64,000 bases of DNA from Actinocorallia sp. API 0066 (lineage in GTDB: Bacteria; Actinomycetota; Actinomycetes; Streptosporangiales; Streptosporangiaceae). The stretch is taken from positions 186,001 through 250,000 of the forward strand of contig NZ_JAJLQY010000005.1 of NCBI RefSeq assembly GCF_020991275.1, written 5' to 3'. The notes under the pieces are model-generated. The model was given only the letters and a program-made list of their open reading frames with translations. It did no database searches and was not told the DNA's origin. Made by a program: the position numbers and the translations under genes. Positions within the stretch are counted from its first letter, which is position 1. Each line of letters begins with the position of its first letter. This document shows positions 1 through 64,000 of the stretch, one piece after another.

Positions 1-558
1 CAGGTCCGCATCTACGAGGAAGGCTTTTCCTCAAGCAAGCCCTCAGGGCGTCTCAGAATCGATGTCAACGAAAACTATGCTCCCGACTACCGCAAGGCGA
101 ACTGGGCCGACCGCAAGTCCTGGACGCTGGATGACAAGCTCCCTGAGGTGCTCCGGGAGGTAGAGACCCAAGCGGCTGAAGCCGAGCACCGCAAGCGCCA
201 GCGAGAGCGTCAAGAGCAACAGAAGCGGGAACGCTGGGAAGCCGCGATGGCCCAAGCCAAGCTCGACTTGGCCGAACACCACCGGGCCGAGATCCTTCGA
301 GCCCAGGCGAACCGCTGGTTCGAGGTCCATCGCCTCAACGAGTACATCAACGCGATGGAAGCTGCGGCCGGCCTTCTCCAAGACCCGGTCGAGGCCGAAG
401 AAGCGCATCTCTGGCTCGCCTGGGCAAGGCAGTACACCGCGAAGCTCAACCCACTCAACGGCCACCTGGCGCTCCCCGAAGCCCCAGAGGCCAAGCCAGA
501 TGCGCTCCGGCCGTTCCTGAAAGGCTGGAGCCCATACGGGCCATCGGGCCATCACTAA
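1..558 (+). CDS. Hypothetical coiled-coil protein, C-terminal part (5' end outside window)
   Basis: The frame is open from base 1 to the TAA at 556-558, giving 185 residues with no start in view, so the gene begins left of the window. The first ~45 residues look folded (string RIDVNENYAPDYR). Residues ~50-90 are dominated by E, R, Q and K and should form a coiled coil. The last ~90 residues are Ala/Leu/Trp-rich and probably helical. I recall similar proteins of unknown function on bacterial mobile elements, but assign no role. A perfect hairpin starts 23 bases after the stop. It lies in the accessory DNA left of the tRNA-Glu element. Confidence 0.6.
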   Translation, partial: QVRIYEEGFSSSKPSGRLRIDVNENYAPDYRKANWADRKSWTLDDKLPEVLREVETQAAEAEHRKRQRERQEQQKRERWEAAMAQAKLDLAEHHRAEILRAQANRWFEVHRLNEYINAMEAAAGLLQDPVEAEEAHLWLAWARQYTAKLNPLNGHLALPEAPEAKPDALRPFLKGWSPYGPSGHH

Positions 559-580
559 CTTCGATCTTCGCCGAGTCCTT

Positions 581-607
581 TCCTCCGCTCTTCGGCCGAG
601 CGGAGGA
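581..607 (+). terminator. Perfect 10-bp hairpin after the partial gene
   Basis: TCCTCCGCTC and GAGCGGAGGA pair perfectly around a 7-base loop, 23 bases after the stop of the preceding gene. There is no U tract, as is common for high-GC actinobacterial terminators. The rest of 559-846 shows no convincing gene. Confidence 0.5.
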
Positions 608-846
608 TGGCACTGGCCTTTCGGAAATGGTGAGCCCGAGCGACTTCGAAGCCTCTTACCGAAGACAGCAAGCGACCTGACGGTCACAACCACTCACCGA
701 GCCTCGCTCTGTCGTCGTACCACCCTGTTCGCGACTGAGCACGCAAGAGTCTTTGATCCCAAAAACAAGGCCGCCCTTACAACTGGCCCGTGCATGGGGT
801 CACCAATGGGCGACTGAGAGTCGTCCCGTTGGCCTAGGGAAAAATC

Positions 847-864
847 ATTGAGCCTTTTTCATCC
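847..864. repeat. IS left terminal inverted repeat (18 bp)
   Basis: CATTGAGCCTTTTTCATC; its exact reverse complement is at 1748-1765. The next outward base does not pair, so the match ends at 18 bp. Confidence 0.85.
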
Positions 865-985
865 TGGGTGCGGGTGGGCTGATCACAGCATGGTCGTGGG
901 TTCCCCGTTCAGTCCCGGACGTTAAGAAGCCCCTGGTAGATGGGTTGATCACCACAACCAACACCCGTCTCGACCAGGAGCTTCG

Positions 986-1752
986 GTGCTGTTCTATCGT
1001 GCTGCCGTCGATTTGTCGCGTTCAACGCTGAACTACGTCGCAGGGCTGATCCGCCGACATCGCAAGGCGATCGGTTCGGCCTGGCGTCTGCTGAATCCAG
1101 GTCGGCAAGCGCTCCTGGTGCTGGTCCACCTGCGCAAGGGCGAAACGTTCGCGCAGCTGGGGGCCGGCTTCGAGGTGTCGACCTCGACGGCCTGGCGGTA
1201 TGTCGAGGAGGTCGTCGCGCTGCTGTCGTCCCGCTCGCCGAAACTGACGCAGGCGCTGCGCCGCGCCGTCCGCGACGGGCTGCACCCGCTCGTCCTGGAC
1301 GGGACACTCATCAGCACCGACCGCGTCGCCGCAGACCGCCCGTACTACTCATCCAAGCACCGCCACCACGGCATGAACATCCAGGTCATCGCAGGCCCGG
1401 ACGGGGAGATCCTCTGGACCTCGGGCGCACTGCCCGGCCGGACACACGACCTCACGGCCGCCCGGATCCGGGGCATCCTTCGCGAACTCCACAAGACCGG
1501 AATCCCGGTCCTGGCCGACAAGGGATACCAGGGCGCCGAGACCCGCGTGGTGATCACCCCCTACAAAGGCCGAGGCAAACCCGCCTCCAAAAGCAGGCCA
1601 ACCGCTCCCACGCCCGCCTTCGCGCACCCGGCGAACGAGCGAACGCCCAGCTCAAGTCATGGAAACTGCTCCACAGACTCCGATGCGGCCCCTCCAAAAC
1701 CAGCCACCTCGTCAAAGCCATCACCGTCCTCGCCAACCGCGAATCACGATGA
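986..1752 (+). pseudogene. IS5-family transposase (DDE_Tnp_4 type), frameshifted near 1588
   Basis: Transposase of the enclosing IS. From a GTG at 986 the frame gives an N-terminal helix-turn-helix region (FAQLGAGFEVSTSTAWRYVE) and a DDE domain with LVLDGTLI (first Asp), the GMNIQVIAGPDGEI strand and VLADKGYQG (second Asp). Near 1588 the family C-terminus moves to the next frame: bases from 1591 encode KQANRSHARLRAPGERANAQ and on to the TGA at 1750-1752. One base missing at TCCAAAAG explains it. Some IS5 relatives use programmed frameshifting, but the canonical C-terminal block being split suggests a mutation or a base-call error. Confidence 0.75.
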
Positions 1753-1765
1753 AAAAGGCTCAATG
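1748..1765. repeat. IS right terminal inverted repeat (18 bp)
   Basis: GATGAAAAAGGCTCAATG, the exact reverse complement of 847-864. It overlaps the last codons and TGA of the restored transposase frame. Confidence 0.85.
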
Positions 1766-1828
1766 TTCCGGTGAACGGGTCCGCCAGAGGAGGCGAGAGG
1801 AGGTGGTTCGAAAGCACGTACGCCCTGG

Positions 1829-2167
1829 ATGGTGAGTCGGCATCTTGAAGTTCATGTGACGGCGAGCAGCCGCGCGGAAGCGCAGAGCATCGTAGACGCT
1901 GTCGTGGAAAGGTGGATGGCGGCAGGCGCACAGATCAGCGGTCCGATCTCCTCCACGTACTGGTGGCAGGGCGAGATCCATCGGAACGAAGAGTTCCTCA
2001 TCCTGATGAAGACGACGAGGGAACGGCTGGACGACCTCGTCGAGGTGGTCCGGGCGATGCACTCCTACGATACTCCGGAGATCGTCGCCGTCCCCATCGA
2101 AGGGGGCCTGGCCGATTACCTGAACTGGACCACAGAAGAGACGGCGGCGGCGTCGCCGGACGGGTAG
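1829..2167 (+). CDS. cutA: CutA-type divalent-cation tolerance protein
   Basis: 112 residues, the usual CutA1 length, covering the whole fold: an early VTASSRAEAQSIVDAVVERWMA helix, the middle SSTYWWQGEIHRNEEFLIL and MKTTRERLDDLVEVV, and the hallmark late segment THDTPEI-like 'SYDTPEIVAVPIEGG'. CutA proteins are cytoplasmic trimers related to PII signalling proteins; a role in metal tolerance is traditional but weakly supported biochemically. It is the only intact non-IS gene in the first 2.8 kb. The ATG at 1829 is chosen as the first Met of the conserved region. The upstream IS probably separated it from its native promoter. Confidence 0.85.
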   Translation: MVSRHLEVHVTASSRAEAQSIVDAVVERWMAAGAQISGPISSTYWWQGEIHRNEEFLILMKTTRERLDDLVEVVRAMHSYDTPEIVAVPIEGGLADYLNWTTEETAAASPDG

Positions 2168-2645
2168 AGACGTACTCCGCCCGGAACTCTCGCGCGACGT
2201 GCGCACGCGCGGGCACCAACTCCGTCACGACATTGTCCAGCCGCTGCCACCCGAGCGGAGCGTTCAGCTCCACCGTCGCGGCGAACGCGGACCGCGCCGA
2301 GCCGACGGCCTCGGTGACGTCGCCCATCCGGTACTGAGCGAGCGCCATCTCCGCCTGGACGACGCACAGTTTCTTCACCTCGGTATCGGAACTGAGATGG
2401 AGACCTATCTCGTCCATCGCCGAGAGGGCGTCGTCCGCACGGCGCAGACGCGAATGCACGGCGAGCCGCATCGAGGCGAACCGTCCCGGCTCGAGGAAGC
2501 AGGTCCACGGGCGGGCCCCGATGTCAGCCTCGGCGTACACGTCCTGTGCTTCACGGATCGCGTCCAACGAGATACTCGTAGCGGGGAGAAGAGCGGTCTC
2601 TTCGGCGAGCCGCGCGAGAAGCCAGGCGCGAGTGCCCGGGTCCGA
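2168..2645 (-). pseudogene. C-terminal fragment of a TPR-type regulator
   Basis: On the minus strand about 155 residues from ~2645 to ~2180 read like the helical repeat region of actinobacterial HTH-TPR regulators (RMGDVTEAVGSARSAFAATV, then GWQRLDNVVTELVPARAHVA). No start codon or N-terminal HTH precedes it. Upstream the frame runs straight into DNA homologous to a serine-recombinase tail at ~2650, and downstream it has no natural stop before cutA antisense. I read it as a fragment left by recombination at the element boundary. The family assignment is from overall pattern only. Confidence 0.45.
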
Positions 2646-2649
2646 GTCG

Positions 2650-2808
2650 CCGATGTCGTCTACGACCACACCACCGACCGAGCCGAGATCACCCTCACCA
2701 TGACCTCCGAAACCACCACTGCCATCCGACGCGCCACCCACAACGCCACAGAGACCAGGCCAAACACAAACAACCCCGGAGAAAACCCCAGGGCTGCAGC
2801 CATTTACC
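2650..2808 (+). pseudogene. 3' tail of a second serine recombinase (remnant of a tandem element)
   Basis: Translation gives VVYDHTTDRAEITLTMTSET, matching the C-terminus of the recombinase at 28480-30440 (IIYDHITDRAEITLTMTAET). DNA similarity, roughly 80% by eye, continues through the degraded hairpin region (AACCCCGGAGAAAAC near 2773) to the tRNA fragment at 2809. Nothing of the recombinase before this tail remains. The simplest reading is that a related element once sat in the same tRNA-Glu site, in tandem with the one to the right, and was later mostly lost. Confidence 0.75.
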
Positions 2809-2826
2809 TGGTACCCCCAACCGGAT
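2809..2826. repeat. Left attachment-site copy (18 bp of tRNA-Glu 3' end)
   Basis: TGGTACCCCCAACCGGAT matches 30384-30401 (TGGTACCCCCAACGGGAT) at 17 of 18 positions. It corresponds to the 3' end of tRNA-Glu including the encoded CCA. It marks the left boundary of the ~27.6-kb element. Confidence 0.75.
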
Positions 2827-3123
2827 ACCAGCCAGATGGCTGCACCGGGCCAGGCAGCGAACCGCCACCAAATGAACCTACGCGGGCAACTAGCAATCGA
2901 TCGCCCCGGCTAGCGACCGTGGCAGAGGAACGATCGCAGTCCGTCTTGGACAGCGCCTGTCGTAGACGCCTACCGGGGCAAGCTCTCAAAAACAACGAGC
3001 GTCCCGACCGATGGGGGAAGCTCAACCTGACGGGCACCACACCGCAGCCTTCCGCCCAACAGGGGGAGCTCAGGGCGTCTCACACCGACCGTCGAGTTCG
3101 GGTCTGAATACAGGCTCGCGCCG
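2827..3123. other. Left end of the element, no gene
   Basis: About 300 bases between the left att copy and the methyltransferase stop. No frame with convincing coding character on either strand, and no strong terminator found. Confidence 0.5.
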
Positions 3124-4371
3124 TCAATCCCGCGGTCTGTCCACAACCCAGGGATCATTGGGGTCAAGCAAGCGCATGAGGTAGTGCTCGGCGAGCCAGG
3201 CGATCGCATCAACGCAGACGGCGTCACCGAAGCCGGTCAGTGCCTGGTTCTTACGCAAATCGTTCAAGCGGTAGTCGCGAGCTCCCATCAGATTGCCGTA
3301 TTCACGCGCAGTCATCCATCGGACTCTGACTCCGTTGCTGCTGGCTTCCACGAGGGCCTGCTTGGATGATCCGCCTCCGGCAGTGCGCAAGCATCCGGCG
3401 ATCTCGTCGGCGCGGATCTCCCACATCGAGACCCTAGGCTCTCCCTTCACTAGCTCTCGAGTCCGCCGGTAGGCGGTTCGATAGGAGATCACCGAGGATT
3501 TCCGCAGGTCGTCAAGCCGCGCCTTCTGTCCCGCCGACAGGGAGCCGAGGAACGCCGCAGTTCTCTTCTCATCCCACCACTGTGGGTCGTCTGGAGCCAG
3601 AGGCTCCACGCAGTCGGCCAGGCCCTCCGTCTTGACGGGGTCGAGTTTCGGTAGTGGGGCGCGGTGTGTCCTCAGCTTCTTGTCGGCGAAGATCGAGCTG
3701 AGCCTCGGCGGACGTAGCACGGTGTCCTCCACCTCGGTGTTTGGCGGTGGCTGCTTGGCGCCGACGACAAATAGCCTCGGTCGGGATTGAGCTACGAAGT
3801 GCCGCGCGTCAATGAAGAGAACATCTGCCGAATAGCCCAGCCGATTGAGCGCTTTGACGGTCTCGACCATGTCCTTGCCTTCGCGGCTGGTCGCTAGGCC
3901 GGTAACGTTCTCCAATACGACAACCGGCGGCCGCTGCTTCTCCTCCATTTGCTGAAGGATCCGATAGAAGTGCCAGAACGTCCCGGTATGCTCGCCTCTC
4001 AAGCCTTCTCGATTCCCTGCCAGGGATACGTCGATGCAGGGGAAAGACGCCCATGCCAGCGAGAGGTCGTTAGGCAAGTGGTCGGCGTTGACCTCTTTGA
4101 TGTCCTTCACAACATAGTGATCTTTTTCGTCCCGGAAGTGGCCTCGGTACATCTGGGCCTTGTCTTCCTCGATGTCGTTGGCCCAGGCGACCTTGAACCC
4201 CACGCGTTCCAAGCCCATCCGCACCAGACCGATGCCAGCGAAAAACTCGGCGACAGCGGGGGCGTCCGCCCGTTCCCCGGCAGCCGCCTCCTCGATCGCC
4301 ACGGCGGCTGCAGCGGCCTCTCCTAGAGTTCCAGAGGCTCGTTCGGGCGCAAGAGTCACGCTAGCGACCAT
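3124..4371 (-). CDS. DNA (cytosine-5) methyltransferase
   Basis: 415 residues, a normal length for an m5C methyltransferase, which transfers methyl from SAM to cytosine in a specific sequence. Motif I FFAGIG at ~43-48 (SAM binding), motif IV with Pro-Cys at ~111-112 (catalytic Cys112), motif VI ENV at ~154-156, motif VIII QSRPRLFVVG at ~195-204, and a C-terminal motif X-like ALTGFGDAVCV. I chose the ATG at 4371 because AAGGTG lies 5 bases upstream; a GTG at 4434 is possible. It is divergent from vsr and the Shedu-type gene, and with them looks like the modification arm of the island. The recognition sequence cannot be read from the gene. Confidence 0.9.
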   Translation of the reverse strand: MVASVTLAPERASGTLGEAAAAAVAIEEAAAGERADAPAVAEFFAGIGLVRMGLERVGFKVAWANDIEEDKAQMYRGHFRDEKDHYVVKDIKEVNADHLPNDLSLAWASFPCIDVSLAGNREGLRGEHTGTFWHFYRILQQMEEKQRPPVVVLENVTGLATSREGKDMVETVKALNRLGYSADVLFIDARHFVAQSRPRLFVVGAKQPPPNTEVEDTVLRPPRLSSIFADKKLRTHRAPLPKLDPVKTEGLADCVEPLAPDDPQWWDEKRTAAFLGSLSAGQKARLDDLRKSSVISYRTAYRRTRELVKGEPRVSMWEIRADEIAGCLRTAGGGSSKQALVEASSNGVRVRWMTAREYGNLMGARDYRLNDLRKNQALTGFGDAVCVDAIAWLAEHYLMRLLDPNDPWVVDRPRD

Positions 4372-4780
4372 AGAACACCTTCCCAAAGGTCCAAACTCCC
4401 TCAACCCGTGTCGGGCCGAAGGTTCGCCGATCACGGCTATCGCTCAACTGTTCTACAACTATCTCCGGGCGTCTATGCTTCCGCCACCTCTAGTCTTCCA
4501 TCCAACACGAACACGTCGAGGCCTGTTTGCCTTACGGGGGCCCGCCTCGCGCGGGGCCCTCCGTCCGAATAGACCCACCCGACCCCCAGACAGGTCTTTT
4601 GTGAGTAACGTCATAGATGCGCCTGAGTGATCGAAGGACTACCAACTGCCACCGAAGCCGAGGTCGTCGGCATCGGCACCATCCCGCTCAAGACCATCAG
4701 TCGGCGATCTTGGATGATCCGAAGTCAGCCCCTTGCCCGATTGATGGTGCCGTTCGCAGGATGGCGGTTAGCATCAGCAC
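4372..4780. promoter_or_regulatory. Divergent intergenic region between methyltransferase and vsr
   Basis: About 410 bases with no convincing gene, between two divergent genes, so it should hold both promoters. The part around 4440-4500 is relatively AT-rich. No clear operator palindrome was found. Confidence 0.4.
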
Positions 4781-5251
4781 ATGGTCGAGTCCTGGGCGAC
4801 GTCTCCGAGTTCTCGTAGGTCCATGCAGGCCAACAAGAGCAGGGACACTAAGCCTGAGCTGGCACTACGTAGAGCCGTCCACGCTCTCGGCTTGCGCTAC
4901 AGAGTGGGAGCCAGGCCACTTCCGGATCTCCGCCGCACGGCCGACATGGTCTTCAGGCCGACCAAGGTCGCAGTGTTCATGGACGGTTGCTTCTGGCACG
5001 GCTGTCCAGAGCACCACAGGCTGGCGAAAGCCAACTCCTCCTACTGGGGAGAGAAGGTCCTAAGAAACTCTGATCGAGACGCCGAGACCGACCGATTGCT
5101 TCGCGAAGCCGGCTGGCTGCCCCTCCGGTTCTGGGAACATGAGCAACCAGATGAAGCCGCCCGCATCATCCAAGGTGCCATCCTCGCCCGCAAAGCGGGA
5201 GGATTGTCGCCACCCGCCGATAGCCTGGCAGAGGATGTCTGCCCTCGCTAG
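4781..5251 (+). CDS. vsr: Very-short-patch repair endonuclease (Vsr)
   Basis: 156 residues. Vsr nicks beside T:G mismatches made by deamination of 5-methylcytosine, so it is the standard partner of an m5C methyltransferase such as the divergent neighbour. Visible: SMQANKSRDTKPELALRRAV near the start, D55 in RRTADMVF (catalytic Asp position of the fold), and DGCFWHGCPEHH at ~69-79 with the conserved His and zinc-binding Cys residues, then WGEKVLRNSDRDAETDRLL and an LRFWEHE strand. The ATG at 4781 begins ~13 residues before the conserved region. Its end overlaps the next gene by 17 bases, suggesting translational coupling. Confidence 0.92.
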   Translation: MVESWATSPSSRRSMQANKSRDTKPELALRRAVHALGLRYRVGARPLPDLRRTADMVFRPTKVAVFMDGCFWHGCPEHHRLAKANSSYWGEKVLRNSDRDAETDRLLREAGWLPLRFWEHEQPDEAARIIQGAILARKAGGLSPPADSLAEDVCPR

Positions 5252-6611
5252 CAGCAGGAGGTTGTTCTTGGTCGAGAAGGTCTCCTTCGAAGTGGAGGAC
5301 CACGTTCACATGGTGGTTGACTCCATGACCGTGAGCGTCGAGTCCTGGTACGAGTCCAAGCGCGACCCCCGAGGAGAAGGCGGGGTCAACGGAAACGTCC
5401 TGGCGGCCGGCCTGTATATGACCGATTTCCTCGCTGAGTATTTTCCCCTCAAAGAAGAGCAATTCCTCACCGAGACCCAGGTCAAAGGGGCGGGCTATCC
5501 AAGGGCCATGAGGATTCTCGGCCAACACGGCGAAACTCGCCCCTTCCTCAAAGAGGGTGGCCGGACTTCGCGGGCGACGCGGAAGCACGCAAAAGAACTC
5601 GCGGATGTCCTCAACAACTCGGGTGCCGAAGCCGACCTCGGTCAGTTGTCACCCAAGGATCGGAAGATCGTCGCCTCGCTCCTACAGCAGTGGTTCGTCG
5701 AGAAGACCTCCATGGACTTCTACAGCCTGCAGTCGGCTGACCCCTCAGGCACTAACATGGAGGCTGCGTCGACAACGCTGTTCCAAGAGGTCCCAGCCCA
5801 AGGCAGCAGGCCCGAGAGCAGTAGCGTCGGTTTTGATCCAATGATGGATGAGCTGTCGCGTAACCCGACTCTGCTGAGCACTTTCTACAGAGAGAATCCG
5901 GATCAGTTGCGCGAGCTGATCACCAATGATGCGACTGGCAAGGACGTCATCGCGGTCGCTCACCGCAGGCAGCAGGTGGAGCGGTTTGAGAAGCTGCTCT
6001 ACGACGATGCCTTCTTCGACCTCGAAAAGAGGGAGGCCCCGCACGGCGCGGAGAGCGTCTGGCAGAAGTACTTCGAGGACAACCCCTGGATTCTGGGTAT
6101 TTCTCTGACCGGACAGCTACTCACGTCCTGGGACGAGGGCCGACTCGAACAGGTGGTGGCCGGGCAATCCGTCGCCGGTGCCGGCAAGCGGGCAGACGCC
6201 CTGATGCGCACGAGCGGCCGGATCCGGTCCCTGGTCTTCGCGGAGATCAAGACACATCGCACCGAGCTTCAGCTAAACGGGCCGTACAGGCCTGGGTGCT
6301 TCGCTCCCTCGAAAGAACTCAGTGGTGGGGTCGCCCAGTCGCAGATGACTGTGTACCAGGCCGTTCGCCAGATCGGAGAGAAGCTCGACGGCCAGGCAGA
6401 GGACGGCAGCAGCGATCCTCTGCAGGACGCCTATCTGATCAGGCCTCGATCGTTCCTCGTCATCGGCACGACCGAGCAGCTGACCGGAGCGGCGGGGGGC
6501 GTCCACACGGAGCGATGGAGATCATTTGAGCTGTACCGGAATCACATCACCCATCCGGAAATAGTCACCTTCGATGAGCTGCTAGCGAAGGCGCGTTGGT
6601 CGATCTCCTAA
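5235..6611 (+). CDS. DUF4928-like region joined to a Shedu-type (DUF4263) nuclease domain
   Basis: 458 residues from ATG 5235, preceded by GGCAGAGG and overlapping vsr by 17 bases. Residues ~53-125 (NGNVLAAGLYMTDFLAEYF, later EGGRTSRATRKHAKELADVL) resemble DUF4928, a domain often beside m5C methyltransferases. Residues ~276-430 match the Shedu/DUF4263 nuclease: VWQKYFEDNPWILG, RADALM at ~319-324, catalytic-type E337-I-K339, YRPGCFAPSKELSGGVAQSQ, then FLVIGTTEQL and a late TFDELLAKA. Shedu proteins are PD-(D/E)xK antiphage nucleases. The likely role is the restriction arm paired with the methyltransferase; that role and the DUF4928 label are inference from memory of the families. Confidence 0.75.
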   Translation: MSALASSRRLFLVEKVSFEVEDHVHMVVDSMTVSVESWYESKRDPRGEGGVNGNVLAAGLYMTDFLAEYFPLKEEQFLTETQVKGAGYPRAMRILGQHGETRPFLKEGGRTSRATRKHAKELADVLNNSGAEADLGQLSPKDRKIVASLLQQWFVEKTSMDFYSLQSADPSGTNMEAASTTLFQEVPAQGSRPESSSVGFDPMMDELSRNPTLLSTFYRENPDQLRELITNDATGKDVIAVAHRRQQVERFEKLLYDDAFFDLEKREAPHGAESVWQKYFEDNPWILGISLTGQLLTSWDEGRLEQVVAGQSVAGAGKRADALMRTSGRIRSLVFAEIKTHRTELQLNGPYRPGCFAPSKELSGGVAQSQMTVYQAVRQIGEKLDGQAEDGSSDPLQDAYLIRPRSFLVIGTTEQLTGAAGGVHTERWRSFELYRNHITHPEIVTFDELLAKARWSIS

Positions 6612-7525
6612 CCGACGCTCTTGATGCCCGGTGTCTTGAAGTCCGGGTCCAGTCTGAGGCCGGAAGGTCCCCACGCAGAATCCGGCGACGTGATCAAGGC
6701 CGACTCCTGCCAGGAGAACGCCCGCGTGTCCGGTGGGACGAGGCACCTAAGCGTCTTGGATGAGACCTGAATCATCTCCTGCACGTGTGAGATGTCGATC
6801 TCTTCGGCGACAAAGGCTGCGCTGGTGAAGACGACTTGGATCAACCGCCATTCGGTGGCGTGCTTCTGGCTCTTCTCGAACTCATTACGGCTCAAATGGA
6901 AGCAACCGCGGGTCTTCGGACCCGCGGCTTTGACTTCAATGCGATCTATCTTCGGCGCTCTCACTTCGATGTCATAGCCGAAAGCATCGGACACCTGTGC
7001 TGCGTGAATCGGCTTCAAGCCCACATATCTCAGCGCTGCGAGCACAAGAAACTCCGCCGCATTGCCGATCCGCTTGCGCAGCTCGTCCTGCCGCGAAGAG
7101 TCGAGCCCGATTCGCACGTTGAGGAGAATTTGATCGAGCTCCGGCTCTAGCCATCTCAATGCGGCGAGATCTTCGGCGGGAATGTACTCGCGCGTGACTC
7201 CCGCCATGGACACGGCAAGAGAGAGCCAGACCGGTGGGTCAGCCGCAAGCAATATTCGAGCCGCGTCACGCAGCGTCGCCGCCGCACCGAGATCGATCAG
7301 TCCAGTCAATTGTGGACCGAGCACAATCCTGCCTGACGAAAACTGGGCAAGCCCACCGGAGATCAGATGCCCTGCGATGAAGTCCAGGTCCATCGAGGAC
7401 GCGAGGCTGGAGCCGTGGGCTCTGGCTGCGTTCGTCCACTGGGCGATGCTATAGCGGGGCGCGAGGACGGCCACGCGGGCGAGTAGAAGCGTGCAGTACG
7501 CCGGGCCGTGTCGGGGCAGCATCAT
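6608..7525 (-). CDS. DUF3883-domain protein (putative PD-(D/E)xK nuclease)
   Basis: 305 residues. The C-terminal half carries a DUF3883-like domain: E158 in a helix (NAAEFLVLAALRYVGL), D185 in GYDIEV, E197-V-K199 in IEVKAAG, then CFHLSRNEFEKSQ and WRLIQVVF. This spacing fits a PD-(D/E)xK nuclease fold. The N-terminal ~150 residues are helical and unassigned. DUF3883 domains recur in defence systems with helicases and methyltransferases. It is the last gene of a tight four-gene minus-strand operon (4 bases after the SNF2 gene), and its stop overlaps the convergent stop of the Shedu-type gene. Confidence 0.75.
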   Translation of the reverse strand: MMLPRHGPAYCTLLLARVAVLAPRYSIAQWTNAARAHGSSLASSMDLDFIAGHLISGGLAQFSSGRIVLGPQLTGLIDLGAAATLRDAARILLAADPPVWLSLAVSMAGVTREYIPAEDLAALRWLEPELDQILLNVRIGLDSSRQDELRKRIGNAAEFLVLAALRYVGLKPIHAAQVSDAFGYDIEVRAPKIDRIEVKAAGPKTRGCFHLSRNEFEKSQKHATEWRLIQVVFTSAAFVAEEIDISHVQEMIQVSSKTLRCLVPPDTRAFSWQESALITSPDSAWGPSGLRLDPDFKTPGIKSVG

Positions 7526-7529
7526 TCAC

Positions 7530-9413
7530 TCACCCGTCGGCAGTCAGCAGCGAGACCATCGCTGAGACGTCGTCGCTACCGACCGCCGAGTCGGATCCGT
7601 CGGTGTCAGGCTCAGGCAACGCGACCTGCACGAGTCCCGGGTCGTCCATCAACTGGGACAACGCGACAATCTTCTCTCGCAACCTCCCCTCGACGGCCTC
7701 GTCGATCGTACCCCGGCTGATCAGGAGCGTGAAGTTGGTGATGGTTCCTTCATTCAGGCCCAGACGATGGATTCGATCTTGGCTCTGCAGGTAGTGGCCC
7801 GCGTTGAAGGTGCGGTCGAGGTAGACAGCGTGGTGACACCAGTGGTGAAGGCTGACGCCTTCACCACAGGCAGCGGGGTTCGCGAGCAGAACGCTGCATT
7901 CAGGGTCGTTACGGAACCGGTCAAGTTCGGCCTCCCTCGTGATCACTCCTGAGGGGGCCCCGTCCTCCGGAGGGACGCCGCCATGAACGATCGCAGGCCG
8001 AAACTCCTCAAGGTGATGGGCCAAGATCTTCAGGTTGCGCACGAACGTCGACCAGACGAGCACCTTCTCGTTTCTGGAAGCGGCCTCGCGCACGATCTCG
8101 GCGACGCGCTGATACTTCCAAGGGGTCTCGTGCTCGCGGTACTGCTGAAGCAGTTGAGCGATGGGCTCGTCGCCTCGCAACTCAAGGGGCGGGTGGACGA
8201 AACCTTGCTGATCGTATTCGTCGGAGCCGGACACCAGTAGCATCGGATTCGTCGCCGCCTCCAGCAGGTACATCATGATCCGCCCAAGCCGATCGAATCG
8301 GCGGCGTTCATCCTTGTCGAGCGCGAACTCACCTCTGTACTTGCCGAGCAGCGCGTCATAGATCGACTGCTGGATCGGACCCAGCGGCTCCGTGACCACG
8401 GTGAAGTCCGTCGGCGGCAATTCCAAGCGGGACTTGGGCGTGCGCACGAAGTAGCGGGAGATCGCCGCACTTGTCGCCTGAAGGACGTCCGGATCTCTGC
8501 CGTCTCGCTCTAGATAGGCGCTCGCAGGGAGGATCTGCTGGTCCTGGCCGGGATAGAGAAAGCGCACCGGAGCGACGAGGTCGTAGGCCCCCTGTGGTGC
8601 CGGTGTTCCTGTGAGCACGTCCCGACGGCTGGCCGCGTAGGCGAGGTCTAGCACTGCCCTTCCGTGCACACCTTGCTCGCCCTTCTTGATCCGGTGTGCC
8701 TCGTCGAGGACTACCTGGGTCGTCCGGAGCGACACAAACTCTCGAATCCGGTCGTAGTCGGAGGCGACGCGGTTGTAATTGGTCAGGAGGATGTCGGTCT
8801 CCTCCGGAATGAAGGCTCTTGGACCGGTGTGCACCGCGACCGAAGGAATTGGTGCCAGGCATACCGCCGAGTCTTCCTTCCATGCCTGGAATGCCGCGAT
8901 CGGAGCCACCACCAGAAGCTGGTCGACCCTGCCCCTGGAACGGTTCAGAGCGAAATTAGCGAGGGCCACTGTGGTCTTTCCAGCACCAGGAACCGAGAAA
9001 TCCGCACCATGTGGAAGCCTCAGGATAGTGGCGAGGTTCTCCAGCTGAAACGGTTTGAGCGTCCTCTTGAAGCCGGCCTCCAGCAGCTCTTTCTCCAGGC
9101 CTTCAGTCGAAAGGCCAGGCGGCGAGGAGATCGCCAGATCGCGAGCCTTTCGATCCTGTGCGAGCGAGCGAAGCTGCTCCTTCAACGTGGGCCCGAACTC
9201 AAACGCCTGCCCGAAGAGCGACCTCACCTCTCTAACCGCGCCGAGCTCCGCCAAAAAGACGTCAGCGCGCACGTCCAGCCTTTGAAGCGATCCTCCGACC
9301 ACTCCGCGGCTCAACGCCTCCTGGAGCCGCGCCCAGGCACCAGTGTTGACGCCCTCACGCTGTTCCAGCATGACGATCGGACGGCCTCGTCGGTAGAGCT
9401 CAGCAAAGATCAA
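7530..9413 (-). CDS. SNF2-family (superfamily 2) DNA helicase/translocase
   Basis: 627 residues. ATP-driven double-stranded DNA translocase core. Walker A VPGAGKTT at ~141-148, motif Ia-like LLVVAPIAAFQAWKE, DEAH box VLDEAH at ~235-240, motif III LTGTPAP; the second RecA lobe holds NEKVLVWSTFVRNL, a VLLANPAACGEGVSLH strand and QSQDRIHRLG (motif VI). The ~110 residues before Walker A are a unique N-terminal region. The start is a TTG directly abutting the stop of the ParB-like gene, so the two are surely cotranscribed. Likely the motor of the defence operon, moving DNA for the nuclease domains encoded nearby. Confidence 0.88.
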   Translation of the reverse strand: MIFAELYRRGRPIVMLEQREGVNTGAWARLQEALSRGVVGGSLQRLDVRADVFLAELGAVREVRSLFGQAFEFGPTLKEQLRSLAQDRKARDLAISSPPGLSTEGLEKELLEAGFKRTLKPFQLENLATILRLPHGADFSVPGAGKTTVALANFALNRSRGRVDQLLVVAPIAAFQAWKEDSAVCLAPIPSVAVHTGPRAFIPEETDILLTNYNRVASDYDRIREFVSLRTTQVVLDEAHRIKKGEQGVHGRAVLDLAYAASRRDVLTGTPAPQGAYDLVAPVRFLYPGQDQQILPASAYLERDGRDPDVLQATSAAISRYFVRTPKSRLELPPTDFTVVTEPLGPIQQSIYDALLGKYRGEFALDKDERRRFDRLGRIMMYLLEAATNPMLLVSGSDEYDQQGFVHPPLELRGDEPIAQLLQQYREHETPWKYQRVAEIVREAASRNEKVLVWSTFVRNLKILAHHLEEFRPAIVHGGVPPEDGAPSGVITREAELDRFRNDPECSVLLANPAACGEGVSLHHWCHHAVYLDRTFNAGHYLQSQDRIHRLGLNEGTITNFTLLISRGTIDEAVEGRLREKIVALSQLMDDPGLVQVALPEPDTDGSDSAVGSDDVSAMVSLLTADG

Positions 9414-10739
9414 CTAGTTCCCCCTGATCCTTTTGATCAGCTTCTCCATCTCGCTGATCTTGTCAAGCAGGTCCTCTTCGGTCCACTCCTTGAACGCCCT
9501 GGCTCTGGGGAGGGTGGAAAGGACCCGACCCAGTTCTGCGATCGCCTTGTCCGCTCGGACAAGGGGGGCGAGCACAGCACCCTGGTCCTTCTGTTCCTCG
9601 GCGGCCTCTTCGGCAGCTGCGGTGACCGCGCTCTTCAAGCTAGCGAGGGCATCCTTGGCCACGACCTTGTCCCCGGACTCCAGGGTGAAGCTCGCCTCCG
9701 GCTTTTTCGTCGCCACGAACCCGAGCATGGAATGGAGCGACGACTGCGGATCGGGCTCTCCCAGAAGGTCGTCGAGTTCATCGCCCCGCCCCTGCCCCTG
9801 CCCCTGCCCCTGCCCAGCGGCTGAAGCCTCGGCCGCGTCTAGGAGGGGCTTGAGCGCGGGATCGTCTTCCAACTCTCGCCGTACGAGGTCGGCGGCGTCT
9901 GGCCGCCGCAGATGCCGCAGGTTCCGATACTCGGCACCGGACAAGATGCCCAAGAAGTACGCCGCCTTGACCGAGTCCGCCTCCTTGATGGGCTTGTTCT
10001 TAATATGCTTAGCCAGCTCATCGAAGGCCGACTCGTTCTCGGTGAAATCGACGTGGAGCCGAGCCCCCTGCGACAATGCGACAAGCTGGTGAACCTGCTG
10101 CAGCTTCTCGAAGAGATCCCTGACCTCGGCGACCTTGCGGTGCATCCGCTTCGCGACCCGGTCCCAATTTTTGCCTTCACGGTTGTACAGATCCTCGATC
10201 AGCAGAGCCTCGTTAACCCACGAGTAATCCTGCTTGAAGTCGCGCGCTACCTGCAGTTCCGCCTCGAGGTAGAGCAGCTCGTCCAGCGTCGCATCCTTGG
10301 GCAGAATCCAGCACGTCACGTACTGGAATTTCAAATGCCCATCCCGATATAGGGAACGAAGCGCGGCGGAACGCCGGTTGCCGTTGATGAGCACGCCTTC
10401 AGCCGTCAAGATTGCCGATTCCTGCTGGCCCCGGGCCAGGAGGTCGGCTTTGAGCGCGTCGAAACCCTCCTGCCGGCTCAGGATTTGGTACTGGGCTTCC
10501 TGTGCTTCAGGACCGAGGGGGTCAAGCTTGAAGAGATCGGGCTGGCCGCTCTCGTGAACCGCGCGCATCTGTTCCGCGCGGGTTCGGTGATTCTCCGTCG
10601 AGAAGCGAACCCAGTTGATGTCGACCTCGACCTGTGGGAGTTCCTTCTCCGTGCGAGGCCAAGCCGTCAGCGGTACCCAGACTCTCTTCTGCTTCCCCTC
10701 AAGCAGGGCGACGCGATCGGGATCATGCGTTGGGAACAA
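9414..10739 (-). CDS. ParB/sulfiredoxin-fold protein of the defence operon
   Basis: 441 residues. The ParB-type core is at ~90-135, with a GVLINGNRRSAALRSL segment (G120, R122-R123) matching the nucleotide-binding GxRR motif of ParB-fold enzymes, followed by a helical DNA-binding-like region (YNREGKNWDRVAKRMHRKVA). Residues ~300-325 contain a (Gly-Gln) repeat linker, and the C-terminus is a charged coiled coil. ParB-fold proteins can act as CTP/ATP switches or nucleases; in DNA-modification islands they are often specificity or control factors. It lies 5 bases after the upstream gene and abuts the SNF2 start. Confidence 0.72.
   Translation of the reverse strand: MFPTHDPDRVALLEGKQKRVWVPLTAWPRTEKELPQVEVDINWVRFSTENHRTRAEQMRAVHESGQPDLFKLDPLGPEAQEAQYQILSRQEGFDALKADLLARGQQESAILTAEGVLINGNRRSAALRSLYRDGHLKFQYVTCWILPKDATLDELLYLEAELQVARDFKQDYSWVNEALLIEDLYNREGKNWDRVAKRMHRKVAEVRDLFEKLQQVHQLVALSQGARLHVDFTENESAFDELAKHIKNKPIKEADSVKAAYFLGILSGAEYRNLRHLRRPDAADLVRRELEDDPALKPLLDAAEASAAGQGQGQGQGRGDELDDLLGEPDPQSSLHSMLGFVATKKPEASFTLESGDKVVAKDALASLKSAVTAAAEEAAEEQKDQGAVLAPLVRADKAIAELGRVLSTLPRARAFKEWTEEDLLDKISEMEKLIKRIRGN
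9787..9815. repeat. Hexanucleotide repeat in the ParB-like gene
   Basis: About four copies of CCCCTG (plus strand), coding for a (Gly-Gln) tract on the minus strand. Six-base units keep frame on expansion or contraction, so the linker length could vary between strains. Confidence 0.8.
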
Positions 10740-10744
10740 AGAGG

Positions 10745-11587
10745 TCAGCTCCTGGAGGTGGTTGTGCGGCCGGGACCGAAGCGTGAAGTGATCGTAGTGC
10801 GGAGAGTTCCCGCACGCAGCTGAAACCCGACATGGCCTGTATAGAGGGGGGCCTGTTCAGGAGAGATCCCGAACGCACCGAGGAGGACTCGCGGGAAGAA
10901 GCGCTGTTGGCTGCCGTCCCAGTTCCAGTCGGTCACGCCATCGGCGCGGTCAGGCATCACGAAGACGCAGGGAGGCGGCGTCGTCACATCATCGAATGTC
11001 ACGGCGTGCTCGATCTTCGGGCAGACCCGCTGGCCGCTCCCGCAGAGATGGTTATGGAAGATCACTCCGTCGAGGGTGTCCGGGTAGTCCCCAAAAAACC
11101 GTTGACGAAGTCGATTAATGCCCTTTGCGACGTGCCCGCCTGGCGAATACCGCATGCTGTCGCAGAGCCACCACAGGTACGTTTCTCGAGCCCATTCAGG
11201 GGCTCGCCACTGGACGCTGCTGTGCTTGCCGTCGGGACAGCCTTTCTGGATCACCGCCACGTCCCCGAAGCCATTGATAGTCAAGCGGTAAATCGTGTCG
11301 TCGCCGTACTTGGGCTGCTCGAGACCGTCGATTACGCCCGCGGCGCGCATGCCCTTGAAGGTGTTGGCGAGGAAAAGCTTCCGATCCGCAACGCTGGCGC
11401 TCATGCTACCTCGTAGGTTCTCGATAGCCGAAGGCAGCGCCGCTGCGAATTCCCCGGTCGTCAGCCCGTACCGGGCTAGGAGAGAATCCTCGCCACTCAG
11501 CTCTCGCATAAGCCGGACAACGGAATCTACGACGTCCTTCGGAGGTGCCCCAGCGTGCCGGCATGGCAAAGACTCCTCGGTGCCCAT
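10745..11587 (-). CDS. Unrecognised protein, first gene of the ParB-SNF2-DUF3883 operon
   Basis: 280 residues from ATG 11587, which has an AGGGG five bases upstream (an in-frame ATG at 11605 is the alternative). I recognise no family. Visible: an N-terminal helical region (~15-85), a mixed region with YRLTINGFGDVAVIQKGCPD, an aromatic segment ARETYLWWLCDSMRYSPGGH, paired Cys/His residues (HNHLCGSGQRVCPKIEH), and a late CVFVMPDRADG strand before FFPRVLLGAFGI. The PD-DG-like spacing and HNH-like HNHLC string hint at a nuclease, but this is only a guess. It leads the tight operon, so a specificity or effector role is plausible. Confidence 0.5.
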   Translation of the reverse strand: MGTEESLPCRHAGAPPKDVVDSVVRLMRELSGEDSLLARYGLTTGEFAAALPSAIENLRGSMSASVADRKLFLANTFKGMRAAGVIDGLEQPKYGDDTIYRLTINGFGDVAVIQKGCPDGKHSSVQWRAPEWARETYLWWLCDSMRYSPGGHVAKGINRLRQRFFGDYPDTLDGVIFHNHLCGSGQRVCPKIEHAVTFDDVTTPPPCVFVMPDRADGVTDWNWDGSQQRFFPRVLLGAFGISPEQAPLYTGHVGFQLRAGTLRTTITSRFGPGRTTTSRS

Positions 11588-12227
11588 GAATACCCCTGCC
11601 TCCATCCGACATGCCTGGACAGCGCTCGTTAACGATCAAGGAGTCGCTCGAGTCCGGCTGGTCGCTCTCAGCTCACAGCTTGACCGCCACCACGATACCG
11701 ACCGCGTCTGACAACTAGCGAGATCGCGCCCATCTGTGATCTTCATCTGCCCGCGGCGATCGCTTACGGCTCAGCCGATCTCCACGACCATCAGGGCCGC
11801 GGGACCCTCGACCGGGTTGCCGTCGTCGGCAGAGGCCGTCACGCCCCCTGCTCCGCCTGTACCAACGCGGATGCGGTCGACCGTCCTGAGGAACCCACGC
11901 CGTCGGGGTGACCTTCAAGCACCCCCGTGACTTCCGACGCCGGGGCATGGGACAGGACCATCGTGAACGTCCGTGACGCGTACCGAGGAACAGGGTTCCA
12001 ACGTATCGCTGCGGATCTTGTTGGGGCTGGCTGAGCGTGTAAGCGAGAACCAGATGCACGGACTCATACAGTCACAGGTGACCAGGATCACCGAGACGTC
12101 AGGGGCGTTCTCTGATGAGGCGGGCAACGACCGCAGCAGGAGACAGCGACCTCCGCCTCGCTCCTGGATTAAGGACAGGATGAGCTTCCCCCGTTTTCAC
12201 AGGCTCGATGCGATCGATGATCGCGTT
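11588..12227. other. Intergenic spacer between defence operon and lanthipeptide-type remnants
   Basis: About 640 bases with no convincing gene. Short open frames on both strands lack family resemblance and ribosome sites. Bases just above 11588 should hold the promoter of the minus-strand defence operon. It may contain an eroded gene end, since the neighbouring cluster is decayed. Confidence 0.4.
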
Positions 12228-13314
12228 CTAATCTCCGAGGAGACTACGCAGTCGGGTTTCGGCCTGTGCTACGGCGAGATGCAGCGAATCCATTAGTTCA
12301 ACGTCGAGGTTCTCGCCGCCGAGGGACGAGGCTTCGACCGTGCGGGTCAGATGGTCCTGCGTGGTAATGGCCATCCCAGAACGGGCTACAGGGTGCGCGA
12401 GCGCGTCTTTCGCTGCGTAACTGTCCTCGGCCGAGCTGCGGAGGATCTCATGGATGAGGGCTCGGGCCTCAATGGAGGAAGCGCCGCACATGGTGCTGAG
12501 GGCGGTTAGGCCGACTCGGGCAGCGAACAACCTTGTCGGTGGACTGGAGTTAGCGACCAGCTCGTGCACCAGTTTCAGATCCGGTTGCGGCTGCGTCGGC
12601 ATGGTGCCGATGGCTGCGCTGCAGATCTGCCTCAGGACGGTGCTGACTGCGAGCTCCCAATGCTCGGCCGGGGTTGACTGGTCGAGGATCTGGAGGGCGT
12701 GATCAGGTTGTCCGTCCTTGAGGCGGGCGATGATCGAGACTTGGCGGCCGTCCAGGAGGCGGGAGCCGATCCCGCGGTGGGTAGTCGTGAGTCGTTCGGC
12801 TTCTTTCCAACGGCCAGCGGTGATGAGGGCGCGGGTGCCGTCGGCGAGGAGGGCGGCCCAGGTGGCGGTGCATACGGTCTTGTGGTCTGCTGCGGTGCGG
12901 ATGAGTCTTCCGAAGTCGACCATGTGATCGTCGAACAGGGCGGATTCGCGGCAGAGGGCGGCGGCGTGGAGGGCTTCGAGGGCGGCGTGCGCTTGCTCGG
13001 GGCGGCCCTATCGGATCATTTGCCGGGCGATGTTCAGGCTGGATAGCGAGTTCGAGGGCCTTGCTGGTGAGAGTGCCTACGCGGACGAAGACGGCGTAGT
13101 GGCGCCAGCACAAGGATCGCGCCAGGTCGGGCATGCCGACGTCGGAGGCGATGAGTGCGGCCTTGTTGAGTACTTCGGCCTGATGGGCGGCGGAGTAGCG
13201 TCCGCGGGTCGCGAGGTTGGTGAGTTCCTTGATGCGGGTGGCGAGCGGGAGGCCGGGTGGGCGGGGGCGTTGGACGAGGGGGAACCAGGTGAGTGCGAGG
13301 TCTTGGTCGATCAT
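12228..13314 (-). pseudogene. TPR-like accessory protein of a lanthipeptide-type cluster, frameshift and stop
   Basis: Minus-strand gene in two pieces. From ATG 13314 it reads MIDQDLALTWFPLVQRP through a helical region to ~13045. A frameshift near 13040 moves the frame, and a TAG near 13010 then interrupts it before GRPEQAHAALEAL. The remainder (MVDFGRLIRTAADHKTVCTA onward) runs openly to the stop at 12228. Such helical-repeat proteins accompany FxLD-type lanthipeptide enzymes in actinobacteria; that link is from memory. The ATG overlaps the stop of the upstream enzyme gene (ATGA), typical of one operon. Two disabling changes make it a pseudogene. Confidence 0.6.
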
Positions 13315-14113
13315 GGTGCCGCCGTAGGGTCGGGGCCGAAGATGGCGAGCTTGGCGGTGCCGGCGAGTACGGCCTGGGTTCGGTACGGGAGGCCGAGGCG
13401 GTTCCAGGAGAAGACGATGTGGTGGGTGAGGACGTCTCGGAGGCCGCGGCGCAGATGGCCGTCTGCCGCGAGGTCGGCGAAGCGACGTCCGGCGTTGGAG
13501 AGGTCTTCTGCCCAGCTCGCGGCGAGTGTCAGGAAGGCGGATTCCTCGGTCACGGGGGTGATGTCGACGCTCAGAAGGCGCCGTAGTGACTGCTCCAGCG
13601 CGGGGACTCCGCTCCGTGGGCTCGGGTCGGGCTGCGGGCGGTGGTCGACTACTCGGGCAGCCCATACGTCGCCCTGTTCGTACCAGCCGAGGGTCGCGCC
13701 GCGCAGGAGCCCGGTGCCGATCAGGACGGCGAGCTCTCTTCGGTGGTCTTGGTCGGCCGGCCTGGCGAAGGAGGACAGGGCGTGCTTGCTGTCGAGGTGG
13801 AAGAGGTCATCCCAGCGTCGCCCCCGAAGGCGTGGACCTCGGGGTCGTAGACGACCGCGGTCGTGCCGGTGACGAGGCCGTGGTCTTTGAGTTCGTCGAG
13901 TTGTGCGGGTAGCGAGTCGGGCGGGCTGTCAGAGTGCGGCAGGTAGCGGAGGCGCCAGGCGGGCCGCTTGCGGATAAAGAACCAGTGCGAGATCTGTCCG
14001 TGGGACTCTGCGCGGTCGAGTAGCGGAGCTAGGTAGGTGGCGGCGGTTGCTTCGGCCGCTGTCCAGTCTGGAAAAGCGATGTTGAGTTGGCGCCAGGAGT
14101 GATCTTCGGGCAT
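13311..14113 (-). pseudogene. Thiopeptide/lantibiotic-type dehydratase small domain (SpaB_C-like), frameshifted
   Basis: From ATG 14113 the protein reads WRQLNIAFPDWTAAEATAAT, then HWFFIRKRPAWRLRYLPH, the start of a thiopeptide-type bacteriocin biosynthesis (SpaB_C) domain, and VYDPEVHAFGGDAG. Near 13812 the frame slips; the next frame continues DDLFHLDSKHALSSFARPAD through LGLPYRTQAVLAGTAKLAIF to the stop at 13311. Such domains perform the elimination step after glutamylation of Ser/Thr in peptide precursors. One missing base at a GGG run explains the break. It sits between a LanC-like fragment and the TPR-like gene, all on one strand. Confidence 0.65.
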
Positions 14114-14130
14114 TGGCGGTCTCCGGGGGT

Positions 14131-14985
14131 TCAGGCGAGCAGCAGCACGGAGTCCCATGCTGAGAGGGGGGCTTGTGCGGTGCCGATGGTGTGGAGGGCG
14201 AGCGCGACTCCGGCGGCTCCGTCGAGGAACTCCGGATCGCCTGAGACGTCCGTGCTCATCTCGATCAGCTGGTCGGTGAGCGTGCCCAGTTCGTGGGCGA
14301 GATCAGGGCTTTAGGCGTCGGAGGCGACCCTCCATGAGACGTGCAGGAGCCCGGCCATCCCGTGGCACAGCCCGGTGCCGGGGAGGCGCAGGAGTTGACC
14401 TGGCTCTCGGAGCGTCCGCAGGAGAGCGTCCTCGGCGTCGCGCTGGCGGGCGAGATCGTGGAGGGCCATTCCGCTGATGCCGTAGCACCAGGACGGGCGG
14501 GGGCGCGAGGACGGGTCGACGGTTCCCCGCTCGTGCTGGGCCAGGTCGATGAATCCGGGCCACCAGGTCAGGGAGGCGTCGTCCTGGCGCCAGCGACCGG
14601 TCCATGAGCAGAGCTGTTGGATCGTCTCTGGGCTTCCCGGTATGAGATGGCCTTCTAGTTCGGCGATGGAGAGAAGGGCGACGACTGCGCCGATGCCGTG
14701 GGCGACGCCGAGGTTGCCGTGCCCGCCGGGGAACTCGGGGGCGGGGTCGCCGTTCGGAGATACCTCTGTCCACCGCGGGGGAAGCTTCGCCGGACCGAGC
14801 AGTGGCTCTGTGAGTCGAACGAGGTAGGTGAGGATGTCTCGAGTGATCGGGTGCTCGGGGTGGTGGCGCAGGTGGTAGATCCCGAGGCTGGTCAGACCTC
14901 GGATGAGGTCGAACTCTTTCATCTCCGGTTGGGCGCTGGCCTTGATGCGGGAATCGGCGTCGGCGAGGCGCGAGCGGGTAGGCGC
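14131..14985 (-). pseudogene. LanC-like lanthionine cyclase, 5'-truncated with an internal stop
   Basis: LanC-like enzymes form thioether rings in peptides using zinc. Visible on the minus strand: RLADADSRIKASAQPEMKEF then DLIRGLTSLGIYHLRH, HGNLGVAHGIGAVVALLSIA, PSWCYGISGMALHDLA (the zinc-binding W-C-Y-G motif) and TGLCHGMAGLLHV (the C-H-G motif). A TAA at ~14311 interrupts the frame, after which the same frame continues EFLDGAAGVALALH to a TGA at 14131. The first ~150 residues of the family are absent: at ~14980 the sequence changes to the end of a VirD4-like gene. Truncation plus a nonsense codon mean it cannot work. Confidence 0.8.
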
Positions 14986-16974
14986 GGGCCTCAGCGAGCA
15001 GATCGGAGATGGTCCCGGGCAGGTTCAGGAAGTTGTGGGCCTCGTCGATGTAGGCGGCACGGTCTCTTCGCTGGTCTTCCGGTATCCGGGCGCGCGGCAG
15101 GACCGACTGCCAGGTGTGGGCGAGTAGGAGCGAGCCGAGCAGACGCGCGGCGTCCTCTCCGAGGACTCCTTTGGGCAAGCGGGCCAGGACCAGGCCGCCC
15201 GAGTCCAGGAGGCGCGCGACGTCGAACGTCGAGGTCCCCCCGGACAGGGCGTCGCGGACGAAGGGCGGAGCAGGACTGCGCGGAGCTTGTTCATGGCCGG
15301 GCCGATCACTGCGGCCCGGGACGACGGGGTCAGGTCGTCGTAGGCGGACCAGAACCCGCTCAGTAGCTCGTCACGGACTCGCCCCACGACGCGCGCCCGG
15401 TAAGGCGTGTCCGTCAACAGCTTGGGGATATCCGCGAGGGTCGCGGCGTCGCCGTGGGCCTGGACGAGGGTGAGGCAGGCCGAGCGCATGAGGTCGTCCA
15501 GCCGCGGGCCCCACGAGGAGGAGAAGCAGCGGCGGAAGATCGTCACGACGGAGTCGACCGCGAAGGCGGTGTCGGGGTCGGCGAGCACGTTGAGGCACGG
15601 AGGCGGCCCGGCCTCGCCAGGATCGAGGATCACCGTTCTGTCCATGACCCGCTCCGGGGCCCGATCGAGGACGTCGTTGATCAGGTCGCCTTTGGGGTCG
15701 ATGACGAGCGCACGTCCGGCGCGGGCGTCGGCGAGGATCAGATTGGCCAGGAAGGTGCTCTTGCCGACGCCGGTCTGCCCGAGGACGTGCAGATGCTGGC
15801 GGGCGCCTGCGACGCCGACTGTGACCGGGCACCGGTGGCCGGTCTCGGCGTCGCCGAGTACCCGGGTGTCCAGCGCGCCTCCGGTCGGCACGGCGGGAGA
15901 AGGGGCGACCGAGCGGGCACCAGCGCGGGAGACGCCGGGAACGGCCGCGTCGTAGGGCAGGTGAGCAAGCACCGCGAGTTCGGGCACCGACAGCAGGAAG
16001 CCCCGGTCAAGACGCCGCTGGTTGAGGCGGGTCCGCTGCCGAAAGCGTCGCATCCGGCGTAGGTACTGGTGGCCCGAGGAGAACAGCGCGAACGTCGACG
16101 CGACCTCGTGCGCTCTCCCCCGGAGCCGCCCTCGGGCGGCCGCCTCGTCGCCCCGCTCAATGCTCACGGCGAATCCGATCTGGACCTCGTAGCGAGGCGA
16201 TGCCGCCTTGGCGAGGATCGCCCGGACCTCGTCGGCGCGTTCCGGGAACTGCCGGGCTAGGTCTCCTGGGCTCGTGTTCGTGGGACGGGGCGTGAACAGG
16301 TTGAAGAGGTGGCCGCGCAAGGTCTGGGTGAGGCTGGTCCGCAGCGCGGCGGCGGCTCGGTTGGCTTTGCGCAGCCGACGGCCCGTGACCGGGCGCGCGA
16401 GCACCTGGACGGTGATCTGCTCACCTGGACGCAGCCCAGCGACCGTGCCGAGGAGCGCCCGCAAGGGATCGCTGCGGAAGTCGGCGCGGAGCGGGAAGTG
16501 GTCTTCACGGGCGAGCCGCATCCCTCCCGACCGGCTGGCGATGGAGGTCCTGACGAGCGGTTCGACGGGGCTGGTGGTGACCGACGCGCCCGGCCACGCC
16601 CACCGGATCGTCTTCTCGACCAGGCCCGGTGGCACGGTGCCGGGCACCCGGACCTGGATGCGGACGCCGGAGGAGTCGGCGACGTGCTCCCAGCCGATCG
16701 GTGGCTGCCCGAGGGAGGCTCGCTTCCACCAGGGCGAGGTGAGCCCGATGAGATGTGACCACCAAGCCGCGGCGCTGTCGGTCTCGACGTGGGGTGGAAC
16801 GGAGATCTCGACCAACCGCGCGCCCTCTGCGAAGCGGACCGCTCTCCACCGGCTGAGGACGAACCGGCCTCCGAGGACCGCGGTCAGCCATGAAGCGGAC
16901 GCGGCGGTGATGAGGGGCCCGTTCGCCGAGGCGAAGGCGAGGACGTCGACGGGCCCGGGGATGAGGAAGCTCAT
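14976..16974 (-). pseudogene. VirD4/HerA-like conjugative ATPase, frameshifted and 3'-truncated
   Basis: From ATG 16974 (overlapping the VirB4 stop as ATGA) it begins with a hydrophobic segment (PGVDVLAFAS-like), then a long DNA-transfer protein region, Walker A HVLGQTGVGKSTFLAN and VIDPKGDLINDVLDRAP (Walker B-like). It slips frame at ~15263 in a C run and continues SGGLVLARLPKGVLGEDAAR then AAYIDEAHNFLNLPGTISDL. At ~14980 the expected C-terminus is replaced by LanC-like coding DNA. It is a DNA-pumping or coupling ATPase for conjugation in actinobacterial elements. Frameshift plus deletion make it a relic. Confidence 0.75.
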
Positions 16975-18691
16975 AGCGGGTCGGCCTCGCCCTCGAAGAG
17001 CTCGGCGGGGTTGGTGGTGGCGAGGGCGTGTTCGTAAGCGGAGGCCACCGAGGAGAACGCGGCGCGTTCTCTGGACCCTCCGCAAACTAGCCCATCGCCC
17101 TGACGGGCCGAGAGCAGGTAGGAGCGTTCTCCCTCGGTGAGGCCGAAGGCTTGGCCGATCGCTTCGATCGCGTGCGGCGCCTGGCGAAGGAGGATCTGGG
17201 TGGCGGCGTTGGCGATGACGGCGCGGCCGAGGTCGGAGCTGAGCAGGTCGGCGGCGTCCTGGGTGACCACGGGAGCCCGGTCCAGTACTTGCGGGCGGAC
17301 TTGGCCAGCCGGGCGAGGAACTTCGCGCCTTCGGCCTCGCGCATGAGCGTCCACGCCTCGTCGACGACGACCAGCCGCCGGCGCCGCTCGGAGGAGTCGG
17401 CGACTCTGCGCCAGATCGCGTCCAGGGCGAGGAGCATCGCGACCGGGCGGGTCTCCTCAGCCAGGTCTCGCAGGGAGAAGACGATGAGGTGGCCTTGGGG
17501 CCTGGTGGTCGTCGGCCCCGCGAACAGCCCCCGGTAGGAGCCGGATGTGTAGGGGGTAAGCCGTGCGGCGAGGTTCTTGGACTCGTCGTCGGCGGCGACC
17601 TCCATCGTCGCGAGATCACGGAGGAGCGGTGCCTCCTTCTTCCAGGTGCGGCGGTCGCTGGTGATCCCGTGGGCGGCGTAGGTGGCCATGACGGCCTTGT
17701 CGAGCGCGGCCTTGGCCGCTGGGTTGAGCGGCTCACCGAGCATGGCCGCGACCAGGGTCTGGATGAACAGGGCCCTTCGGTCGAAGGTGTCGTCTCCCTG
17801 GCCTTCGGGCAGGTCGAACGGGTTGAAGCACACACCGGGCGCCCCGAGCGCGATACGTGTTCCGCCGACGGCTTCGGCCAGGCGGCGGTACTCGCCCTCA
17901 GGGTCCACGACCGCGATCTCGACGCGGTGGTAGAGCAGCCGCAGGATCTCCAGCTTGGTCAGGTATGACTTGCCCGCGCCCGACCGTGCGAGCGTCACGG
18001 AGTTGTAGTTGTGGTGGGCGAACCTGTCCCAGAGCACGACACCCGAGGAGTAGGCGTTGAGGCCCAGCAGAACGGGCGTGTCCGCGAGCTTGGGCCGTAG
18101 GTCCGGCGAGGCGAACGGGAACCCGGCCGAGAGCGCGCTGGTGTCGAAGGTGCGCTGAGCTTTCACGGCGTCGTCAGCCAGGGGAAGCGTGGTCGTCCAA
18201 CCTTGAAGGGCGCGGAACGTCACGGGCTGCGCGTCCAGCAGGAGTGACGCGGCCAACGCGCGCACGTGGTGGGTCTCGGCTTCCAGCGCCTCGGCATCCG
18301 CGGCGTGAACGGTGAGGTAGAGCCCGACCCGGAAGAGACGGCCGTGTCCTCGGGCGAGCGACGCGGCCAGGTCCGCGGTGTCCTCGGTGGCGGCCTCGCT
18401 CGCGAAGTCGGCCGTGCGGGCGCTGGCGTTCACGCTTTCCAGCCGGGCGAGCTGCCGCTTGAGGCGCTGCGCGGCGATCAGGGGCGGGATGGGCTCGATG
18501 TGGAGGGCGACGTCGAGGCGACCCGGGTAGCCGGTGAGCGGTTCCAGCCAGGCCGCGCCGACTTCTCTCGGGTAGCCGGCGATGGCGAAGGAGGCGCACA
18601 CGCTCTCACCGAACTCCAGCATCTGGGCGCCGATCCGCAGCGACGGCTGGGGCAGCGGCCCGGCCTCGTCGGCGACGTACGACGGTTTCAT
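16971..18691 (-). pseudogene. VirB4-like conjugative ATPase, frameshifted near 17275
   Basis: From ATG 18691 (GGAG upstream, overlapping the PrgI stop as ATGA), with an N-terminal VirB4 region, then LARSGAGKSYLTKLEILRLL (Walker A), IAVVDPEGEYRRLAEAVGG, and RRRLVVVDEAWTLMREAEGA (Walker B, DEAW). After SARKYWTG the frame slips near 17275, and the next frame gives VVTQDAADLLSSDLGRAVIA and then an AATQILLRQAP segment to a TGA at 16971. VirB4 powers pilus assembly and substrate transfer in type IV secretion. One missing base explains the break. Confidence 0.85.
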
Positions 18692-19674
18692 GCGGTCTCC
18701 TCGTGCAGCGTGATGACGTCTTCGGGATGCGCTGTGCCGACCGGCTCGACGTGGCCGGGGCACAGCGCGCGGGTCATGAGGTCCTGGACCTCGGGCGCGT
18801 CGAGGACTTCGGCGACGAGTCCGAGCGCGGACAGCGAGCGGGCCGCGTCGTCGGCGCGGCGCAGGACGATCGCCGCGCTCGTCTCCCGCCGCACGCTCCG
18901 GCGGGGCTTCCTACGCACCCCGGGAATCACCCCGTTGACCACTGGTTGGGCCTCGTGTCGCAGCACGAGCAGCGCCTCTCGGGTGAGGAGGTCCTGGGTG
19001 CTGTTCAGGTCGGCGAGGAACTCGGCATGCGCGCGGGCCGCTTCCTCCAAGGCCGGGTCGGCGAGCCGGTGCGCGGTCTGAGTGATCTGCTCGGCGATCG
19101 AGGCTAGGTCGACCGGGTGCGCTCTGACGAGGATCTGGACCGGGCCGTCGAGGCTGTTCAGCCACCCGCCGAACATGGACACTAGCGAGGTCTGCTCGGC
19201 CGGTGTCCGGAGGCCGAACGGCACCGTGCTCGTGCGGACGATGACCGCTGTTCCGCCGTCGGCCAGTTCCATCACGCCGTCGGCGCGCAACGCCCGCACG
19301 GGATGACGGAACGGCGCGGGAAGCGGCCCCTTCTGCCTGCACCAGACCGGGGCCCGGTGCACCTGCACGCCTTCGGGGACGAAGGTCTTCGGGCGGCGGA
19401 GGAACGCGGCGGCGTGCGCGGCGAACTTGTCCAGGCTGATCCCGTCACGCCGTCCGGCGGCCAGCGCGAAGCCGAGCGCGATGATCGGTACGAGCACCGC
19501 GACCAGAACGGGAGTCGGAAGCGCCCGCCCGGCCAGGACGTATACCCACGTTCCCACGAGGCCGGTCACGGCGAGGATCGCGGCTTGGCGGGCGGTGAAG
19601 CCGAACAGGATCTTGTCCGGCATCTCGATGTCGGTCGGGATGCGGGCCGTCAGCGGTTCCCTTTCGGTGCTCAT
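18688..19674 (-). CDS. PrgI-family type IV secretion membrane protein (VirB3-like)
   Basis: 328 residues, the only type IV secretion gene here that is open along its length. PrgI-like proteins are VirB3 counterparts that sit with VirB4 at the inner membrane. Residues ~15-75 carry ARIPTDIEMPDKILFGFTAR, a typical PrgI start, and two closely spaced membrane helices (AAILAVTGLVGTWVYVLAG and VLVAVLVPIIALGFALAAG). The rest is cytoplasmic, with repeated Arg-rich strands and helices. Starts and stops overlap both neighbours by 4 bases (ATGA), so it belongs to the pilin, VirB6-like, PrgI, VirB4, VirD4-like operon. Confidence 0.8.
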   Translation of the reverse strand: MSTEREPLTARIPTDIEMPDKILFGFTARQAAILAVTGLVGTWVYVLAGRALPTPVLVAVLVPIIALGFALAAGRRDGISLDKFAAHAAAFLRRPKTFVPEGVQVHRAPVWCRQKGPLPAPFRHPVRALRADGVMELADGGTAVIVRTSTVPFGLRTPAEQTSLVSMFGGWLNSLDGPVQILVRAHPVDLASIAEQITQTAHRLADPALEEAARAHAEFLADLNSTQDLLTREALLVLRHEAQPVVNGVIPGVRRKPRRSVRRETSAAIVLRRADDAARSLSALGLVAEVLDAPEVQDLMTRALCPGHVEPVGTAHPEDVITLHEETA

Positions 19675-21211
19675 CGGTTTCTCCTCGGGCGGGTGTTCGG
19701 GGCCGGTCGTCGGACAGCTCGCGGCGCGGGGCGCTCCCCAGGCCGCCTCGGTGCCGGACGGCGGGGCGCGGTCGGCGGCACCCCGGACGGCCGCCTCGTC
19801 GGCTGGGGCCTGCGCGGAGCCGGATCTCGGCGGGCGGTGGCGTCCGTGCCGTCAGCTCGCGGCACCCGGCCAGAGGGCGGGCTCGGTGGTGCGGCAGCGG
19901 GCGGCGGCGTCGGCCTGGGCGGCGGCGTTCCTCCCGACGGCCGTGGGTCGTCCGGCTGCGGACGCGGCCCGGCAGGCGGCATCGGGTTTCTCGGCGGCGG
20001 CTTCGGCCCCGGTGAACTCGGTGGTTTCGGCGTCCTGGCGGCGGAGCCGCGGTTGAGGAGCTTGCCCATGCCGCGGTAGAGCACGTAGCTCTTGATCATG
20101 CTGGTGAGGAGCCGAGGCGGTTGCGCGGCCTGCCAGACGGGGCGCGCCACCCAACCCGGGGATGCGGACCAGGATGAAAAGAAGGCAGATGATCAGGAGG
20201 AGTTCGAGCAGGGCCGAGTCGTCGTCGGGGAAGAATGGCGGGTGGGTGTCGTCGCCGTCCGAGGCGACCAGGACGCGGAAGGCCGTTGCGAGGACGAAGG
20301 ACTGGCAGACCTGGACGGCCAGGAGCCCTGCGAGCGCCCGCCACCACAAGCGAGCGATCCCGCTCGTCATGGGCAGGGCGTGGAACATCAGCGTGATGGG
20401 CGCGACCGCGATCACGCACATGGTCAGGGCGAGGCGCATCACGTAGGTGAAGCCCACGCACACCGCGAGCACCACCGCGACCAGCGCGACGAGGGCGATG
20501 AACACGCCCCTGGTCGCGACGGACAACAAGATCCGGTCCACGATCACGCGCGCCACGCGCGCCGGATCGATCGCCTGGCTCGCCCCCGTCAGGAACGCCC
20601 GGCTCAACCCGTTAGCGAAGGTGACCAGGTAGCCGATCAAGGAGAGGCTGATGTTCGCGCTGATAAAGGCCCACACGACCCCAGCCGCCAACTCACGAGG
20701 CGTGATGCCGCCGGGCATCGCCTGCCCGGCCATCAGCGCCGCACCGGCGAGCGTGACCAACAGAACGAAACACGTGGCCGCGATCGCCTGCGAGGTCGAC
20801 CACAGCTCCCGGACCGTCGCCATCTGGCTGGATTCGACCTCGGGCGTCGCGGAGAGCGTCGAACCCAGCACCTTGGCCACCGGTTCAGCGGCCGACTTTG
20901 ATGAGGTCGGTGAACCAGCCATTGATCGCGCTACTGGCGTGACAGTCGAACTCGGCGAACCCACAGTCTTCTTCCGGCTCCTCTCCGTCCTCGTCGCTGG
21001 GCGTGGTCGCTGCGGGCTCCGCTGAAGGCGTTGCCTCGGTGCTGGCCGAGGGCGACGGACTTGGACCCGGCACCGCGGGCACAGCGGCCACAGCCGAGAC
21101 CGGGCGCGTCGGCCCCATACCCTCATCGCCCAGGGCGAGGACGGCACCCGTGATCAGCGCCACCGCCAGGAGGCCCCAGAGGGTCAGCCGGGCCCGCTTG
21201 AACGCCCGCAC
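19671..21211 (-). pseudogene. VirB6/TrbL-like multi-pass membrane protein, two frameshifts
   Basis: From GTG 21211: a first membrane segment (LTLWGLLAVALITGAVLALG), a Pro/Ser/Thr/Glu-rich stretch and DCGFAEFDCHASSAINGWFT. A one-base insertion near 20900 (AAG read as AAAG) shifts into a frame with several membrane segments (CFVLLVTLAGAALMAG, GVFIALVALVAVVLAVCVGF, LLELLLIICLLFILV). A second insertion in a C run near 20157 shifts to SMIKSYVLYRGMGKLLNRG and a Pro/Arg-rich tail ending at 19671. VirB6/TrbL proteins form the inner-membrane channel of type IV secretion. Two frameshifts disable it. Confidence 0.7.
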
Positions 21212-21212
21212 C

Positions 21213-21598
21213 TCAGGACCCCACGATCCTTTGGAGGAGGCCCACGAACAGCGGCGCGAGGACGGCGACGCCATAGCCCGACGCGGCGTATCTCAAGGCC
21301 CGCTTCGCCGACTCGACCTCGCCGGCATCCCGCCCGCGATCAGAAGGCGGAACCCGCCGATCGTGAGGAACAAGGTCGCCAGCCCCACCAGGAGGCCGAC
21401 GACGACGTTCCTCATGTTCGTGATGACCTGGTCCAGCGAGGCCGCCGCAGCGAGCGCGGGCACCTCAGCCGCGATCACCGGGATCGTCAGGGCGGCGCCG
21501 AGGCAACCGACCGTCCACCAGGCGGTGGCCGCGACCCGCCGCCCACGCGGAGCCGGCGACGGCCCGCCCTCGGGCTGTTCATTGCGTGCGAAAGACAT
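21213..21598 (-). pseudogene. TrbC/VirB2-like pilin or small membrane protein, frameshifted
   Basis: From ATG 21598: a Pro/Arg-rich N-terminus, a signal-like hydrophobic stretch (VGCLGAALTIPVIAAEVPALA) cut by small residues, then MRNVVVGLLVGLATLFLTIG, a VirB2-like pattern of two hydrophobic helices. Near 21334 one G is missing; the next frame reads DAGEVESAKRALRYAASGYG and a third hydrophobic stretch to TGA at 21213. The spacing of two to three hydrophobic segments and its place before the VirB6-like gene suggest the pilin subunit of this module. Confidence 0.6.
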
Positions 21599-21782
21599 CT
21601 GTCGATCCCTGGTCTCCTCGTCGGGAACCTCACGGACCGAGCACGACCACGACCCGATGCGGGCCGGAAAGGGTGTCCTCCTTCGGAACCCTCGAAGTGA
21701 CGATCGGCTGCAACGGGAACGGGTGACCGCCCCGGTGCTGCATCAAGCCGTGATCGTGCTCGTCATAGGTAAAGCACCCGCC

Positions 21783-22558
21783 TCACGACCCCGAATCGGA
21801 AAGCAGTCCGACCTTGCTGACCAGGACTTGACCTTCCTCGATCGCCCGAGCCAGCCGCGCCTCCGCCGTCTTGCGCTGCTTGTACAGGCGATCCGCGGGT
21901 ACCCCGGCAGCCTTCGCGAAGTCCTGGAGCGACTGCCGCTCCAGCCGCGTCGCATTGATCAGCTCCGCCGCCCGCGCCGAGATCGCCCCGACCCGAACCG
22001 CCTCGGCACCGGCTCCTGCCCGATCGCCCCTTCACCGCTCGCGGCGACCTCGTCCAGGACGTCGAGTGCCTCACGCCGCATCACGTGCCGCGTCTCCCGT
22101 CCCCGCGCCCGCAGCGCACCCTTCCGCGCCCACAGCAGCAACCGCGCCACCACGTGCGGACGCCCGAGATCGATCTGCTGAAGCTGCGCCACGAACTCCG
22201 CGACCGCCTCGGACACGATGTCCTCCGCCAGCCCCGGCGCGCACTTGTGCGACGCCCTCGCCACGACGTTCCTCAGCCCCGGCAACGCCAGCCCCACACA
22301 CCCGATCACCCACTCCGGCCGCCCTGTCCGCGCCCGAGTCACCATCTCCCGCCACACCGCGTCCTTCACCTCATCCGCGCACCCGCCCTTCAGAAGCAGG
22401 CTGCCCAGCTCAGCGAGATCCACAGGCCGAGCCGGAAGCCACCCCCACCGATCCCCCCCGCAATACAGCCCCAGCGGCTCCGGCCCCTCCACCAGGACCC
22501 GGAAGACCTTCTCCGCACACACGAGAGCGTTCCCGGCCACACCCTGACCACCAGACAT
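21783..22558 (-). pseudogene. Conjugative-element regulator with sigma/HTH-like C-terminus, frameshifted
   Basis: ATG 22558 has a strong GGAAGGAG site. The N-terminal part (CGGDRWGWLPARPVDLAELG, then WREMVTRARTGRPEWVIGCV) resembles a family found beside actinobacterial conjugation genes. Near 22015 a base is missing; the next frame continues VRVGAISARAAELINATRLE, LQDFAKAAGVPADRLYKQRK (an HTH-like segment) and KTAEARLARAIEEGQVLV to the stop at 21783. A regulator of the downstream conjugation operon is the likely role. Bases 21599-21782 before the pilin gene would hold the operator. Confidence 0.55.
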
Positions 22559-22871
22559 CGCGACTCCTTCCGAAGAGATGAGGCCGCTAGATCTCCACCA
22601 CCGCCCGGTAGCTTCCGGGTGCTTTCGACGTGGTCGGTCCTCCCACCGGCCGCTGCCTGAGAACACGTGAGGGCCCTCTCCTCCGCTCGTCCTGGCGTCC
22701 TACGGGGTAGTTACTCAAAGTCCCTGCCAAGTCACTGACAGGCCGCTGAGCTGCGGAGATGCTGCGCGGACAGCAAGGAAGCCATCTTTCGACAAAGCGA
22801 CAGGGCACGCAGCACCGCTCGAGGTCAGATCCCGGGCTGCCCTGCCGGGCGATCCGAGGCAGACTCTCTCC
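22559..22871. promoter_or_regulatory. Divergent intergenic region
   Basis: About 310 bases between the divergent regulator pseudogene and the AbiV-type gene. No gene is visible; it should carry both promoters. The GGAAGGAG ribosome site of the leftward gene lies at ~22564-22571. Confidence 0.4.
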
Positions 22872-23576
22872 ATGGTCGAGATGAGCCCTGGGCAGGCACG
22901 CGAATACTGGAAAGCTCTGATGGACAACGCCACCTCACTGCTCAAGGACTCCTATCTCCTGTTGTCTGCCGAGTCCTTCGGGAGGGCGCGGTCTCTCATG
23001 GTCCTTGCGCAAGAAGAGCTCGGCAAAGCCCTATGGATCTACGACGCCTTCGAGGATGCTTGGAGCCAGGGGGACGAGACCCCTCGGGCTGTGGCCAAGC
23101 TGGCCCAGCACGGGCGGAGCCACACGAAGAAGTACTTCGAAGCCGCGGTCTACAGCACCGAGCTTGACGGCTTCTGGGGCGACCACAGCCGCACTGCTGA
23201 TCTTGGTGCAAGCCCCGAAGCATGGGACGCGCACTTCGCCCGACAGCACACCCAAGCCGAAGCCGCTGCCCGTGAAGCCAATGCCGCGAAACAGCAAGGC
23301 TTCTACGTCGATCGTGACAGCAACGGAACGATCTCTTCTCCTTCGGCAATCCCCGCTGGGACAACGGCGAAGGACCTGAGAGTCGCCGCCCAGGTGATCG
23401 AGATGCTGCTCATCAACGACCACGTTCGGATGAAGCACACGGCCGTCACGCCCTACGACAGCACCCACGACCAACAGTTCCGGTTGCTGCCCATCTCTCA
23501 CCCTGAAGACTGGGAAGCCTTCGTTCGTTCACGCGACGGTGGACCGAACGACGCGGAAGCCCAGCCCAGCGAGTAA
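22872..23576 (+). CDS. AbiV-family abortive-infection (HEPN-like) protein
   Basis: 234 residues. The N-terminal ~75 residues carry the AbiV hallmark: DNATSLLKDSYLLLSAESFG, then RARSLMVLAQEELGKALWIY (the conserved EE-x-GKA helix). The second half is less conserved, with a long polar helix (ARQHTQAEAAAREANAAKQQ) and a late HVRMKHTAVTPYDSTHDQQF segment. Lactococcal AbiV blocks phage translation by abortive infection; related actinobacterial proteins are largely untested. A second in-frame ATG lies 9 bases downstream. It is divergent from the conjugation operon and starts a short cargo block with the PIN and unknown genes. Confidence 0.6.
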   Translation: MVEMSPGQAREYWKALMDNATSLLKDSYLLLSAESFGRARSLMVLAQEELGKALWIYDAFEDAWSQGDETPRAVAKLAQHGRSHTKKYFEAAVYSTELDGFWGDHSRTADLGASPEAWDAHFARQHTQAEAAAREANAAKQQGFYVDRDSNGTISSPSAIPAGTTAKDLRVAAQVIEMLLINDHVRMKHTAVTPYDSTHDQQFRLLPISHPEDWEAFVRSRDGGPNDAEAQPSE

Positions 23577-23643
23577 CGAGCGGCTTCGTCTCAGTTCTCC
23601 ACTCGCATAGGGTCCGGTCAGGTGGCGGTCAGCCGGTTGCCTC

Positions 23644-24582
23644 TCACCCTCTCTTCCCGCGGCTCTGCTGGGGCGGTCCCATATCGGCGTCTGGTTCGTT
23701 TTCGACGGGTCTGGTCAGATGGAGGGTCTTCAGGCCTTCGGTTCGGGCTTGGAGTGCCTGGTGGGTGTCGTAGGTGACGAAGATGAGTCTTTGGCTTGCG
23801 AGCCGAGAGACAGTCAGGGCACTACTGACGATCTCGGCGTCGTCGTCGTCGAGAGGGACGTGGTGCAGCGGGTCAACGAGCGCTTCGACGGTGACGAGTC
23901 CTCGGCGAGTCTCCGGAATCCCGGCGGAAAGGCGGGGCTTATGCAGGATTCCGGTCTCGTTTCCCTGGTCGACGCGGTCGGCCAGGACGGCGAGAGTGTA
24001 GCCGCCGTGGAAGCGCAGGTGCTGGTTCCTGGACTCCTTATGGCGGTCGAGCTCCTTCACGACGACGGGTGGGAAGAGAAGGTGGATGTCGTGGTTGGTG
24101 AGGCCGAACGCGCTGGCGAGGTCGGCGTCCTCGAGCTTGGAGGGATAGGTGCAGTAGAACGTGGTGTCGCAGACGACGAATATGGCGTCTCGGTTAGGCC
24201 ACCGGGTGTCGAGGAACTCCAGGGCCTGGCAGGCTTCGCCAAGGTTGGTGACCGCCTCCTCGACTTCGACGCGCACCAAGTCGAACGCCGTGGCGCTGTC
24301 TATGCCAGCAAAGTTGACACCGTGCAGGGCCCAGAAGCGGGGTGTGCGGATGAGCCGGTCGAGGTCGGCCGAGCTGATCACGTTGCGCAGCTGTCGCTCG
24401 GTGTCGACGACCCACTGAAGGTACTTGGCGTGAAGGACGGACGCGGTCTGGAATCCCGACAGGTTCCGGCCTTTGGTCTCTGCCTCGCGGAGCGTCTGGA
24501 TGAGGTCGTGCCGACGCATGCCGGCAAGTGGGTTGATCAGCACGGGGACGAGCCTGGCAGAGAGCCATGACGCTCCGCACAT
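23644..24582 (-). CDS. PIN-domain protein (putative ribonuclease)
   Basis: 312 residues from ATG 24582; longer N-terminal extensions in the frame look non-coding. The C-terminal half is a PIN domain: an acidic first strand (AIFVVCDTTFYCTY), IHLLFPPVVVKELDRHKES (the conserved 'VxxELD' helix), DDDDAEIVSSALTVSRLASQ (acidic cluster) and LIFVTYDTHQALQARTEG (final catalytic Asp strand). The N-terminal ~110 residues are helical. PIN domains are metal-dependent ribonucleases, often toxins or RNA-decay factors; no antitoxin-like partner overlaps it. It is divergent from the next gene. Confidence 0.7.
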   Translation of the reverse strand: MCGASWLSARLVPVLINPLAGMRRHDLIQTLREAETKGRNLSGFQTASVLHAKYLQWVVDTERQLRNVISSADLDRLIRTPRFWALHGVNFAGIDSATAFDLVRVEVEEAVTNLGEACQALEFLDTRWPNRDAIFVVCDTTFYCTYPSKLEDADLASAFGLTNHDIHLLFPPVVVKELDRHKESRNQHLRFHGGYTLAVLADRVDQGNETGILHKPRLSAGIPETRRGLVTVEALVDPLHHVPLDDDDAEIVSSALTVSRLASQRLIFVTYDTHQALQARTEGLKTLHLTRPVENEPDADMGPPQQSRGKRG

Positions 24583-24760
24583 CGTTTTCGTGTCCGCGGT
24601 CCGCCATTCAGAGGCTGGGGAACACCGCTCAGCCAGACGATTGACCCGCTCGTTACCGAGCCGAAGCCGTTCCCGCCCGCTACCGATAATTCCTGCACCG
24701 ATCCTCCTCGCAGGCCGGTCCGAGCGGGAGTACCCGCACGGTGCCCCGGCGCGACTCCCC

Positions 24761-25768
24761 ATGATGGAAATCGCTTCTCCCTGGTCGGCGCCTTCTGGCA
24801 GGGTTGGGTTCGTGACAGGCGAGGGTGATGCCAGCAAGTACGACGAGGCGTGGGCAAGGGAAATGGTCCTCCAGATACATCGAGGCAGACAGGAGGCGCA
24901 TCAGCGCCGCGACGCGCTCGCGGCAGCGGTCGACGAGATAGCTGACGGATTCACGAAGTTGGGCCTCGAGCCTTGGGCAATGGGCGGAAAGAGCCCAGCG
25001 CGAGAGGACGTGAAGGCACCCGACGTTCTGCTCGGGGACCGCGCCGAGCCAGCCGCAAAGATTCTCAGATATGAATCAGAGGTCAACATCCTGAGCGCCG
25101 CCGATCAGCTTCGGGGGTTCGCCGTCCTGCTTCGCGCGGAGGCATCTTTGATGGGCGCGGTCTCGGTCGCACGCGGGATCTTCGAGGCGTGCCTATGGGC
25201 CACAGCGGTGATCGACCCGACCATCACGACTGATGAGCGTCTGAAACGCGCCCTGACCCGTCGCCTCGCACGGCTCTCGGCAGGTATCCGTCTCACAGAA
25301 ATGCTCGGCGATGGCGTCGCTGACGCTAACCATGTCATCGACAACAACGGTGACGACGAGCACGGTTCCAACCGTGATCCCGCCAAGGACATCGCCGACA
25401 TCTTGATCTACGCCAAGGACCGGGGCTGGCCCGTGAAGAAGGGCCGTCGCGCTTCCGAGATCACGCCCCTTTCGATTGACTGGCTCAGCGAAAACCTCGA
25501 GCGCCGAATCGGCATCGAAGGGTATGCCTGGACAAGCGGGTCATCGATGGCGCACGGCGAGCATGCCGCCGACACGGCCTCCTGGGTTGAGCTATCCCAA
25601 ACCCTTGGCACGGCTCCGGCGTGGTTGATCCAATTGTGGTCGACCGGCGCTTGGGCGGGGCCGCGCCTCTTCCTTACAACGCACGCCACCTACACAGGGA
25701 GAACGAGCCTAAGGCCGGAATATTCGCGATTCGAGAAGTTGTTCTGGGATCGGGGCCGCAAGAGCTAA
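24761..25768 (+). CDS. Hypothetical protein, helical, unknown family
   Basis: 335 residues from ATG 24761 (further in-frame starts lie downstream, e.g. a GTG at ~24812). No recognised domain. The protein is mostly helical with long amphipathic segments (MVLQIHRGRQEAHQRRDALA; AAEASLMGAVSVARGIFEAC-like). A HEPN-like helical bundle is conceivable from AEASLMGAVSVARGIFEACL and the conserved WLSENLERRIGIEGYAWTSG region, but I do not claim it. It follows the AbiV and PIN genes in the cargo block and is divergent from the PIN gene, which would make a shared operator in 24583-24760 plausible. Confidence 0.55.
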   Translation: MMEIASPWSAPSGRVGFVTGEGDASKYDEAWAREMVLQIHRGRQEAHQRRDALAAAVDEIADGFTKLGLEPWAMGGKSPAREDVKAPDVLLGDRAEPAAKILRYESEVNILSAADQLRGFAVLLRAEASLMGAVSVARGIFEACLWATAVIDPTITTDERLKRALTRRLARLSAGIRLTEMLGDGVADANHVIDNNGDDEHGSNRDPAKDIADILIYAKDRGWPVKKGRRASEITPLSIDWLSENLERRIGIEGYAWTSGSSMAHGEHAADTASWVELSQTLGTAPAWLIQLWSTGAWAGPRLFLTTHATYTGRTSLRPEYSRFEKLFWDRGRKS

Positions 25769-25892
25769 GGGCTTGCAGACTATTGAGGTTTTGCATTAAG
25801 TCTCATAGTTCGTTGATGCAGTAGTCGCTGGGTATCAGACTTTCGAGTGCAGAAATTGGCGATAGCCGGTGGGTGCGCGCTCAGGGGAGGGC

Positions 25893-26190
25893 CTAAGCGG
25901 GATCGTTGGTCTGCTCCATAGCGTCGGCGAACGCGCGGTAGACGGAGGCGACCGAGGGTTTCTGGCCAGTATCCTTGCCGGTCTTGATGGTGAGCTCGGC
26001 GGCGATGTGGGGGCTGACACGCCCTTGTCGCGGAGGGCGAAGGTGAGCATGTCGTCGTCGATGACTTTGGAGCGTCCGCCGTGGCGGCCGCTCGGCAGCA
26101 GCGGTCTGCTGCCCCTCCAGGGTCATGTCGCGGATGTAATCGCGATCCAACTGGGCGGCGATGGCCAGGACTGCGAGACACCCACAGTCA
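25893..26190 (-). pseudogene. Resolvase/invertase C-terminal fragment, frameshifted twice
   Basis: Minus-strand remnant: AIAAQLDRDYIRDMTLEGQQ (resolvase helix), then in another frame DDDMLTFALRDKGVS, then back to IAAELTIKTGK and PSVASVYRAFADAMEQTND to a stop at 25893. This matches the end of a Tn3-type resolvase/invertase and its C-terminal DNA-binding HTH. The catalytic N-terminal domain is missing. Bases 26191-26370 before the next gene show nothing convincing. Confidence 0.6.
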
Positions 26191-26370
26191 CCGCCATCAC
26201 CCACAACTACATGACGGCTGGGGCCGCGTTCGGGAGCGGAGGGCCGTCTTCGCCATCCGTGCAGGTGATTAGAGGAGCAACACCAAGACACGCGACTCTC
26301 CAGTCTGCTGCCGTCCGGCGGTGTTTCAAGAGTGCGGGGGAACGGGTGATCGTCAGCGGGTCACTTGCGC

Positions 26371-27198
26371 ATGGGAGACAAGAAGGCGGGGCAGGAGCTG
26401 CTGCCCCTCACGGTTTGGTTGTGCCCGGACAGGCCGGAGGAGGAGACGGCTGGTGAGCCGTCGTGCGTGCGGCACCGGGGGACGGTCGGAGTTGAGCTCG
26501 CCCGGCATCTCCTGAACGTATGCACCGGCAACGAGGGGATGGTCGTCGACGCGTTCGCCGCAGGCGAGGCGGTGACGGCGGCCTCGGTCCGTGCCGGGCG
26601 GCGTGCGGTCGCGTGCGTGCCGCACTTTCCGCTCGCGCAGCGGATTCAGGAGAGGCTCGCCCGGACGCTCACAGAGGAGGAGCGGGACCGGGTTCTGCTG
26701 CGGCCGTGCCTGCCTGATCACCTTTGCCAAGGGCTCGCGGATCTGGCCAGCGAGGTCGATCTCGTGATCGGGGCTCCGCCCGTCGTCGGGCTCGGAGGAG
26801 ACCCCTCGGGTGGGCGGCGTGATCCCGGGTGCGCGGCCTGCCGGTGGGACGTGCGGACGCTGGACACCGCGCGGCGGCACGCGTTCCTCGACTCGGCGGC
26901 CCGGGTGCTGAAGCCCGGCGGACATGTCGCAGTGGTCACCACGGCCCGGTACGCGCAGGGCAGACTGTTCGACCTCGCCCCGCGCATCGTCCGCAACGCA
27001 CGTCGGGCCGGGCTGCGGTACGTGCAGCACGCCATCGCGATCCGAGTACCGATCGACGGCGACGTCCTCGTTGTGCAGGCCGGGCCCGACGACCTCGCCC
27101 AACTCCGGGACCCGCAGGAGACGATGCTGCCGCCTGTGGTGTCGCTTCACGCCGACGTGTGCCTGTTCACCAAGCCGCGCGGGGGTGTCGATGACTGA
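26371..27198 (+). CDS. DNA methyltransferase-like protein with degenerate motifs
   Basis: 275 residues from ATG 26371 (no obvious ribosome site; a TTG lies 6 bases earlier). The layout is of a SAM methyltransferase of the DNA/TRM11-like kind: a motif-I position (MVVDAFAAGEAVTAASVRAG) whose usual Gly-x-Gly is not intact, a motif-IV position (DLVIGAPPVVGL) with GAPP instead of the canonical (D/N/S)PP(Y/W), and RVLKPGGHVAVVTTARYAQG. It overlaps the next methyltransferase by 8 bases (ATGACTGA), so the pair is an operon. Loss of both signatures suggests a non-catalytic partner or a divergent enzyme. Confidence 0.55.
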   Translation: MGDKKAGQELLPLTVWLCPDRPEEETAGEPSCVRHRGTVGVELARHLLNVCTGNEGMVVDAFAAGEAVTAASVRAGRRAVACVPHFPLAQRIQERLARTLTEEERDRVLLRPCLPDHLCQGLADLASEVDLVIGAPPVVGLGGDPSGGRRDPGCAACRWDVRTLDTARRHAFLDSAARVLKPGGHVAVVTTARYAQGRLFDLAPRIVRNARRAGLRYVQHAIAIRVPIDGDVLVVQAGPDDLAQLRDPQETMLPPVVSLHADVCLFTKPRGGVDD

Positions 27199-28137
27199 GT
27201 TCGTTCCCTCCGTCCTGGCGACCGGGCAGGTGGTCTCGCGGGTGCAGCGCAGGGGCCGGTATCTGCCGGAGTCGATGAGGCATCCCGGCAAGATGCTGCC
27301 CTCGATCGCCAGAGCCGTCATCGGCGCCTACACCGAGCCGGGTGACCTGATGGTCGATCCGATGTGCGGGATCGGCACGACCCTCGTGGAAGCCGTCCAC
27401 CTCGGCCGCGATGCCGTCGGGATGGAGTACGAGGCCGACTTCGCGAACCTGAGCGTCCGCAACCTGCTGCACGCGGCTGCCCAGGGAGCCTCTGGGCAGC
27501 CGAGGGTGGTGTGCGGCGGATGCGCGGAACACCGCCGCCGTGTGCTCGGACCTGCACGGCAAGGCCGCGCTCGTGCTCACTTCGCCGCCGTACGGGGCGA
27601 GCACGCACGGGCAGGTCAGGTCGGAGATCCGGGATGGTGACGGCGGTCCTGTGAGCAAGTGGGACCACCGCTACTCCGAGGACCGCTCCAACCTCGCTTA
27701 CCGGCGGTTCCCCGCGTTGATCGAGGGGTTCGGGCAGATCCTCGCCGGGTCGTCCCTGCTGCTTCGGCCCGGTGGTGTTCTGGCGGTGACGACCCGTCCG
27801 TTCCGGGTGAAGGGAGAGCTGGTCGACCTGCCCGGAGAGGTCCTCGCCGCGGCCGAGAACGCCGGCCTCGTCCTGCAAGCGCGTCTGGCCGCGCTGCTGT
27901 GCGGGATCAAGGACGGGCAACTGGTCGCGCGGGCGAGCTTCTTCCAGATCCTCGAAAACCCGACGCAACCGCGCCGCCGGACGGCCCGTCTGCGCGAGCG
28001 CCCACGAAGACCTCCTGGTCTTCCAGCGGGCCGACTCGGCCCGAGGAGGCGACGACTTGACATGCGGAAACGAGGTCGGTGTCGATACCCGTCCCGGCCG
28101 CACGGCGGCCACCGGCAGAGGAGAGGGCAGGCCGTGA
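27191..28137 (+). pseudogene. N4/N6-type DNA methyltransferase (TRM11-like), two frameshifts
   Basis: From ATG 27191: LMVDPMCGIGTTLVEAVHLG (motif I), then in the shifted frame ALVLTSPPYGASTHGQVRSE (motif IV SPPY), FGQILAGSSLLLRPGGVLAV and TRPFRVKGELVDLPGEVLAA. Insertions of one G near 27518 and one C near 27958 break it; restoring both gives one frame ending AHEDLLVFQRADSARG and a TGA at 28135-28137 that overlaps the next ATG (TGATG). That overlap strongly supports the reconstructed frame. It would methylate exocyclic amines of cytosine or adenine. Confidence 0.75.
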
Positions 28138-28487
28138 TGCGCATCGCCTTCTACGGGCGCATCGACGACTGGCACGGCGCAGAGATGCGGATCATGAAGC
28201 AGCGCGAGCTCTGCCAACGGGTCCTCAACCCCTGTGAGCAGATCACCACGGTCTTCTTCGACGTCGGGGAATCGGATCTTCTTCCCGAAGGATTCGCCCT
28301 AGGGCGCGACGGCTCCATGACCGACCTGCTGCGCGAAGCCCGCGACCCTTTCAGGCGCTTCGACCTCGTCATCGCCCGCTCCAGCGACCGCCTGGAACAC
28401 CGCGGCGTCCACTACAGCACGGTCCTGCTCCGGCTCACCACCGCCGGCGTCCCCGTCCGGGTCGCCCGGCGGCTCTCCTTTGCCTGA
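28137..28487 (+). CDS. Small serine-recombinase-like protein lacking the catalytic Ser
   Basis: 116 residues from ATG 28137 with GGAGAGGGCAGG upstream. It reads as a resolvase N-terminal domain (MRIAFYGRIDDWHGAEMRIM, later VFFDVGESDLLPEG and RRFDLVIARSSDRLEHRGVH), but at the catalytic Ser position, where family members have GRxS, it has GR-I-D-D. It has no C-terminal DNA-binding region. It overlaps the methyltransferase stop (TGATG) and the next recombinase start by 8 bases, so it is translated together with the large recombinase. A regulatory or directionality role is possible; a degenerate copy is the alternative. Confidence 0.6.
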   Translation: MRIAFYGRIDDWHGAEMRIMKQRELCQRVLNPCEQITTVFFDVGESDLLPEGFALGRDGSMTDLLREARDPFRRFDLVIARSSDRLEHRGVHYSTVLLRLTTAGVPVRVARRLSFA

Positions 28488-30346
28488 ACCCGCGAGGACG
28501 GGCTCACCCGAGGGTGTGCCCGTCCTGTCCTTCCGCTTCCACATCGCCGCACCCCAGCAGCACTCACCGATCCCACTCGATGCCATCAGCGCCGGGACGG
28601 GAGGCCGACGTGCGCAGCTGATCGGCTACGACGCGTTCGCCGCCGACCGGCTCCTGCGGGTCGCGTTCGCAGGGCGGACCTCGACCGACGACCTGCAAGA
28701 CCCGGTGACGTCGTTGCTCCGGCAGCTCAGCAACTCCCAAGCCGCCCTACCTCCCGGCGGGGCGATGGTCGCCTACTTCTACGACGTCGAATCCGGCCGG
28801 AAGGCACTCGACGCACGCGGCCACGGCCGAGGACACGAGCGCTTCAACATCCCCATCCCCCGCGACGGAGGCATCCAGGACCTCCTGGCCGAAGCCCGCC
28901 AACCCGACCGGCGGTTCGACGCCGTCATCTGCGAGGACATCGCCCGCATCGGAAGACGCAGCCACGTGTCCCAGGAGATCGAAACCCTCCTGGAGCGCGC
29001 CGGGGTACTCCTGATCGCGGCCGACGAACCGTTGATCACCAGCGGGAAGCGCGCGACCCAGCCCCTCACCCGCCGCGTCAAGCAGGGCGTCTCTGAGTGG
29101 TACGTCTTGGAGCTGCTGGAGAAGTCCTGGGATGGGCTCAGCACCCACTCCCACATGGGCTACAACATCGGCAAACCTCCCTATGGGTACCTCAAGCACG
29201 ACGTCCCGCACCCCATCGCCTCACGCCGCGAGCAAGGAGCCACCAAGCACACCTCAAGACCGACCCGCTGAAAGCGCCCGTCGTCGCCCGGATCTTCGAC
29301 CTCCGCGTGGCCGAGAAGCTCGGCTACAAGGCCATCGCCGCCGAACTGAACCGAGACCTCGTCCTCAACCCGCCGCCCGCCCCCGTCGATCCCTCCCGCG
29401 CGGTCGGCCAATGGACCGAGTCCTCGGTGCGCGAAGTCATCATCAACCCGAAGTACACCGGCTACATGGTCTTCAACCGCGAGGCCACCAAGACCGACAG
29501 CGGCAAGCTCAACCCACCCGAAAAGTGGGTGTGGTCCGCCGAGCCCTCACACGAGGCGATCGTCTCGCTGGACATCTGGACGTCCGCCCAGAGCATCAAC
29601 AAGAAACGGCAGCGATCCCGCATCGAAGACGGCAACTCCCACCCCGACACCCAGCGCACCTACCTCCTGCGCTCCTACATCCGCTGCCACCTCTGCGGGC
29701 GGCTCATGGGAGGCAAGGACTCGCGCGGCAACACCTACTACGTCTGCCGACCCGGCCGCGGCCGCATCCCCGAGGGACACCCCAAAAGCATCTGGGTCCG
29801 CGAGGAACCCTTCATTCAGGGCATCAGCGACTTCTTCGCCGCACACATCTTCGGCCCCAACCGAGCGCTCCTACTCAAGGACGTCCTCGACCAGGCCGCA
29901 CTCGCCGCCACCCGAGAACACGCCGAACAGCTCGCACGGCTCCAAGCCCACATCGACGACCTCGACGCACGCCGCGCCCGGCTCATGCGCCGCCTCGAAG
30001 ACCCCGACTGCTCCGGCGAGTTCGCCCGCGAAATCGACGCCCGCACCACCCAGCTCGCCCAAGACCGACGGGCCAAAGCCGCCGAACTCCGAAACCTCAA
30101 CAACCAGCAACCGCCCACCCAGAACCCCGAACTCCTCGACTTCGTCCCGCAGGTCCGAGTCGGCCTGACCGCGATGCCCGAGGCTGTCCTGCGGCAGCTC
30201 TACGACGCCTTCAACCTGGAGATCATTTACGATCACATCACTGACCGGGCGGAGATCACCCTCACCATGACCGCCGAAACCACACCCACCATCCAACGCG
30301 CCACCCACACCGCCATCCGAACCACCCAAAGCGACCAAAACGCAGA

Positions 30347-30370
30347 AACCCCGGAGAAAACTCCGGGGTT
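30347..30370 (+). terminator. Perfect 10-bp hairpin inside the recombinase end
   Basis: AACCCCGGAG and CTCCGGGGTT pair perfectly with an AAAA loop, 14 bases before the tRNA 3' end. It lies inside the nominal reading frame, whose last codons run antisense over the tRNA. It could terminate either strand. A decayed copy is visible at ~2773-2796. Confidence 0.65.
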
Positions 30371-30383
30371 GCGGGGATTTGGG

Positions 30384-30401
30384 TGGTACCCCCAACGGGA
30401 T
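30384..30401. repeat. Right attachment-site copy (tRNA-Glu 3' end)
   Basis: 18 bp matching 2809-2826 at 17 positions; together they bound the element. Homology in fact extends left through the recombinase tail (2650-2808 versus ~30217-30383). Confidence 0.75.
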
Positions 30402-30459
30402 TCGAACCCGTGCTACCGCCTTGAAAGGGCGGCGTCCTAGGCCACTAGACGATGAGGGC
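30384..30459 (-). tRNA. tRNA-Glu (UUC), CCA encoded
   Basis: Minus-strand cloverleaf: 5' acceptor GCCCTCA pairs (with two G-U pairs) with TGGGGGT, the D-arm contains CTAGTGGCCTAGG, the anticodon loop CTTTCAA gives UUC, and the T arm is CGGG-TTCGAAT-CCCG. The discriminator A at 30387 is followed by encoded CCA (30386-30384). Its 3' end points left, into the element. It serves as the attachment site. Confidence 0.92.
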
Positions 30460-30510
30460 TGGTCGTTGGGGTCAGTGTACGGGACGGGGGTGGGGAAGGC
30501 GTAATCGGTA

Positions 30511-31974
30511 TCAGCGGCTGGGGGTGGTGGAGGGGGACGGGAGGGGGGTGGGGGCGGGGGCCAGGTGGCGTTCGACTTGGACGGACTGTTCGCCTAGGCC
30601 GCCGAGGGTGAAGTCGTCCCACGCTTGGAGGGTGTGGGTGGTGCGGTTGAAGTAGAGGAGGCTGAGGTTGATCTTTGTGGGGGACTCGTGTTCGAGGCCG
30701 CGTAGGCCGGCGGCGCCGGTGGAGCCCTGGGTGAACAGGAGGGTGCCGTTCGGGAGGGTCTCGGTGCCTCGGCGGTGGGTGTGGCCCGCGAGGACGAGCG
30801 GTGTGAGGCCGTCCAGGGGACGGGCCTGGGCGGGGTCGTGTACGACGGCGACAGCGGGCGGCTTGGGCAGGCCGCGCAGGGTTTCGGCGTTAAGGAGACC
30901 CTGTGCCTCCAGTGCGCTGGAGGGGAGGTTGTCGTGGTCGTTGGTCTTGTCGGGCGTGAAGCGGGGGTCGCCCGCGCCGTAGATGAGGAGGCCGCCGACC
31001 TCCTGTGCGCGGTCGTCGAGCACGACGGTGTTCTTCAGCTTGGCGACGGCGGCCTCGGTGCCCTTGGAGTCGTGGTTGCCTCGGACGAAGACGTAAGGGA
31101 CCTTGATGGTGTTGATGTTGGCGACGAACCTGTCTTCGGGCCGTGAGCCGTGGTCGGTGAGGTCGCCGGAGTCGATGACGAGGTCCACCTGGAACTGTTC
31201 GGTGATGTTCCGGATGACGTCGAAAGCGAGCGGATTGAGGTGGATGTCCGCGACGTGCAGGACGCGCACCGTGTCGGGGTCCGGGGTGTAGATGGGCAGG
31301 GTCGAGGTGGTCGCGTACAGCTCGGACACGTTTCCGACGAGTTTGGCGAGCATGCCCCGGTATTCGGCGAACCTGTCGATGACGGACTGGGCGTCGCCGA
31401 CGAGCTGTGGCGCGTTCGCCAGCAGACCCGTGTAGCGGGGTTCGGCCACGGACGACGGGCGGAACGTCCCCCAGGCGAGGCCGGAGAAGCCCGTCATAAG
31501 GAGAAGGGAAGCCAACGTAGCGCTGAGGACGGCTTTCCAGTCACGGTAGAGAGCGAGTGCCAGCAGGGCCGTCAAAGCGAGAGCTGCCACTACGGCGCGG
31601 ATGGCGAGCCAGACGACGCCGTGCCGGACCTCGTCGGTGATCTTCGCTTCGAGGGTCTGGATCTTGGCGGGGTCGTTGATGAACGCCTGGGTGGCGGCCG
31701 GGCGCAGCCGGGTGATCTGGGCCTTGAGCACGAGTGGCCCGTGGTGCGAGTCGAGGCGCAGCGAGCCGAGCGGGGGCACCTCGACCTCGGTTCCGCCCTC
31801 GGGCGACAGGGACAGGCTCAGCGACGCGTCAGCGGGCCCGACGGGCGTCTCGATCCGGCCGCCGGCGAGCAGGCCGACGAGAGTGCCGAGGACGGCCACG
31901 GCGACGAGGGAACTCCACCGAGCGGTGCGGCGGTTGAAGACCGTGGAGACGACCCGGGAAAGGAGACGGCGCAT
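30511..31974 (-). CDS. Membrane-anchored metallophosphoesterase
   Basis: 487 residues from ATG 31974. N-terminal membrane helix (SLVAVAVLGTLVGLLAGG at ~22-40), an exposed region, then two more hydrophobic segments (WLAIRAVVAALALTALLALA; VLSATLASLLLMTGFSGLAW) at ~125-170. The catalytic domain follows: VLHVADIHLNP (D-x-H), LVIDSGDLTDHG (GDxx), FVRGNHDSKG (GNHD), VVHDPAQ and LAGHTHRRG (GHTH), the complete two-metal site. The catalytic part should face the outside or cell surface; the substrate is unknown. The start codon overlaps that of the divergent zincin, so both starts share one CATG. Confidence 0.85.
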   Translation of the reverse strand: MRRLLSRVVSTVFNRRTARWSSLVAVAVLGTLVGLLAGGRIETPVGPADASLSLSLSPEGGTEVEVPPLGSLRLDSHHGPLVLKAQITRLRPAATQAFINDPAKIQTLEAKITDEVRHGVVWLAIRAVVAALALTALLALALYRDWKAVLSATLASLLLMTGFSGLAWGTFRPSSVAEPRYTGLLANAPQLVGDAQSVIDRFAEYRGMLAKLVGNVSELYATTSTLPIYTPDPDTVRVLHVADIHLNPLAFDVIRNITEQFQVDLVIDSGDLTDHGSRPEDRFVANINTIKVPYVFVRGNHDSKGTEAAVAKLKNTVVLDDRAQEVGGLLIYGAGDPRFTPDKTNDHDNLPSSALEAQGLLNAETLRGLPKPPAVAVVHDPAQARPLDGLTPLVLAGHTHRRGTETLPNGTLLFTQGSTGAAGLRGLEHESPTKINLSLLYFNRTTHTLQAWDDFTLGGLGEQSVQVERHLAPAPTPLPSPSTTPSR

Positions 31975-32314
31975 GGTGGAGGCGTCGGAGGCTGAGTTCG
32001 AGGAGCTGGTGTCGGAGGCATTGGACACGATTCCTCCGGGTTTGACGGGGATGATGAAGAACGTGGTGATTGTCGTGGTGGACGAGGCACCGGAACCGGG
32101 CCTGCTCGGCCTGTATACCGGTATTCCGCTGACGGAACGGGGCGACTGGTACGGAGGAGTCCTGCCCGACACGATCGAGATCTACCGCGCGGAGCACCTG
32201 GCGATCTGTGACGATCGCGACCAACTCCGCGAGGAGATCGCGGTGACCGTCGTCCACGAGATCGCCCACCACTTCGGCATCGACGACGAGAGGCTCCACG
32301 CACTCGGCTGGTGA
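31973..32314 (+). CDS. Metallopeptidase-family (zincin-like, DUF1025 type) protein
   Basis: 113 residues from ATG 31973 with AAGGAG nine bases upstream. Small zincin with VTVVHEIAHHFGIDDERLHA, an HExxH motif followed by conserved Asp, close to the C-terminus, and MMKNVVIVVVDEAPEP earlier. This actinobacterial family sits in chromosomal cores; a role is not established. It is divergent from the phosphoesterase, and its ribosome site lies inside that gene's first codons. Confidence 0.85.
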   Translation: MVEASEAEFEELVSEALDTIPPGLTGMMKNVVIVVVDEAPEPGLLGLYTGIPLTERGDWYGGVLPDTIEIYRAEHLAICDDRDQLREEIAVTVVHEIAHHFGIDDERLHALGW

Positions 32315-32410
32315 ACGCCGCGAAAGCCCTGGGAATTTCAGCACATTCGGTCACCTGGTTGCGACGCTACGTGATTTGATGTCGAGAAATCGACTTGTGG
32401 CGGGCAGAGC

Positions 32411-33691
32411 ATGGGCAGGCACAGGCGTCCACCTGAGAAACGGGTCACCTACCGGGAAGTGTTCGCGGACGGCGAGTTCCGCCGTCTCTGGGCGGCGCAG
32501 ACGCTCAGTTCACTAGGCGACCAACTGGCACAGGTGGCGTTGGCGGTCCTCGTCTATGACCGCACCCAGAGTCCTCTCCTTACGGCGCTCACCTACGCGC
32601 TGACGTACCTGCCGCCCATCATGGGCGGGCCCGTCCTGTCGGGCCTGGCCGACCACTTCCCGCGGCGCAGGGTGATGGTCGTCAGCGACGTCGTCCGCAT
32701 GGGGTTCATGGGCGTGATGGCCCTGAACGGGATGCCCTTCTGGTCCCTGTGCGTGCTCATCTTCCTGACGATCCTGATGGCGTCGCCCTTCTCCGCGGCC
32801 AGGGCCGCTCTGCTGCCTGACGTTTTGGAAGGTGACAAGTACGTCCTCGGGGCGGCCATCACGAACATCACGCACCAGGCGTGTCAGATGATCGGGTTCA
32901 TCGCGGGCGGCGCGTTGGTGGCGTTCGTCGGGACACGTGAGGCGCTCATCGTCAACGCGCTGACGTTCCTGTTCTCGGCGCTCGTCCTGATCGGGCTCAA
33001 GCACCGTCCCGCGCCTACGCACGCCCGTACGCGGCTGCGCCTGTGGGGCGGGACGCGCGAGGGCGCCAAGATGGTCTTCGGTGACCGCACCCTGCGCAGC
33101 CTCGTCAGCTTCGCCTGGCTGTGCTCGTTCTACACCGTCCCCGAAGGGCTGGCCGCGCCCTACGGGGCGACGTTCGGGGACGATCCGCTGTACGTGGGCG
33201 TCCTCATGGCGGCGATGCCCACCGGGATGGTGGCGGGCAGCTTCGTCTTCTCGCGCTTCGTCCGGCCCATGGGGCGGATCAAGGCGATGGGGTGGATGTC
33301 GATACTGGCCTGCGCGCCTCTGGTGCTCTGCGGGCTGGATCCGGGGTTCCCGATGACGGTCCTGCTGTGGGGGCTGTCCGGCGTCGGCAGCGCCTACCAG
33401 GTGGCCGCCAACACCGCGTTCGTGTCCGCCGTTCCGCCGGAGGGGCGCGGACGGGCGTTCGGGCTGGCCCAGTCGGGGATCCTGGCGGGTCAGGGCCTGG
33501 GGATCCTCGTGGGGGGCGCGCTGGCCCAGGTGATCGGGCCGCAGACGGTCGTCGCGCTCGCCGGGATGGCGGGACTGTCCACGGCCGCGATCCTGTCCCT
33601 CGTGTGGACGAGGGTGCGCGGGGACGTCATGGGCGTCGTGCTCGCCCCGTCGGTCCCCGCGAGGAAGGTCACTGCCCCTTCTTCTTGTTGA
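32411..33691 (+). CDS. MFS transporter
   Basis: 426 residues with twelve predicted membrane helices and the start typical of actinobacterial exporters (EVFADGEFRRLWAAQTLSSL, GDQLAQVALAVLVYDRT). The cytoplasmic loop 2-3 has VLSGLADHFPRRRVMVVSD, the MFS motif-A region. Substrate unknown; drug or metabolite export is likely. The C-terminal end overlaps the convergent PspC gene by 23 bases. Confidence 0.85.
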   Translation: MGRHRRPPEKRVTYREVFADGEFRRLWAAQTLSSLGDQLAQVALAVLVYDRTQSPLLTALTYALTYLPPIMGGPVLSGLADHFPRRRVMVVSDVVRMGFMGVMALNGMPFWSLCVLIFLTILMASPFSAARAALLPDVLEGDKYVLGAAITNITHQACQMIGFIAGGALVAFVGTREALIVNALTFLFSALVLIGLKHRPAPTHARTRLRLWGGTREGAKMVFGDRTLRSLVSFAWLCSFYTVPEGLAAPYGATFGDDPLYVGVLMAAMPTGMVAGSFVFSRFVRPMGRIKAMGWMSILACAPLVLCGLDPGFPMTVLLWGLSGVGSAYQVAANTAFVSAVPPEGRGRAFGLAQSGILAGQGLGILVGGALAQVIGPQTVVALAGMAGLSTAAILSLVWTRVRGDVMGVVLAPSVPARKVTAPSSC

Positions 33692-33968
33692 GCGCGTCGG
33701 AGGTCTTGTTGAGCGCCTCCTGGACCTGGGGCTTGTTGAACCACCTCTGGGCGATCGAGGAGGTCTCGCCCTGCGCCGGGATGAGGAGCCAGGCGAGGAC
33801 GTACAGGACCGGGATAGCGAGGCCGAAGCCTACGGCCGTGCCGATGACGGCGGTGCCGGCGACGGCGAGGCGGGTGATGTTGAGGTCGAGGTTGGTCCGC
33901 GCCGAGATGGTGGCGCAGATTCCGGCGAGCATCTTGTTGTCCGTCTTGCGGTACAGGTTCGCGTTCAT
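33669..33968 (-). CDS. PspC-domain membrane protein
   Basis: 99 residues. NLYRKTDNKMLAGICATISA is the typical PspC start, followed by LDLNITRLAVAGTAVIGTAV and a hydrophobic helix (AVGFGLAIPVLYVLAWLLIP). The C-terminal tail is polar, rich in Lys/Asn/Gln. PspC proteins sit in the membrane and take part in envelope-stress responses in some bacteria; in actinomycetes the role is open. Convergent and overlapping with the MFS gene. Confidence 0.85.
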   Translation of the reverse strand: MNANLYRKTDNKMLAGICATISARTNLDLNITRLAVAGTAVIGTAVGFGLAIPVLYVLAWLLIPAQGETSSIAQRWFNKPQVQEALNKTSDALNKKKGQ

Positions 33969-34081
33969 GTCTTAAGAGTGCCCTTCGACCCGCCCCGTCC
34001 GCATCGGGGAAGGTCCCTGAGCGCACCCTGATCCGGCCCCCTGAGTAAGCTCGCCAGGGTCTCACCCCGGGAGGAAGCGCC

Positions 34082-35236
34082 ATGGACGTACTGCGGATCG
34101 ACGACCTGCTCCATGAGGACGAACGACTCGTACGCGACACCGTCCGCGCCTTCCGGAACGAGGCCATCGACCCCTATGTGGCCGACTGGTTCGAAACCGG
34201 GACGCTGCCCGTCCGGGAGCTGGCGCGGGCGATGGGCGGGCTCGGGCTCTTCGGGATGCACCTACGGGGTTACGGGTGTGCCGGGTCCAGTGCCGTCGCC
34301 TACGGGATCGCGTGCAGGGAGCTGGAGGCGGCCGATAGCGGGTTGCGCTCCTTCGTGTCGGTGCAGGGCTCCCTGGCCATGGCGGCCATCCACAAGTACG
34401 GCTCGGAGGAACAGAAGCAGAAGTGGCTGCCTGGGATGGCGTCGGGTGAGCTGATCGGGTGCTTCGGCCTTACCGAGCCCGACCACGGCTCCGACCCTGG
34501 CTCGATGCGCACCTACGCGCGGCGCGACGGCTCCGACTGGGTGCTCAACGGCGCCAAGATGTGGATCACGAACGGGTCCGTCGCGGACGTGGCCGTCGTC
34601 TGGGCGCGCACCGAGGAGGGCGTCAACGGGTTCCTCGTGCCCGCCGACACCCCTGGATTCACCCGTTCGGACATCAAGCGCAAGCTCTCCCTGCGCGCCT
34701 CCGTCACGTCCGAGCTGGCCTTCGACGACGTCCGGCTGCCCGCCGACGCGCTGCTTCCGGAGGCCAAGGGGTTGAAAGCGCCGCTCGGGTGCCTGGCGGA
34801 GGCGAGGTTCGGGATCATCTTCGGCGTCGTCGGCGCCGGGCGGTCCTGCTACGAGACGGCGGTCGACTACGCGCGGACCCGCGAGCAGTTCGGCAAGCCC
34901 ATCGGCGGCTTCCAGCTGACCCAGGAGAAGCTCGCGTGGATGGAGGTGGCCCTGGGGCAGGCCGGGCTCACCGCGCTCCACATCGGCCGTCTCAAGGACG
35001 CGGGGAAGGTCACCGCGCAGCAGATCTCGTTCGGCAAGCTCGCGAACGTGCGGACGGCCCTGGACGTCGCCCGGCAGGCCAGGACGATCCTGGGCGCGAA
35101 CGGCGTGACGCTGGAGTACCCCGTCATCAGGCACGCCAACAACCTGGAGTCGGTGCTCACCTACGAGGGCACCCAGGAGATCCACACGCTCGTGCTGGGC
35201 GAGGCCATCACCGGGATCGCCGCCTACCGGGGCTGA
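34082..35236 (+). CDS. Acyl-CoA dehydrogenase, glutaryl-CoA dehydrogenase-like
   Basis: 384 residues, full length for an acyl-CoA dehydrogenase (FAD-dependent alpha,beta-oxidation of an acyl-CoA). GLTEPDHGSDPGSM and WITNGSVADVAVVWARTEEG form the flavin site; GVTLEYPVIRHANNLESVLT and TYEGTQEIHTLVLGEAITGI carry the catalytic Glu of YEGTQEI. LRSFVSVQGSLAMAAIHKYG matches the glutaryl-CoA dehydrogenase pattern that binds the distal carboxylate. Good match to GcdH, which also decarboxylates to crotonyl-CoA in lysine/tryptophan degradation. GGGAGGAAG lies near the start. Confidence 0.82.
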   Translation: MDVLRIDDLLHEDERLVRDTVRAFRNEAIDPYVADWFETGTLPVRELARAMGGLGLFGMHLRGYGCAGSSAVAYGIACRELEAADSGLRSFVSVQGSLAMAAIHKYGSEEQKQKWLPGMASGELIGCFGLTEPDHGSDPGSMRTYARRDGSDWVLNGAKMWITNGSVADVAVVWARTEEGVNGFLVPADTPGFTRSDIKRKLSLRASVTSELAFDDVRLPADALLPEAKGLKAPLGCLAEARFGIIFGVVGAGRSCYETAVDYARTREQFGKPIGGFQLTQEKLAWMEVALGQAGLTALHIGRLKDAGKVTAQQISFGKLANVRTALDVARQARTILGANGVTLEYPVIRHANNLESVLTYEGTQEIHTLVLGEAITGIAAYRG

Positions 35237-35244
35237 CGGGCGCG

Positions 35245-36447
35245 TCAGCCTGCGGCGGCGAGCCGGTGCGCGTCCAGGGCGAGCGCGAGTTCGAGCGCCT
35301 CGCGGGGCCGGTCGGGTGAGCGCCCGGTGAGGGCCTCGATCCTCCGAAGCCGGTTGAAGACGGTGTTGCGGTGGCAGTACAGGGCCGCCGCCGTCCTGAC
35401 GATGGAGCCGCCGCAGTCGAGTAGGCACGCGAGCGTGCCGAGGAGGGTGTCGCGCTCTGCCTCGTCCAAGGCGAGCAGGGGGCCTAGCACCGTCGTGACG
35501 AGCCGTTCGGCCAGGTCGGGCTGGCTGACGGCCAAGGCTGCGGGCAGCCTGTCGTCGAGGCTGACGACCTCCGTGCCCGCGCAGGTGCGCAGTGCCGTCA
35601 TCGCCAGCCTGCGCCCCTCCGACAGGCCGAGGAGGCCGTCGATGAGGGGGCTGACGCCGGCGGGTCCCGGCAGCGCGGCGCGTAGGGCGGTGAGGGCCGT
35701 GGCGGCGTCCGTGCCGTCGAGGCAGACCACTAGGAAGACGCCGTCAGTACGGGCCCTTCGCAGCATCCGTAGGCCGTCGGACGGAAGGGGCGACACGGCC
35801 TCGGGACGGCAGGCGACGACGAGGTAGCCGCCGAAGCGCGGCACGTCGAAGACGGCGGCCGTCTCCCGGACGACCTCGGTATCGGCCCGGCCCTCAAGCA
35901 GCGCGTCCAGGAGGGCGCCCGCCCTTTCGGCGCCGCGCTTGCGCAGTTCCGCTTCCCGTCGCCGGTAGGACGCGGCCGCTGCCGTCGCCTGCCTGTCGAC
36001 GGCGATCCAGATCCGTCCGGCCGCGTGCAGCAGGGCCGCCTCCTTGCCCGGATGCCGTTCGGTGATGATGGCGGCCATGGTGTCCCAGGTGATCTGGGTG
36101 GCCAGGCGGTAGGCGCGCAGCAGCGAGTCGAGCGGGACGCCCTGTTCGGCGCGGCGGGCGGCGGTGGCGGCCGCGACGACGGCGTCCCTGCGCTCGGGCG
36201 GCGGCAGGCACATGGCCGCGAATCCGGCCTTGAAGCCGCGTTCCAGGTCGCGCCGCAGCTCGGTCTCGGGGACCAGGCGGTAGGCGTCCTCGCTGGCTCT
36301 CAGCCGCGCCGCGAGGCGGGCGGCGATGTCGGGCACCTGCTCCAGCAGCCGTTCCGCGACACTGCGGATGAGGACGTAGTCCTCGCTCTCCGTCCGTGCC
36401 GAGTCCTGCACGGCACCACCCCCGGCTTGCTGAGCGGTCACAAACAT
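35245..36447 (-). CDS. PucR-family transcriptional regulator
   Basis: 400 residues from ATG 36447. The N-terminal half is a helical sensory region (YVLIRSVAERLLEQVPDIAA, ITERHPGKEAALLHAAGRIW); the middle is a divergent GGDEF-like region; the C-terminus is the PucR HTH (VRTAAALYCHRNTVFNRLRR then IEALTGRSPDRPREALELAL). PucR proteins control purine, amino-acid or related catabolic genes. It is divergent from the livFGHMK operon with a perfect palindrome between, so it likely controls that transporter and itself. Confidence 0.85.
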   Translation of the reverse strand: MFVTAQQAGGGAVQDSARTESEDYVLIRSVAERLLEQVPDIAARLAARLRASEDAYRLVPETELRRDLERGFKAGFAAMCLPPPERRDAVVAAATAARRAEQGVPLDSLLRAYRLATQITWDTMAAIITERHPGKEAALLHAAGRIWIAVDRQATAAAASYRRREAELRKRGAERAGALLDALLEGRADTEVVRETAAVFDVPRFGGYLVVACRPEAVSPLPSDGLRMLRRARTDGVFLVVCLDGTDAATALTALRAALPGPAGVSPLIDGLLGLSEGRRLAMTALRTCAGTEVVSLDDRLPAALAVSQPDLAERLVTTVLGPLLALDEAERDTLLGTLACLLDCGGSIVRTAAALYCHRNTVFNRLRRIEALTGRSPDRPREALELALALDAHRLAAAG

Positions 36448-36468
36448 CAAACGGACGTTATCAAATAA

Positions 36469-36484
36469 GTGTGCGTTTGCACAC
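36469..36484. promoter_or_regulatory. Palindromic operator between PucR gene and liv operon
   Basis: GTGTGC-GTTT-GCACAC: perfect 6-bp arms around a 4-base spacer, 22 bases upstream of the PucR start and ~119 bases before livF. It sits where a regulator of both divergent transcripts would bind. Confidence 0.6.
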
Positions 36485-36602
36485 GTGTCACCCACCCTGC
36501 TCCCCCGGCGGCTTGTGCACCTGTCTTCACTTGCGCGCGCGCTATGGACGGCCGCCTACCGGTCCGGCTTGTGTGAGCCGTCACACACCCCTGGGAGCAC
36601 CA

Positions 36603-37421
36603 TTGGACGCAGCAGCCAAACCGCCGCCCGACCCCGCCGGGCTGCGGGTACACGACCTGGAGGTCGCTTACGGCAGGGTCAGCGCCCTGCGCGGGGTGAC
36701 GCTGGAGGCGCCGCGGGGCGCGGTCGTGGCCGTGCTCGGCGCCAACGGCGCGGGCAAGAGCACTCTCCTACGCGCGATCTCCGGGACGCTCCGCCACCAC
36801 GGAGGCTCCATCACCGGAGGGGACATCGCTTACGCGGGCGCTCGGTTGTCCGGCCTCGACGCGGCGGAGGTCGTCGCCCGGGGCGTCACCCAGTCCCCCG
36901 AGGGCCGCCGGATCTTCGCGCGGATGACCGTCGCGGAGAACCTGCGCGCCGGCGCGCTCGGAGGCGCGGGGCGCAAGGCGGCCGCAGAGGCACGGGAGCG
37001 GGTACTCGACCTCTTCCCTGTGCTGGCCGAACGGGCGGCGCAGCGGGCCGGGCTGCTTTCGGGCGGCGAACAGCAGATGCTCGCCATCGGCCGCGCCCTT
37101 ATGGCGAGGCCGTCATTGCTGCTGTTGGACGAGCCCACCCTGGGGCTCGCGCCTCTGATGCAGCAGAAGATCGCCGAGACGGTCACCGAGATCAACGCGC
37201 AGGGCACCACGGTGCTTCTGGTCGAACAGAACGCCGCCACCGCGCTCGCCCTCGCGTCACACGCCTACGTGCTCGAAGTGGGCGAGGTGGCGATGAGCGG
37301 GCCCGCCGCCGAGCTGGCCTCCAGCGACGAGGTGCGCCGCCGCTACCTGGGCGAGGGCGGCCCAGACGACGACGAGGACGACGCCGCGCCACGGCCCGTC
37401 CTGACGAGGTGGGCCGGATGA
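36603..37421 (+). CDS. livF: Branched-chain amino acid-type ABC transporter ATPase
   Basis: 272 residues. LivF hydrolyses ATP to drive import. Walker A GANGAGKST at ~46-54, the ABC signature LLSGGEQQMLAIGRAL, and LLLLDEPTLGLAP (Walker B). The TTG at 36603 has GGGAG eight bases upstream and starts just before the conserved region. It is the first gene of a five-gene operon with ATGA overlaps; the unusual order places both ATPases before the permeases and the binding protein last. The C-terminal ~20 residues are an acidic extension. Confidence 0.88.
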   Translation: MDAAAKPPPDPAGLRVHDLEVAYGRVSALRGVTLEAPRGAVVAVLGANGAGKSTLLRAISGTLRHHGGSITGGDIAYAGARLSGLDAAEVVARGVTQSPEGRRIFARMTVAENLRAGALGGAGRKAAAEARERVLDLFPVLAERAAQRAGLLSGGEQQMLAIGRALMARPSLLLLDEPTLGLAPLMQQKIAETVTEINAQGTTVLLVEQNAATALALASHAYVLEVGEVAMSGPAAELASSDEVRRRYLGEGGPDDDEDDAAPRPVLTRWAG

Positions 37422-38221
37422 CCCCGCCTCCCGTCCCCAGCCTCCTGGTCCGCGACGTCACCGTGCGCTTCGCCGGGCTGCTCGCGCTCGACGCGGTGAG
37501 CTTCACCGTCGAGCCGGGCACGATCCACGCGGTCATCGGGCCGAACGGCGCAGGCAAGTCCACCTGCTTCAACGTCCTCTCCGGCGTCTACCGGGCGGCG
37601 TCGGGCAGCGTCCGCTTCGGCGACGCGGAGCTGACCCGGCTGCCTACGCACCGGATAGCGGCGCTCGGGGTCGCGCGCACGTTCCAGAACATCGCGCTCT
37701 CCCGGCACCTGCCTGTGGCGGCCAACCTCATGCTGGGCCGCCACCGGCTCACCCGCGCGGGCTTCGTGTCGGCCGGGCTGCGGCTGCCCCGTGCGCGCGC
37801 CGAACGCGCCGCGCACGCGGCGCGGGTGGCCGAGATAGCCGCGTTCACCGGTATCGCGGGCTGGCTGCACACGCCGGTCGGGCTGCTGCCTTACGGCGTG
37901 CAGAAGCGCGTCGAGCTGGCACGCGCCCTGTGCATGGAGCCCCGGCTGCTGCTCCTGGACGAACCGGTGGCCGGGATGAACGGGGGCGAACGGCGCGAGA
38001 TGGCCCGGCTCATCTCCGCGATCCGGGAGGACCTGGGCATCTCACTCCTTCTCGTCGAACACGACATGGGCATGGTCATGCGGCTCGCCGACGCCGTCAC
38101 CGTCCTGGACTTCGGCAGGCGCATCGCCGACGGCGCGCCGGACGACGTGCGGCGCGACCCCGCCGTCATCCGCGCCTATCTGGGCGCCGAAGAACCGCTT
38201 CGGAAGGAGGAGACGGCGTGA
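37418..38221 (+). CDS. livG: Branched-chain amino acid-type ABC transporter ATPase
   Basis: 267 residues from ATG 37418, overlapping livF by 4 bases (ATGA). Walker A GPNGAGKST at ~41-49, ARTFQNIALSRHLPVAANLM (typical of LivG), the signature LPYGVQKRVELARALCMEP and LLLLDEPVAGMN. Second ATPase of the Liv importer, pairing with LivF. Confidence 0.9.
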   Translation: MTPPPVPSLLVRDVTVRFAGLLALDAVSFTVEPGTIHAVIGPNGAGKSTCFNVLSGVYRAASGSVRFGDAELTRLPTHRIAALGVARTFQNIALSRHLPVAANLMLGRHRLTRAGFVSAGLRLPRARAERAAHAARVAEIAAFTGIAGWLHTPVGLLPYGVQKRVELARALCMEPRLLLLDEPVAGMNGGERREMARLISAIREDLGISLLLVEHDMGMVMRLADAVTVLDFGRRIADGAPDDVRRDPAVIRAYLGAEEPLRKEETA

Positions 38222-39108
38222 CGCACTTCGCCGAACTGCTGCTGAACGGCGTCTCGATGGGCGCCGTGTACGCGCTCATCGCGCTGGGCTTCGTCATCAT
38301 CTTCAAGGCGAGCGAGGTGGTGAACTTCGCACACGCCTCGCTGCTTCTCGTCGGCGGCTTCCTCGTCGCCGAACTGCACGGAAGGATCGGCTTCCTGCCC
38401 GCGCTGCTGGCCGGGGCCGCAGGGGCGGCGCTCGCCGGGGCATTCGTGGAGTTCGCGGTGATCCGCCGGTCCCGTGCCGCCGACCACAGCGTGCTGGCCA
38501 TCGTGACGATCGGCGTCGACATCATCCTGGCGACCGAGCTGACCCGCAGGATCGGCACCCGCGTCATGGCGATGGGCGACCCCTGGGGAGACGCGGTGCT
38601 CCACCTCGGCCCGGTGTCGATCGCCGAGACCCGGGTCGTCGCGCTGATCGTCGCGGGCGCGCTCATCGGAACGTTCCTGCTCGCGTTCAAGCACACCGGC
38701 TGGGGCGTGGCCATGCGCGCGGCCGCTGAGGACCACGAGACGGCCGCGCTGATGGGCGTCCGGCTCGGGCGGGTCTCGCTGAGCGCCTGGGCCGTGGCGG
38801 GCGCTCTGGCGGCCGTGGCGGCCCTGTTCCTGACGGTGTTCCCCACCCCCGGACTCGACCGCACGACCGGCCTGGTCGCGCTCAAGGCGTTCCCCGCGGC
38901 CATCCTCGGCGGCCTCGACTCGACGACCGGCGCGCTCGTGGGCGGGCTCATCATCGGCGTCACCGAGGCGCTGATGAGCGGCTACCAGGGCGAGTTCGCG
39001 TTCCTGGGCCGGGGCATCGGCGACGTCGCGCCCTTCCTCGTGATGATCATCGTGCTGCTGTTCAGGCCCGCAGGGCTGTTCGGGACGAGGGAGCTGACCC
39101 GTGTCTGA
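38218..39108 (+). CDS. livH: Branched-chain amino acid-type ABC transporter permease
   Basis: 296 residues, eight or so membrane helices; GTG 38218 overlaps the livG stop by 4 bases. The N-terminal motif LLNGVSMGAVYALIALGFVI and KASEVVNFAHASLLLVGGFL match LivH, and MRAAAEDHETAALMGVRLGR is the EAA-like loop that contacts the ATPases. It forms the membrane channel together with LivM. Confidence 0.9.
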   Translation: MTHFAELLLNGVSMGAVYALIALGFVIIFKASEVVNFAHASLLLVGGFLVAELHGRIGFLPALLAGAAGAALAGAFVEFAVIRRSRAADHSVLAIVTIGVDIILATELTRRIGTRVMAMGDPWGDAVLHLGPVSIAETRVVALIVAGALIGTFLLAFKHTGWGVAMRAAAEDHETAALMGVRLGRVSLSAWAVAGALAAVAALFLTVFPTPGLDRTTGLVALKAFPAAILGGLDSTTGALVGGLIIGVTEALMSGYQGEFAFLGRGIGDVAPFLVMIIVLLFRPAGLFGTRELTRV

Positions 39109-40204
39109 ACCCCGCGCCTCCCGGCTCGCCAGGCCCGCGCTGTGGACGGCCGCCGCGCTGGCCGTCGTCGTCGTCCCGTTCTACCTTGAGGCGTTCTGGC
39201 TGATGGCCGGGCTGTTCGCGATGTCAGCCGCCGTCGGCGCCATCGGCCTCAACCTCCTGACGGGCGCGACGGGCCAGCTGTCCATGGGCCACGCGTTCTT
39301 CCTCGCCGTAGGTGCCTACACGTACGTCCTGCTCGCCTCCGAGCCCGGAAGCCATCTCCTCGGCTTCGGTCTGCCCACGCCGCTCGCGGCGGTCCTCGCC
39401 GTCGCGGCGGCGGGCGCGGCGGGCGGGCTGTTCAGCCCCATCGCGGGACGGCTCAAGGGCGCCTACCTCGGCATCGCCACCTTCGCGCTGATCTTCCTCG
39501 GCCAGCACGTGCTGTTCAACGCCGAACCCGTCACCGGCGGATACAACGGCAGGGCCGTACCTCCGTTCTCCCTGTTCGGCTTCTCTTTCGCCGACACCCC
39601 TGAGCTGGTCGTCCTGGGCGTGCCCTTCGGCTCGCTGGAGCGGCTCTGGTATCTGGCCGTCGTGGTGCTGCTCGCCTCCGGCTGGTTCGCCAAGGGCGTC
39701 CTGGCGGGACGTCCCGGCCTCGCCATGAACACCATCCGCGACCACGAGACGGCCGCGGGCGTCATGGGGGTGCCCGTCGCCAAATACCGCGCCGGGGTGT
39801 TCGTGCTTTCGTCGATGTACGCGGGGCTCGCAGGGGTGATGCTCGCCCTCGCCTTCCAGCGGACCGTCCCCGAGTACTTCGGCATCATGCTCGCCCTCGA
39901 CTACCTGGCCATGATCGTCATCGGCGGGCTCGGATCCGTCGGCGGCGCTGTCGTAGGCGCCGCTCTGGTCACGCTGCTACCGCAGGTGCTCACCCGGTAC
40001 AGCGACGCGCTGCCGCTCGTCGCCCAGCCCGGCACCGGCGGCTTCTCCCCGGCGGAGGCGGCGCGGATCCTCTACGGCTCCGTCGTCGTCGCCGTCGTGC
40101 TGTTCCTGCCCGCGGGGCTGCTGGGGCTCGCCCAGCGCGTCCGACGGCGCCTCGCGGGCGCTTTCCCCCATCACCCCTCCACCCCCTCAGGGAGCTCCTC
40201 TTGA
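39101..40204 (+). CDS. livM: Branched-chain amino acid-type ABC transporter permease
   Basis: 367 residues with about ten membrane segments; GTG 39101 overlaps livH by 8 bases. LNLLTGATGQLSMGHAFFLA and MNTIRDHETAAGVMGVPVAK (ATPase-contact loop) match LivM, followed by LDYLAMIVIGGLGSVGGAVV. Second permease of the importer. Confidence 0.9.
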   Translation: MSEPRASRLARPALWTAAALAVVVVPFYLEAFWLMAGLFAMSAAVGAIGLNLLTGATGQLSMGHAFFLAVGAYTYVLLASEPGSHLLGFGLPTPLAAVLAVAAAGAAGGLFSPIAGRLKGAYLGIATFALIFLGQHVLFNAEPVTGGYNGRAVPPFSLFGFSFADTPELVVLGVPFGSLERLWYLAVVVLLASGWFAKGVLAGRPGLAMNTIRDHETAAGVMGVPVAKYRAGVFVLSSMYAGLAGVMLALAFQRTVPEYFGIMLALDYLAMIVIGGLGSVGGAVVGAALVTLLPQVLTRYSDALPLVAQPGTGGFSPAEAARILYGSVVVAVVLFLPAGLLGLAQRVRRRLAGAFPHHPSTPSGSSS

Positions 40205-41472
40205 GCAGGTTCCGTCTCCGCAAGAGCGCCTTCGGCGTGACCCTCGTGACCCTGGTGGCGCTCGCGGCCACCGCGTGCGCCAGCGACAAGGCGGTCGACG
40301 GCAGCGTGGCCATCGGCGCCGACGGCGTCAAGCACGGCCCCGGTGTCACCGACGACAAGATCACCGTAGGGCTGATCACCGACCTCACCGGCCCCTACGC
40401 GCCGCTCGGCAAGAGCATCAGCCAGGCCGGGCAGCTCTACTACGAGAAGGTGAACGCCGCAGGCGGCATCTGCGGCAGGACCATCGAACCGATAGTCCGC
40501 GACATGGGCTACGACGTGCAGAAGACAGTGTCCGCCTACACCGAACTGGAGCCCCGCGTGGCGGCGCTGCCCCAGTTCATCGGCTCCGCCACCGTCGCCG
40601 CCGTCCGCGACCGCCTGGAGGCGGGCGGGCCGCTCACCCTCGCGCTGGCCTGGGCGCCCAGCCTCCTGGGCGCCGACTCGATCCAGATGACGGGCACCAC
40701 CTACGCGGTCGACGTCATCAACGGCGTGGACTTCCTGGTGAAGGAACGCGGCCTCAAGGCGGGCGACAAGATCGGCCACGTGTACGTCGAGGGCGACTAC
40801 GGCGACGACTCCCTGGCGGGCTCCAAGTACGCGGCGGGCAAGCTCGGCATGAGCGTCGTCGAGCAGAAGGTCAAGGCGACCGACGCGGACATGAGCTCGC
40901 AGGTGTCCGCGATGGAGCAGGCGGGCGTCAAGGCCGTCATCCTGTCCACCGCGCCGAGGCAGACGGCGTCGTTCGCGGGCGTCGCGGGGGCCACCGGGCT
41001 GAAGGTGCCGCTGCTCGGCAGCAACTCGGCGTTCGCGCCGCAACTCCTCGCCACCCCTGCGGGCCCCGCCCTCCTCGGCGACTTCCACATCATGCAGGCG
41101 TCCAGCCCGCTCAGCGCCGACCTCCCGGTGATGAAGGAGATCATCGACGGCTACAAGGCCAAGTTCCCCCAGGACGGCCTCGACAACGGCGTCATGGCGG
41201 GCTACACAGGCGCGGTGGTCGTGGGCGACGCGCTGAAGAAGGCGTGTGAGAACAAGGACCTCAGCCGGGCCGGCATCATCGCCGCGCACCGCTCGCAGAG
41301 CGCCTGGGACGGCGGGTTCGGCTCCACCATGGACTTCACCGACCCCAAGCAGCCGCCCACCCGTGAGACGTACATCCTCAAGGCCGACAAGGAGGCCGTC
41401 GGCGGCCTGAAGGTCGTCAAGGAGGCCGCGGTGTCCGAGCTCGCCGCGTCCTACGAGATCAAGGTCGGCTGA
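40201..41472 (+). CDS. livK: Branched-chain amino acid-type substrate-binding lipoprotein
   Basis: 423 residues; TTG 40201 overlaps the livM stop by 4 bases. Signal peptide with lipobox LAATAC (Cys ~22), so a lipoprotein on the outer face of the membrane. Type I periplasmic-binding fold: [40 protein letters not shown] and an [19 protein letters not shown] segment. It delivers the ligand to LivHM. The exact substrate (branched-chain amino acid, urea, or a catabolic substrate related to the PucR regulon) cannot be told. Confidence 0.87.
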
Positions 41473-41481
41473 CCCCGTGCG

Positions 41482-41510
41482 GGCCGGTCTCCCTCGGGGG
41501 GAGGCCGGCC
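41482..41510 (+). terminator. Hairpin after the liv operon
   Basis: A 12-bp stem (GGCCGGTCTCCC with GGGAGGCCGGCC, one G-U pair) around a 5-base loop, 9 bases after livK. It separates the operon from dapD, whose start is 42 bases further. Confidence 0.75.
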
Positions 41511-41551
41511 TTCGCGCTGCGCGCGCGCTTGCATTCACTACCCTGAGGGCC

Positions 41552-42514
41552 GTGAGCTCTGTAACTTCTTCCGGCGCGCAGGCCGACGGCCTCGCCACCA
41601 TCGCCGATGACGGCACCGTCCTGGACACCTGGTTCCCGTCCCCCGCCCTTGCCGACGCCCCCGGTGACGCCGGGACGGTCGTCCTTGAAGACGCGGAGGC
41701 GGGCGACCTGGCGGCCGCCGTAAGGGCGGACGCGCGGCGCGGCGTGAAGGTCGTCGCCGTGCGCACCACCATCGCCTCGCTCGCGGACGCCCCGAAGGAC
41801 GCGCACGACGTCTATCTGCGGCTCCACCTCCTGAGCGCCCGGCTGGTCCGGCCGCACACCCTCAGCCTCGACGGCGTCTTCGGGCTGCTCGCGAACGTCG
41901 CGTGGACGTCGGCGGGCCCGGTGCTGCCCGAGCGCGTCGAAGCGGCGCGGCTGGCTGTGCGGGCCGAAGGCGGATACCTCGCCGTCTACGGCATCGACAA
42001 GTTCCCCCGGATGACGGACTACGTCGCGCCGTCGGGCGTGCGGATCGCCGACGCCGACCGGGTGCGGCTCGGCGCGCACCTCGCCACCGGCACGACCGTC
42101 ATGCACGAGGGCTTCATCAACTTCAACGCGGGCACGCTGGGCGCCTCGATGGTCGAGGGCCGGATCAGCGCCGGCGTCGTCGTCGGGGACGGCAGCGACA
42201 TCGGCGGCGGCGCGTCGATCATGGGCACCCTGTCGGGCGGCGGCAAGCAGGTCGTCTCGCTCGGCGAGCGCTGCCTGCTGGGCGCCAACTCCGGCATCGG
42301 CATCTCGCTGGGCGACGACACCGTCGTCGAGGCGGGCCTGTACGTCACGGCCGGGACCCGGGTGACGCTGCCCGACGGAAAGATCATCAAGGCGCTCGAC
42401 CTCTCCGGCGCCAGCGGGCTCCTGTTCCGCCGTAATTCGCAGTCTGGGGCCGTCGAGGTCATCCCGCGGTCCGGGACCTGGGGCGGGCTCAACGAGGCGC
42501 TGCACGCCAACTGA
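41552..42514 (+). CDS. dapD: Tetrahydrodipicolinate N-succinyltransferase
   Basis: 320 residues from GTG 41552. DapD succinylates tetrahydrodipicolinate in the succinylase route to lysine and peptidoglycan meso-diaminopimelate. The C-terminal half is a left-handed beta-helix of hexapeptide repeats ([56 protein letters not shown]). [20 protein letters not shown] and an end at ALHAN match actinobacterial DapD. It lies tail-to-tail with the M20 dipeptidase gene. Confidence 0.92.
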
Positions 42515-42521
42515 GGCCCGC

Positions 42522-43835
42522 TCAGCCGTAGTCGCGCAGGAACAGCGCCTCCGCGACGGCGAGATGCCTGATCTCCGACGGGTCGACGCTCTCGTCGGGG
42601 GCGTGGATGCGCGACGCCGGTTCCGCGACCCCGAGGAGCATGATCTCCGCCTTCGGGAACGCGCGGTGCAAGGCGGGACACAACGGGATCGACCCGCCTT
42701 CGCCGCGCGTGACGACCTTCTTGCCATACGCCTCGCACAGGGCCGCCGTCATGGTCGTGTAGGCGGGGCCTCCGGTACGGGCCAGGAAGGGACTCCCGAT
42801 CCCTTCCGGCTCTATCTCCACCTTCGCGTGGAACGGCGCGACCGCCTGCAGGTGTGCCATCAGCGCGTCACAGGCGGCGCCCGGGTCTATCCCCGGCGGG
42901 ACGCGCAGGTTGAGGCGGGCGCGCGCGCTCGGCTGGACGGCGGCGGTGCTGCCCACGACGGGCGGGCAGTCGATGCCCAGCACGGTGAGGGCGGGCCGCG
43001 CCCACAGCATGTCCGAGACGGTGCCGGTGCCCGCCACCCCGACGCCGTCCAGGACTCCCGCGTCGCGGCGGAACCTTTCGAGCGGGTAGGGCGCGCCGTG
43101 CCAGCGCTGGTCGGACTTCAGGCCGCGGATCGTGGTGTTGCCCGCGGCGTCGCACAGTGTCCCCAGCATGTGGATGAGCGCGGCGAGCGCGTCAGGCGCG
43201 GCCCCGCCTACCGTCCCGGAGTGCAGCGCGCTCTCCATCGTGGTGACGGTGACGACGACGCCCGCCCGCCCGCGCAGGCTCGTCGTGAACGTCGGGACGC
43301 CCACCGCCGTGTTGCCCGTGTCGGCGACGACGACGGCGTCCGCCTCGAAGAGTTCGGGGTCGTGCCTCAGGAGGCGTTCCAGGCCGCCCGTGCCCTGCTC
43401 CTCGCTGCCTTCGATGACGACCTTCACGCCGACCCTGGGCTCGGCCGCCCTGAGGGCCGTCAGGTGCATCACCACGTTGCCCTTGCAGTCGGCGGCCCCG
43501 CGCCCGTACCAGCGGCCGCCCCGCTCTGTGAGCCGCCAGGGGTCGCTCGTCCAGCCCTCGCCGGGAGGCTGGACGTCGTAGTGGGCGTACAGCAGGACCG
43601 TCGGTGAACCTTCCGGGCCCGGCCGGTGCCCTACGACGGCGTGGCTTCCGTCCGGCGTCTCCCGGAGCTTGCAGGGCACGCCCGCCTCGGTGAAGGCGTC
43701 CGCCGTCCAGCGGGCGGCCTCCAGGCACTCCTCTTCGGGGAACTGCCTTGCGTCGGCCACCGACCGGAACGCGACGAGTTCCCCAAGATCGCGTTTGGCC
43801 CGCCCCATCAGCTCAGCGACCCGCGCTCGCATCAT
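42522..43835 (-). CDS. M20-family dipeptidase/deacylase
   Basis: 437 residues; two adjacent ATGs at 43835 and 43832. Zinc peptidase with the two-metal site: LLYAHYDVQPPGEGW, WYGRGAADCKGNVVMHLTAL and VIEGSEEQGTGGLERLLRHD. A dimerisation insertion (GRAGVVVTVTTMESALHSGT) and RIHAPDESVDPSEIRHLAVA at the end follow. Compared with DapE (about 350 residues) it is longer and fits the M20 dipeptidase type. Its neighbour dapD uses the DapE substrate class, so involvement in that pathway is possible but not shown. Confidence 0.85.
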   Translation of the reverse strand: MMRARVAELMGRAKRDLGELVAFRSVADARQFPEEECLEAARWTADAFTEAGVPCKLRETPDGSHAVVGHRPGPEGSPTVLLYAHYDVQPPGEGWTSDPWRLTERGGRWYGRGAADCKGNVVMHLTALRAAEPRVGVKVVIEGSEEQGTGGLERLLRHDPELFEADAVVVADTGNTAVGVPTFTTSLRGRAGVVVTVTTMESALHSGTVGGAAPDALAALIHMLGTLCDAAGNTTIRGLKSDQRWHGAPYPLERFRRDAGVLDGVGVAGTGTVSDMLWARPALTVLGIDCPPVVGSTAAVQPSARARLNLRVPPGIDPGAACDALMAHLQAVAPFHAKVEIEPEGIGSPFLARTGGPAYTTMTAALCEAYGKKVVTRGEGGSIPLCPALHRAFPKAEIMLLGVAEPASRIHAPDESVDPSEIRHLAVAEALFLRDYG

Positions 43836-43934
43836 TGCCGTACTCCCCCCGCGACGCCGTCGTCCCGCCCGTACCCCTCCCCTGATCCGCCGAATCCCAG
43901 CGCCCGGCCCGGCCGCCACCGTGGAATCTGAGCC

Positions 43935-43979
43935 GTCAACCTTGAGTTGACGATCGGGCGACGTCAACCTATGGTTGAC
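43935..43979. promoter_or_regulatory. Two tandem palindromes at the Clp-N/HTH gene start
   Basis: GTCAACCTTGAGTTGAC at 43935-43951 and GTCAACCTATGGTTGAC at 43963-43979: two 17-bp inverted repeats with centres 28 bp apart. The second has perfect 7-bp arms and ends 3 bases before the preferred ATG at 43983. Such an arrangement fits binding of a repressor, perhaps the encoded HTH protein itself. Confidence 0.7.
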
Positions 43980-43982
43980 GAC

Positions 43983-44690
43983 ATGAGCGAACCTGCGCAG
44001 ATCGAGTACCCCATCCGGCTGGACGACCTCATCGCGGCGATCAAGAAGGTCAACGCGCACGAGCTGGAGCAGCTGAGCAACGCCGTCATCGCCGCCGATC
44101 ACCTCGGCGAACTCGCCGACCACCTCATCGGCCACTTCGTCGACCAGGCGCGCCGCTCCGGCGCGTCCTGGACCGAGATCGGCAAGAGCATGGGCGTAAG
44201 CAAGCAGGCGGCCCAGAAGCGCTTTGTCGTCAAGCCCGGCGACGAGCCGCTCGACATGAGCCAGGGCTTCGAACGCTTCACCCCGCGCGCGAAGAACACC
44301 CTGGCCGCGGCCATGAACGTCGCGCACCGCGCCGGGAACGCCGAGATCCAGCCGCTCCACCTCGCGCTCGGCCTCCTCACCGAGCCGGAGGCGCTCGCCG
44401 CGCGCGCGCTTCAGGAACAGGGCTTCACCCTCGACGCCGTCAAGGAGGCCCTGGAGGCCCGCCTACCTGACGCCGTCCCGGACGCCCCGGCCCTCATCCC
44501 CTACGACGCGGGCGCCAAGAAGGCCCTGGAGCTGACGTTCAGGGAAGCCCTCCGCCTCGGCCACAACTACATCGGGACCGAGCACATCCTCCTCGCCCTC
44601 CTGGAGTCCGAGGAGCCCTCCGGCCCCCTCCACACCCTCGGCGTCACCAAGGAGGCCGCCGAAAGCCACATCGTCGCCTTCCTCGCCTGA
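43983..44690 (+). CDS. Clp N-terminal-domain protein with an HTH region
   Basis: 235 residues from ATG 43983 (an ATG at 43971 lies inside the operator). The first ~85 residues (DHLIGHFVDQARRSGASWTE then IGKSMGVSKQAAQKRF) carry an HTH-like helix pair. The second part is two Clp_N repeats (FTPRAKNTLAAAMNVAHRAG, EIQPLHLALGLLTEP, LGHNYIGTEHILLALLESEE), as in ClpC/ClpB N-domains but without an ATPase. It may sense misfolded proteins and regulate its own gene through the tandem palindromes overlapping the start. Confidence 0.85.
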   Translation: MSEPAQIEYPIRLDDLIAAIKKVNAHELEQLSNAVIAADHLGELADHLIGHFVDQARRSGASWTEIGKSMGVSKQAAQKRFVVKPGDEPLDMSQGFERFTPRAKNTLAAAMNVAHRAGNAEIQPLHLALGLLTEPEALAARALQEQGFTLDAVKEALEARLPDAVPDAPALIPYDAGAKKALELTFREALRLGHNYIGTEHILLALLESEEPSGPLHTLGVTKEAAESHIVAFLA

Positions 44691-44769
44691 CCCCTCCCCC
44701 CGGAGCCCTGTCACCGCCCCCGGTTAATCCGCTGCCACCCACCGAGGCGAGATCGGTATGATGCTCGAC

Positions 44770-44841
44770 GGGTCGCTAGCTCAATGGCAGAGCTCCGGAC
44801 TTTTAATCCGTAGGTTGTGGGTTCGAGTCCCACGCGACCCA
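44770..44841 (+). tRNA. tRNA-Lys (UUU)
   Basis: 72 nt. Acceptor GGGTCGC pairs with GCGACCC, D-arm TAGCTCAATGGCAGAGCT, anticodon loop CTTTTAA giving UUU, T-arm GTGGGTTCGAGTCCCAC, discriminator A at 44841. The CCA is not encoded here (CTT follows), whereas the displaced copy of its 3' end at 49074-49113 is followed by CCA. Confidence 0.92.
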
Positions 44842-44842
44842 C
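44803..44842. repeat. Left copy of 40-bp att repeat (tRNA-Lys 3' part)
   Basis: Bases from the anticodon arm to just past the tRNA are identical to 49074-49113, marking the left end of the small element. Confidence 0.85.
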
Positions 44843-44915
44843 TTGCAAGCCGCTGACCTGCGGCCGGATCAAAGAGGGGGGCTTCGGCCCCCACTCGATC
44901 CCCACTAGGTGGGGA

Positions 44916-45277
44916 TCAGGCCGCCTTGATCCGGCGGCGGGCCAGCGCCTTACGCGCCTTGGCTCGTCCCTGCTCAGAGGGGTCGGTGTACATGTCGAGC
45001 GTGATCGCTGCCTTGCTGTGGCCCAAAATCGACTGGACCGTCTTCACATCCACCCATCCCCGATCAGCAGGGTTGCGATCGTGTGACGAAGCTGATGGGG
45101 CGTCAGCTTGATCTCGGCGGCCCCACAGACCTTGTTCCAGCGCCACCGGATGTACTCTCGCGTGATCGGCTTCCCGTCCTCGGTCGTGAAGATCAGCCCC
45201 ACCCCGCGAACCTCCGTGGTCCGGTTCCGGAACTGGTAGGTCAGTTTGCGACGTACGACAGTGCAACCGGCTACCAC
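44916..45277 (-). pseudogene. Tyrosine integrase, C-terminal fragment, frameshifted
   Basis: Only ~120 residues remain of what is normally ~400. GLIFTTEDGKPITREYIRWR, then the catalytic HQLRHTIATLLI (H-x-x-R) and, after a one-base G deletion near 45055, VDVKTVQSILGHSKAAITL and the tyrosine box DMYTDPSEQG, to a TGA at 44916. The N-terminal DNA-binding domains are missing. It is next to the tRNA-Lys att site, as expected of an integrase, but cannot function. Confidence 0.85.
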
Positions 45278-45516
45278 GTAGATCCCACTACCGGCGAAGT
45301 GCTTAGCCGGGGAAGCTCAGCTGCCTAGAAACCCCTCAGAGGGCCTGAGAGAGCCACAGGCTCACCCATCCATGCCTCTTGCCGACTCAGGCCCCACAGA
45401 GACACTCAGGGCTTTCGACCCAATATGCACACAAATGTGCATGCATGCCCATCTTCCCATGCCAAGCCGATCTAGATCACCGGGAACCCGCGCGCCCCTC
45501 GTCGAGTCCTATAGGC

Positions 45517-46194
45517 GTGAACTACACCCTTCATTCCGTAACGCCCCGCACCGACTCCTCAGACGAGGATTCTTCCACCAATGTCACGAGCCACAACGGG
45601 CGAGCTTGGCTTATCGTGACAGCAATTGTGGTACCGATTCTCGTGGCACTCTGCACATCTGGTGCTCTCATCGCTGAAAGCAAATCAAATCGAGAGCTCA
45701 CTAAAGAGCTAGAGGTGATCAAGCAGAAAAATGCAGAGATCGAAAAGAAGAGAGAGGTCTATTTCTCATTCTCCGAAGAAGTGCGGATCTGCATCAGAAG
45801 AACTCTACCGAAAGAAAGCGATGAGGCTGAACCCGGCGAACCGACGGCCGTGGACCCAGAATCCCTGCCCGATGATTACGTGAACACACCCGACCCTGCG
45901 AAACTTAATCGCGAGCAGTGCACTCGGGTAGAAGCCAAGCTAGATGTGCTTTCTTATTACGCCTCAATTGAAGTGATGGAGAGGTCGACTAAGGTTTGGC
46001 GTGCAATCGACGCGGTACATCAAGATAAGCAAACGTGGGGCAGCGTCGTACCAAACTATTCGCACAGGTACCTGCGTAAAGTAGTTAACGATTTGCGATT
46101 CTCTATCTGCATGGAGGTATCACCAGCACCAGACGAACAACGCTGCCAAATAAATTCGGACGGATTCGGGCCAGCTCCTGAAATCTTTCCATAG
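45517..46194 (+). CDS. Hypothetical single-pass membrane protein
   Basis: 225 residues from GTG 45517. A polar N-terminus (~30 residues) precedes one membrane helix (AWLIVTAIVVPILVALCTSG, ~33-55), a short coiled coil (ELTKELEVIKQKNAEIEKKR) and a soluble domain with several Cys (VRICIRRTL, REQCTRVEAKLDVLSYYASI, FSICMEVSPAPDEQRCQI). I recognise no family. Base composition is much lower in GC than the flanks, consistent with transfer. Confidence 0.6.
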   Translation: MNYTLHSVTPRTDSSDEDSSTNVTSHNGRAWLIVTAIVVPILVALCTSGALIAESKSNRELTKELEVIKQKNAEIEKKREVYFSFSEEVRICIRRTLPKESDEAEPGEPTAVDPESLPDDYVNTPDPAKLNREQCTRVEAKLDVLSYYASIEVMERSTKVWRAIDAVHQDKQTWGSVVPNYSHRYLRKVVNDLRFSICMEVSPAPDEQRCQINSDGFGPAPEIFP

Positions 46195-46198
46195 TCAA

Positions 46199-46477
46199 TT
46201 AATTCTCGATGACTTCCCCGGCTCGCACGGTGTAGCGGGCTCTGCCTGCCTCCGAGAGCCTGTCGCCATCCTCCACACCATCACGGGACACGAGGATACG
46301 CGCCACCTCGTTCACGTCGGCTGCCCATTGCTTGTATGCCGCCGCTACTGGCATAGGCCATTCAAGCAAGAGCATAAGTATCTTGAAATCAAGATCGTAG
46401 GCGATCATGAGGCCAAAGAGGTCAAAGAACGACTTCTTCGCCTTCTCCACTGCCTTGTCGAGGTCTGGCTTATTCAT
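46199..46477 (-). CDS. Small hypothetical protein
   Basis: 92 residues from ATG 46477, overlapping the upstream stop as ATGA (another ATG at 46489 is possible). Contains a hydrophobic stretch (FFDLFGLMIAYDLDFKILML) and a charged helix (DVNEVARILVSRDGVEDGDR). Family unknown; operon with the next two genes. Confidence 0.5.
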   Translation of the reverse strand: MNKPDLDKAVEKAKKSFFDLFGLMIAYDLDFKILMLLLEWPMPVAAAYKQWAADVNEVARILVSRDGVEDGDRLSEAGRARYTVRAGEVIEN

Positions 46478-46710
46478 CGGCGCACCCAAGCTATCCGCTT
46501 AGGGTGGCGGGCTTCTACGGCTCTCATGACCCGCTCTAGGTCCTGGGGATTTTCGGCAGTGATATTCACTGCCTCCGTGGGTATCCAGCACGCACAGGCC
46601 CAGAAGACACGATGATAGTCCCCGAAGAGGATGATCCATCCCGGCCATTTAGCTTCAAGCTCTCGGGCTGCTTGCTTTCCTGCTGCGATCCTCTCCGCGA
46701 GTTCGGCCAT
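46474..46710 (-). CDS. Small hypothetical protein
   Basis: 78 residues: helical start (RIAAGKQAARELEAKWPGW), then IILFGDYHRVFWACACW. No family recognised. It overlaps the following gene by 4 bases and comes 2 bases after the previous one, so the three small genes form one operon. Confidence 0.5.
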   Translation of the reverse strand: MAELAERIAAGKQAARELEAKWPGWIILFGDYHRVFWACACWIPTEAVNITAENPQDLERVMRAVEARHPKRIAWVRR

Positions 46711-46712
46711 GG

Positions 46713-46973
46713 CTAAGGAACCTCAGCTGAGACTCGATGGGCAATCCGCTCCACAGCCGATTCAATATGCCGCGCCGGAGCAATGAGAGAGCCAAAAGAG
46801 CCGACGAAGAACAGCTCTCCTTCTGCCTCTCGGCAGGTGACAGCCTCTGGCCGTTGCTCAGGGTTCCTGTGGCCAATCCTCAGGAATGTGACGTTGGGTC
46901 CTTCGATGAGGTCCGATTCAAGGCCCTTACCTTCAAGGGCCTTCCTCAGCTCCTCAAGGTGTGCTCTCTCCAT
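46713..46973 (-). CDS. Small hypothetical protein
   Basis: 86 residues, mixed alpha/beta (HLEELRKALEGKGLESDLIE, VTFLRIGHRNPEQRPEAVTC, GELFFVGSFGSLIAPARHIE). No family recognised. First of three small genes on the minus strand. Confidence 0.5.
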   Translation of the reverse strand: MERAHLEELRKALEGKGLESDLIEGPNVTFLRIGHRNPEQRPEAVTCREAEGELFFVGSFGSLIAPARHIESAVERIAHRVSAEVP

Positions 46974-47019
46974 GCCTCGAAGCTATGAGCGAGATCTCGT
47001 CAAGCCAAGTAGTTTCTCG

Positions 47020-47853
47020 TTACGGAATAAACTTCTCCTGAAGCGCGATCAAGAACCCCCGAGAGTCCTCAGGAGACAAGGCGTAGCCCTCGAATGTCGA
47101 GAACAGTTCTAGGTGATAGCTAACGTCGCGGGGATCTCTCATGACGACTGCACCGCCGAACGTCTCAGCTGTGGCTAGAGATTCGTCGTAGACTGTGAAG
47201 GTGTTCAGAGGCCCTTCGGGAAGCAGCGTTTGACCAAAGGAAATAACTCGCACCTCAATATTCGGCAACGCTGCCAGCGTGGCAATTCTGCCAAGCTGCA
47301 CCATCATCACAGACGGCTCGCACAGTGGCCAGCGCAAGGCAGCCTCCGTAAGCACAAACACGAACCGCTTACTTTGGTCATACAGAATGCTCTGACGCTC
47401 AAGTCTTCGAGCGATGGCCTTTGAGTGATCCCCTGGGATGGTAGCAAGGCTTGCCTTAGCATATTCCGGGGTGTGCAGAAGTCCGGTAATCATCGTCGGC
47501 AGGAAGAACCGGATATTCGAAGCGCCAGCTTCGATTGAAGCTAGTTCACTCTGCCTATGGTGCAGACCCCTTCGAAGAGAAGATCGCAGACCCGAGAATT
47601 CAGTATTCGCCAAGCGGGCAAGAGACACCACTTTTTCAACTACGTCCGCCGGGGCATTCAATGCCCCTAGGATTCGCTCCACATCCATCAGGGATGGAAG
47701 GACCCTACCCGTCTCGATCTTCGATATCTTAGATTGGCTTATACCGCAACGCACAGATAGCCGGTCTCCCGTGAGACCGGCCTGCCTGCGTAGATCCCTG
47801 AGATACAGGGCAAGCTCGTTCTTCTGCTGCCCTAGCTGTTCTGGCTCAAGCAC
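47020..47853 (-). CDS. XRE-type regulator with DUF5753
   Basis: 277 residues from GTG 47853, which overlaps the upstream stop by 8 bases (GTGCTTGA). The N-terminal HTH (LYLRDLRRQAGLTGDRLSVR, GISQSKISKIETGRVLP) and C-terminal DUF5753 sensor (FLPTMITGLLHTPEYAKASL, FVFVLTEAALRWPL, ALPNIEVRVISFGQTLLPEG) are typical of streptomycete/actinomycete regulators. A longer reading from 47901 would overlap the neighbour's coding end, so I prefer 47853. Confidence 0.88.
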   Translation of the reverse strand: MLEPEQLGQQKNELALYLRDLRRQAGLTGDRLSVRCGISQSKISKIETGRVLPSLMDVERILGALNAPADVVEKVVSLARLANTEFSGLRSSLRRGLHHRQSELASIEAGASNIRFFLPTMITGLLHTPEYAKASLATIPGDHSKAIARRLERQSILYDQSKRFVFVLTEAALRWPLCEPSVMMVQLGRIATLAALPNIEVRVISFGQTLLPEGPLNTFTVYDESLATAETFGGAVVMRDPRDVSYHLELFSTFEGYALSPEDSRGFLIALQEKFIP

Positions 47854-48367
47854 TTCCTTGCCAGTACTCCAAGAATGGGACTGCGCCGTGTAGAGCAACA
47901 TCCCGATAGCGCCGGTACATCTCTATGTCCGGCTTGCCTATTAGTTCCCGGCCTATCTGTGTTCCGTCGGGCCGGTAGAGCATTCTCACGACTGATTCTT
48001 CATCGAACATCCAGAAGTCATGATCTGGCAATCCTGGGTTCGGCTTGCCTGTGAGATCGAGAATGCGGATGTCCTCTCCTGATCTGACATTGAAGGCATA
48101 CCCCCATTCGAACTCATACTTCAGATAGTCGGAGAGCGGCTGCTCTACTACGTGAACCCGCTGAATGGTGCGGCCTGTCCGAGCCGCATTGGCCACCTTG
48201 TCTAGCCATGGGTAATGCAGGTCCTTAGGGGGCTTCTCTCCCGCTTTAAAGCGCTCGAACTCCTCTTGCTCATCCGGCATCGTGTAGACCTGATGAAGTT
48301 CAAGCCGGAATGCCGACTCCTTAAAGTCGGCTGTGTAGCGGGACCACTCTCTACCCTCCAAGTACAC
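47846..48367 (-). CDS. DUF6879-family protein
   Basis: 173 residues. EGREWSRYTADFKESAFRLE, VHVVEQPLSDYLKYEFEWGY and LPDHDFWMFDEESVVRMLYR fit DUF6879, a family that almost always lies beside XRE-DUF5753 regulators, as here. Function unknown; a partner of the regulator is likely. Overlaps both neighbours (8 and 17 bases). Confidence 0.75.
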   Translation of the reverse strand: MYLEGREWSRYTADFKESAFRLELHQVYTMPDEQEEFERFKAGEKPPKDLHYPWLDKVANAARTGRTIQRVHVVEQPLSDYLKYEFEWGYAFNVRSGEDIRILDLTGKPNPGLPDHDFWMFDEESVVRMLYRPDGTQIGRELIGKPDIEMYRRYRDVALHGAVPFLEYWQGSA

Positions 48368-48545
48368 GGGCAGCCTCCAGAATCATCGAGACCGGGATCT
48401 GAATTGCGGCCTCTCCGTCCGGCGTGGTGATGTCCGGCCTCACATATCCCTGAATGGGAACCATCCCATCCTGAGGGGCGAACACCTTCGGGCAGTCATC
48501 GCCCTTGCAGTCGCTCACGATGACAGCAGGGTTCGTGTTGTCCAT
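48351..48545 (-). CDS. Small conserved protein of the DUF6879/XRE cassette
   Basis: 64 residues with NPAVIVSDCKGDDCPKVFAP (a Cys pair) and ITTPDGEAAIQIPVSMILEA. Overlaps the DUF6879 gene and is its first gene. I have seen similar small proteins in this cassette but no function is known. Confidence 0.6.
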   Translation of the reverse strand: MDNTNPAVIVSDCKGDDCPKVFAPQDGMVPIQGYVRPDITTPDGEAAIQIPVSMILEAARVLGG

Positions 48546-49073
48546 CGCGTCCGTCTCCTTCTCTTTTTGGCTAGCTACTACGGAGGACGCTAGGCGTAGA
48601 CAGTCCCATGGTCAACGGTCAGCCAAATATTCTTGTCTTGGAATAATGATCTTGTTGCATGGTTGCTCCGATGCAACATGGGTCCTCTACGGGTATCTAC
48701 CGGGGAACAGCCAAGCGGCAGAACCCCAGGCCGTACAGGGGGAAGCTAGGGATCCCGGACGGGGTTCGCCATGAATGCTTGGTCGATTACCCCACGGGGG
48801 TATTTTATTTTACAGGCTTCTCAGGAGGTTGAGACCGACAAACCCTCCCTGTCACATCCCGCCCACTCCACGTGCGGGGGTGGGGGTCTCTAACCGCTGA
48901 GACAGCGCCCCACAAAATCCCCACCCGATCCCCACGAAGGGGACCGAAGCAGCCTCCACGGCTCCGAACTAGACCGAAGTCCTAGAGCACGCGAATCAAG
49001 GTCTGACCTGGGAGAACTAGGGCTGTTCGGCAATAAGCCGCATTAGGTGACAGACAACCGAAAACCCCCCTCC
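48546..49073. other. Intergenic right end of the small element
   Basis: About 530 bases without a gene. AGGAGACGG lies just before the minus-strand cassette start, so its promoter should be near 48600-48680, where the sequence is AT-rich. A terminator-like hairpin is at 48788-48802. Near 48899 a pair of CCCCAC repeats precedes the att copy. Confidence 0.5.
48788..48802 (+). terminator. Intrinsic terminator hairpin
   Basis: TACCCC-ACG-GGGGTA (6-bp stem, 3-base loop) followed by TTTTATTTT, a classical rho-independent shape on the plus strand. Confidence 0.65.
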
Positions 49074-49113
49074 TTAATCCGTAGGTTGTGGGTTCGAGTC
49101 CCACGCGACCCAC
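49074..49113. repeat. Right copy of 40-bp att repeat (tRNA-Lys 3' part)
   Basis: Identical to 44803-44842 over 40 bp. CCA follows the discriminator here, as expected for the original tRNA end. Confidence 0.85.
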
Positions 49114-49258
49114 CAGAGCGGGGTCAGCCGACAGAGGTGACGGCTGACCTGCGAGAACACACTCGACCCGCCGAGCTTGGCTGACTCCAGCCGACGCCAC
49201 GTGCGCTCGCCGTTTCACCGTGGTTTCACCAAGGGCCGGCTGTGCCGGGGCGAATCTC

Positions 49259-49390
49259 AGCAGGTCAGAGCCTTGAGAGGTCGCTGTGGCGCCTCGGACT
49301 GTCCCGCAGGGCGTTGAGGACCAGGGTCGTCCACTTGTCGCTCAGCTTGTCGGGCAGGCGCCGCGAGGGGCATCCGGCAAGGCGGTGCGC
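49259..49390 (-). pseudogene. HxlR-family regulator, N-terminal fragment
   Basis: The minus strand encodes GCPSRRLPDKLSDKWTTLVL then NALRDSPRRHSDLSRL and a TGA at 49259, matching the first ~40 residues of the HxlR winged-helix domain (usual form: CP-xxx-DLLGDKWT-LI-L-GPRRFxELRR). About two thirds of the domain is missing. HxlR genes often lie divergent from hydrolases such as the next gene, so this may be a broken regulator. The rest of 49114-49766 has no convincing gene. Confidence 0.55.
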
Positions 49391-49766
49391 GGGTTCGGCG
49401 CCGAGTGGTTCGTGCCGTGTGGCGCCGACCTCGCCGCGGAGGTGCGCCGCCGCGGCCCCGGCAGGCTCGGCCTGGTGCCCTGACGCCTTTCTCGACGCGT
49501 TTCGCGGAAGGGGGTCCAGGAATGGCCCATTGTGGGCGATGGAGGTGTGTGTGAGTGTTGATGACGTAGCCGACGAGACGGTTCGCGTATCGCGGCTGAC
49601 AAATTCAGCAAAAGAACCGGGAATACGGGGACGGCGGTCTTCAACGACGCTTCATGCGCGTGCCGCCCGGCGGGCTTCACAGCATGATTGTGTGTTTGAC
49701 CTGCATAGATGAGCGCAGAGCGCAGGCCGACCTCGTCCCGGAGCACCCTGGGGAGTGATCACCAAA

Positions 49767-50687
49767 ATGGAGTCCGTGCGCTTCAAGAACCGGTCCGCCG
49801 ACGTGGCGGCGGACCTTCGCGTCCCGGCGGGATTCGACGCGAAGAAAAAGTATCCGGCCATTGTCTGCGGCCACCCGATCAGCAGCTGCAAGGAGCAGAC
49901 GTCCGGCCTGTACGCCGAAAGGCTCACCGCGCTGGGATATGTGACGCTGACCTTCGACGCGTCCTTCCAGGGCGAGAGCGGAGGCGAACCGAGGTACCTG
50001 GAGGACCCCGCTTCCCGCGTCGAGGACTTCCGGTGTGCTGTCGACTACCTCGTCACGCTCGATTACGTCGACGAGGACCGCATCGGCGTCCTGGGCATCT
50101 GCGGCGGCGGAGGCTACGCCGCGCACGCCGCGATGACCGACCACCGGTTCAGGGCCGTCGCCACCGTCGTGGCCGCGAACTACGGGCGGATCATGCGGGA
50201 GGGCGGCCTGACCCCGCACGCCGCGACCGACGCGCTGGAGGCCATCGGCAGGCAGCGGACGGCCGAGGCCCGCGGGGCCGAACCGCAGATCACCACCTAC
50301 ATCCCCAACTCCACCGAGGAACGGGAGAAGGCGGGTATCAGCGACATCGACATCGTCAACGCCGTCGAGTACTACCGCACTCCGCGCGGGCAGAGCCCGA
50401 ACTCGCCCAACAAGCTGCGGTTCTCCGGGCTTGAGGCGGCGTTCGGCTTCGACGCCTTCCACCTCGCCGAGGTCCTGCTGACGCAGCCGCTCCAGGTCAT
50501 CGTCGGCGACGTGCCCGGCGGGTTCGGCTCCTACCGCGACGGATTCGAGCTCTTCGACCGGGCGCGCTCGGACCGGAAGGACATCTTTGTCGTCCCGGGC
50601 GCGAGCCACTACGACCTGTACGACAAGCCCAAGTACGTCAACCAGGCGCTCGACAGGCTCGAATCCTTCTTCGGAGAGAACCTGTAG
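49767..50687 (+). CDS. Alpha/beta hydrolase with a Cys nucleophile (DLH/YcjY-like)
   Basis: 306 residues from ATG 49767, with GGGGAG about 12 bases upstream (a GTG at 49755 is the alternative). The alpha/beta hydrolase fold is intact: YPAIVCGHPISSCKEQTSGL, YVTLTFDASFQGESGGEPR (oxyanion region), IGVLGICGGGGYAAHAAMTD, where the nucleophile elbow G-I-C-G-G carries Cys instead of Ser, and late FVVPGASHYDLYDKP with the catalytic His. A Cys nucleophile recalls dienelactone hydrolases. Substrate unknown. The HxlR fragment upstream may have been its regulator. Confidence 0.8.
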   Translation: MESVRFKNRSADVAADLRVPAGFDAKKKYPAIVCGHPISSCKEQTSGLYAERLTALGYVTLTFDASFQGESGGEPRYLEDPASRVEDFRCAVDYLVTLDYVDEDRIGVLGICGGGGYAAHAAMTDHRFRAVATVVAANYGRIMREGGLTPHAATDALEAIGRQRTAEARGAEPQITTYIPNSTEEREKAGISDIDIVNAVEYYRTPRGQSPNSPNKLRFSGLEAAFGFDAFHLAEVLLTQPLQVIVGDVPGGFGSYRDGFELFDRARSDRKDIFVVPGASHYDLYDKPKYVNQALDRLESFFGENL

Positions 50688-50800
50688 GAACATCCGCTTC
50701 GCACCGATCAGCCCCGCTCCGTCCCTGGCGCGGGGCCGTCGCGCGGAGTTGTCCACAGGGGTGTCAACGAGATTTTTGGCGGGCGGGTAGCGTTCCGGGC

Positions 50801-52432
50801 ATGAGCGCGACGATCGTGGTGAAGGGGCTGGCGGCCGGGCACGGGGACAGGGCGCTGTTCGCCGGGCTCGACCTCGTGGTGGCGCCCGGCGACGTCGTCG
50901 GGCTGGTCGGGGCGAACGGGGCGGGGAAGTCCACGCTGCTTCGGACGCTGGCGGGCGAACTGCCCGCCGAGGAGGGCGACGTGCGCGTCAACCCGCCGCA
51001 CGCGACGGTCGGGTACCTGCCGCAGGAGCCCGAGCGCAGGCCGGGCGAGAGCGTGCGGGCGTTCCTCGCGCGGCGCACCGGCGTGGCGCGGGCGCAGGCG
51101 GAGTTCGACGCCGCCACCGAGCGGCTCGGGGCGGGCGCGCCCGGAGCCGACGAGGAGTACGCGACGGCCCTGGAGCGGTGGCTGTCGCTCGGCGGGGCCG
51201 ATCTCGACGAGCGGGCCGAGGAGGTCGCCGCCGACCTCGGGCTCGCCGTGGGGCTCGACCAGGAGATGGCGTCGCTGTCGGGCGGGCAGGCGGCGCGCGC
51301 GGGGCTGGCGAGCCTCCTACTCAGCCGCTACGACGTCTTCCTCCTCGACGAACCCACCAACGACCTCGATCTTGACGGCCTGGAGCGGCTGGAGAAGTTC
51401 GTCACGTCGCTGCGCGCCGCCACCGTGCTCGTCAGCCACGACCGCGAGTTCCTCGCCAGGACCGTCACCAGGATCGTCGAACTCGACCTGCACCAGCAGC
51501 AGATCAACGTGTTCGGCGGCGGCTACGAGTCCTACCTGGCCGAGCGGGAGATCGCGCGGCGGCACGCGCGCGCCGAGTACGAGGAGTACGCCGACAAGCT
51601 CGACACCCTGAAGGAGCGCGCCCAGCTACAGCGCAACTGGATGGACAAGGGCGTGCGCAACACCCGCCGCAAGGCGCCCGACAACGACAAGATCGGCAAG
51701 CGGCACCGCGCGGAGACGAGCGAGAAGCAGGCGGCCAAGGCCCGGCAGACCGAGCGGGCCATCGAACGGCTGGACGAGGTCGCCGAGCCGCGCAAGGAGT
51801 GGGAGCTGCGGATGGAGATCGCCGCCGCGCCGCGCTCCGGGGCCGTCACCGCCACCGCGCGCGGCGTCGTGGTGCGCCGGGGCGGCTTCACGCTCGGCCC
51901 GGTCTCGCTGGAGGTCGGCTGGGCCGAGCGGATCGCGATCACCGGGCCGAACGGTTCGGGCAAGTCCACCCTGCTCGCCGTGCTCCTGGGCCGTCTGGCG
52001 CCCGACGAGGGCACCGCCTCGCTGGGGCCCGGCGTCGTCGTCGGCGAGGTGGACCAGGCCCGCCGCCTCTTCGAGACGGGCGCCCCGCTCCTGGACGCCT
52101 TCCGCACCCACGTCCCCGACCTCTCGCCCGCCGACGCCCGCACCCTGCTCGCGAAGTTCGGCCTACGCGCCCACCACGTCACCCGCCCCTCCGCCACTCT
52201 CTCCCCCGGCGAACGCACCCGCGCCGCCCTCGCCCTGCTCCAGGCCCGCGGCGTCAACCTCCTGGTCCTGGACGAACCCACCAACCACCTCGACCTCCCG
52301 GCCATCGAACAACTCGAATCCGCCCTCGCCACCTACCCGGGCACCCTCCTCCTCGTCACCCACGACCGCCGCATGCTCACCACCGTCCAAACCACCCGAA
52401 CCCTCCACCTCACCAACGGCACCCTCACCTGA
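50801..52432 (+). CDS. ABC-F family ATPase
   Basis: 543 residues, two ABC domains and no membrane segments. First: VGLVGANGAGKSTLLRTLAG (Walker A), LSGGQAARAGLASLLLSRYD, VFLLDEPTNDLDLDGLERLE. A charged coiled-coil linker (ERAQLQRNWMDKGVRNTRRK) precedes the second: ITGPNGSGKSTLLAVLLGRL, LSPGERTRAALALLQARGVN, LLVLDEPTNHLDLPAIEQLE. ABC-F proteins act on ribosomes as translation or antibiotic-protection factors. The linker and the absence of a C-terminal extension resemble actinobacterial resistance-type members, but the class cannot be decided here. Confidence 0.85.
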   Translation: MSATIVVKGLAAGHGDRALFAGLDLVVAPGDVVGLVGANGAGKSTLLRTLAGELPAEEGDVRVNPPHATVGYLPQEPERRPGESVRAFLARRTGVARAQAEFDAATERLGAGAPGADEEYATALERWLSLGGADLDERAEEVAADLGLAVGLDQEMASLSGGQAARAGLASLLLSRYDVFLLDEPTNDLDLDGLERLEKFVTSLRAATVLVSHDREFLARTVTRIVELDLHQQQINVFGGGYESYLAEREIARRHARAEYEEYADKLDTLKERAQLQRNWMDKGVRNTRRKAPDNDKIGKRHRAETSEKQAAKARQTERAIERLDEVAEPRKEWELRMEIAAAPRSGAVTATARGVVVRRGGFTLGPVSLEVGWAERIAITGPNGSGKSTLLAVLLGRLAPDEGTASLGPGVVVGEVDQARRLFETGAPLLDAFRTHVPDLSPADARTLLAKFGLRAHHVTRPSATLSPGERTRAALALLQARGVNLLVLDEPTNHLDLPAIEQLESALATYPGTLLLVTHDRRMLTTVQTTRTLHLTNGTLT

Positions 52433-52512
52433 CCTCCCACCCCACGCCCGACAGCCAACCGCACCGCCCAGCTCCGACCACCACGGCCTCGGATCGCGCT
52501 TGGGGGTGGGGG

Positions 52513-53775
52513 TTAGGAGTGGAGGAGGGTGAGGAGGTGGGTGAGGACGGTGGGGGTGGCGCGGAGGGCGTCGTGGGCGTGGTCGGGGGTGAGCCAGGGG
52601 CGGAGGTTGGGGATGTGGGCGGCGGTTTCGAGGGACATGTCGGTATCGACGTACATGTCGTGGGTGTAGATGGCGGCGACGACCGGGACGGTGTTGTGGG
52701 CGAGGGCGGCCGGGTCGTAGAGGGCTGGCCAGTCGGTGTGGGCGGCGAGGGCCTTGGCGGCGGGGCGGAGGGGGGCCAGGGCGGCGTCCTCCTCAAAGAG
52801 CCAGGGGTAGATCATCTCGCCGGTGAAGCGGAACGGCGCGGAGCCGTCGAACTCGGGGAACTCGGCGCGGACCCGCTCGGCGGCCCAGCGGGTGGCCGTG
52901 CCCTGCGCGTAGATCGGCTCGTGCAGGAGCGCGTACAGCGGGTGCTCGGCGAACGAGATCTTCGCCTCGATCCGGCGGAGGAAGACCTCCGAAAGCGTGG
53001 AAGGCCCCGCAAAAGCCTCCTCCAGCAGGTAGTGGAGGTCGTCGAACTCGGCGTGCGTGCCGAACCCCATGCCCGCCGTCTGGAAGCGCCGCACCGTCAG
53101 CGGCTCCCCGGACGGTAGCCGGACGTCCTCCTTACGCAGCACCTCGGCGACGCGTAGGGCCAGTTCCTCATCACCCGGATAGCGGGCGAAGAACCTCTCG
53201 TTGTGCTCCAGCACGCGCGGATAGGCAGCCCTGTAGACGTCGTCCGCGGTCGCCGTCAGCGAGGGGAGACCGCCGGTGATGATGACCTCGTTGAGGCCGT
53301 CGGGGAAGAACGACAGGTAGGTGGTCGCGCAGAAGCCGCCGAAGCTCTGCCCGAGGACGCTCCAGGGCCGTCCGCCGGTGATCCGGGCGCGGACGAGTTC
53401 GGCGTCCCTGACGATCGCGTCGGCGCGGAAGAGGCGGAGCCGGGCGGCGGGGTCGGGCACGTCGGCGAGGGTCTGGCGGGTGAGCGGGTGGCTGCGGCCC
53501 GTCCCGCGCTGGTCGAGCAGGACGACGCGGTACTCGCGCGCGGCCCGTTCCACCCAGGCGGGCAGCCCGCGCGGCGCCCGGTGGCCGGGGCCGCCCTGCA
53601 GGTACAGCAGCCACGGCAGCCCGTCGTGCGCGCGCGACTCGGCGACGATCTCGCGGGCGAAGAGCGGGATCTGCTCCCCGCCGGGGTCCGCGTGGTCGAG
53701 GGGAACCTCAAGAAGATGATCGATCAGCACATACCCGGAATGACGGTGGATCACCGATCCGCCCTGTCCTGTCAT
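52513..53775 (-). CDS. S33-type alpha/beta hydrolase (proline iminopeptidase-like)
   Basis: 420 residues. VLLDQRGTGRSHP (typical oxyanion-region DQRGxGxS of prolyl aminopeptidases), WSVLGQSFGGFCATTYLSFF with the nucleophile Ser in GQSFGG, and a helical lid (RAAYPRVLEHNERFFARYPG). The late TVPVVAAIYTHDMYVDTDMS carries the Asp/His region. It probably removes N-terminal residues from peptides or acts on esters. Divergent from the LysR gene with only 60 bases between, so regulation by it is likely. Confidence 0.85.
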   Translation of the reverse strand: MTGQGGSVIHRHSGYVLIDHLLEVPLDHADPGGEQIPLFAREIVAESRAHDGLPWLLYLQGGPGHRAPRGLPAWVERAAREYRVVLLDQRGTGRSHPLTRQTLADVPDPAARLRLFRADAIVRDAELVRARITGGRPWSVLGQSFGGFCATTYLSFFPDGLNEVIITGGLPSLTATADDVYRAAYPRVLEHNERFFARYPGDEELALRVAEVLRKEDVRLPSGEPLTVRRFQTAGMGFGTHAEFDDLHYLLEEAFAGPSTLSEVFLRRIEAKISFAEHPLYALLHEPIYAQGTATRWAAERVRAEFPEFDGSAPFRFTGEMIYPWLFEEDAALAPLRPAAKALAAHTDWPALYDPAALAHNTVPVVAAIYTHDMYVDTDMSLETAAHIPNLRPWLTPDHAHDALRATPTVLTHLLTLLHS

Positions 53776-53835
53776 CGCTCCTGAGCACCCATCTGTGATG
53801 TGTATATTTTTCAGGTTAATGGAGAAGGGCAGGTC
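53776..53835. promoter_or_regulatory. Shared divergent promoter region (LysR/S33 hydrolase)
   Basis: 60 bases between two divergent genes, with an AT-rich core (GTGATGTGTATATTTTTCAG) that contains a T-N11-A-like arrangement typical of LysR operators. Confidence 0.5.
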
Positions 53836-54735
53836 ATGCAGCTTGAGCTAAGGCATCTGCGGACGCTCTGCGCGATCGCCGACGCCGGGAGCCTCAGCCG
53901 CGCCGCCTCCGCCGTGGGGGTCTCCCAGCCCGCGCTCACCTCCCAGCTGCACCGCATCGAGGAGACGCTCGGCGGCCAGCTGTTCCAGCGCGGCAGGTTC
54001 GGGGTGCTGCCTACCCCGTTCGGCCAGTTCGTGCTCACCCGGGCCCGCTCGGTGCTGCTGACCGTCGACGAGCTGATCTCCGGGGCGTCCGCGCCGGAGA
54101 ACCGGGCGACCCTGCGCGTCGGCGGGTACGCGACCCCGCTCCTCACCGGCCTCGTGCGCCGCCTGTTCGCCGAGCCGGAAGCCTCCATCACCGTGCACAC
54201 CGAGTACTCGCCGCGTCTCCTACTCGACCTCTTGGGTGCGGGCCGCCTGGACGCCGCCGCTATCGTCGACTACCCGGGATACGAGCCGCCGGTCCCTTCT
54301 TCGGTCGAGATCAGACCGATCGCCGTAGAACCGATCCACGCGCTGCTTCCCGAGCACCACCCTCTGGCCGACCTGGCGGAGATCGGCCTGGCCGACCTGT
54401 CTGACGAGGACTGGGTGCTCACCCCCTCCGACGGCGTCGGATGGCACGAATACGTGTACGCCACCTGCGAGGAGAACGGCTTCACCCCGCGCGTCCGGCA
54501 CATGATGACCGAGCAGCCGATGACCCGCTCGCTCGTGGCCGACCACGGCGCCGTCACCCTGTGCCAGGCGACGGCCCTGGAGACGCCCGGCGTCGTCATC
54601 AGGCCGTTCAAGGGCTCCCCGCTCAGGCTGCGCCACGTGGTCGCCTGGCGGACCGACGGGCCGCTCGCGCACCGCGCCGGGGAGTTCGTGGCGATGGCCG
54701 TCGCCGCGCACGAGGAGGCTTCCCGCCGCTTCTGA
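53836..54735 (+). CDS. LysR-family transcriptional regulator
   Basis: 299 residues from ATG 53836 with GGAGAAGGGCAGG upstream; an earlier ATG at 53800 lacks such a site. Winged-helix N-terminus (ELRHLRTLCAIADAGSLSRA, ASAVGVSQPALTSQLHRIEE) and the C-terminal effector fold. It likely regulates the divergent hydrolase and itself. Confidence 0.88.
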   Translation: MQLELRHLRTLCAIADAGSLSRAASAVGVSQPALTSQLHRIEETLGGQLFQRGRFGVLPTPFGQFVLTRARSVLLTVDELISGASAPENRATLRVGGYATPLLTGLVRRLFAEPEASITVHTEYSPRLLLDLLGAGRLDAAAIVDYPGYEPPVPSSVEIRPIAVEPIHALLPEHHPLADLAEIGLADLSDEDWVLTPSDGVGWHEYVYATCEENGFTPRVRHMMTEQPMTRSLVADHGAVTLCQATALETPGVVIRPFKGSPLRLRHVVAWRTDGPLAHRAGEFVAMAVAAHEEASRRF

Positions 54736-54826
54736 CGCGGTGTCCCGGCCCCGACGGGACGGGGCTCCCTGTCCGCCCGCCCAGCGCGCGCGGCAGCCTT
54801 CTCCTACGGGGAAGGAAAGGAAGACC

Positions 54827-55453
54827 ATGAACATCGGACGGGGCCTCGCGGTCCTGCTCTGCGCGGGCCTGCTTACGGGCTGCGCCTTCCAGGTGGAGCC
54901 GAGGCAGTCCACCGGGCAGTCGACACCGGGCAAGACCGACGACCGCGACGGCCAGAGCCAGGGCGAGCAAGGCAGGACGCCGCCCAAGAGCACCTCAGGC
55001 ACGCGACGTGTTGTGCTCGCCGACCCGGCGGGCGGCCTCCCCCTCATCAAGGACAGCGGCGGCCTCTCTGACGTGCCCTTCGATCCGGGCGAGATACGGC
55101 AGAACATGAACCTGGTGATGGGCAAGTACCTGCCTCCCACCGGAACGGCTGCCGACGCCGTCCTCGTCGTCGCGGTGGACGGGGTGCCGGAGGACGCCTC
55201 ACAGCGCCGTGAGCACCTCTGGCGCGGCCTGCTGGACATGATCGGCTGGACCGAGGGCGCGTCCGCCGGGACGTTCGACGCGGGCCCGCTGGGCGGCTCC
55301 GTCGAGTGCTTCCTCGCCTCGCTCGCCGAGACCGGGCAGGCCGTCTGCGGCTGGGCCGACGCCTCCACCGCGGGCGTCGCGCTCTTCCCCAACAGCGACC
55401 TGCCTACCGCGGCCCGCACGTTCACGGCCATGCGCGCCGACCTGGAGCGGTGA
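54827..55453 (+). CDS. Secreted lipoprotein, unknown function
   Basis: 208 residues from ATG 54827, behind GGGAAGGAAAGGAAG. The signal peptide ends in LLTGC (lipobox, Cys ~19), so it is lipid-anchored outside. A Ser/Gln/Thr-rich linker follows and then a ~130-residue domain with LVVAVDGVPEDASQRREHLW and paired Cys near the end (SVECFLASLAETGQAVCGWA). No family recognised. Comparable small lipoproteins are widespread in actinomycetes. Confidence 0.7.
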   Translation: MNIGRGLAVLLCAGLLTGCAFQVEPRQSTGQSTPGKTDDRDGQSQGEQGRTPPKSTSGTRRVVLADPAGGLPLIKDSGGLSDVPFDPGEIRQNMNLVMGKYLPPTGTAADAVLVVAVDGVPEDASQRREHLWRGLLDMIGWTEGASAGTFDAGPLGGSVECFLASLAETGQAVCGWADASTAGVALFPNSDLPTAARTFTAMRADLER

Positions 55454-55464
55454 CGACGGGCCTC

Positions 55465-57129
55465 CTACTCGACGGCGTCACGGGCGTTGATGACACCCGC
55501 GCCGAAGAAGCCGTTATCGGAGAGGGTGCCTTCACACGTCTGGGTGGAGGTGTGCTCCGCCTCGCCGAGGTTCCACCGGTAGGTGTAGGTGGCCGGGACC
55601 GGGCAGGCCGTAGGGACGGACGTCGCCACGAGCCGCTTACGGACCTCAACCGGGTCGAGCGTAAGGCCGCCGTGCACGGGGTCGGCCTGGCCGTACCTGC
55701 TGACGATGAGGGCAGCCACCCCGGCGGCATGCGGCGCGGCCATCGAGGTCCCCTGGAGGGAGGCGTAGTACGCGCCGCCTTCCTTCACCACATACGGGAC
55801 GGCCGGAGTGCCGTCGGCGCGGATCGTGCCTCCGGCCCGTCCCACCTGCTCCGGGTAAGCGGCCCAGACGCCTATCTCGTCGTCGACCCTGCCGTCGGGC
55901 GTGTCCACCTTGTCGCCGCCGGGCGCCGCCACGGCCACGTACCCCAGGCCGTAGCTGGAGTAGTACGCCTTACGTCCGGTGATACCCGTCGCCGAGACCG
56001 GGATGACGTGCTCCCCCTCGGAAGGCTGGGAGACGCAGGAGGGCGGCACCCTGCGCTTGCGCGGCTTCTGGCCGGGGATGGAGGCGAAGTTGGGGCTGGC
56101 GTTGTCGATGATGGCCCTGGTGTAGTCCGACTTGTCGTTGCCCGCCGCCGCTATCAGCGTCACACCCTTGCCGTGCGCGTAGCGCAGCGCCCGGTTGACG
56201 GCCTCGATGACCGTCTTCTGCTGGAGCCGCTCCTCCGGCGTCGCCGTGGGGTCGTCCGGGCAGTTCCAGGCCCAGGGGTCGAGGTAGTAGGACATGTTCA
56301 CCACGTCGATGCCGTTGTCGGCGGCGTAGACGAGGGCGTCCAGGGTGGGCTTGAGGAAGAACTGGCCGGAGTCCTGGCCGGTCCGCAGGTTCACGATGGT
56401 CACGTTCGGCGCCACACCGGTGATCCCTACGCCGTCGTCGGGTGCGGCGATGGTCGAGGCGATGTGGGTGCCATGTTCGTTCTCGTCCACGTCGGCGGGG
56501 TCGTGGCACGAGCCGTCAGGGTCGGTCGCGCACTCGCCGTCGATCGTCACGCCGTTGGCGTCGCGCGGCATGTCGACGGTGAAGTTGCGGCTGAGCGCGC
56601 GGTCGAAGTTCGGCGCGATGTCGGGGTGCGAGGCGTCGATGCCGGTGTCCATGACGCCCACGAGGACGCCCTTGTCGCCCTTGGTCAGCGCGTGCGCCTC
56701 CGGGGCGTTGATCTGCTTCATGTCCCACTGGCGCTCGGCCACGGGCTTGACGGGCCCGCTGGAGCCCGTCGCGGTCGGCTCCGGGGCGCGGACGGACTCG
56801 GCGGCGTCGCCCGAGCGGCCCTCCTTGGGCAGCGCGGCGACGGGACGGTTGGGGGCGGCGCCCGCGAGGTCCTGGGAAGCGATGACGTCGCCTACGAAGC
56901 GCGTACTACTGGTGAGGACGGTCGCGAAGCCGATCGCCGTGTTCTCGGCCGTGACAGCCCCGCCCGCGGCCGTGACGGCCGCGCGCGCACGGTCCAGCGG
57001 CACCCCCGCGCCGTACAGGACGAGGAACTCACGCTCGCCCGGCGTCCCCGGGCCCGCCTGCGCGGGCGGACTGATCAGGGTCGCGGTGACGGCGGCCACC
57101 GCGGTTGTGGCGGTGAGTACGCGCCGCAT
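55465..57129 (-). CDS. Secreted S8 serine protease (subtilisin-like)
   Basis: 554 residues. Signal peptide (VLTATTAVAAVTATLISPPA, cut near AQA), a propeptide (FLVLYGAGVPLDRARAAVTA), then the catalytic triad: VGVMDTGIDASHPD (Asp), DENEHGTHIASTIAAPDDGV (His), and GTSMAAPHAAGVAALIVSRY (Ser). Asn of the oxyanion hole lies in TLIAAAGNDKSD. A long insertion with paired Cys (SCVSQPSEGEHVIPVSATGI) suggests disulfides. Extracellular proteolysis. Confidence 0.92.
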   Translation of the reverse strand: MRRVLTATTAVAAVTATLISPPAQAGPGTPGEREFLVLYGAGVPLDRARAAVTAAGGAVTAENTAIGFATVLTSSTRFVGDVIASQDLAGAAPNRPVAALPKEGRSGDAAESVRAPEPTATGSSGPVKPVAERQWDMKQINAPEAHALTKGDKGVLVGVMDTGIDASHPDIAPNFDRALSRNFTVDMPRDANGVTIDGECATDPDGSCHDPADVDENEHGTHIASTIAAPDDGVGITGVAPNVTIVNLRTGQDSGQFFLKPTLDALVYAADNGIDVVNMSYYLDPWAWNCPDDPTATPEERLQQKTVIEAVNRALRYAHGKGVTLIAAAGNDKSDYTRAIIDNASPNFASIPGQKPRKRRVPPSCVSQPSEGEHVIPVSATGITGRKAYYSSYGLGYVAVAAPGGDKVDTPDGRVDDEIGVWAAYPEQVGRAGGTIRADGTPAVPYVVKEGGAYYASLQGTSMAAPHAAGVAALIVSRYGQADPVHGGLTLDPVEVRKRLVATSVPTACPVPATYTYRWNLGEAEHTSTQTCEGTLSDNGFFGAGVINARDAVE

Positions 57130-57210
57130 CGCACCTCCCGAAACGGGTTCCTTCCCAGGACGCTACAGACCGTGGTCTTCGCTGGGCTCCCCGCGCGGGT
57201 ATCGGAAGGG

Positions 57211-58362
57211 TCAGCCGGTGCGCAGCTCCATCATCAGCGCCTCGACCGCGAGCAAAGGATTGACGTTCGCTGCGAGCCGCTCCCGGCAGGCCATGATCGA
57301 GTCGAGCCGTCGCAGCGCCCCCTCCGGCGTGATCCGGCGGGCCTGGTCGCCGAGCTCGCGGGAGCGGTCGCCGTTCACCAGCGGCACGCGCGCGCCGAAC
57401 TGGAGCGCCAGCAGATCCCGGTAGAAGGACGCCAGATCGAGCAGGGCGCGATCGAGGGCGTCCCGCTTGATCCGGGTCGCCCTCGACTTCTGGCGGTCCT
57501 CCAGATCCTTCAGAGCGCCCGCTGTGCCGCGCGGCATCCTGCCCTTGGCCGACTCGCCGAGCGCCTGGCGCATCGCGGCGGTCTCGGACTCGTTGAGCTG
57601 CTCGCTCATCGCCTTCGCCTCCTCCTCGGCCGTCTTGACCAGGGATTCGGCGGCGAGCGCGGCGGGCCCGACGGCCGTCAGGCGGGCCGGGACGGCAAGG
57701 ACGTCGGCGCGCCGCGCGCGCACGGACGGGTCGCCGGCCAACTGCCGGGCACGCGCGATGTCCCCTTGGGCGGCCTGCGCGCACACACGGGCGAGTTCCG
57801 GTTCGACGCCGTCGCGCTGGACGAGCAGCGCCGTCACGTCCTCGACGGGCGGGGTGCGCAGGGTGACGAGGCGGCAGCGGGACCTGATCGTCATCACAAG
57901 GTCGTCGGGCGAGGGCGCGCACAGCAGCCACACCGTCTTGGGCGGCGGCTCTTCGATCGCCTTCAGCAGCGCGTTGGCAGCGGCCTCGGTGGCCCGGTCG
58001 GCGTCCTCGAACAGCACGATCTGCCACCGGCCGCCGCTGGGCCGCGCCGCCGCCCGCAGCACGAGTTCACGCGTCGCCCGGACGGAGTAGGACAGCCCCT
58101 GCGGCCTGACGACCTCCAGGTCGGCGTGGGTGCCCGCGAGGACCTGGTGGCAGGCGGCGCAGTAGCCGCAGCCCGCGGGCTCCTCGGTGCACTGGAGGGC
58201 GGCGGCGAAAGCCGACGCGGCGGCCTCCCGGCCGGAGCCGGGCGGGCCGGTGAACAGCCAGGCGTGGGTCATACCGCCGGTGCCCTCGCGCGCCGCCGCG
58301 ACCGCCGCCTTGAGCTGCGCGACGACCGGCCGCTGGCCCACCAGATCGTCGAACACCGTCAC
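57211..58362 (-). CDS. holB: DNA polymerase III subunit delta'
   Basis: 383 residues. Clamp-loader delta' subunit. DDLVGQRPVVAQLKAAVAAA, a P-loop-like but non-canonical GPPGSGREAAASAF (Lys replaced, as in delta', which does not hydrolyse ATP), and the zinc module CGYCAACHQVLAGTHADLEV. LVTLRTPPVEDVTALLVQRD is the sensor/arginine-finger region. It lies beside tmk and topA, a common actinobacterial order; the three share one strand but with gaps of 28-42 bases. Confidence 0.9.
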   Translation of the reverse strand: MTVFDDLVGQRPVVAQLKAAVAAAREGTGGMTHAWLFTGPPGSGREAAASAFAAALQCTEEPAGCGYCAACHQVLAGTHADLEVVRPQGLSYSVRATRELVLRAAARPSGGRWQIVLFEDADRATEAAANALLKAIEEPPPKTVWLLCAPSPDDLVMTIRSRCRLVTLRTPPVEDVTALLVQRDGVEPELARVCAQAAQGDIARARQLAGDPSVRARRADVLAVPARLTAVGPAALAAESLVKTAEEEAKAMSEQLNESETAAMRQALGESAKGRMPRGTAGALKDLEDRQKSRATRIKRDALDRALLDLASFYRDLLALQFGARVPLVNGDRSRELGDQARRITPEGALRRLDSIMACRERLAANVNPLLAVEALMMELRTG

Positions 58363-58404
58363 GTCCGCCAGGCTAGTGCACGGCCAGCGCGCGCGGGGTC
58401 GGCC

Positions 58405-60405
58405 TCATGCGTCGGTGATAGCGGGGAACGTGGAGGTGATGTCCTCCGTGGACGCCGGGACGGGGTCGGGCAGGATCGCCAGCACCTTCTCCTGGATCTG
58501 CCGGGTGATCTCGGACTGCGCGAGCGCGGCGTCCACCACGAGGTACCTTTCCGGCGCCGCCTCGGCCAGCGCCCGGAAGCCCCGCCTGACGCGCTCGTGG
58601 AAGTCCTGCGGCTCCGACTCGATCCGGTCGGCCGGAGAGGCGAACCGCCCCAGGCCGAGGGTAGGAGGCACGTCGAGCAGGACCGTCAGATCAGGGACGA
58701 GCTCTCCGGTCGCCCACTCGTTGACGGCCCTGATCTCCTCCACCGGCAGCTCCCTGCCGTAGCCCTGGTAGGCGAGCGTGGAGTCGACGTACCTGTCGGT
58801 GATGACGACCGAGCCGCGCTCCAGCGCGGGCCTGACGACGGCGGCCACGTGCTGGGCGCGGTCGGCGGCGTACAGCAGGGACTCGGCGCGGTCGGACAGC
58901 GCCGTCGTCTCACGGTCCAGCAGGATCGCGCGCAGCCGCATGCCCACCTTGGTGGCGCCCGGCTCGCGGGTGGTCACCACGTCGAAGCCGTTGTCGCGCA
59001 GCCAGATCGCCAGGAGCCGCGACTGGGTGGTCTTGCCCGCGCCCTCGCCGCCCTCGAAGGCGATGAACAGGCCGCGCTCCTTCTTCTTGCCCGGGGTGGG
59101 CGGTACGTAGGCCACGCCCTGCAGCGCACCATACAGATCCGCCTTGAGCGGGATGCCGCGCCGGTCGTCGGTGAGGCGGAAGGCGGCGAGCCCCGCGAGC
59201 AGCGTGAGGACGGCTCCGATGAGCAGCACCTCGGCGGCGCCCTGCACGGTGTAAGAGAGGTCACCCAAGGCGAGGAGATGGCTTCCGAGCGCCCCGGCCG
59301 CCAGCGGGGCGAGCACCGCGCAGACCGTCAGGACGACTCGCACGAGCGACCGCAGATAGGACGACGTCCTCTCCTGGAGGTCGTCCCGGATCTCCTCCGC
59401 CACGATCGCCACAGCCGTCGCGCCCGCCACGCCCGCGCCGAACCCGACGAGGCCGGACAGCACGAACAGCGCCACCAGCTCCTGGATGAGCGCCGCGGGG
59501 ACGAGCGCCAGCGCCGTCGCCAGGACGGCGAGGCCGAAGAGGCGGCGGCGGCTCAGGTCGCGCAGGATCCGCGGTCCGAGGAACATCCCGGAAGCAAGCC
59601 CGAGGAAGACGGCGCCGAAGAGCATCCCGTAACCGGCGTCGCCCGCCTGCAGGGCCGCGACGGTCGGGCGGAGCACACCGATAAGCAGGCCGCCCGCTAC
59701 CGACACCCCGGACAGCCCGATGATCAGACCCCGGACAAGCGGCGTGCCTCCGGCGTACTTCCAGCCGTCCAGGATGCGCCCCGGCAGGGACGGCACCGTA
59801 ACGGGATGCCTGGACGCGCCGACCCTGAGCGTGAACACCACGACCGCACCCGCGAGGAACACCCCCGACGTCACGTACAAAGCCAGATCCGGACCCGGAA
59901 GCAGCCACCGCGCGAGCAACGCCACCACGGCGAACACAAGGCCCGCGACCGGAGCGGTGCCGTAGACCGTCCACACGGCGACGCTCCGGGCCCGCGGGTA
60001 CAGCTTCGGAGGCACGGCCGCCGGGACCGTGGCGTCCTCGGCGGGCCTGCGCAGCAGCGAAGCCAGCTCGACGAGGAAGGCAGCGGCGAACACCCACTCC
60101 AGACGTCCCACGAGCGGCACCGAGAGCAGCAGGCCGAAGCGCGCCACGTCCGTCGCGAGCATGACCACCCGGCGGTCCAGCCGGTCCACGAGCGCACCCG
60201 CAAGCGGGCCGAGCAGCAGCACCGGCAGCAGCGTCGCGGCGAGCACTCCGGCGACGGCGTAGGCACGCGTCGCGTAGGAGCCCGCGAGGGCGTGCGCCAT
60301 GGCGGTGAGCGCTAGCAGGCTCAGCCAGGTACCGAGGCTGGACAGCGTGACCGCGATCCACAGCCGCCGGAAGGGCCCGACCGACAAGACGCCCGGATTG
60401 TTCAT
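58405..60405 (-). CDS. tmk: Fused MFS-type membrane protein and thymidylate kinase
   Basis: 666 residues. Residues ~1-430 are an MFS-like domain with about 12 helices (LSVGPFRRLWIAVTLSSLGT, GPLAGALVDRLDRRVVMLAT). Residues ~450-650 are dTMP kinase: Walker A AFEGGEGAGKTTQSRLLAIW, TTREPGATKVGMRLRAILL, a DRYVDSTLAYQGYGRELPVE (DRY/H motif) and a lid. dTMP kinase makes dTDP for DNA synthesis. The actinobacterial fusion is known, but the transporter domain's function is unproven. Located between holB and topA. Confidence 0.9.
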   Translation of the reverse strand: MNNPGVLSVGPFRRLWIAVTLSSLGTWLSLLALTAMAHALAGSYATRAYAVAGVLAATLLPVLLLGPLAGALVDRLDRRVVMLATDVARFGLLLSVPLVGRLEWVFAAAFLVELASLLRRPAEDATVPAAVPPKLYPRARSVAVWTVYGTAPVAGLVFAVVALLARWLLPGPDLALYVTSGVFLAGAVVVFTLRVGASRHPVTVPSLPGRILDGWKYAGGTPLVRGLIIGLSGVSVAGGLLIGVLRPTVAALQAGDAGYGMLFGAVFLGLASGMFLGPRILRDLSRRRLFGLAVLATALALVPAALIQELVALFVLSGLVGFGAGVAGATAVAIVAEEIRDDLQERTSSYLRSLVRVVLTVCAVLAPLAAGALGSHLLALGDLSYTVQGAAEVLLIGAVLTLLAGLAAFRLTDDRRGIPLKADLYGALQGVAYVPPTPGKKKERGLFIAFEGGEGAGKTTQSRLLAIWLRDNGFDVVTTREPGATKVGMRLRAILLDRETTALSDRAESLLYAADRAQHVAAVVRPALERGSVVITDRYVDSTLAYQGYGRELPVEEIRAVNEWATGELVPDLTVLLDVPPTLGLGRFASPADRIESEPQDFHERVRRGFRALAEAAPERYLVVDAALAQSEITRQIQEKVLAILPDPVPASTEDITSTFPAITDA

Positions 60406-60433
60406 GCCAGTGAGGGTATCCGGGCCCGTGTCC

Positions 60434-63133
60434 CTATGCCTGCGACTTGGCCCTCGTTGTGGGCTTCGCCTTGGTGGTGGTCTTGGCCGCCGTCTTGGGC
60501 TTGGCCGGGGCCCGCTTGCGCGCCGGCTTCGGCCCCGCCGCGGCGACCTTCTCGCGACGTTCGGCCAGCAACTCGGCGGCCCGCTCGATGGTGATCGCCT
60601 CGACCTCGTCGCCCTTGCGCAGCGACGCGTTGGTCTCGCCGTCGGTCACGTACGGGCCGAAACGGCCCTCCTTGACCGTCACGGGCTTGCCGGAGACCGG
60701 GTCGTTCCCCAGCTCGCGCAGCGGCGGCGCGGCGGCCCTGCGGCCCCGCTGCTTCGGCTGGGCGTACAGCTCGCGCGCCTCGTCGATCGTCACCGTGAAG
60801 ATCTGCGCCTCGGACGTCAGCGAGCGGGAGTCCGTCCCCTTCTTCAGGTAGGGACCGAACCGCCCGTTCTGCGCGGTGACGACCTCGCCGTCCAGTTCGC
60901 CGACGACCCTGGGCAGCGACATCAGCTGGAGCGCCTGCTCCAGGGTGATCGTGTCCAGTGACATGTCCTTGAACAGCGAGCCTGTGCGCGGCTTGGGCGC
61001 ACCCGCCTTCTTGCGGCCCGACGCCGTCGTGGTGAGCTCCTCAGGCAGGATCTCCGTCACGTACGGCCCGAACCGCCCGTTCTTGGCGACGACCTCAAAG
61101 CCCGTCTCCGGGTCGCGGCCGAGCACCCGGTCGCCGCTGGGCTGGGCGAACAGCTCGTCGGCCTTCGCCTTGTCCAGCTCGTCGGGGGCGAGGTCCTCAG
61201 GGATGTTGACGCGCTCGCCGTCACGGTCGAGGTAGGGGCCGTAGCGGCCTACCCGGATCATCGTGCCGGGATCGTCCTTCACCGGGAAGGACGAGATCTC
61301 CTTGGCGTCGATGTCCCCGAGGTCGCTGACGAGCTCCTTCAGGCCGTGCTCACCGTGGTAGAAGCGGCGCAGCCAAGGCACCCGCTCGGCCTCCCCGCGC
61401 GCGATGGCGTCGAGGGACTCCTCCATCTGCGCGGTGAAGTCGTAGTCCACGAGGTTGCCGAAGTGCTTCTCCAACAGTTGCACCACGGCGAACGCGAGGA
61501 ACGCCGGGACAAGGGCGGTGCCCTTCTTGAACACGTACCCACGGTCGAGGATGGTCGCGATGATCGAGGAGTAGGTGGACGGCCGCCCGATCTCGCGGTC
61601 CTCCAGCTCCTTGATCAGGGACGCCTCGGTGTACCGGGCGGGGGCCCGGGTCGTGTGGCCCTCGGCGGTGAGCGCGCGCGGGTCCAGCGCGTCGCCCTCG
61701 GCCAGCACGGGCAGCCGCGACTCCTGGTCGTCGGTGCCCGACTCGGGGTCGTCGGCGCCCTCGACGTACGCCTTCAGGAAGCCGTGGAAGGTGATCGTCC
61801 GGCCCGACGCGCCGAACTCGGCGGCCTCGCCGTTGGACGACTCGCCCACGATGCGGACGGAGACCGACTGGCCCGCCGCGTCCTTCATCTGCGACGCGAT
61901 CGTCCGCTTCCAGATCAGCTCGTACAGCCGGAACTGGTCGCCCGTCAGGCGCGTCTCGGCGGGCGTCTGGAAGGTGTCGCCCGCGGGGCGGATGGCCTCG
62001 TGCGCCTCCTGCGCGTTCTTCACCTTGCCCGTGTAGACGCGCGGCTTGTCCGGCACGTACTGCGCGCCGTACAGGGCGCTCGCCTGGTTGCGCGCGGCGG
62101 CGATGGCCGTCTGGGACAGCGTGATGCTGTCCGTACGCATGTAGGTGATGTAACCGTTCTCATAGAGCCGCTGCGCGATCTGCATCGCGTACTTGGGCGA
62201 GAACCCCAGCTTGCGGCTCGCCTCCTGCTGCATCGTGGTGGTGCGGAAGGGCGCGTACGGCTTACGCGTGTACGGCTTCTGCTCGACGGAGGTGACCTTG
62301 AAGGGACGTCCCTCCAGGCGGGCCGCAAGGCCGCGCGCCGTCTCCTCGTCCAGCTGGCGGGCGTTGCCCTTCACCTTGCCCAGCGAGGTGAAATCACGGC
62401 CCTGGGCGACCCGCGTGCCATCGATAGAGACGAGCTTGGCCGTGAAGAGATTCGGCTCCTCGTCCCTGCCCGTCCCGAGATCGGCGGAGATGTCCCAGTA
62501 GTCGGCGGGCACAAACGCGATGCGCTCCCGCTCCCGCTCCACCACCAGGCGCGTCGCCACCGACTGGACCCGGCCCGCCGAGAGCTTCGGCATGACCTTC
62601 TTCCACAGGACGGGGCTCACCTCGTACCCGTAGAGGCGGTCGAGGATACGACGGGTCTCCTGCGCGTCCACAAGCTGCAGGTTCAGCTCACGCGTGTTGG
62701 CTGCCGCCGCCCGGATGGCATCGGGGGTGATCTCGTTGAACACCATCCGGTGCACCGGCACCTTCGGCTTGAGGACCTCGCGCAGATGCCAGGCGATCGC
62801 CTCGCCCTCGCGGTCCTCGTCCGTCGCCAGGAAGAGCTCGTCGGCCTCGCTGAGCAGCTTCCTCAGCTTCGCGACCTGCTGCTTCTTGTCCGAGTTGACG
62901 ATGTAGACCGGCTCGAACTCGTGGTCGACGTTCACGCCCAGCCGCCCCCACGGCTCGGCCTTGTACTTCGCCGGCACCTCGGCCGCGTCCGCGGGAAGAT
63001 CGCGGATGTGACCGATGCTGGACTCGACCACGTAACCCTTGCCGAGGTAGCCCGCGATCGTCTTCGCCTTCGCTGGCGACTCGACGATCACCAGGCGGGT
63101 GACTCCCGACCTGCTGCCGTTACTGGCTGGCAC
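60434..63133 (-). CDS. topA: DNA topoisomerase I
   Basis: 899 residues, typical for actinobacterial TopA, which relaxes negative supercoils. TOPRIM start (RLVIVESPAKAKTIAGYLGK), active-site Tyr in YENGYITYMRTDSITLS, TRVVERERERIAFVPADYWD-like region, and KAYVEGADDPESG. The C-terminal third has several FGPYxxxG repeats (VGRYGPYLDRDGERVNIPED; KNGRFGPYVTEILPEELTTT; VKEGRFGPYVTDGETNASLR) and a Lys/Ala/Pro-rich tail, the lysine-rich tail that is characteristic of actinobacterial TopA. Confidence 0.95.
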   Translation of the reverse strand: MPASNGSRSGVTRLVIVESPAKAKTIAGYLGKGYVVESSIGHIRDLPADAAEVPAKYKAEPWGRLGVNVDHEFEPVYIVNSDKKQQVAKLRKLLSEADELFLATDEDREGEAIAWHLREVLKPKVPVHRMVFNEITPDAIRAAAANTRELNLQLVDAQETRRILDRLYGYEVSPVLWKKVMPKLSAGRVQSVATRLVVERERERIAFVPADYWDISADLGTGRDEEPNLFTAKLVSIDGTRVAQGRDFTSLGKVKGNARQLDEETARGLAARLEGRPFKVTSVEQKPYTRKPYAPFRTTTMQQEASRKLGFSPKYAMQIAQRLYENGYITYMRTDSITLSQTAIAAARNQASALYGAQYVPDKPRVYTGKVKNAQEAHEAIRPAGDTFQTPAETRLTGDQFRLYELIWKRTIASQMKDAAGQSVSVRIVGESSNGEAAEFGASGRTITFHGFLKAYVEGADDPESGTDDQESRLPVLAEGDALDPRALTAEGHTTRAPARYTEASLIKELEDREIGRPSTYSSIIATILDRGYVFKKGTALVPAFLAFAVVQLLEKHFGNLVDYDFTAQMEESLDAIARGEAERVPWLRRFYHGEHGLKELVSDLGDIDAKEISSFPVKDDPGTMIRVGRYGPYLDRDGERVNIPEDLAPDELDKAKADELFAQPSGDRVLGRDPETGFEVVAKNGRFGPYVTEILPEELTTTASGRKKAGAPKPRTGSLFKDMSLDTITLEQALQLMSLPRVVGELDGEVVTAQNGRFGPYLKKGTDSRSLTSEAQIFTVTIDEARELYAQPKQRGRRAAAPPLRELGNDPVSGKPVTVKEGRFGPYVTDGETNASLRKGDEVEAITIERAAELLAERREKVAAAGPKPARKRAPAKPKTAAKTTTKAKPTTRAKSQA

Positions 63134-63365
63134 AGCTCTCCGACCTATCCGTGTCGCTTCAAACGCTTCGTTTCTGACGTGTCGTCGCTCATGGCGCCTT
63201 CACCCCGACGGTACCCCCGGCGACGCCCGCCCCCTGCCGTGCGGGGTTCCCGCCCACCACGCGACGATAAACCCCCGACAGGATGACACGCCTCAACGTC
63301 ATGGAAGACCAGGCTCTTCCCGAAGGGTTCATCTCGCCGCTCCCGTCTGGCATCCTTTGGTTGTG

Positions 63366-63563
63366 ATGGGGGAGTACACCTACCTGATCCTGAATCTGCC
63401 ACGAGGGACCACCCGCGAGGTCGCCCGGCAGGTGATGACCGAGCACGCCGAGTACGGGGGCTGGGAACTCCACACCGTACGCGTCCATCGTGACGGACGG
63501 CGCCGCATCCAGCTCCGCAAGAAGATCATCCGCGCCCGGAGCACCCTGCGCGAACGCGTCTGA
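63366..63563 (+). CDS. DUF5703-like small protein
   Basis: 65 residues from ATG 63366 (GTG at 63363 also possible). GEYTYLILNLPRGTTREVAR, MTEHAEYGGWELHTVRVHRD and GRRRIQLRKKIIRA fit the DUF5703 family of actinobacterial small proteins, function unknown. It is divergent from topA. Confidence 0.75.
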   Translation: MGEYTYLILNLPRGTTREVARQVMTEHAEYGGWELHTVRVHRDGRRRIQLRKKIIRARSTLRERV

Positions 63564-63656
63564 CGCCGCGGGGGGCTCCGCCCGCCCCGAGCCGCGCTCC
63601 CGGGACGGGCGGAGCGCGCTAACCCGGCGGGGCGCCGACGAGGCCGCTCACCCGCG

Positions 63657-64000
63657 TCACCCGCCGAGCCCGGGGGTAGGGCTGTCCCGGTCTTCGGTGT
63701 CCTTCTTCACATGGTCGTCACCGTGGCCGCCGTGCTTTGTGTGGTCTTTGTGTTTCTTGTGCTCTTTGTGCTCGCTGTGGCGCGGGCCGCAGGAGGCCGT
63801 CGCCTGGCCCAGGACGGCGATGGCGGCGCCGCAGACCTGGAAGCCTCCCTGACCCTCGCACGACGCCGTCGCGGCCCCCAGGATCGCGATCGCGTTGCCG
63901 CAGACGACGATGCCGTCCTGGCCGTCCCGGCCGTCCGGGAGGGCGCAGGCGGCCACCGCGGTGCCCAGGATCGAGATCGCGTTGCCGCAGAGGCTCACCG
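63657..64000 (-). CDS. Cys-Gly-Asn repeat secreted protein (chaplin-like), 5' end outside window
   Basis: The minus frame is open through base 64000, so the start lies right of the window; 114 or more residues are visible. Three repeats carry CGNAISILG, CGNAIAILG and CGAAIAVLG, each followed by a second Cys (VAACALP, TASCEGQ, TASCGPR). This resembles chaplin-type surface hydrophobins in having small hydrophobic units with paired Cys, but the spacing differs from the classic chaplin core. The C-terminus is a striking His/Lys tail (HSEHKEHKKHKDHTKHGGHG). A role in the aerial surface or metal binding is a guess. Confidence 0.6.
   Translation of the reverse strand, partial: VSLCGNAISILGTAVAACALPDGRDGQDGIVVCGNAIAILGAATASCEGQGGFQVCGAAIAVLGQATASCGPRHSEHKEHKKHKDHTKHGGHGDDHVKKDTEDRDSPTPGLGG

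Follow-up and report, generated by a model that had tools for sequence, protein, structure and literature searches.

What would a type II restriction-modification (R-M) locus gain from four further genes, among them those for a ParB-like protein, a SNF2-family ATPase and a putative nuclease? The question is raised by a seven-gene island in Actinocorallia sp. API 0066, located in the window analyzed here (64,000 nt of contig NZ_JAJLQY010000005.1, positions 186,001–250,000, forward strand), to which all coordinates below refer.

Composition and recurrence of the island

One arm of the island comprises an m5C DNA methyltransferase (MTase) gene (3124–4434, minus strand; Pfam DNA_methylase, E = 1.9e-38; PADLOC PDLC03243, E = 1.2e-136), a Vsr mismatch endonuclease gene on the opposite strand (4781–5251, plus strand; TIGR00632, 117.6 bits against a cut-off of 97.85; Pfam Vsr, E = 9.4e-19) and a gene in what we term the R slot, the position of the restriction enzyme. 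The other arm, here called the core, is a minus-strand operon encoding a protein designated g7, a ParB-like protein, a SNF2 ATPase and a DUF3883 protein. All seven reading frames are open, the operon is tightly packed (intergenic gaps of 5, 0 and 4 bases), and the arms converge with stop codons overlapping by 4 bases (6608–6611). Of the surrounding element, which the sequence-only reading had called largely broken, the pieces noted here are one of a transposase and one of a LanC-like gene. The m5C family match of the MTase is intact in both Pfam and PADLOC, as in type II R-M MTases, and its recognition region bears YRRTR ... GCLRTxxGGSSKQ, a signature of core-linked relatives common to all 31 in-frame sequences in the alignment although their R types differ.

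A sequence-only reading of this DNA had proposed that selection keeps these genes open. For six of the seven this is borne out, whereas the R-slot gene could not be included in the comparison: dN/dS was 0.07–0.22 in 11 of 12 comparisons of the six window genes with loci L008 and L009 (one was not computable, and dS was near saturation), which supports purifying selection on these six. The order g7-ParB-SNF2-DUF3883 recurs in 32 records from actinobacteria and proteobacteria (about 34–81% identity per gene). Since the core order recurs so widely and 11 of 12 comparisons returned low dN/dS, the island is more than a chance arrangement, and comparative analysis confirms it as real, intact and conserved. 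An alignment scan of genome contigs yielded relatives, where the window ParB as a lone query found none; in viral contigs, the ParB alignment found no relatives and the SNF2 alignment gave one locus. Close relatives were present in 4 of 341 genomes of the host family (its own included), with a fifth match (E = 7e-45) of a distant kind, and in two other classes in 1 of 385 and 1 of 321 genomes, each time the centre genome itself.

The sequence-only reading had made its case depend on the two arms occurring together elsewhere, and they do: 30 of the 32 records have an m5C MTase no further than 10 kb from the core, and the remaining two end at contig edges. Vsr is present at this distance in 26 of 32. 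Sixty related actinobacterial genomes, summing to about 362 Mb, gave 35 match rows for Vsr and 87 for the MTase, from which chance linkage per 21 kb is put at about 0.2% for Vsr and at most about 0.5% for the MTase. Among records with visible flanks, the core was never observed apart from an MTase; the MTase-enzyme pair does occur without the core, and eight plasmid loci pair an MTase with a PDLC03501 enzyme while the 6–9 kb examined of each contains no core gene. The gene combination is recurrent, but it is not a fixed set of seven, because the R slot, held in the window by a DUF4928-Shedu gene, is interchangeable. Judged by gene content across loci, the conserved unit is the MTase plus the four-gene core, usually with Vsr.

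A probable former restriction enzyme at the head of the core

Core gene 1 (g7; 10,745–11,605, minus strand) had been read as an unknown protein. It indeed has no Pfam family match but can be placed as a paralogue of a type II restriction enzyme (REase) without the catalytic acids (PADLOC REase_II PDLC03501, E = 3.2e-19). Its longest frame begins at 11,605, and its start is probably at 11,587, because its relatives begin at the equivalent position. In a phylogenetic tree, core g7 copies and PDLC03501 enzymes form separate sister clades (18–28% identity), and we file g7 as a relative of this family, not an active member. Sequence comparison indicates that the ancestor of g7 was an REase partnering MTases of this subfamily; in L004, L030 and L031 a full PDLC03501 REase adjoins the MTase, and the core there also has g7.

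The R-slot enzymes of this comparison carry a D-x13-(D/E)-x-K motif, with D at alignment column 94 in 11 of 11, D/E at column 108 in 10 of 11 and K at column 110 in 11 of 11. At the same columns, core g7 copies have V/I, I/V and K (each in 31/31), so that none of the 31 has an acid at column 94 or 108 and the PDLC03501-type catalytic motif is missing. In the window the motif's place is I105–K121 (11,243–11,293, minus strand), where I105 stands for D, I119 stands for D/E and K121 is kept. Loss of DNA cutting by g7 is likely but not certain, because an acidic residue lies no more than two columns from the lost Asp in 28 of the 31 core copies, and the R-slot enzyme of L031 also lacks the second acid. 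The gene is conserved (dN/dS of 0.10 and 0.14) and therefore not decaying. A Foldseek search with the g7 model gave no confident PD-(D/E)XK match (best E = 0.041); profile matches of g7 in the PDB were set aside as not meaningful (best E = 0.0015, covering about 30 residues of an unrelated human antigen).

The ParB fold proposed for core gene 2 (9414–10,739, minus strand) is weakly supported by sequence (ddrB-ParB, E = 0.046, under the cut-off), but structure modelling agrees with it. The AlphaFold2 model (mean pLDDT 89.3) matches KorB, Noc and ParB structures in Foldseek (best E = 4.2e-4, probability 1.00), with TM-scores by query length of only 0.16–0.32 because just one part aligns, and has a ParB-type N-terminal fold. 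In alignments, this protein has NGNRR at the place of the ParB-family motif GERR. Core gene 3 (7530–9413, minus strand; Pfam SNF2-rel_dom, E = 8.5e-15; Helicase_C, E = 2.8e-7) carries GAGKT, DEAH and QxxDRIHR patterns in the alignment, and its PDB profile matches are SNF2/ISWI/Rad54 enzymes. Core gene 4 (6608–7525, minus strand; Pfam NOV_C, E = 4.8e-8) encodes a NOV_C/DUF3883 protein whose GYDIE ... EVK pattern resembles that of PD-(D/E)XK nucleases; these residues are conserved in the alignment, and the nuclease motif is apparently intact. The gene is missing from L016, although the flank is visible, and likewise from most of the distant cores, which makes the nuclease step variable.

A distant ParB-SNF2 branch, which adjoins NaeI/NgoMIV genes, shows the dead-enzyme pattern again, this time with an HNH enzyme: the catalytic His is kept in all four HNH enzymes beside MTases and missing in all 14 core copies. 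One of these distant loci (L091) sits in a genome, G012, with zero Vsr or MTase matches. An HTH gene that diverges from the first gene of this branch might have been the missing R enzyme but was judged by eye to be a regulator.

The R slot and a proposed second restriction arm

Across loci the R slot holds GIY-YIG, DUF4928, HNH_2 or another REase. In the window its occupant (5139–6611, plus strand; Pfam DUF4928, E = 9.3e-29; SduA_C, E = 9.7e-27) joins a DUF4928-like part (5346–5732, residues 70–198, corresponding to profile positions 1–129 of 306 only) to a Shedu-like part (5835–6605, residues 233–489; PADLOC SduA PDLC00394, E = 6.6e-103), within which the SduA_C match covers residues 305–482, the Shedu nuclease domain. 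Pfam and PADLOC agree on this two-part architecture, which had been recognized from the sequence alone. The true start of the hybrid is probably downstream of 5139, because the frame overlaps the end of Vsr. The hybrid aligns with whole DUF4928 proteins and, as a candidate cognate REase, occupies the slot held by such enzymes in L002, L013, L016, L024 and L084. We found no second DUF4928-Shedu hybrid in the sequences searched; Shedu sensors of the DUF4928 type may already be in the literature. As to the target, a close relationship of the GIY-YIG partner to Eco29kI was rejected for want of a PDB match at E 0.1, and we therefore do not claim CCGCGG; hexamer counts across the window were uninformative.

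We put at about one in two the probability that the island is a type II R-M system with a second, ATP-dependent restriction arm guarded by the same MTase. The MTase would mark host copies of one target sequence, and the R protein, with its DUF4928 recognition part and Shedu nuclease, would cut unmarked sites. The former restriction enzyme g7 would bind DNA at the same unmarked target and pass it to a complex of ParB-like clamp and SNF2 motor, which would travel along the DNA, and the DUF3883 nuclease would make the cut of the second arm; the expected outcome is restriction of phages or plasmids. The MTase linkage, the ancestry and conservation of g7, the signature common to MTases with different R types, the loci with MTase and core but no recognized R, and the parallel in the distant branch speak for this reading. 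Against it weigh the missing confident fold match for g7, the acids near its lost Asp, the variable presence of DUF3883, the loci with ParB-SNF2-NOV_C and no visible MTase, the L091 genome and an MTase-core covariation that is moderate.

It is possible, though rather unlikely, that g7, the ParB clamp and the SNF2 motor instead assist the true R enzyme, for example by joining two sites, clearing bound proteins or recycling stuck enzyme, with no restriction of their own and with DUF3883 as an optional part. NaeI and NgoMIV are enzymes that need two sites, and their presence beside most of the distant cores, which lack DUF3883, fits such assistance, as do L016, which has DUF4928 and no DUF3883, and the recognized R in 26 of the 30 MTase-bearing records. 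Yet, among the selected neighbours scanned, an MTase and core occur without a recognized R in L028 and L086 (the latter with only about 4 kb and 2 kb flanking the core) and in the distant L040 and L087; moreover, the R types are structurally unrelated, and one helper would need to serve them all. In L022, a 434-aa gene adjoining Vsr had no Pfam or PADLOC family match.

We consider it improbable that the core works for the MTase and Vsr, whether by regulating from the target site, by remodelling DNA to give methylation or repair access, or by killing cells whose methylation is lost. A dead site-specific DNA-binding protein would make a natural regulator, and KorB and similar ParB-type proteins, to which the fold match leads, are repressors; but a repressor has no need of four genes that include a SNF2 ATPase and a seemingly intact nuclease motif, and many MTase-REase pairs manage without the core. 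Finally, the chance that two unrelated defence systems merely share an island is slight: core genes co-vary more tightly among themselves (r = 0.75–0.93) than with the MTase (r = 0.48–0.62, all loci; weaker inside groups, with p = 0.28 for MTase-DUF3883 in proteobacteria), arm order and orientation vary between loci, and in L006, L007 and L085 ParB-SNF2-NOV_C appears while no MTase is visible, but these observations stand against the 30 of 32 MTase linkages and a first core gene that descends from a partner of this MTase subfamily, as its counterpart in the distant branch does from an HNH enzyme.

Relation to known systems and implications

The sequence-only reading had matched this combination to no named system, and our comparisons uphold it. 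PADLOC, NCBIfam and Pfam returned family-level matches only, the literature searched (which took in few subscription papers) yielded no named system, and the accessible text of PMC8011034, PMC5512222 and PMC4081073 does not describe the combination. The island's MTase, Vsr and R slot belong with type II R-M systems with an m5C MTase and Vsr (PDLC03501-type, GIY-YIG, DUF4928, NaeI, NgoMIV), of which stand-alone pairs exist; the g7-ParB-SNF2-DUF3883 core is extra. The C-terminal part of the R-slot protein is a Shedu (SduA) nuclease domain, but unlike stand-alone, single-gene Shedu it has a DUF4928 N-terminal part and sits with MTase and Vsr.

The closest parallel to the proposed mechanism that we discuss is CglI/NgoAVII, which, in the accessible text of PMC5737866 and PMC4267653, combines an MTase, a recognition protein and a helicase-like ATPase, requires ATP hydrolysis for site-specific cutting and is proposed to translocate along DNA. 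The island as we propose it has these three parts as well. In the same accounts, however, the CglI/NgoAVII recognition protein is itself the nuclease and the ATPase is of the DEAD family, whereas in the island recognition would fall to a separate, apparently dead REase, alongside which stand a ParB clamp, SNF2 motor and distinct nuclease, in most loci with a further R enzyme as well; Pfam, PADLOC and NCBIfam gave no PLD nuclease match in the seven proteins, and the ATPase is SNF2-type.

Likeness to other systems is at the family level: DISARM, Dpd and Zorya share a SNF2-type helicase (DrmD, DpdE, ZorD) and Druantia an m5C MTase (DruM), while their remaining defining genes are absent among the seven. 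The NCBIfam equivalog cut-offs for DrmD (26.1 bits against 610) and DpdE are far from reached. Among the matches listed, DrmB and DrmC are absent and DrmA is a weak, helicase-level match to the SNF2 protein; DruE is likewise absent, and the DruM-type match (PDLC00028, E = 3.5e-100) is weaker than that to PDLC03243. Defence operons repeatedly contain ParB-superfamily proteins, SWI2/SNF2 helicases and DUF3883 nuclease domains, and Dnd/Ssp, BREX and HEPN-linked R-M operons have ParB-like or SNF2 parts, but the accessible text of PMC10853773, PMC12839542 and PMC3710099 does not describe their combination with an m5C MTase, Vsr and an REase paralogue.

We tentatively suggest, at somewhat below even odds, that these loci represent an undescribed class of restriction, in which a type II enzyme, once duplicated, gives up catalysis and takes on methylation-sensitive targeting as a subunit of a ParB clamp-SNF2 motor-nuclease complex. 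Such a class would have two or more origins in unrelated enzymes, one being a PDLC03501-type REase and the other, in the NaeI/NgoMIV branch, an HNH enzyme. If true, this would trace a route from simple type II to ATP-dependent, multi-subunit restriction through the reuse of a dead restriction enzyme as a guide, and a ParB-type clamp would gain a role in defence, not segregation. The NaeI/NgoMIV branch would offer relatives with a known likely target, GCCGGC, making the idea directly testable, and the DUF4928-Shedu hybrid suggests that a recognition part from a restriction enzyme can aim a Shedu nuclease.

An intact island with a conserved core

All seven genes that the sequence-only reading had called an intact island (window 3124-11587) were found as unbroken frames, with gaps of 5, 0 and 4 bases in the minus-strand operon and a 4-base overlap where the arms converge, as that reading described. 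Its family names also fit six of the seven proteins: m5C methyltransferase (MTase), Vsr, a DUF4928 part joined to SduA_C, NOV_C/DUF3883, SNF2 and a ParB-like protein, the last assigned to ParB by fold (predicted structure and structure comparison). The first core gene, g7 (10745..11605, minus strand), belongs to no Pfam family and matches PADLOC model PDLC03501, a type II restriction enzyme (E 3.2e-19). Directly left of the island lies a transposase piece (DDE_Tnp_4, HTH_Tnp_4; 986-1774), and to its right a LanC-like lanthionine synthetase piece (14311-14922). The DUF3883 gene contains a perfect hairpin of 22 bases that carries CCGCGG at either end (6906-6927), reported as terminator-like on both strands. 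Elsewhere in this 7.0-Mb, 44-contig genome, a second m5C MTase adjoins a Vsr gene (G000:C7:173900-175731).

We gathered relatives by tblastn of plasmids, by a profile-guided scan of genome contigs, and from genomes of the host family and viral contigs. The order g7-ParB-SNF2(-DUF3883) recurred across these sources in 32 records, which are not 32 independent events because several are near copies (L003/L020/L021, L026/L027). The set comprises the window, L002-L005, L008-L032, L084 and L086; L082 and L083, which duplicate the contigs of L008 and L009, were left out. An m5C MTase lay within 10 kb of the core in 30 of the 32, the other two (L018, L021) reaching a contig edge within or just past the core; that of the Kozakia plasmid locus was seen only once the remainder of the circle was read. 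Vsr was present in 26 (absent from L018, L021, L025, L030, L031 and L086) and DUF3883 in 28; the contigs of L021, L029 and L032 stop before the DUF3883 position, and L016 lacks the gene with its flank in view. As background, 60 related actinobacterial genomes (~362 Mb, summed) gave 35 match rows for Vsr, spread over 30 genomes, and 87 for the MTase, spread over 35 and with several rows to a gene, corresponding, for actinobacteria only, to chance rates per 21 kb of ~0.2% and at most 0.5%, respectively. Purifying selection is supported for six of the seven island genes, all but the DUF4928-Shedu hybrid. Core genes covaried tightly with one another (r 0.75-0.93), as did MTase with Vsr (0.83); between MTase and core the covariation was moderate (r 0.48-0.62) and weakened inside groups. 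In a Mesorhizobium plasmid, an IS481 transposase gene sits between SNF2 and DUF3883 (L003:13343-14290). A Herbaspirillum MAG (L028) carries the Vsr-MTase-core set directly downstream of dnaN and gyrB, an odd site for a mobile defence set.

Restriction enzymes beside the MTase and their relation to g7

Among the 30 core records with an MTase, the restriction-enzyme position beside it (R slot) held GIY-YIG in 15 (the Kozakia match being weak and adjoining a split PDLC03501 enzyme), DUF4928 in five, a PDLC03501 enzyme in three (L004 having a short GIY-YIG-like piece too), HNH_2 in two (assigned by position and PADLOC HNH models) and the DUF4928-Shedu hybrid in one, the window. No R enzyme was recognised in four (L022, L028, L086 and L032, the last a contig of only 4.5 kb). 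In L022, a 434-aa gene adjoining Vsr (16577-17881) has no Pfam or PADLOC family and by eye is like HEPN/ApeA-type proteins. The hybrid had a full match only in its own genome among 394 genomes of the class, 13 others matching it only from residue 211 or later; of 123 plasmid records, none reached 80% coverage, and the 15 matches listed begin at residues 201-266. Alignment with whole DUF4928 proteins places the replaced part at their C-terminal half. A recognition-region signature was common to all 31 in-frame MTases aligned (27 core-linked and four from loci with the PDLC03501 enzyme only; the alignment was made without those of L084 and L086), which suggests that all may share one target.

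Full PDLC03501 enzymes adjoin the MTase in L004, L030 and L031 (E 2e-137, 2e-120 and 7e-107), and each of these loci also has g7 in its core; the three core copies scanned matched at E 3e-19 (L004), 2e-21 (L030) and 3e-19 (window). In eight fetched plasmid loci, MTase and PDLC03501 enzyme occur together, and the 6-9 kb in view contain no core gene. We compared 11 enzymes with 31 core copies at the enzyme motif D-x13-(D/E)-x-K. Column 94 is Asp in every enzyme and Val or Ile in every core copy; column 108 is Asp or Glu in 10 of 11 enzymes (Ala in L031) and Ile or Val in all 31 core copies; column 110 is Lys in all 42. Enzymes and core copies largely share further conserved residues, including KGC.DG, E129 and CG..R.CPK, and form separate clades at 18-28% identity. 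We put the probability that g7 no longer cuts DNA at roughly four in five. Caution is warranted because 28 of the 31 core copies have an acid at most two columns from the lost Asp, core g7 keeps K110, D114 and E129, the L031 enzyme also misses the second acid, and a Foldseek comparison of the g7 structure model with known structures gave no confident PD-(D/E)XK match.

A distant branch with a different first gene

Fifteen distant ParB-SNF2 loci (L033-L042, L087-L091) begin with a winged-helix/HNH-like protein, and Vsr and an MTase of another subfamily lie nearby in 12 of them. The contigs of L033 and L042 are short; L091, whose ParB runs into the contig end, comes from a genome (G012) with no Vsr or MTase match and is, as far as seen, a true exception to the linkage. 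Homologues of NaeI occur in nine distant loci and of NgoMIV in four (L033, L036, L038 and L089; Pfam checked for L036 and L089), with PDB matches to both enzymes in L036. NaeI recognises GCCGGC, as does NgoMIV. PMC4081073 gives the NgoMIV cleavage site as G|CCGGC and prints the NaeI site otherwise than GCCGGC.

HNH-like relatives adjoin MTases in L041, L092, L093 and L094 and are apparently R enzymes; against a distant-branch MTase, identity is 47-49% for the MTases of L092 and L093 but only 25% for that of L094. The His at the HNH position is kept in all four enzymes and missing in all 14 core copies. In both branches, then, the operon starts with a nuclease paralogue in which catalytic residues are missing, drawn from two unrelated nuclease families. 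On Rhodococcus opacus B4 plasmid pROB02 (L092), MTase, HNH enzyme, NaeI and Vsr lie together, adjoining DUF262, HEPN and helicase genes; the ParB-SNF2 pair is absent from the listed features. A third, more distant group (L006, L007, L085) has ParB-SNF2-NOV_C with no g7 or HNH first gene and no MTase in view, showing that this motor pair also occurs in other settings.

A possible second restriction arm

The linkage and homology, the lost motif, the ParB fold, the purifying selection and the covariation were observed here. The core reads best as a second restriction arm under the protection of the same MTase. Its target, binding, translocation and cutting we infer as follows: g7 would recognise unmethylated sites, ParB and SNF2 would load and move on DNA, and DUF3883 would cut. 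Since DUF3883 is missing from most distant cores, as from L016, cutting at these loci may fall to a different protein, possibly R or ParB. The core might instead only assist the R enzyme, but among the selected neighbours scanned, L028 (beside gyrB), L086 and the distant L040 and L087 have MTase and core with no recognised R, which favours a core that acts by itself over one that only helps. Checks against their defining features rejected DISARM, Druantia and plain Shedu as identities for the island.

The nearest known mechanism is that of CglI/NgoAVII, with an MTase, a recognition nuclease, an ATPase and proposed translocation (PMC5737866, PMC4267653). Unlike CglI/NgoAVII, the island has a separate, apparently dead recognition enzyme, a putative ParB clamp and a putative SNF2 motor. 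No description of the gene combination appeared in the literature searched, most subscription papers lying outside its reach. The island is a genuine, conserved elaboration of type II restriction-modification, apparently undescribed so far. Its singleton feature is the DUF4928-Shedu hybrid; the broader principle, that of a dead restriction enzyme which would act as a guide, is open to direct testing.
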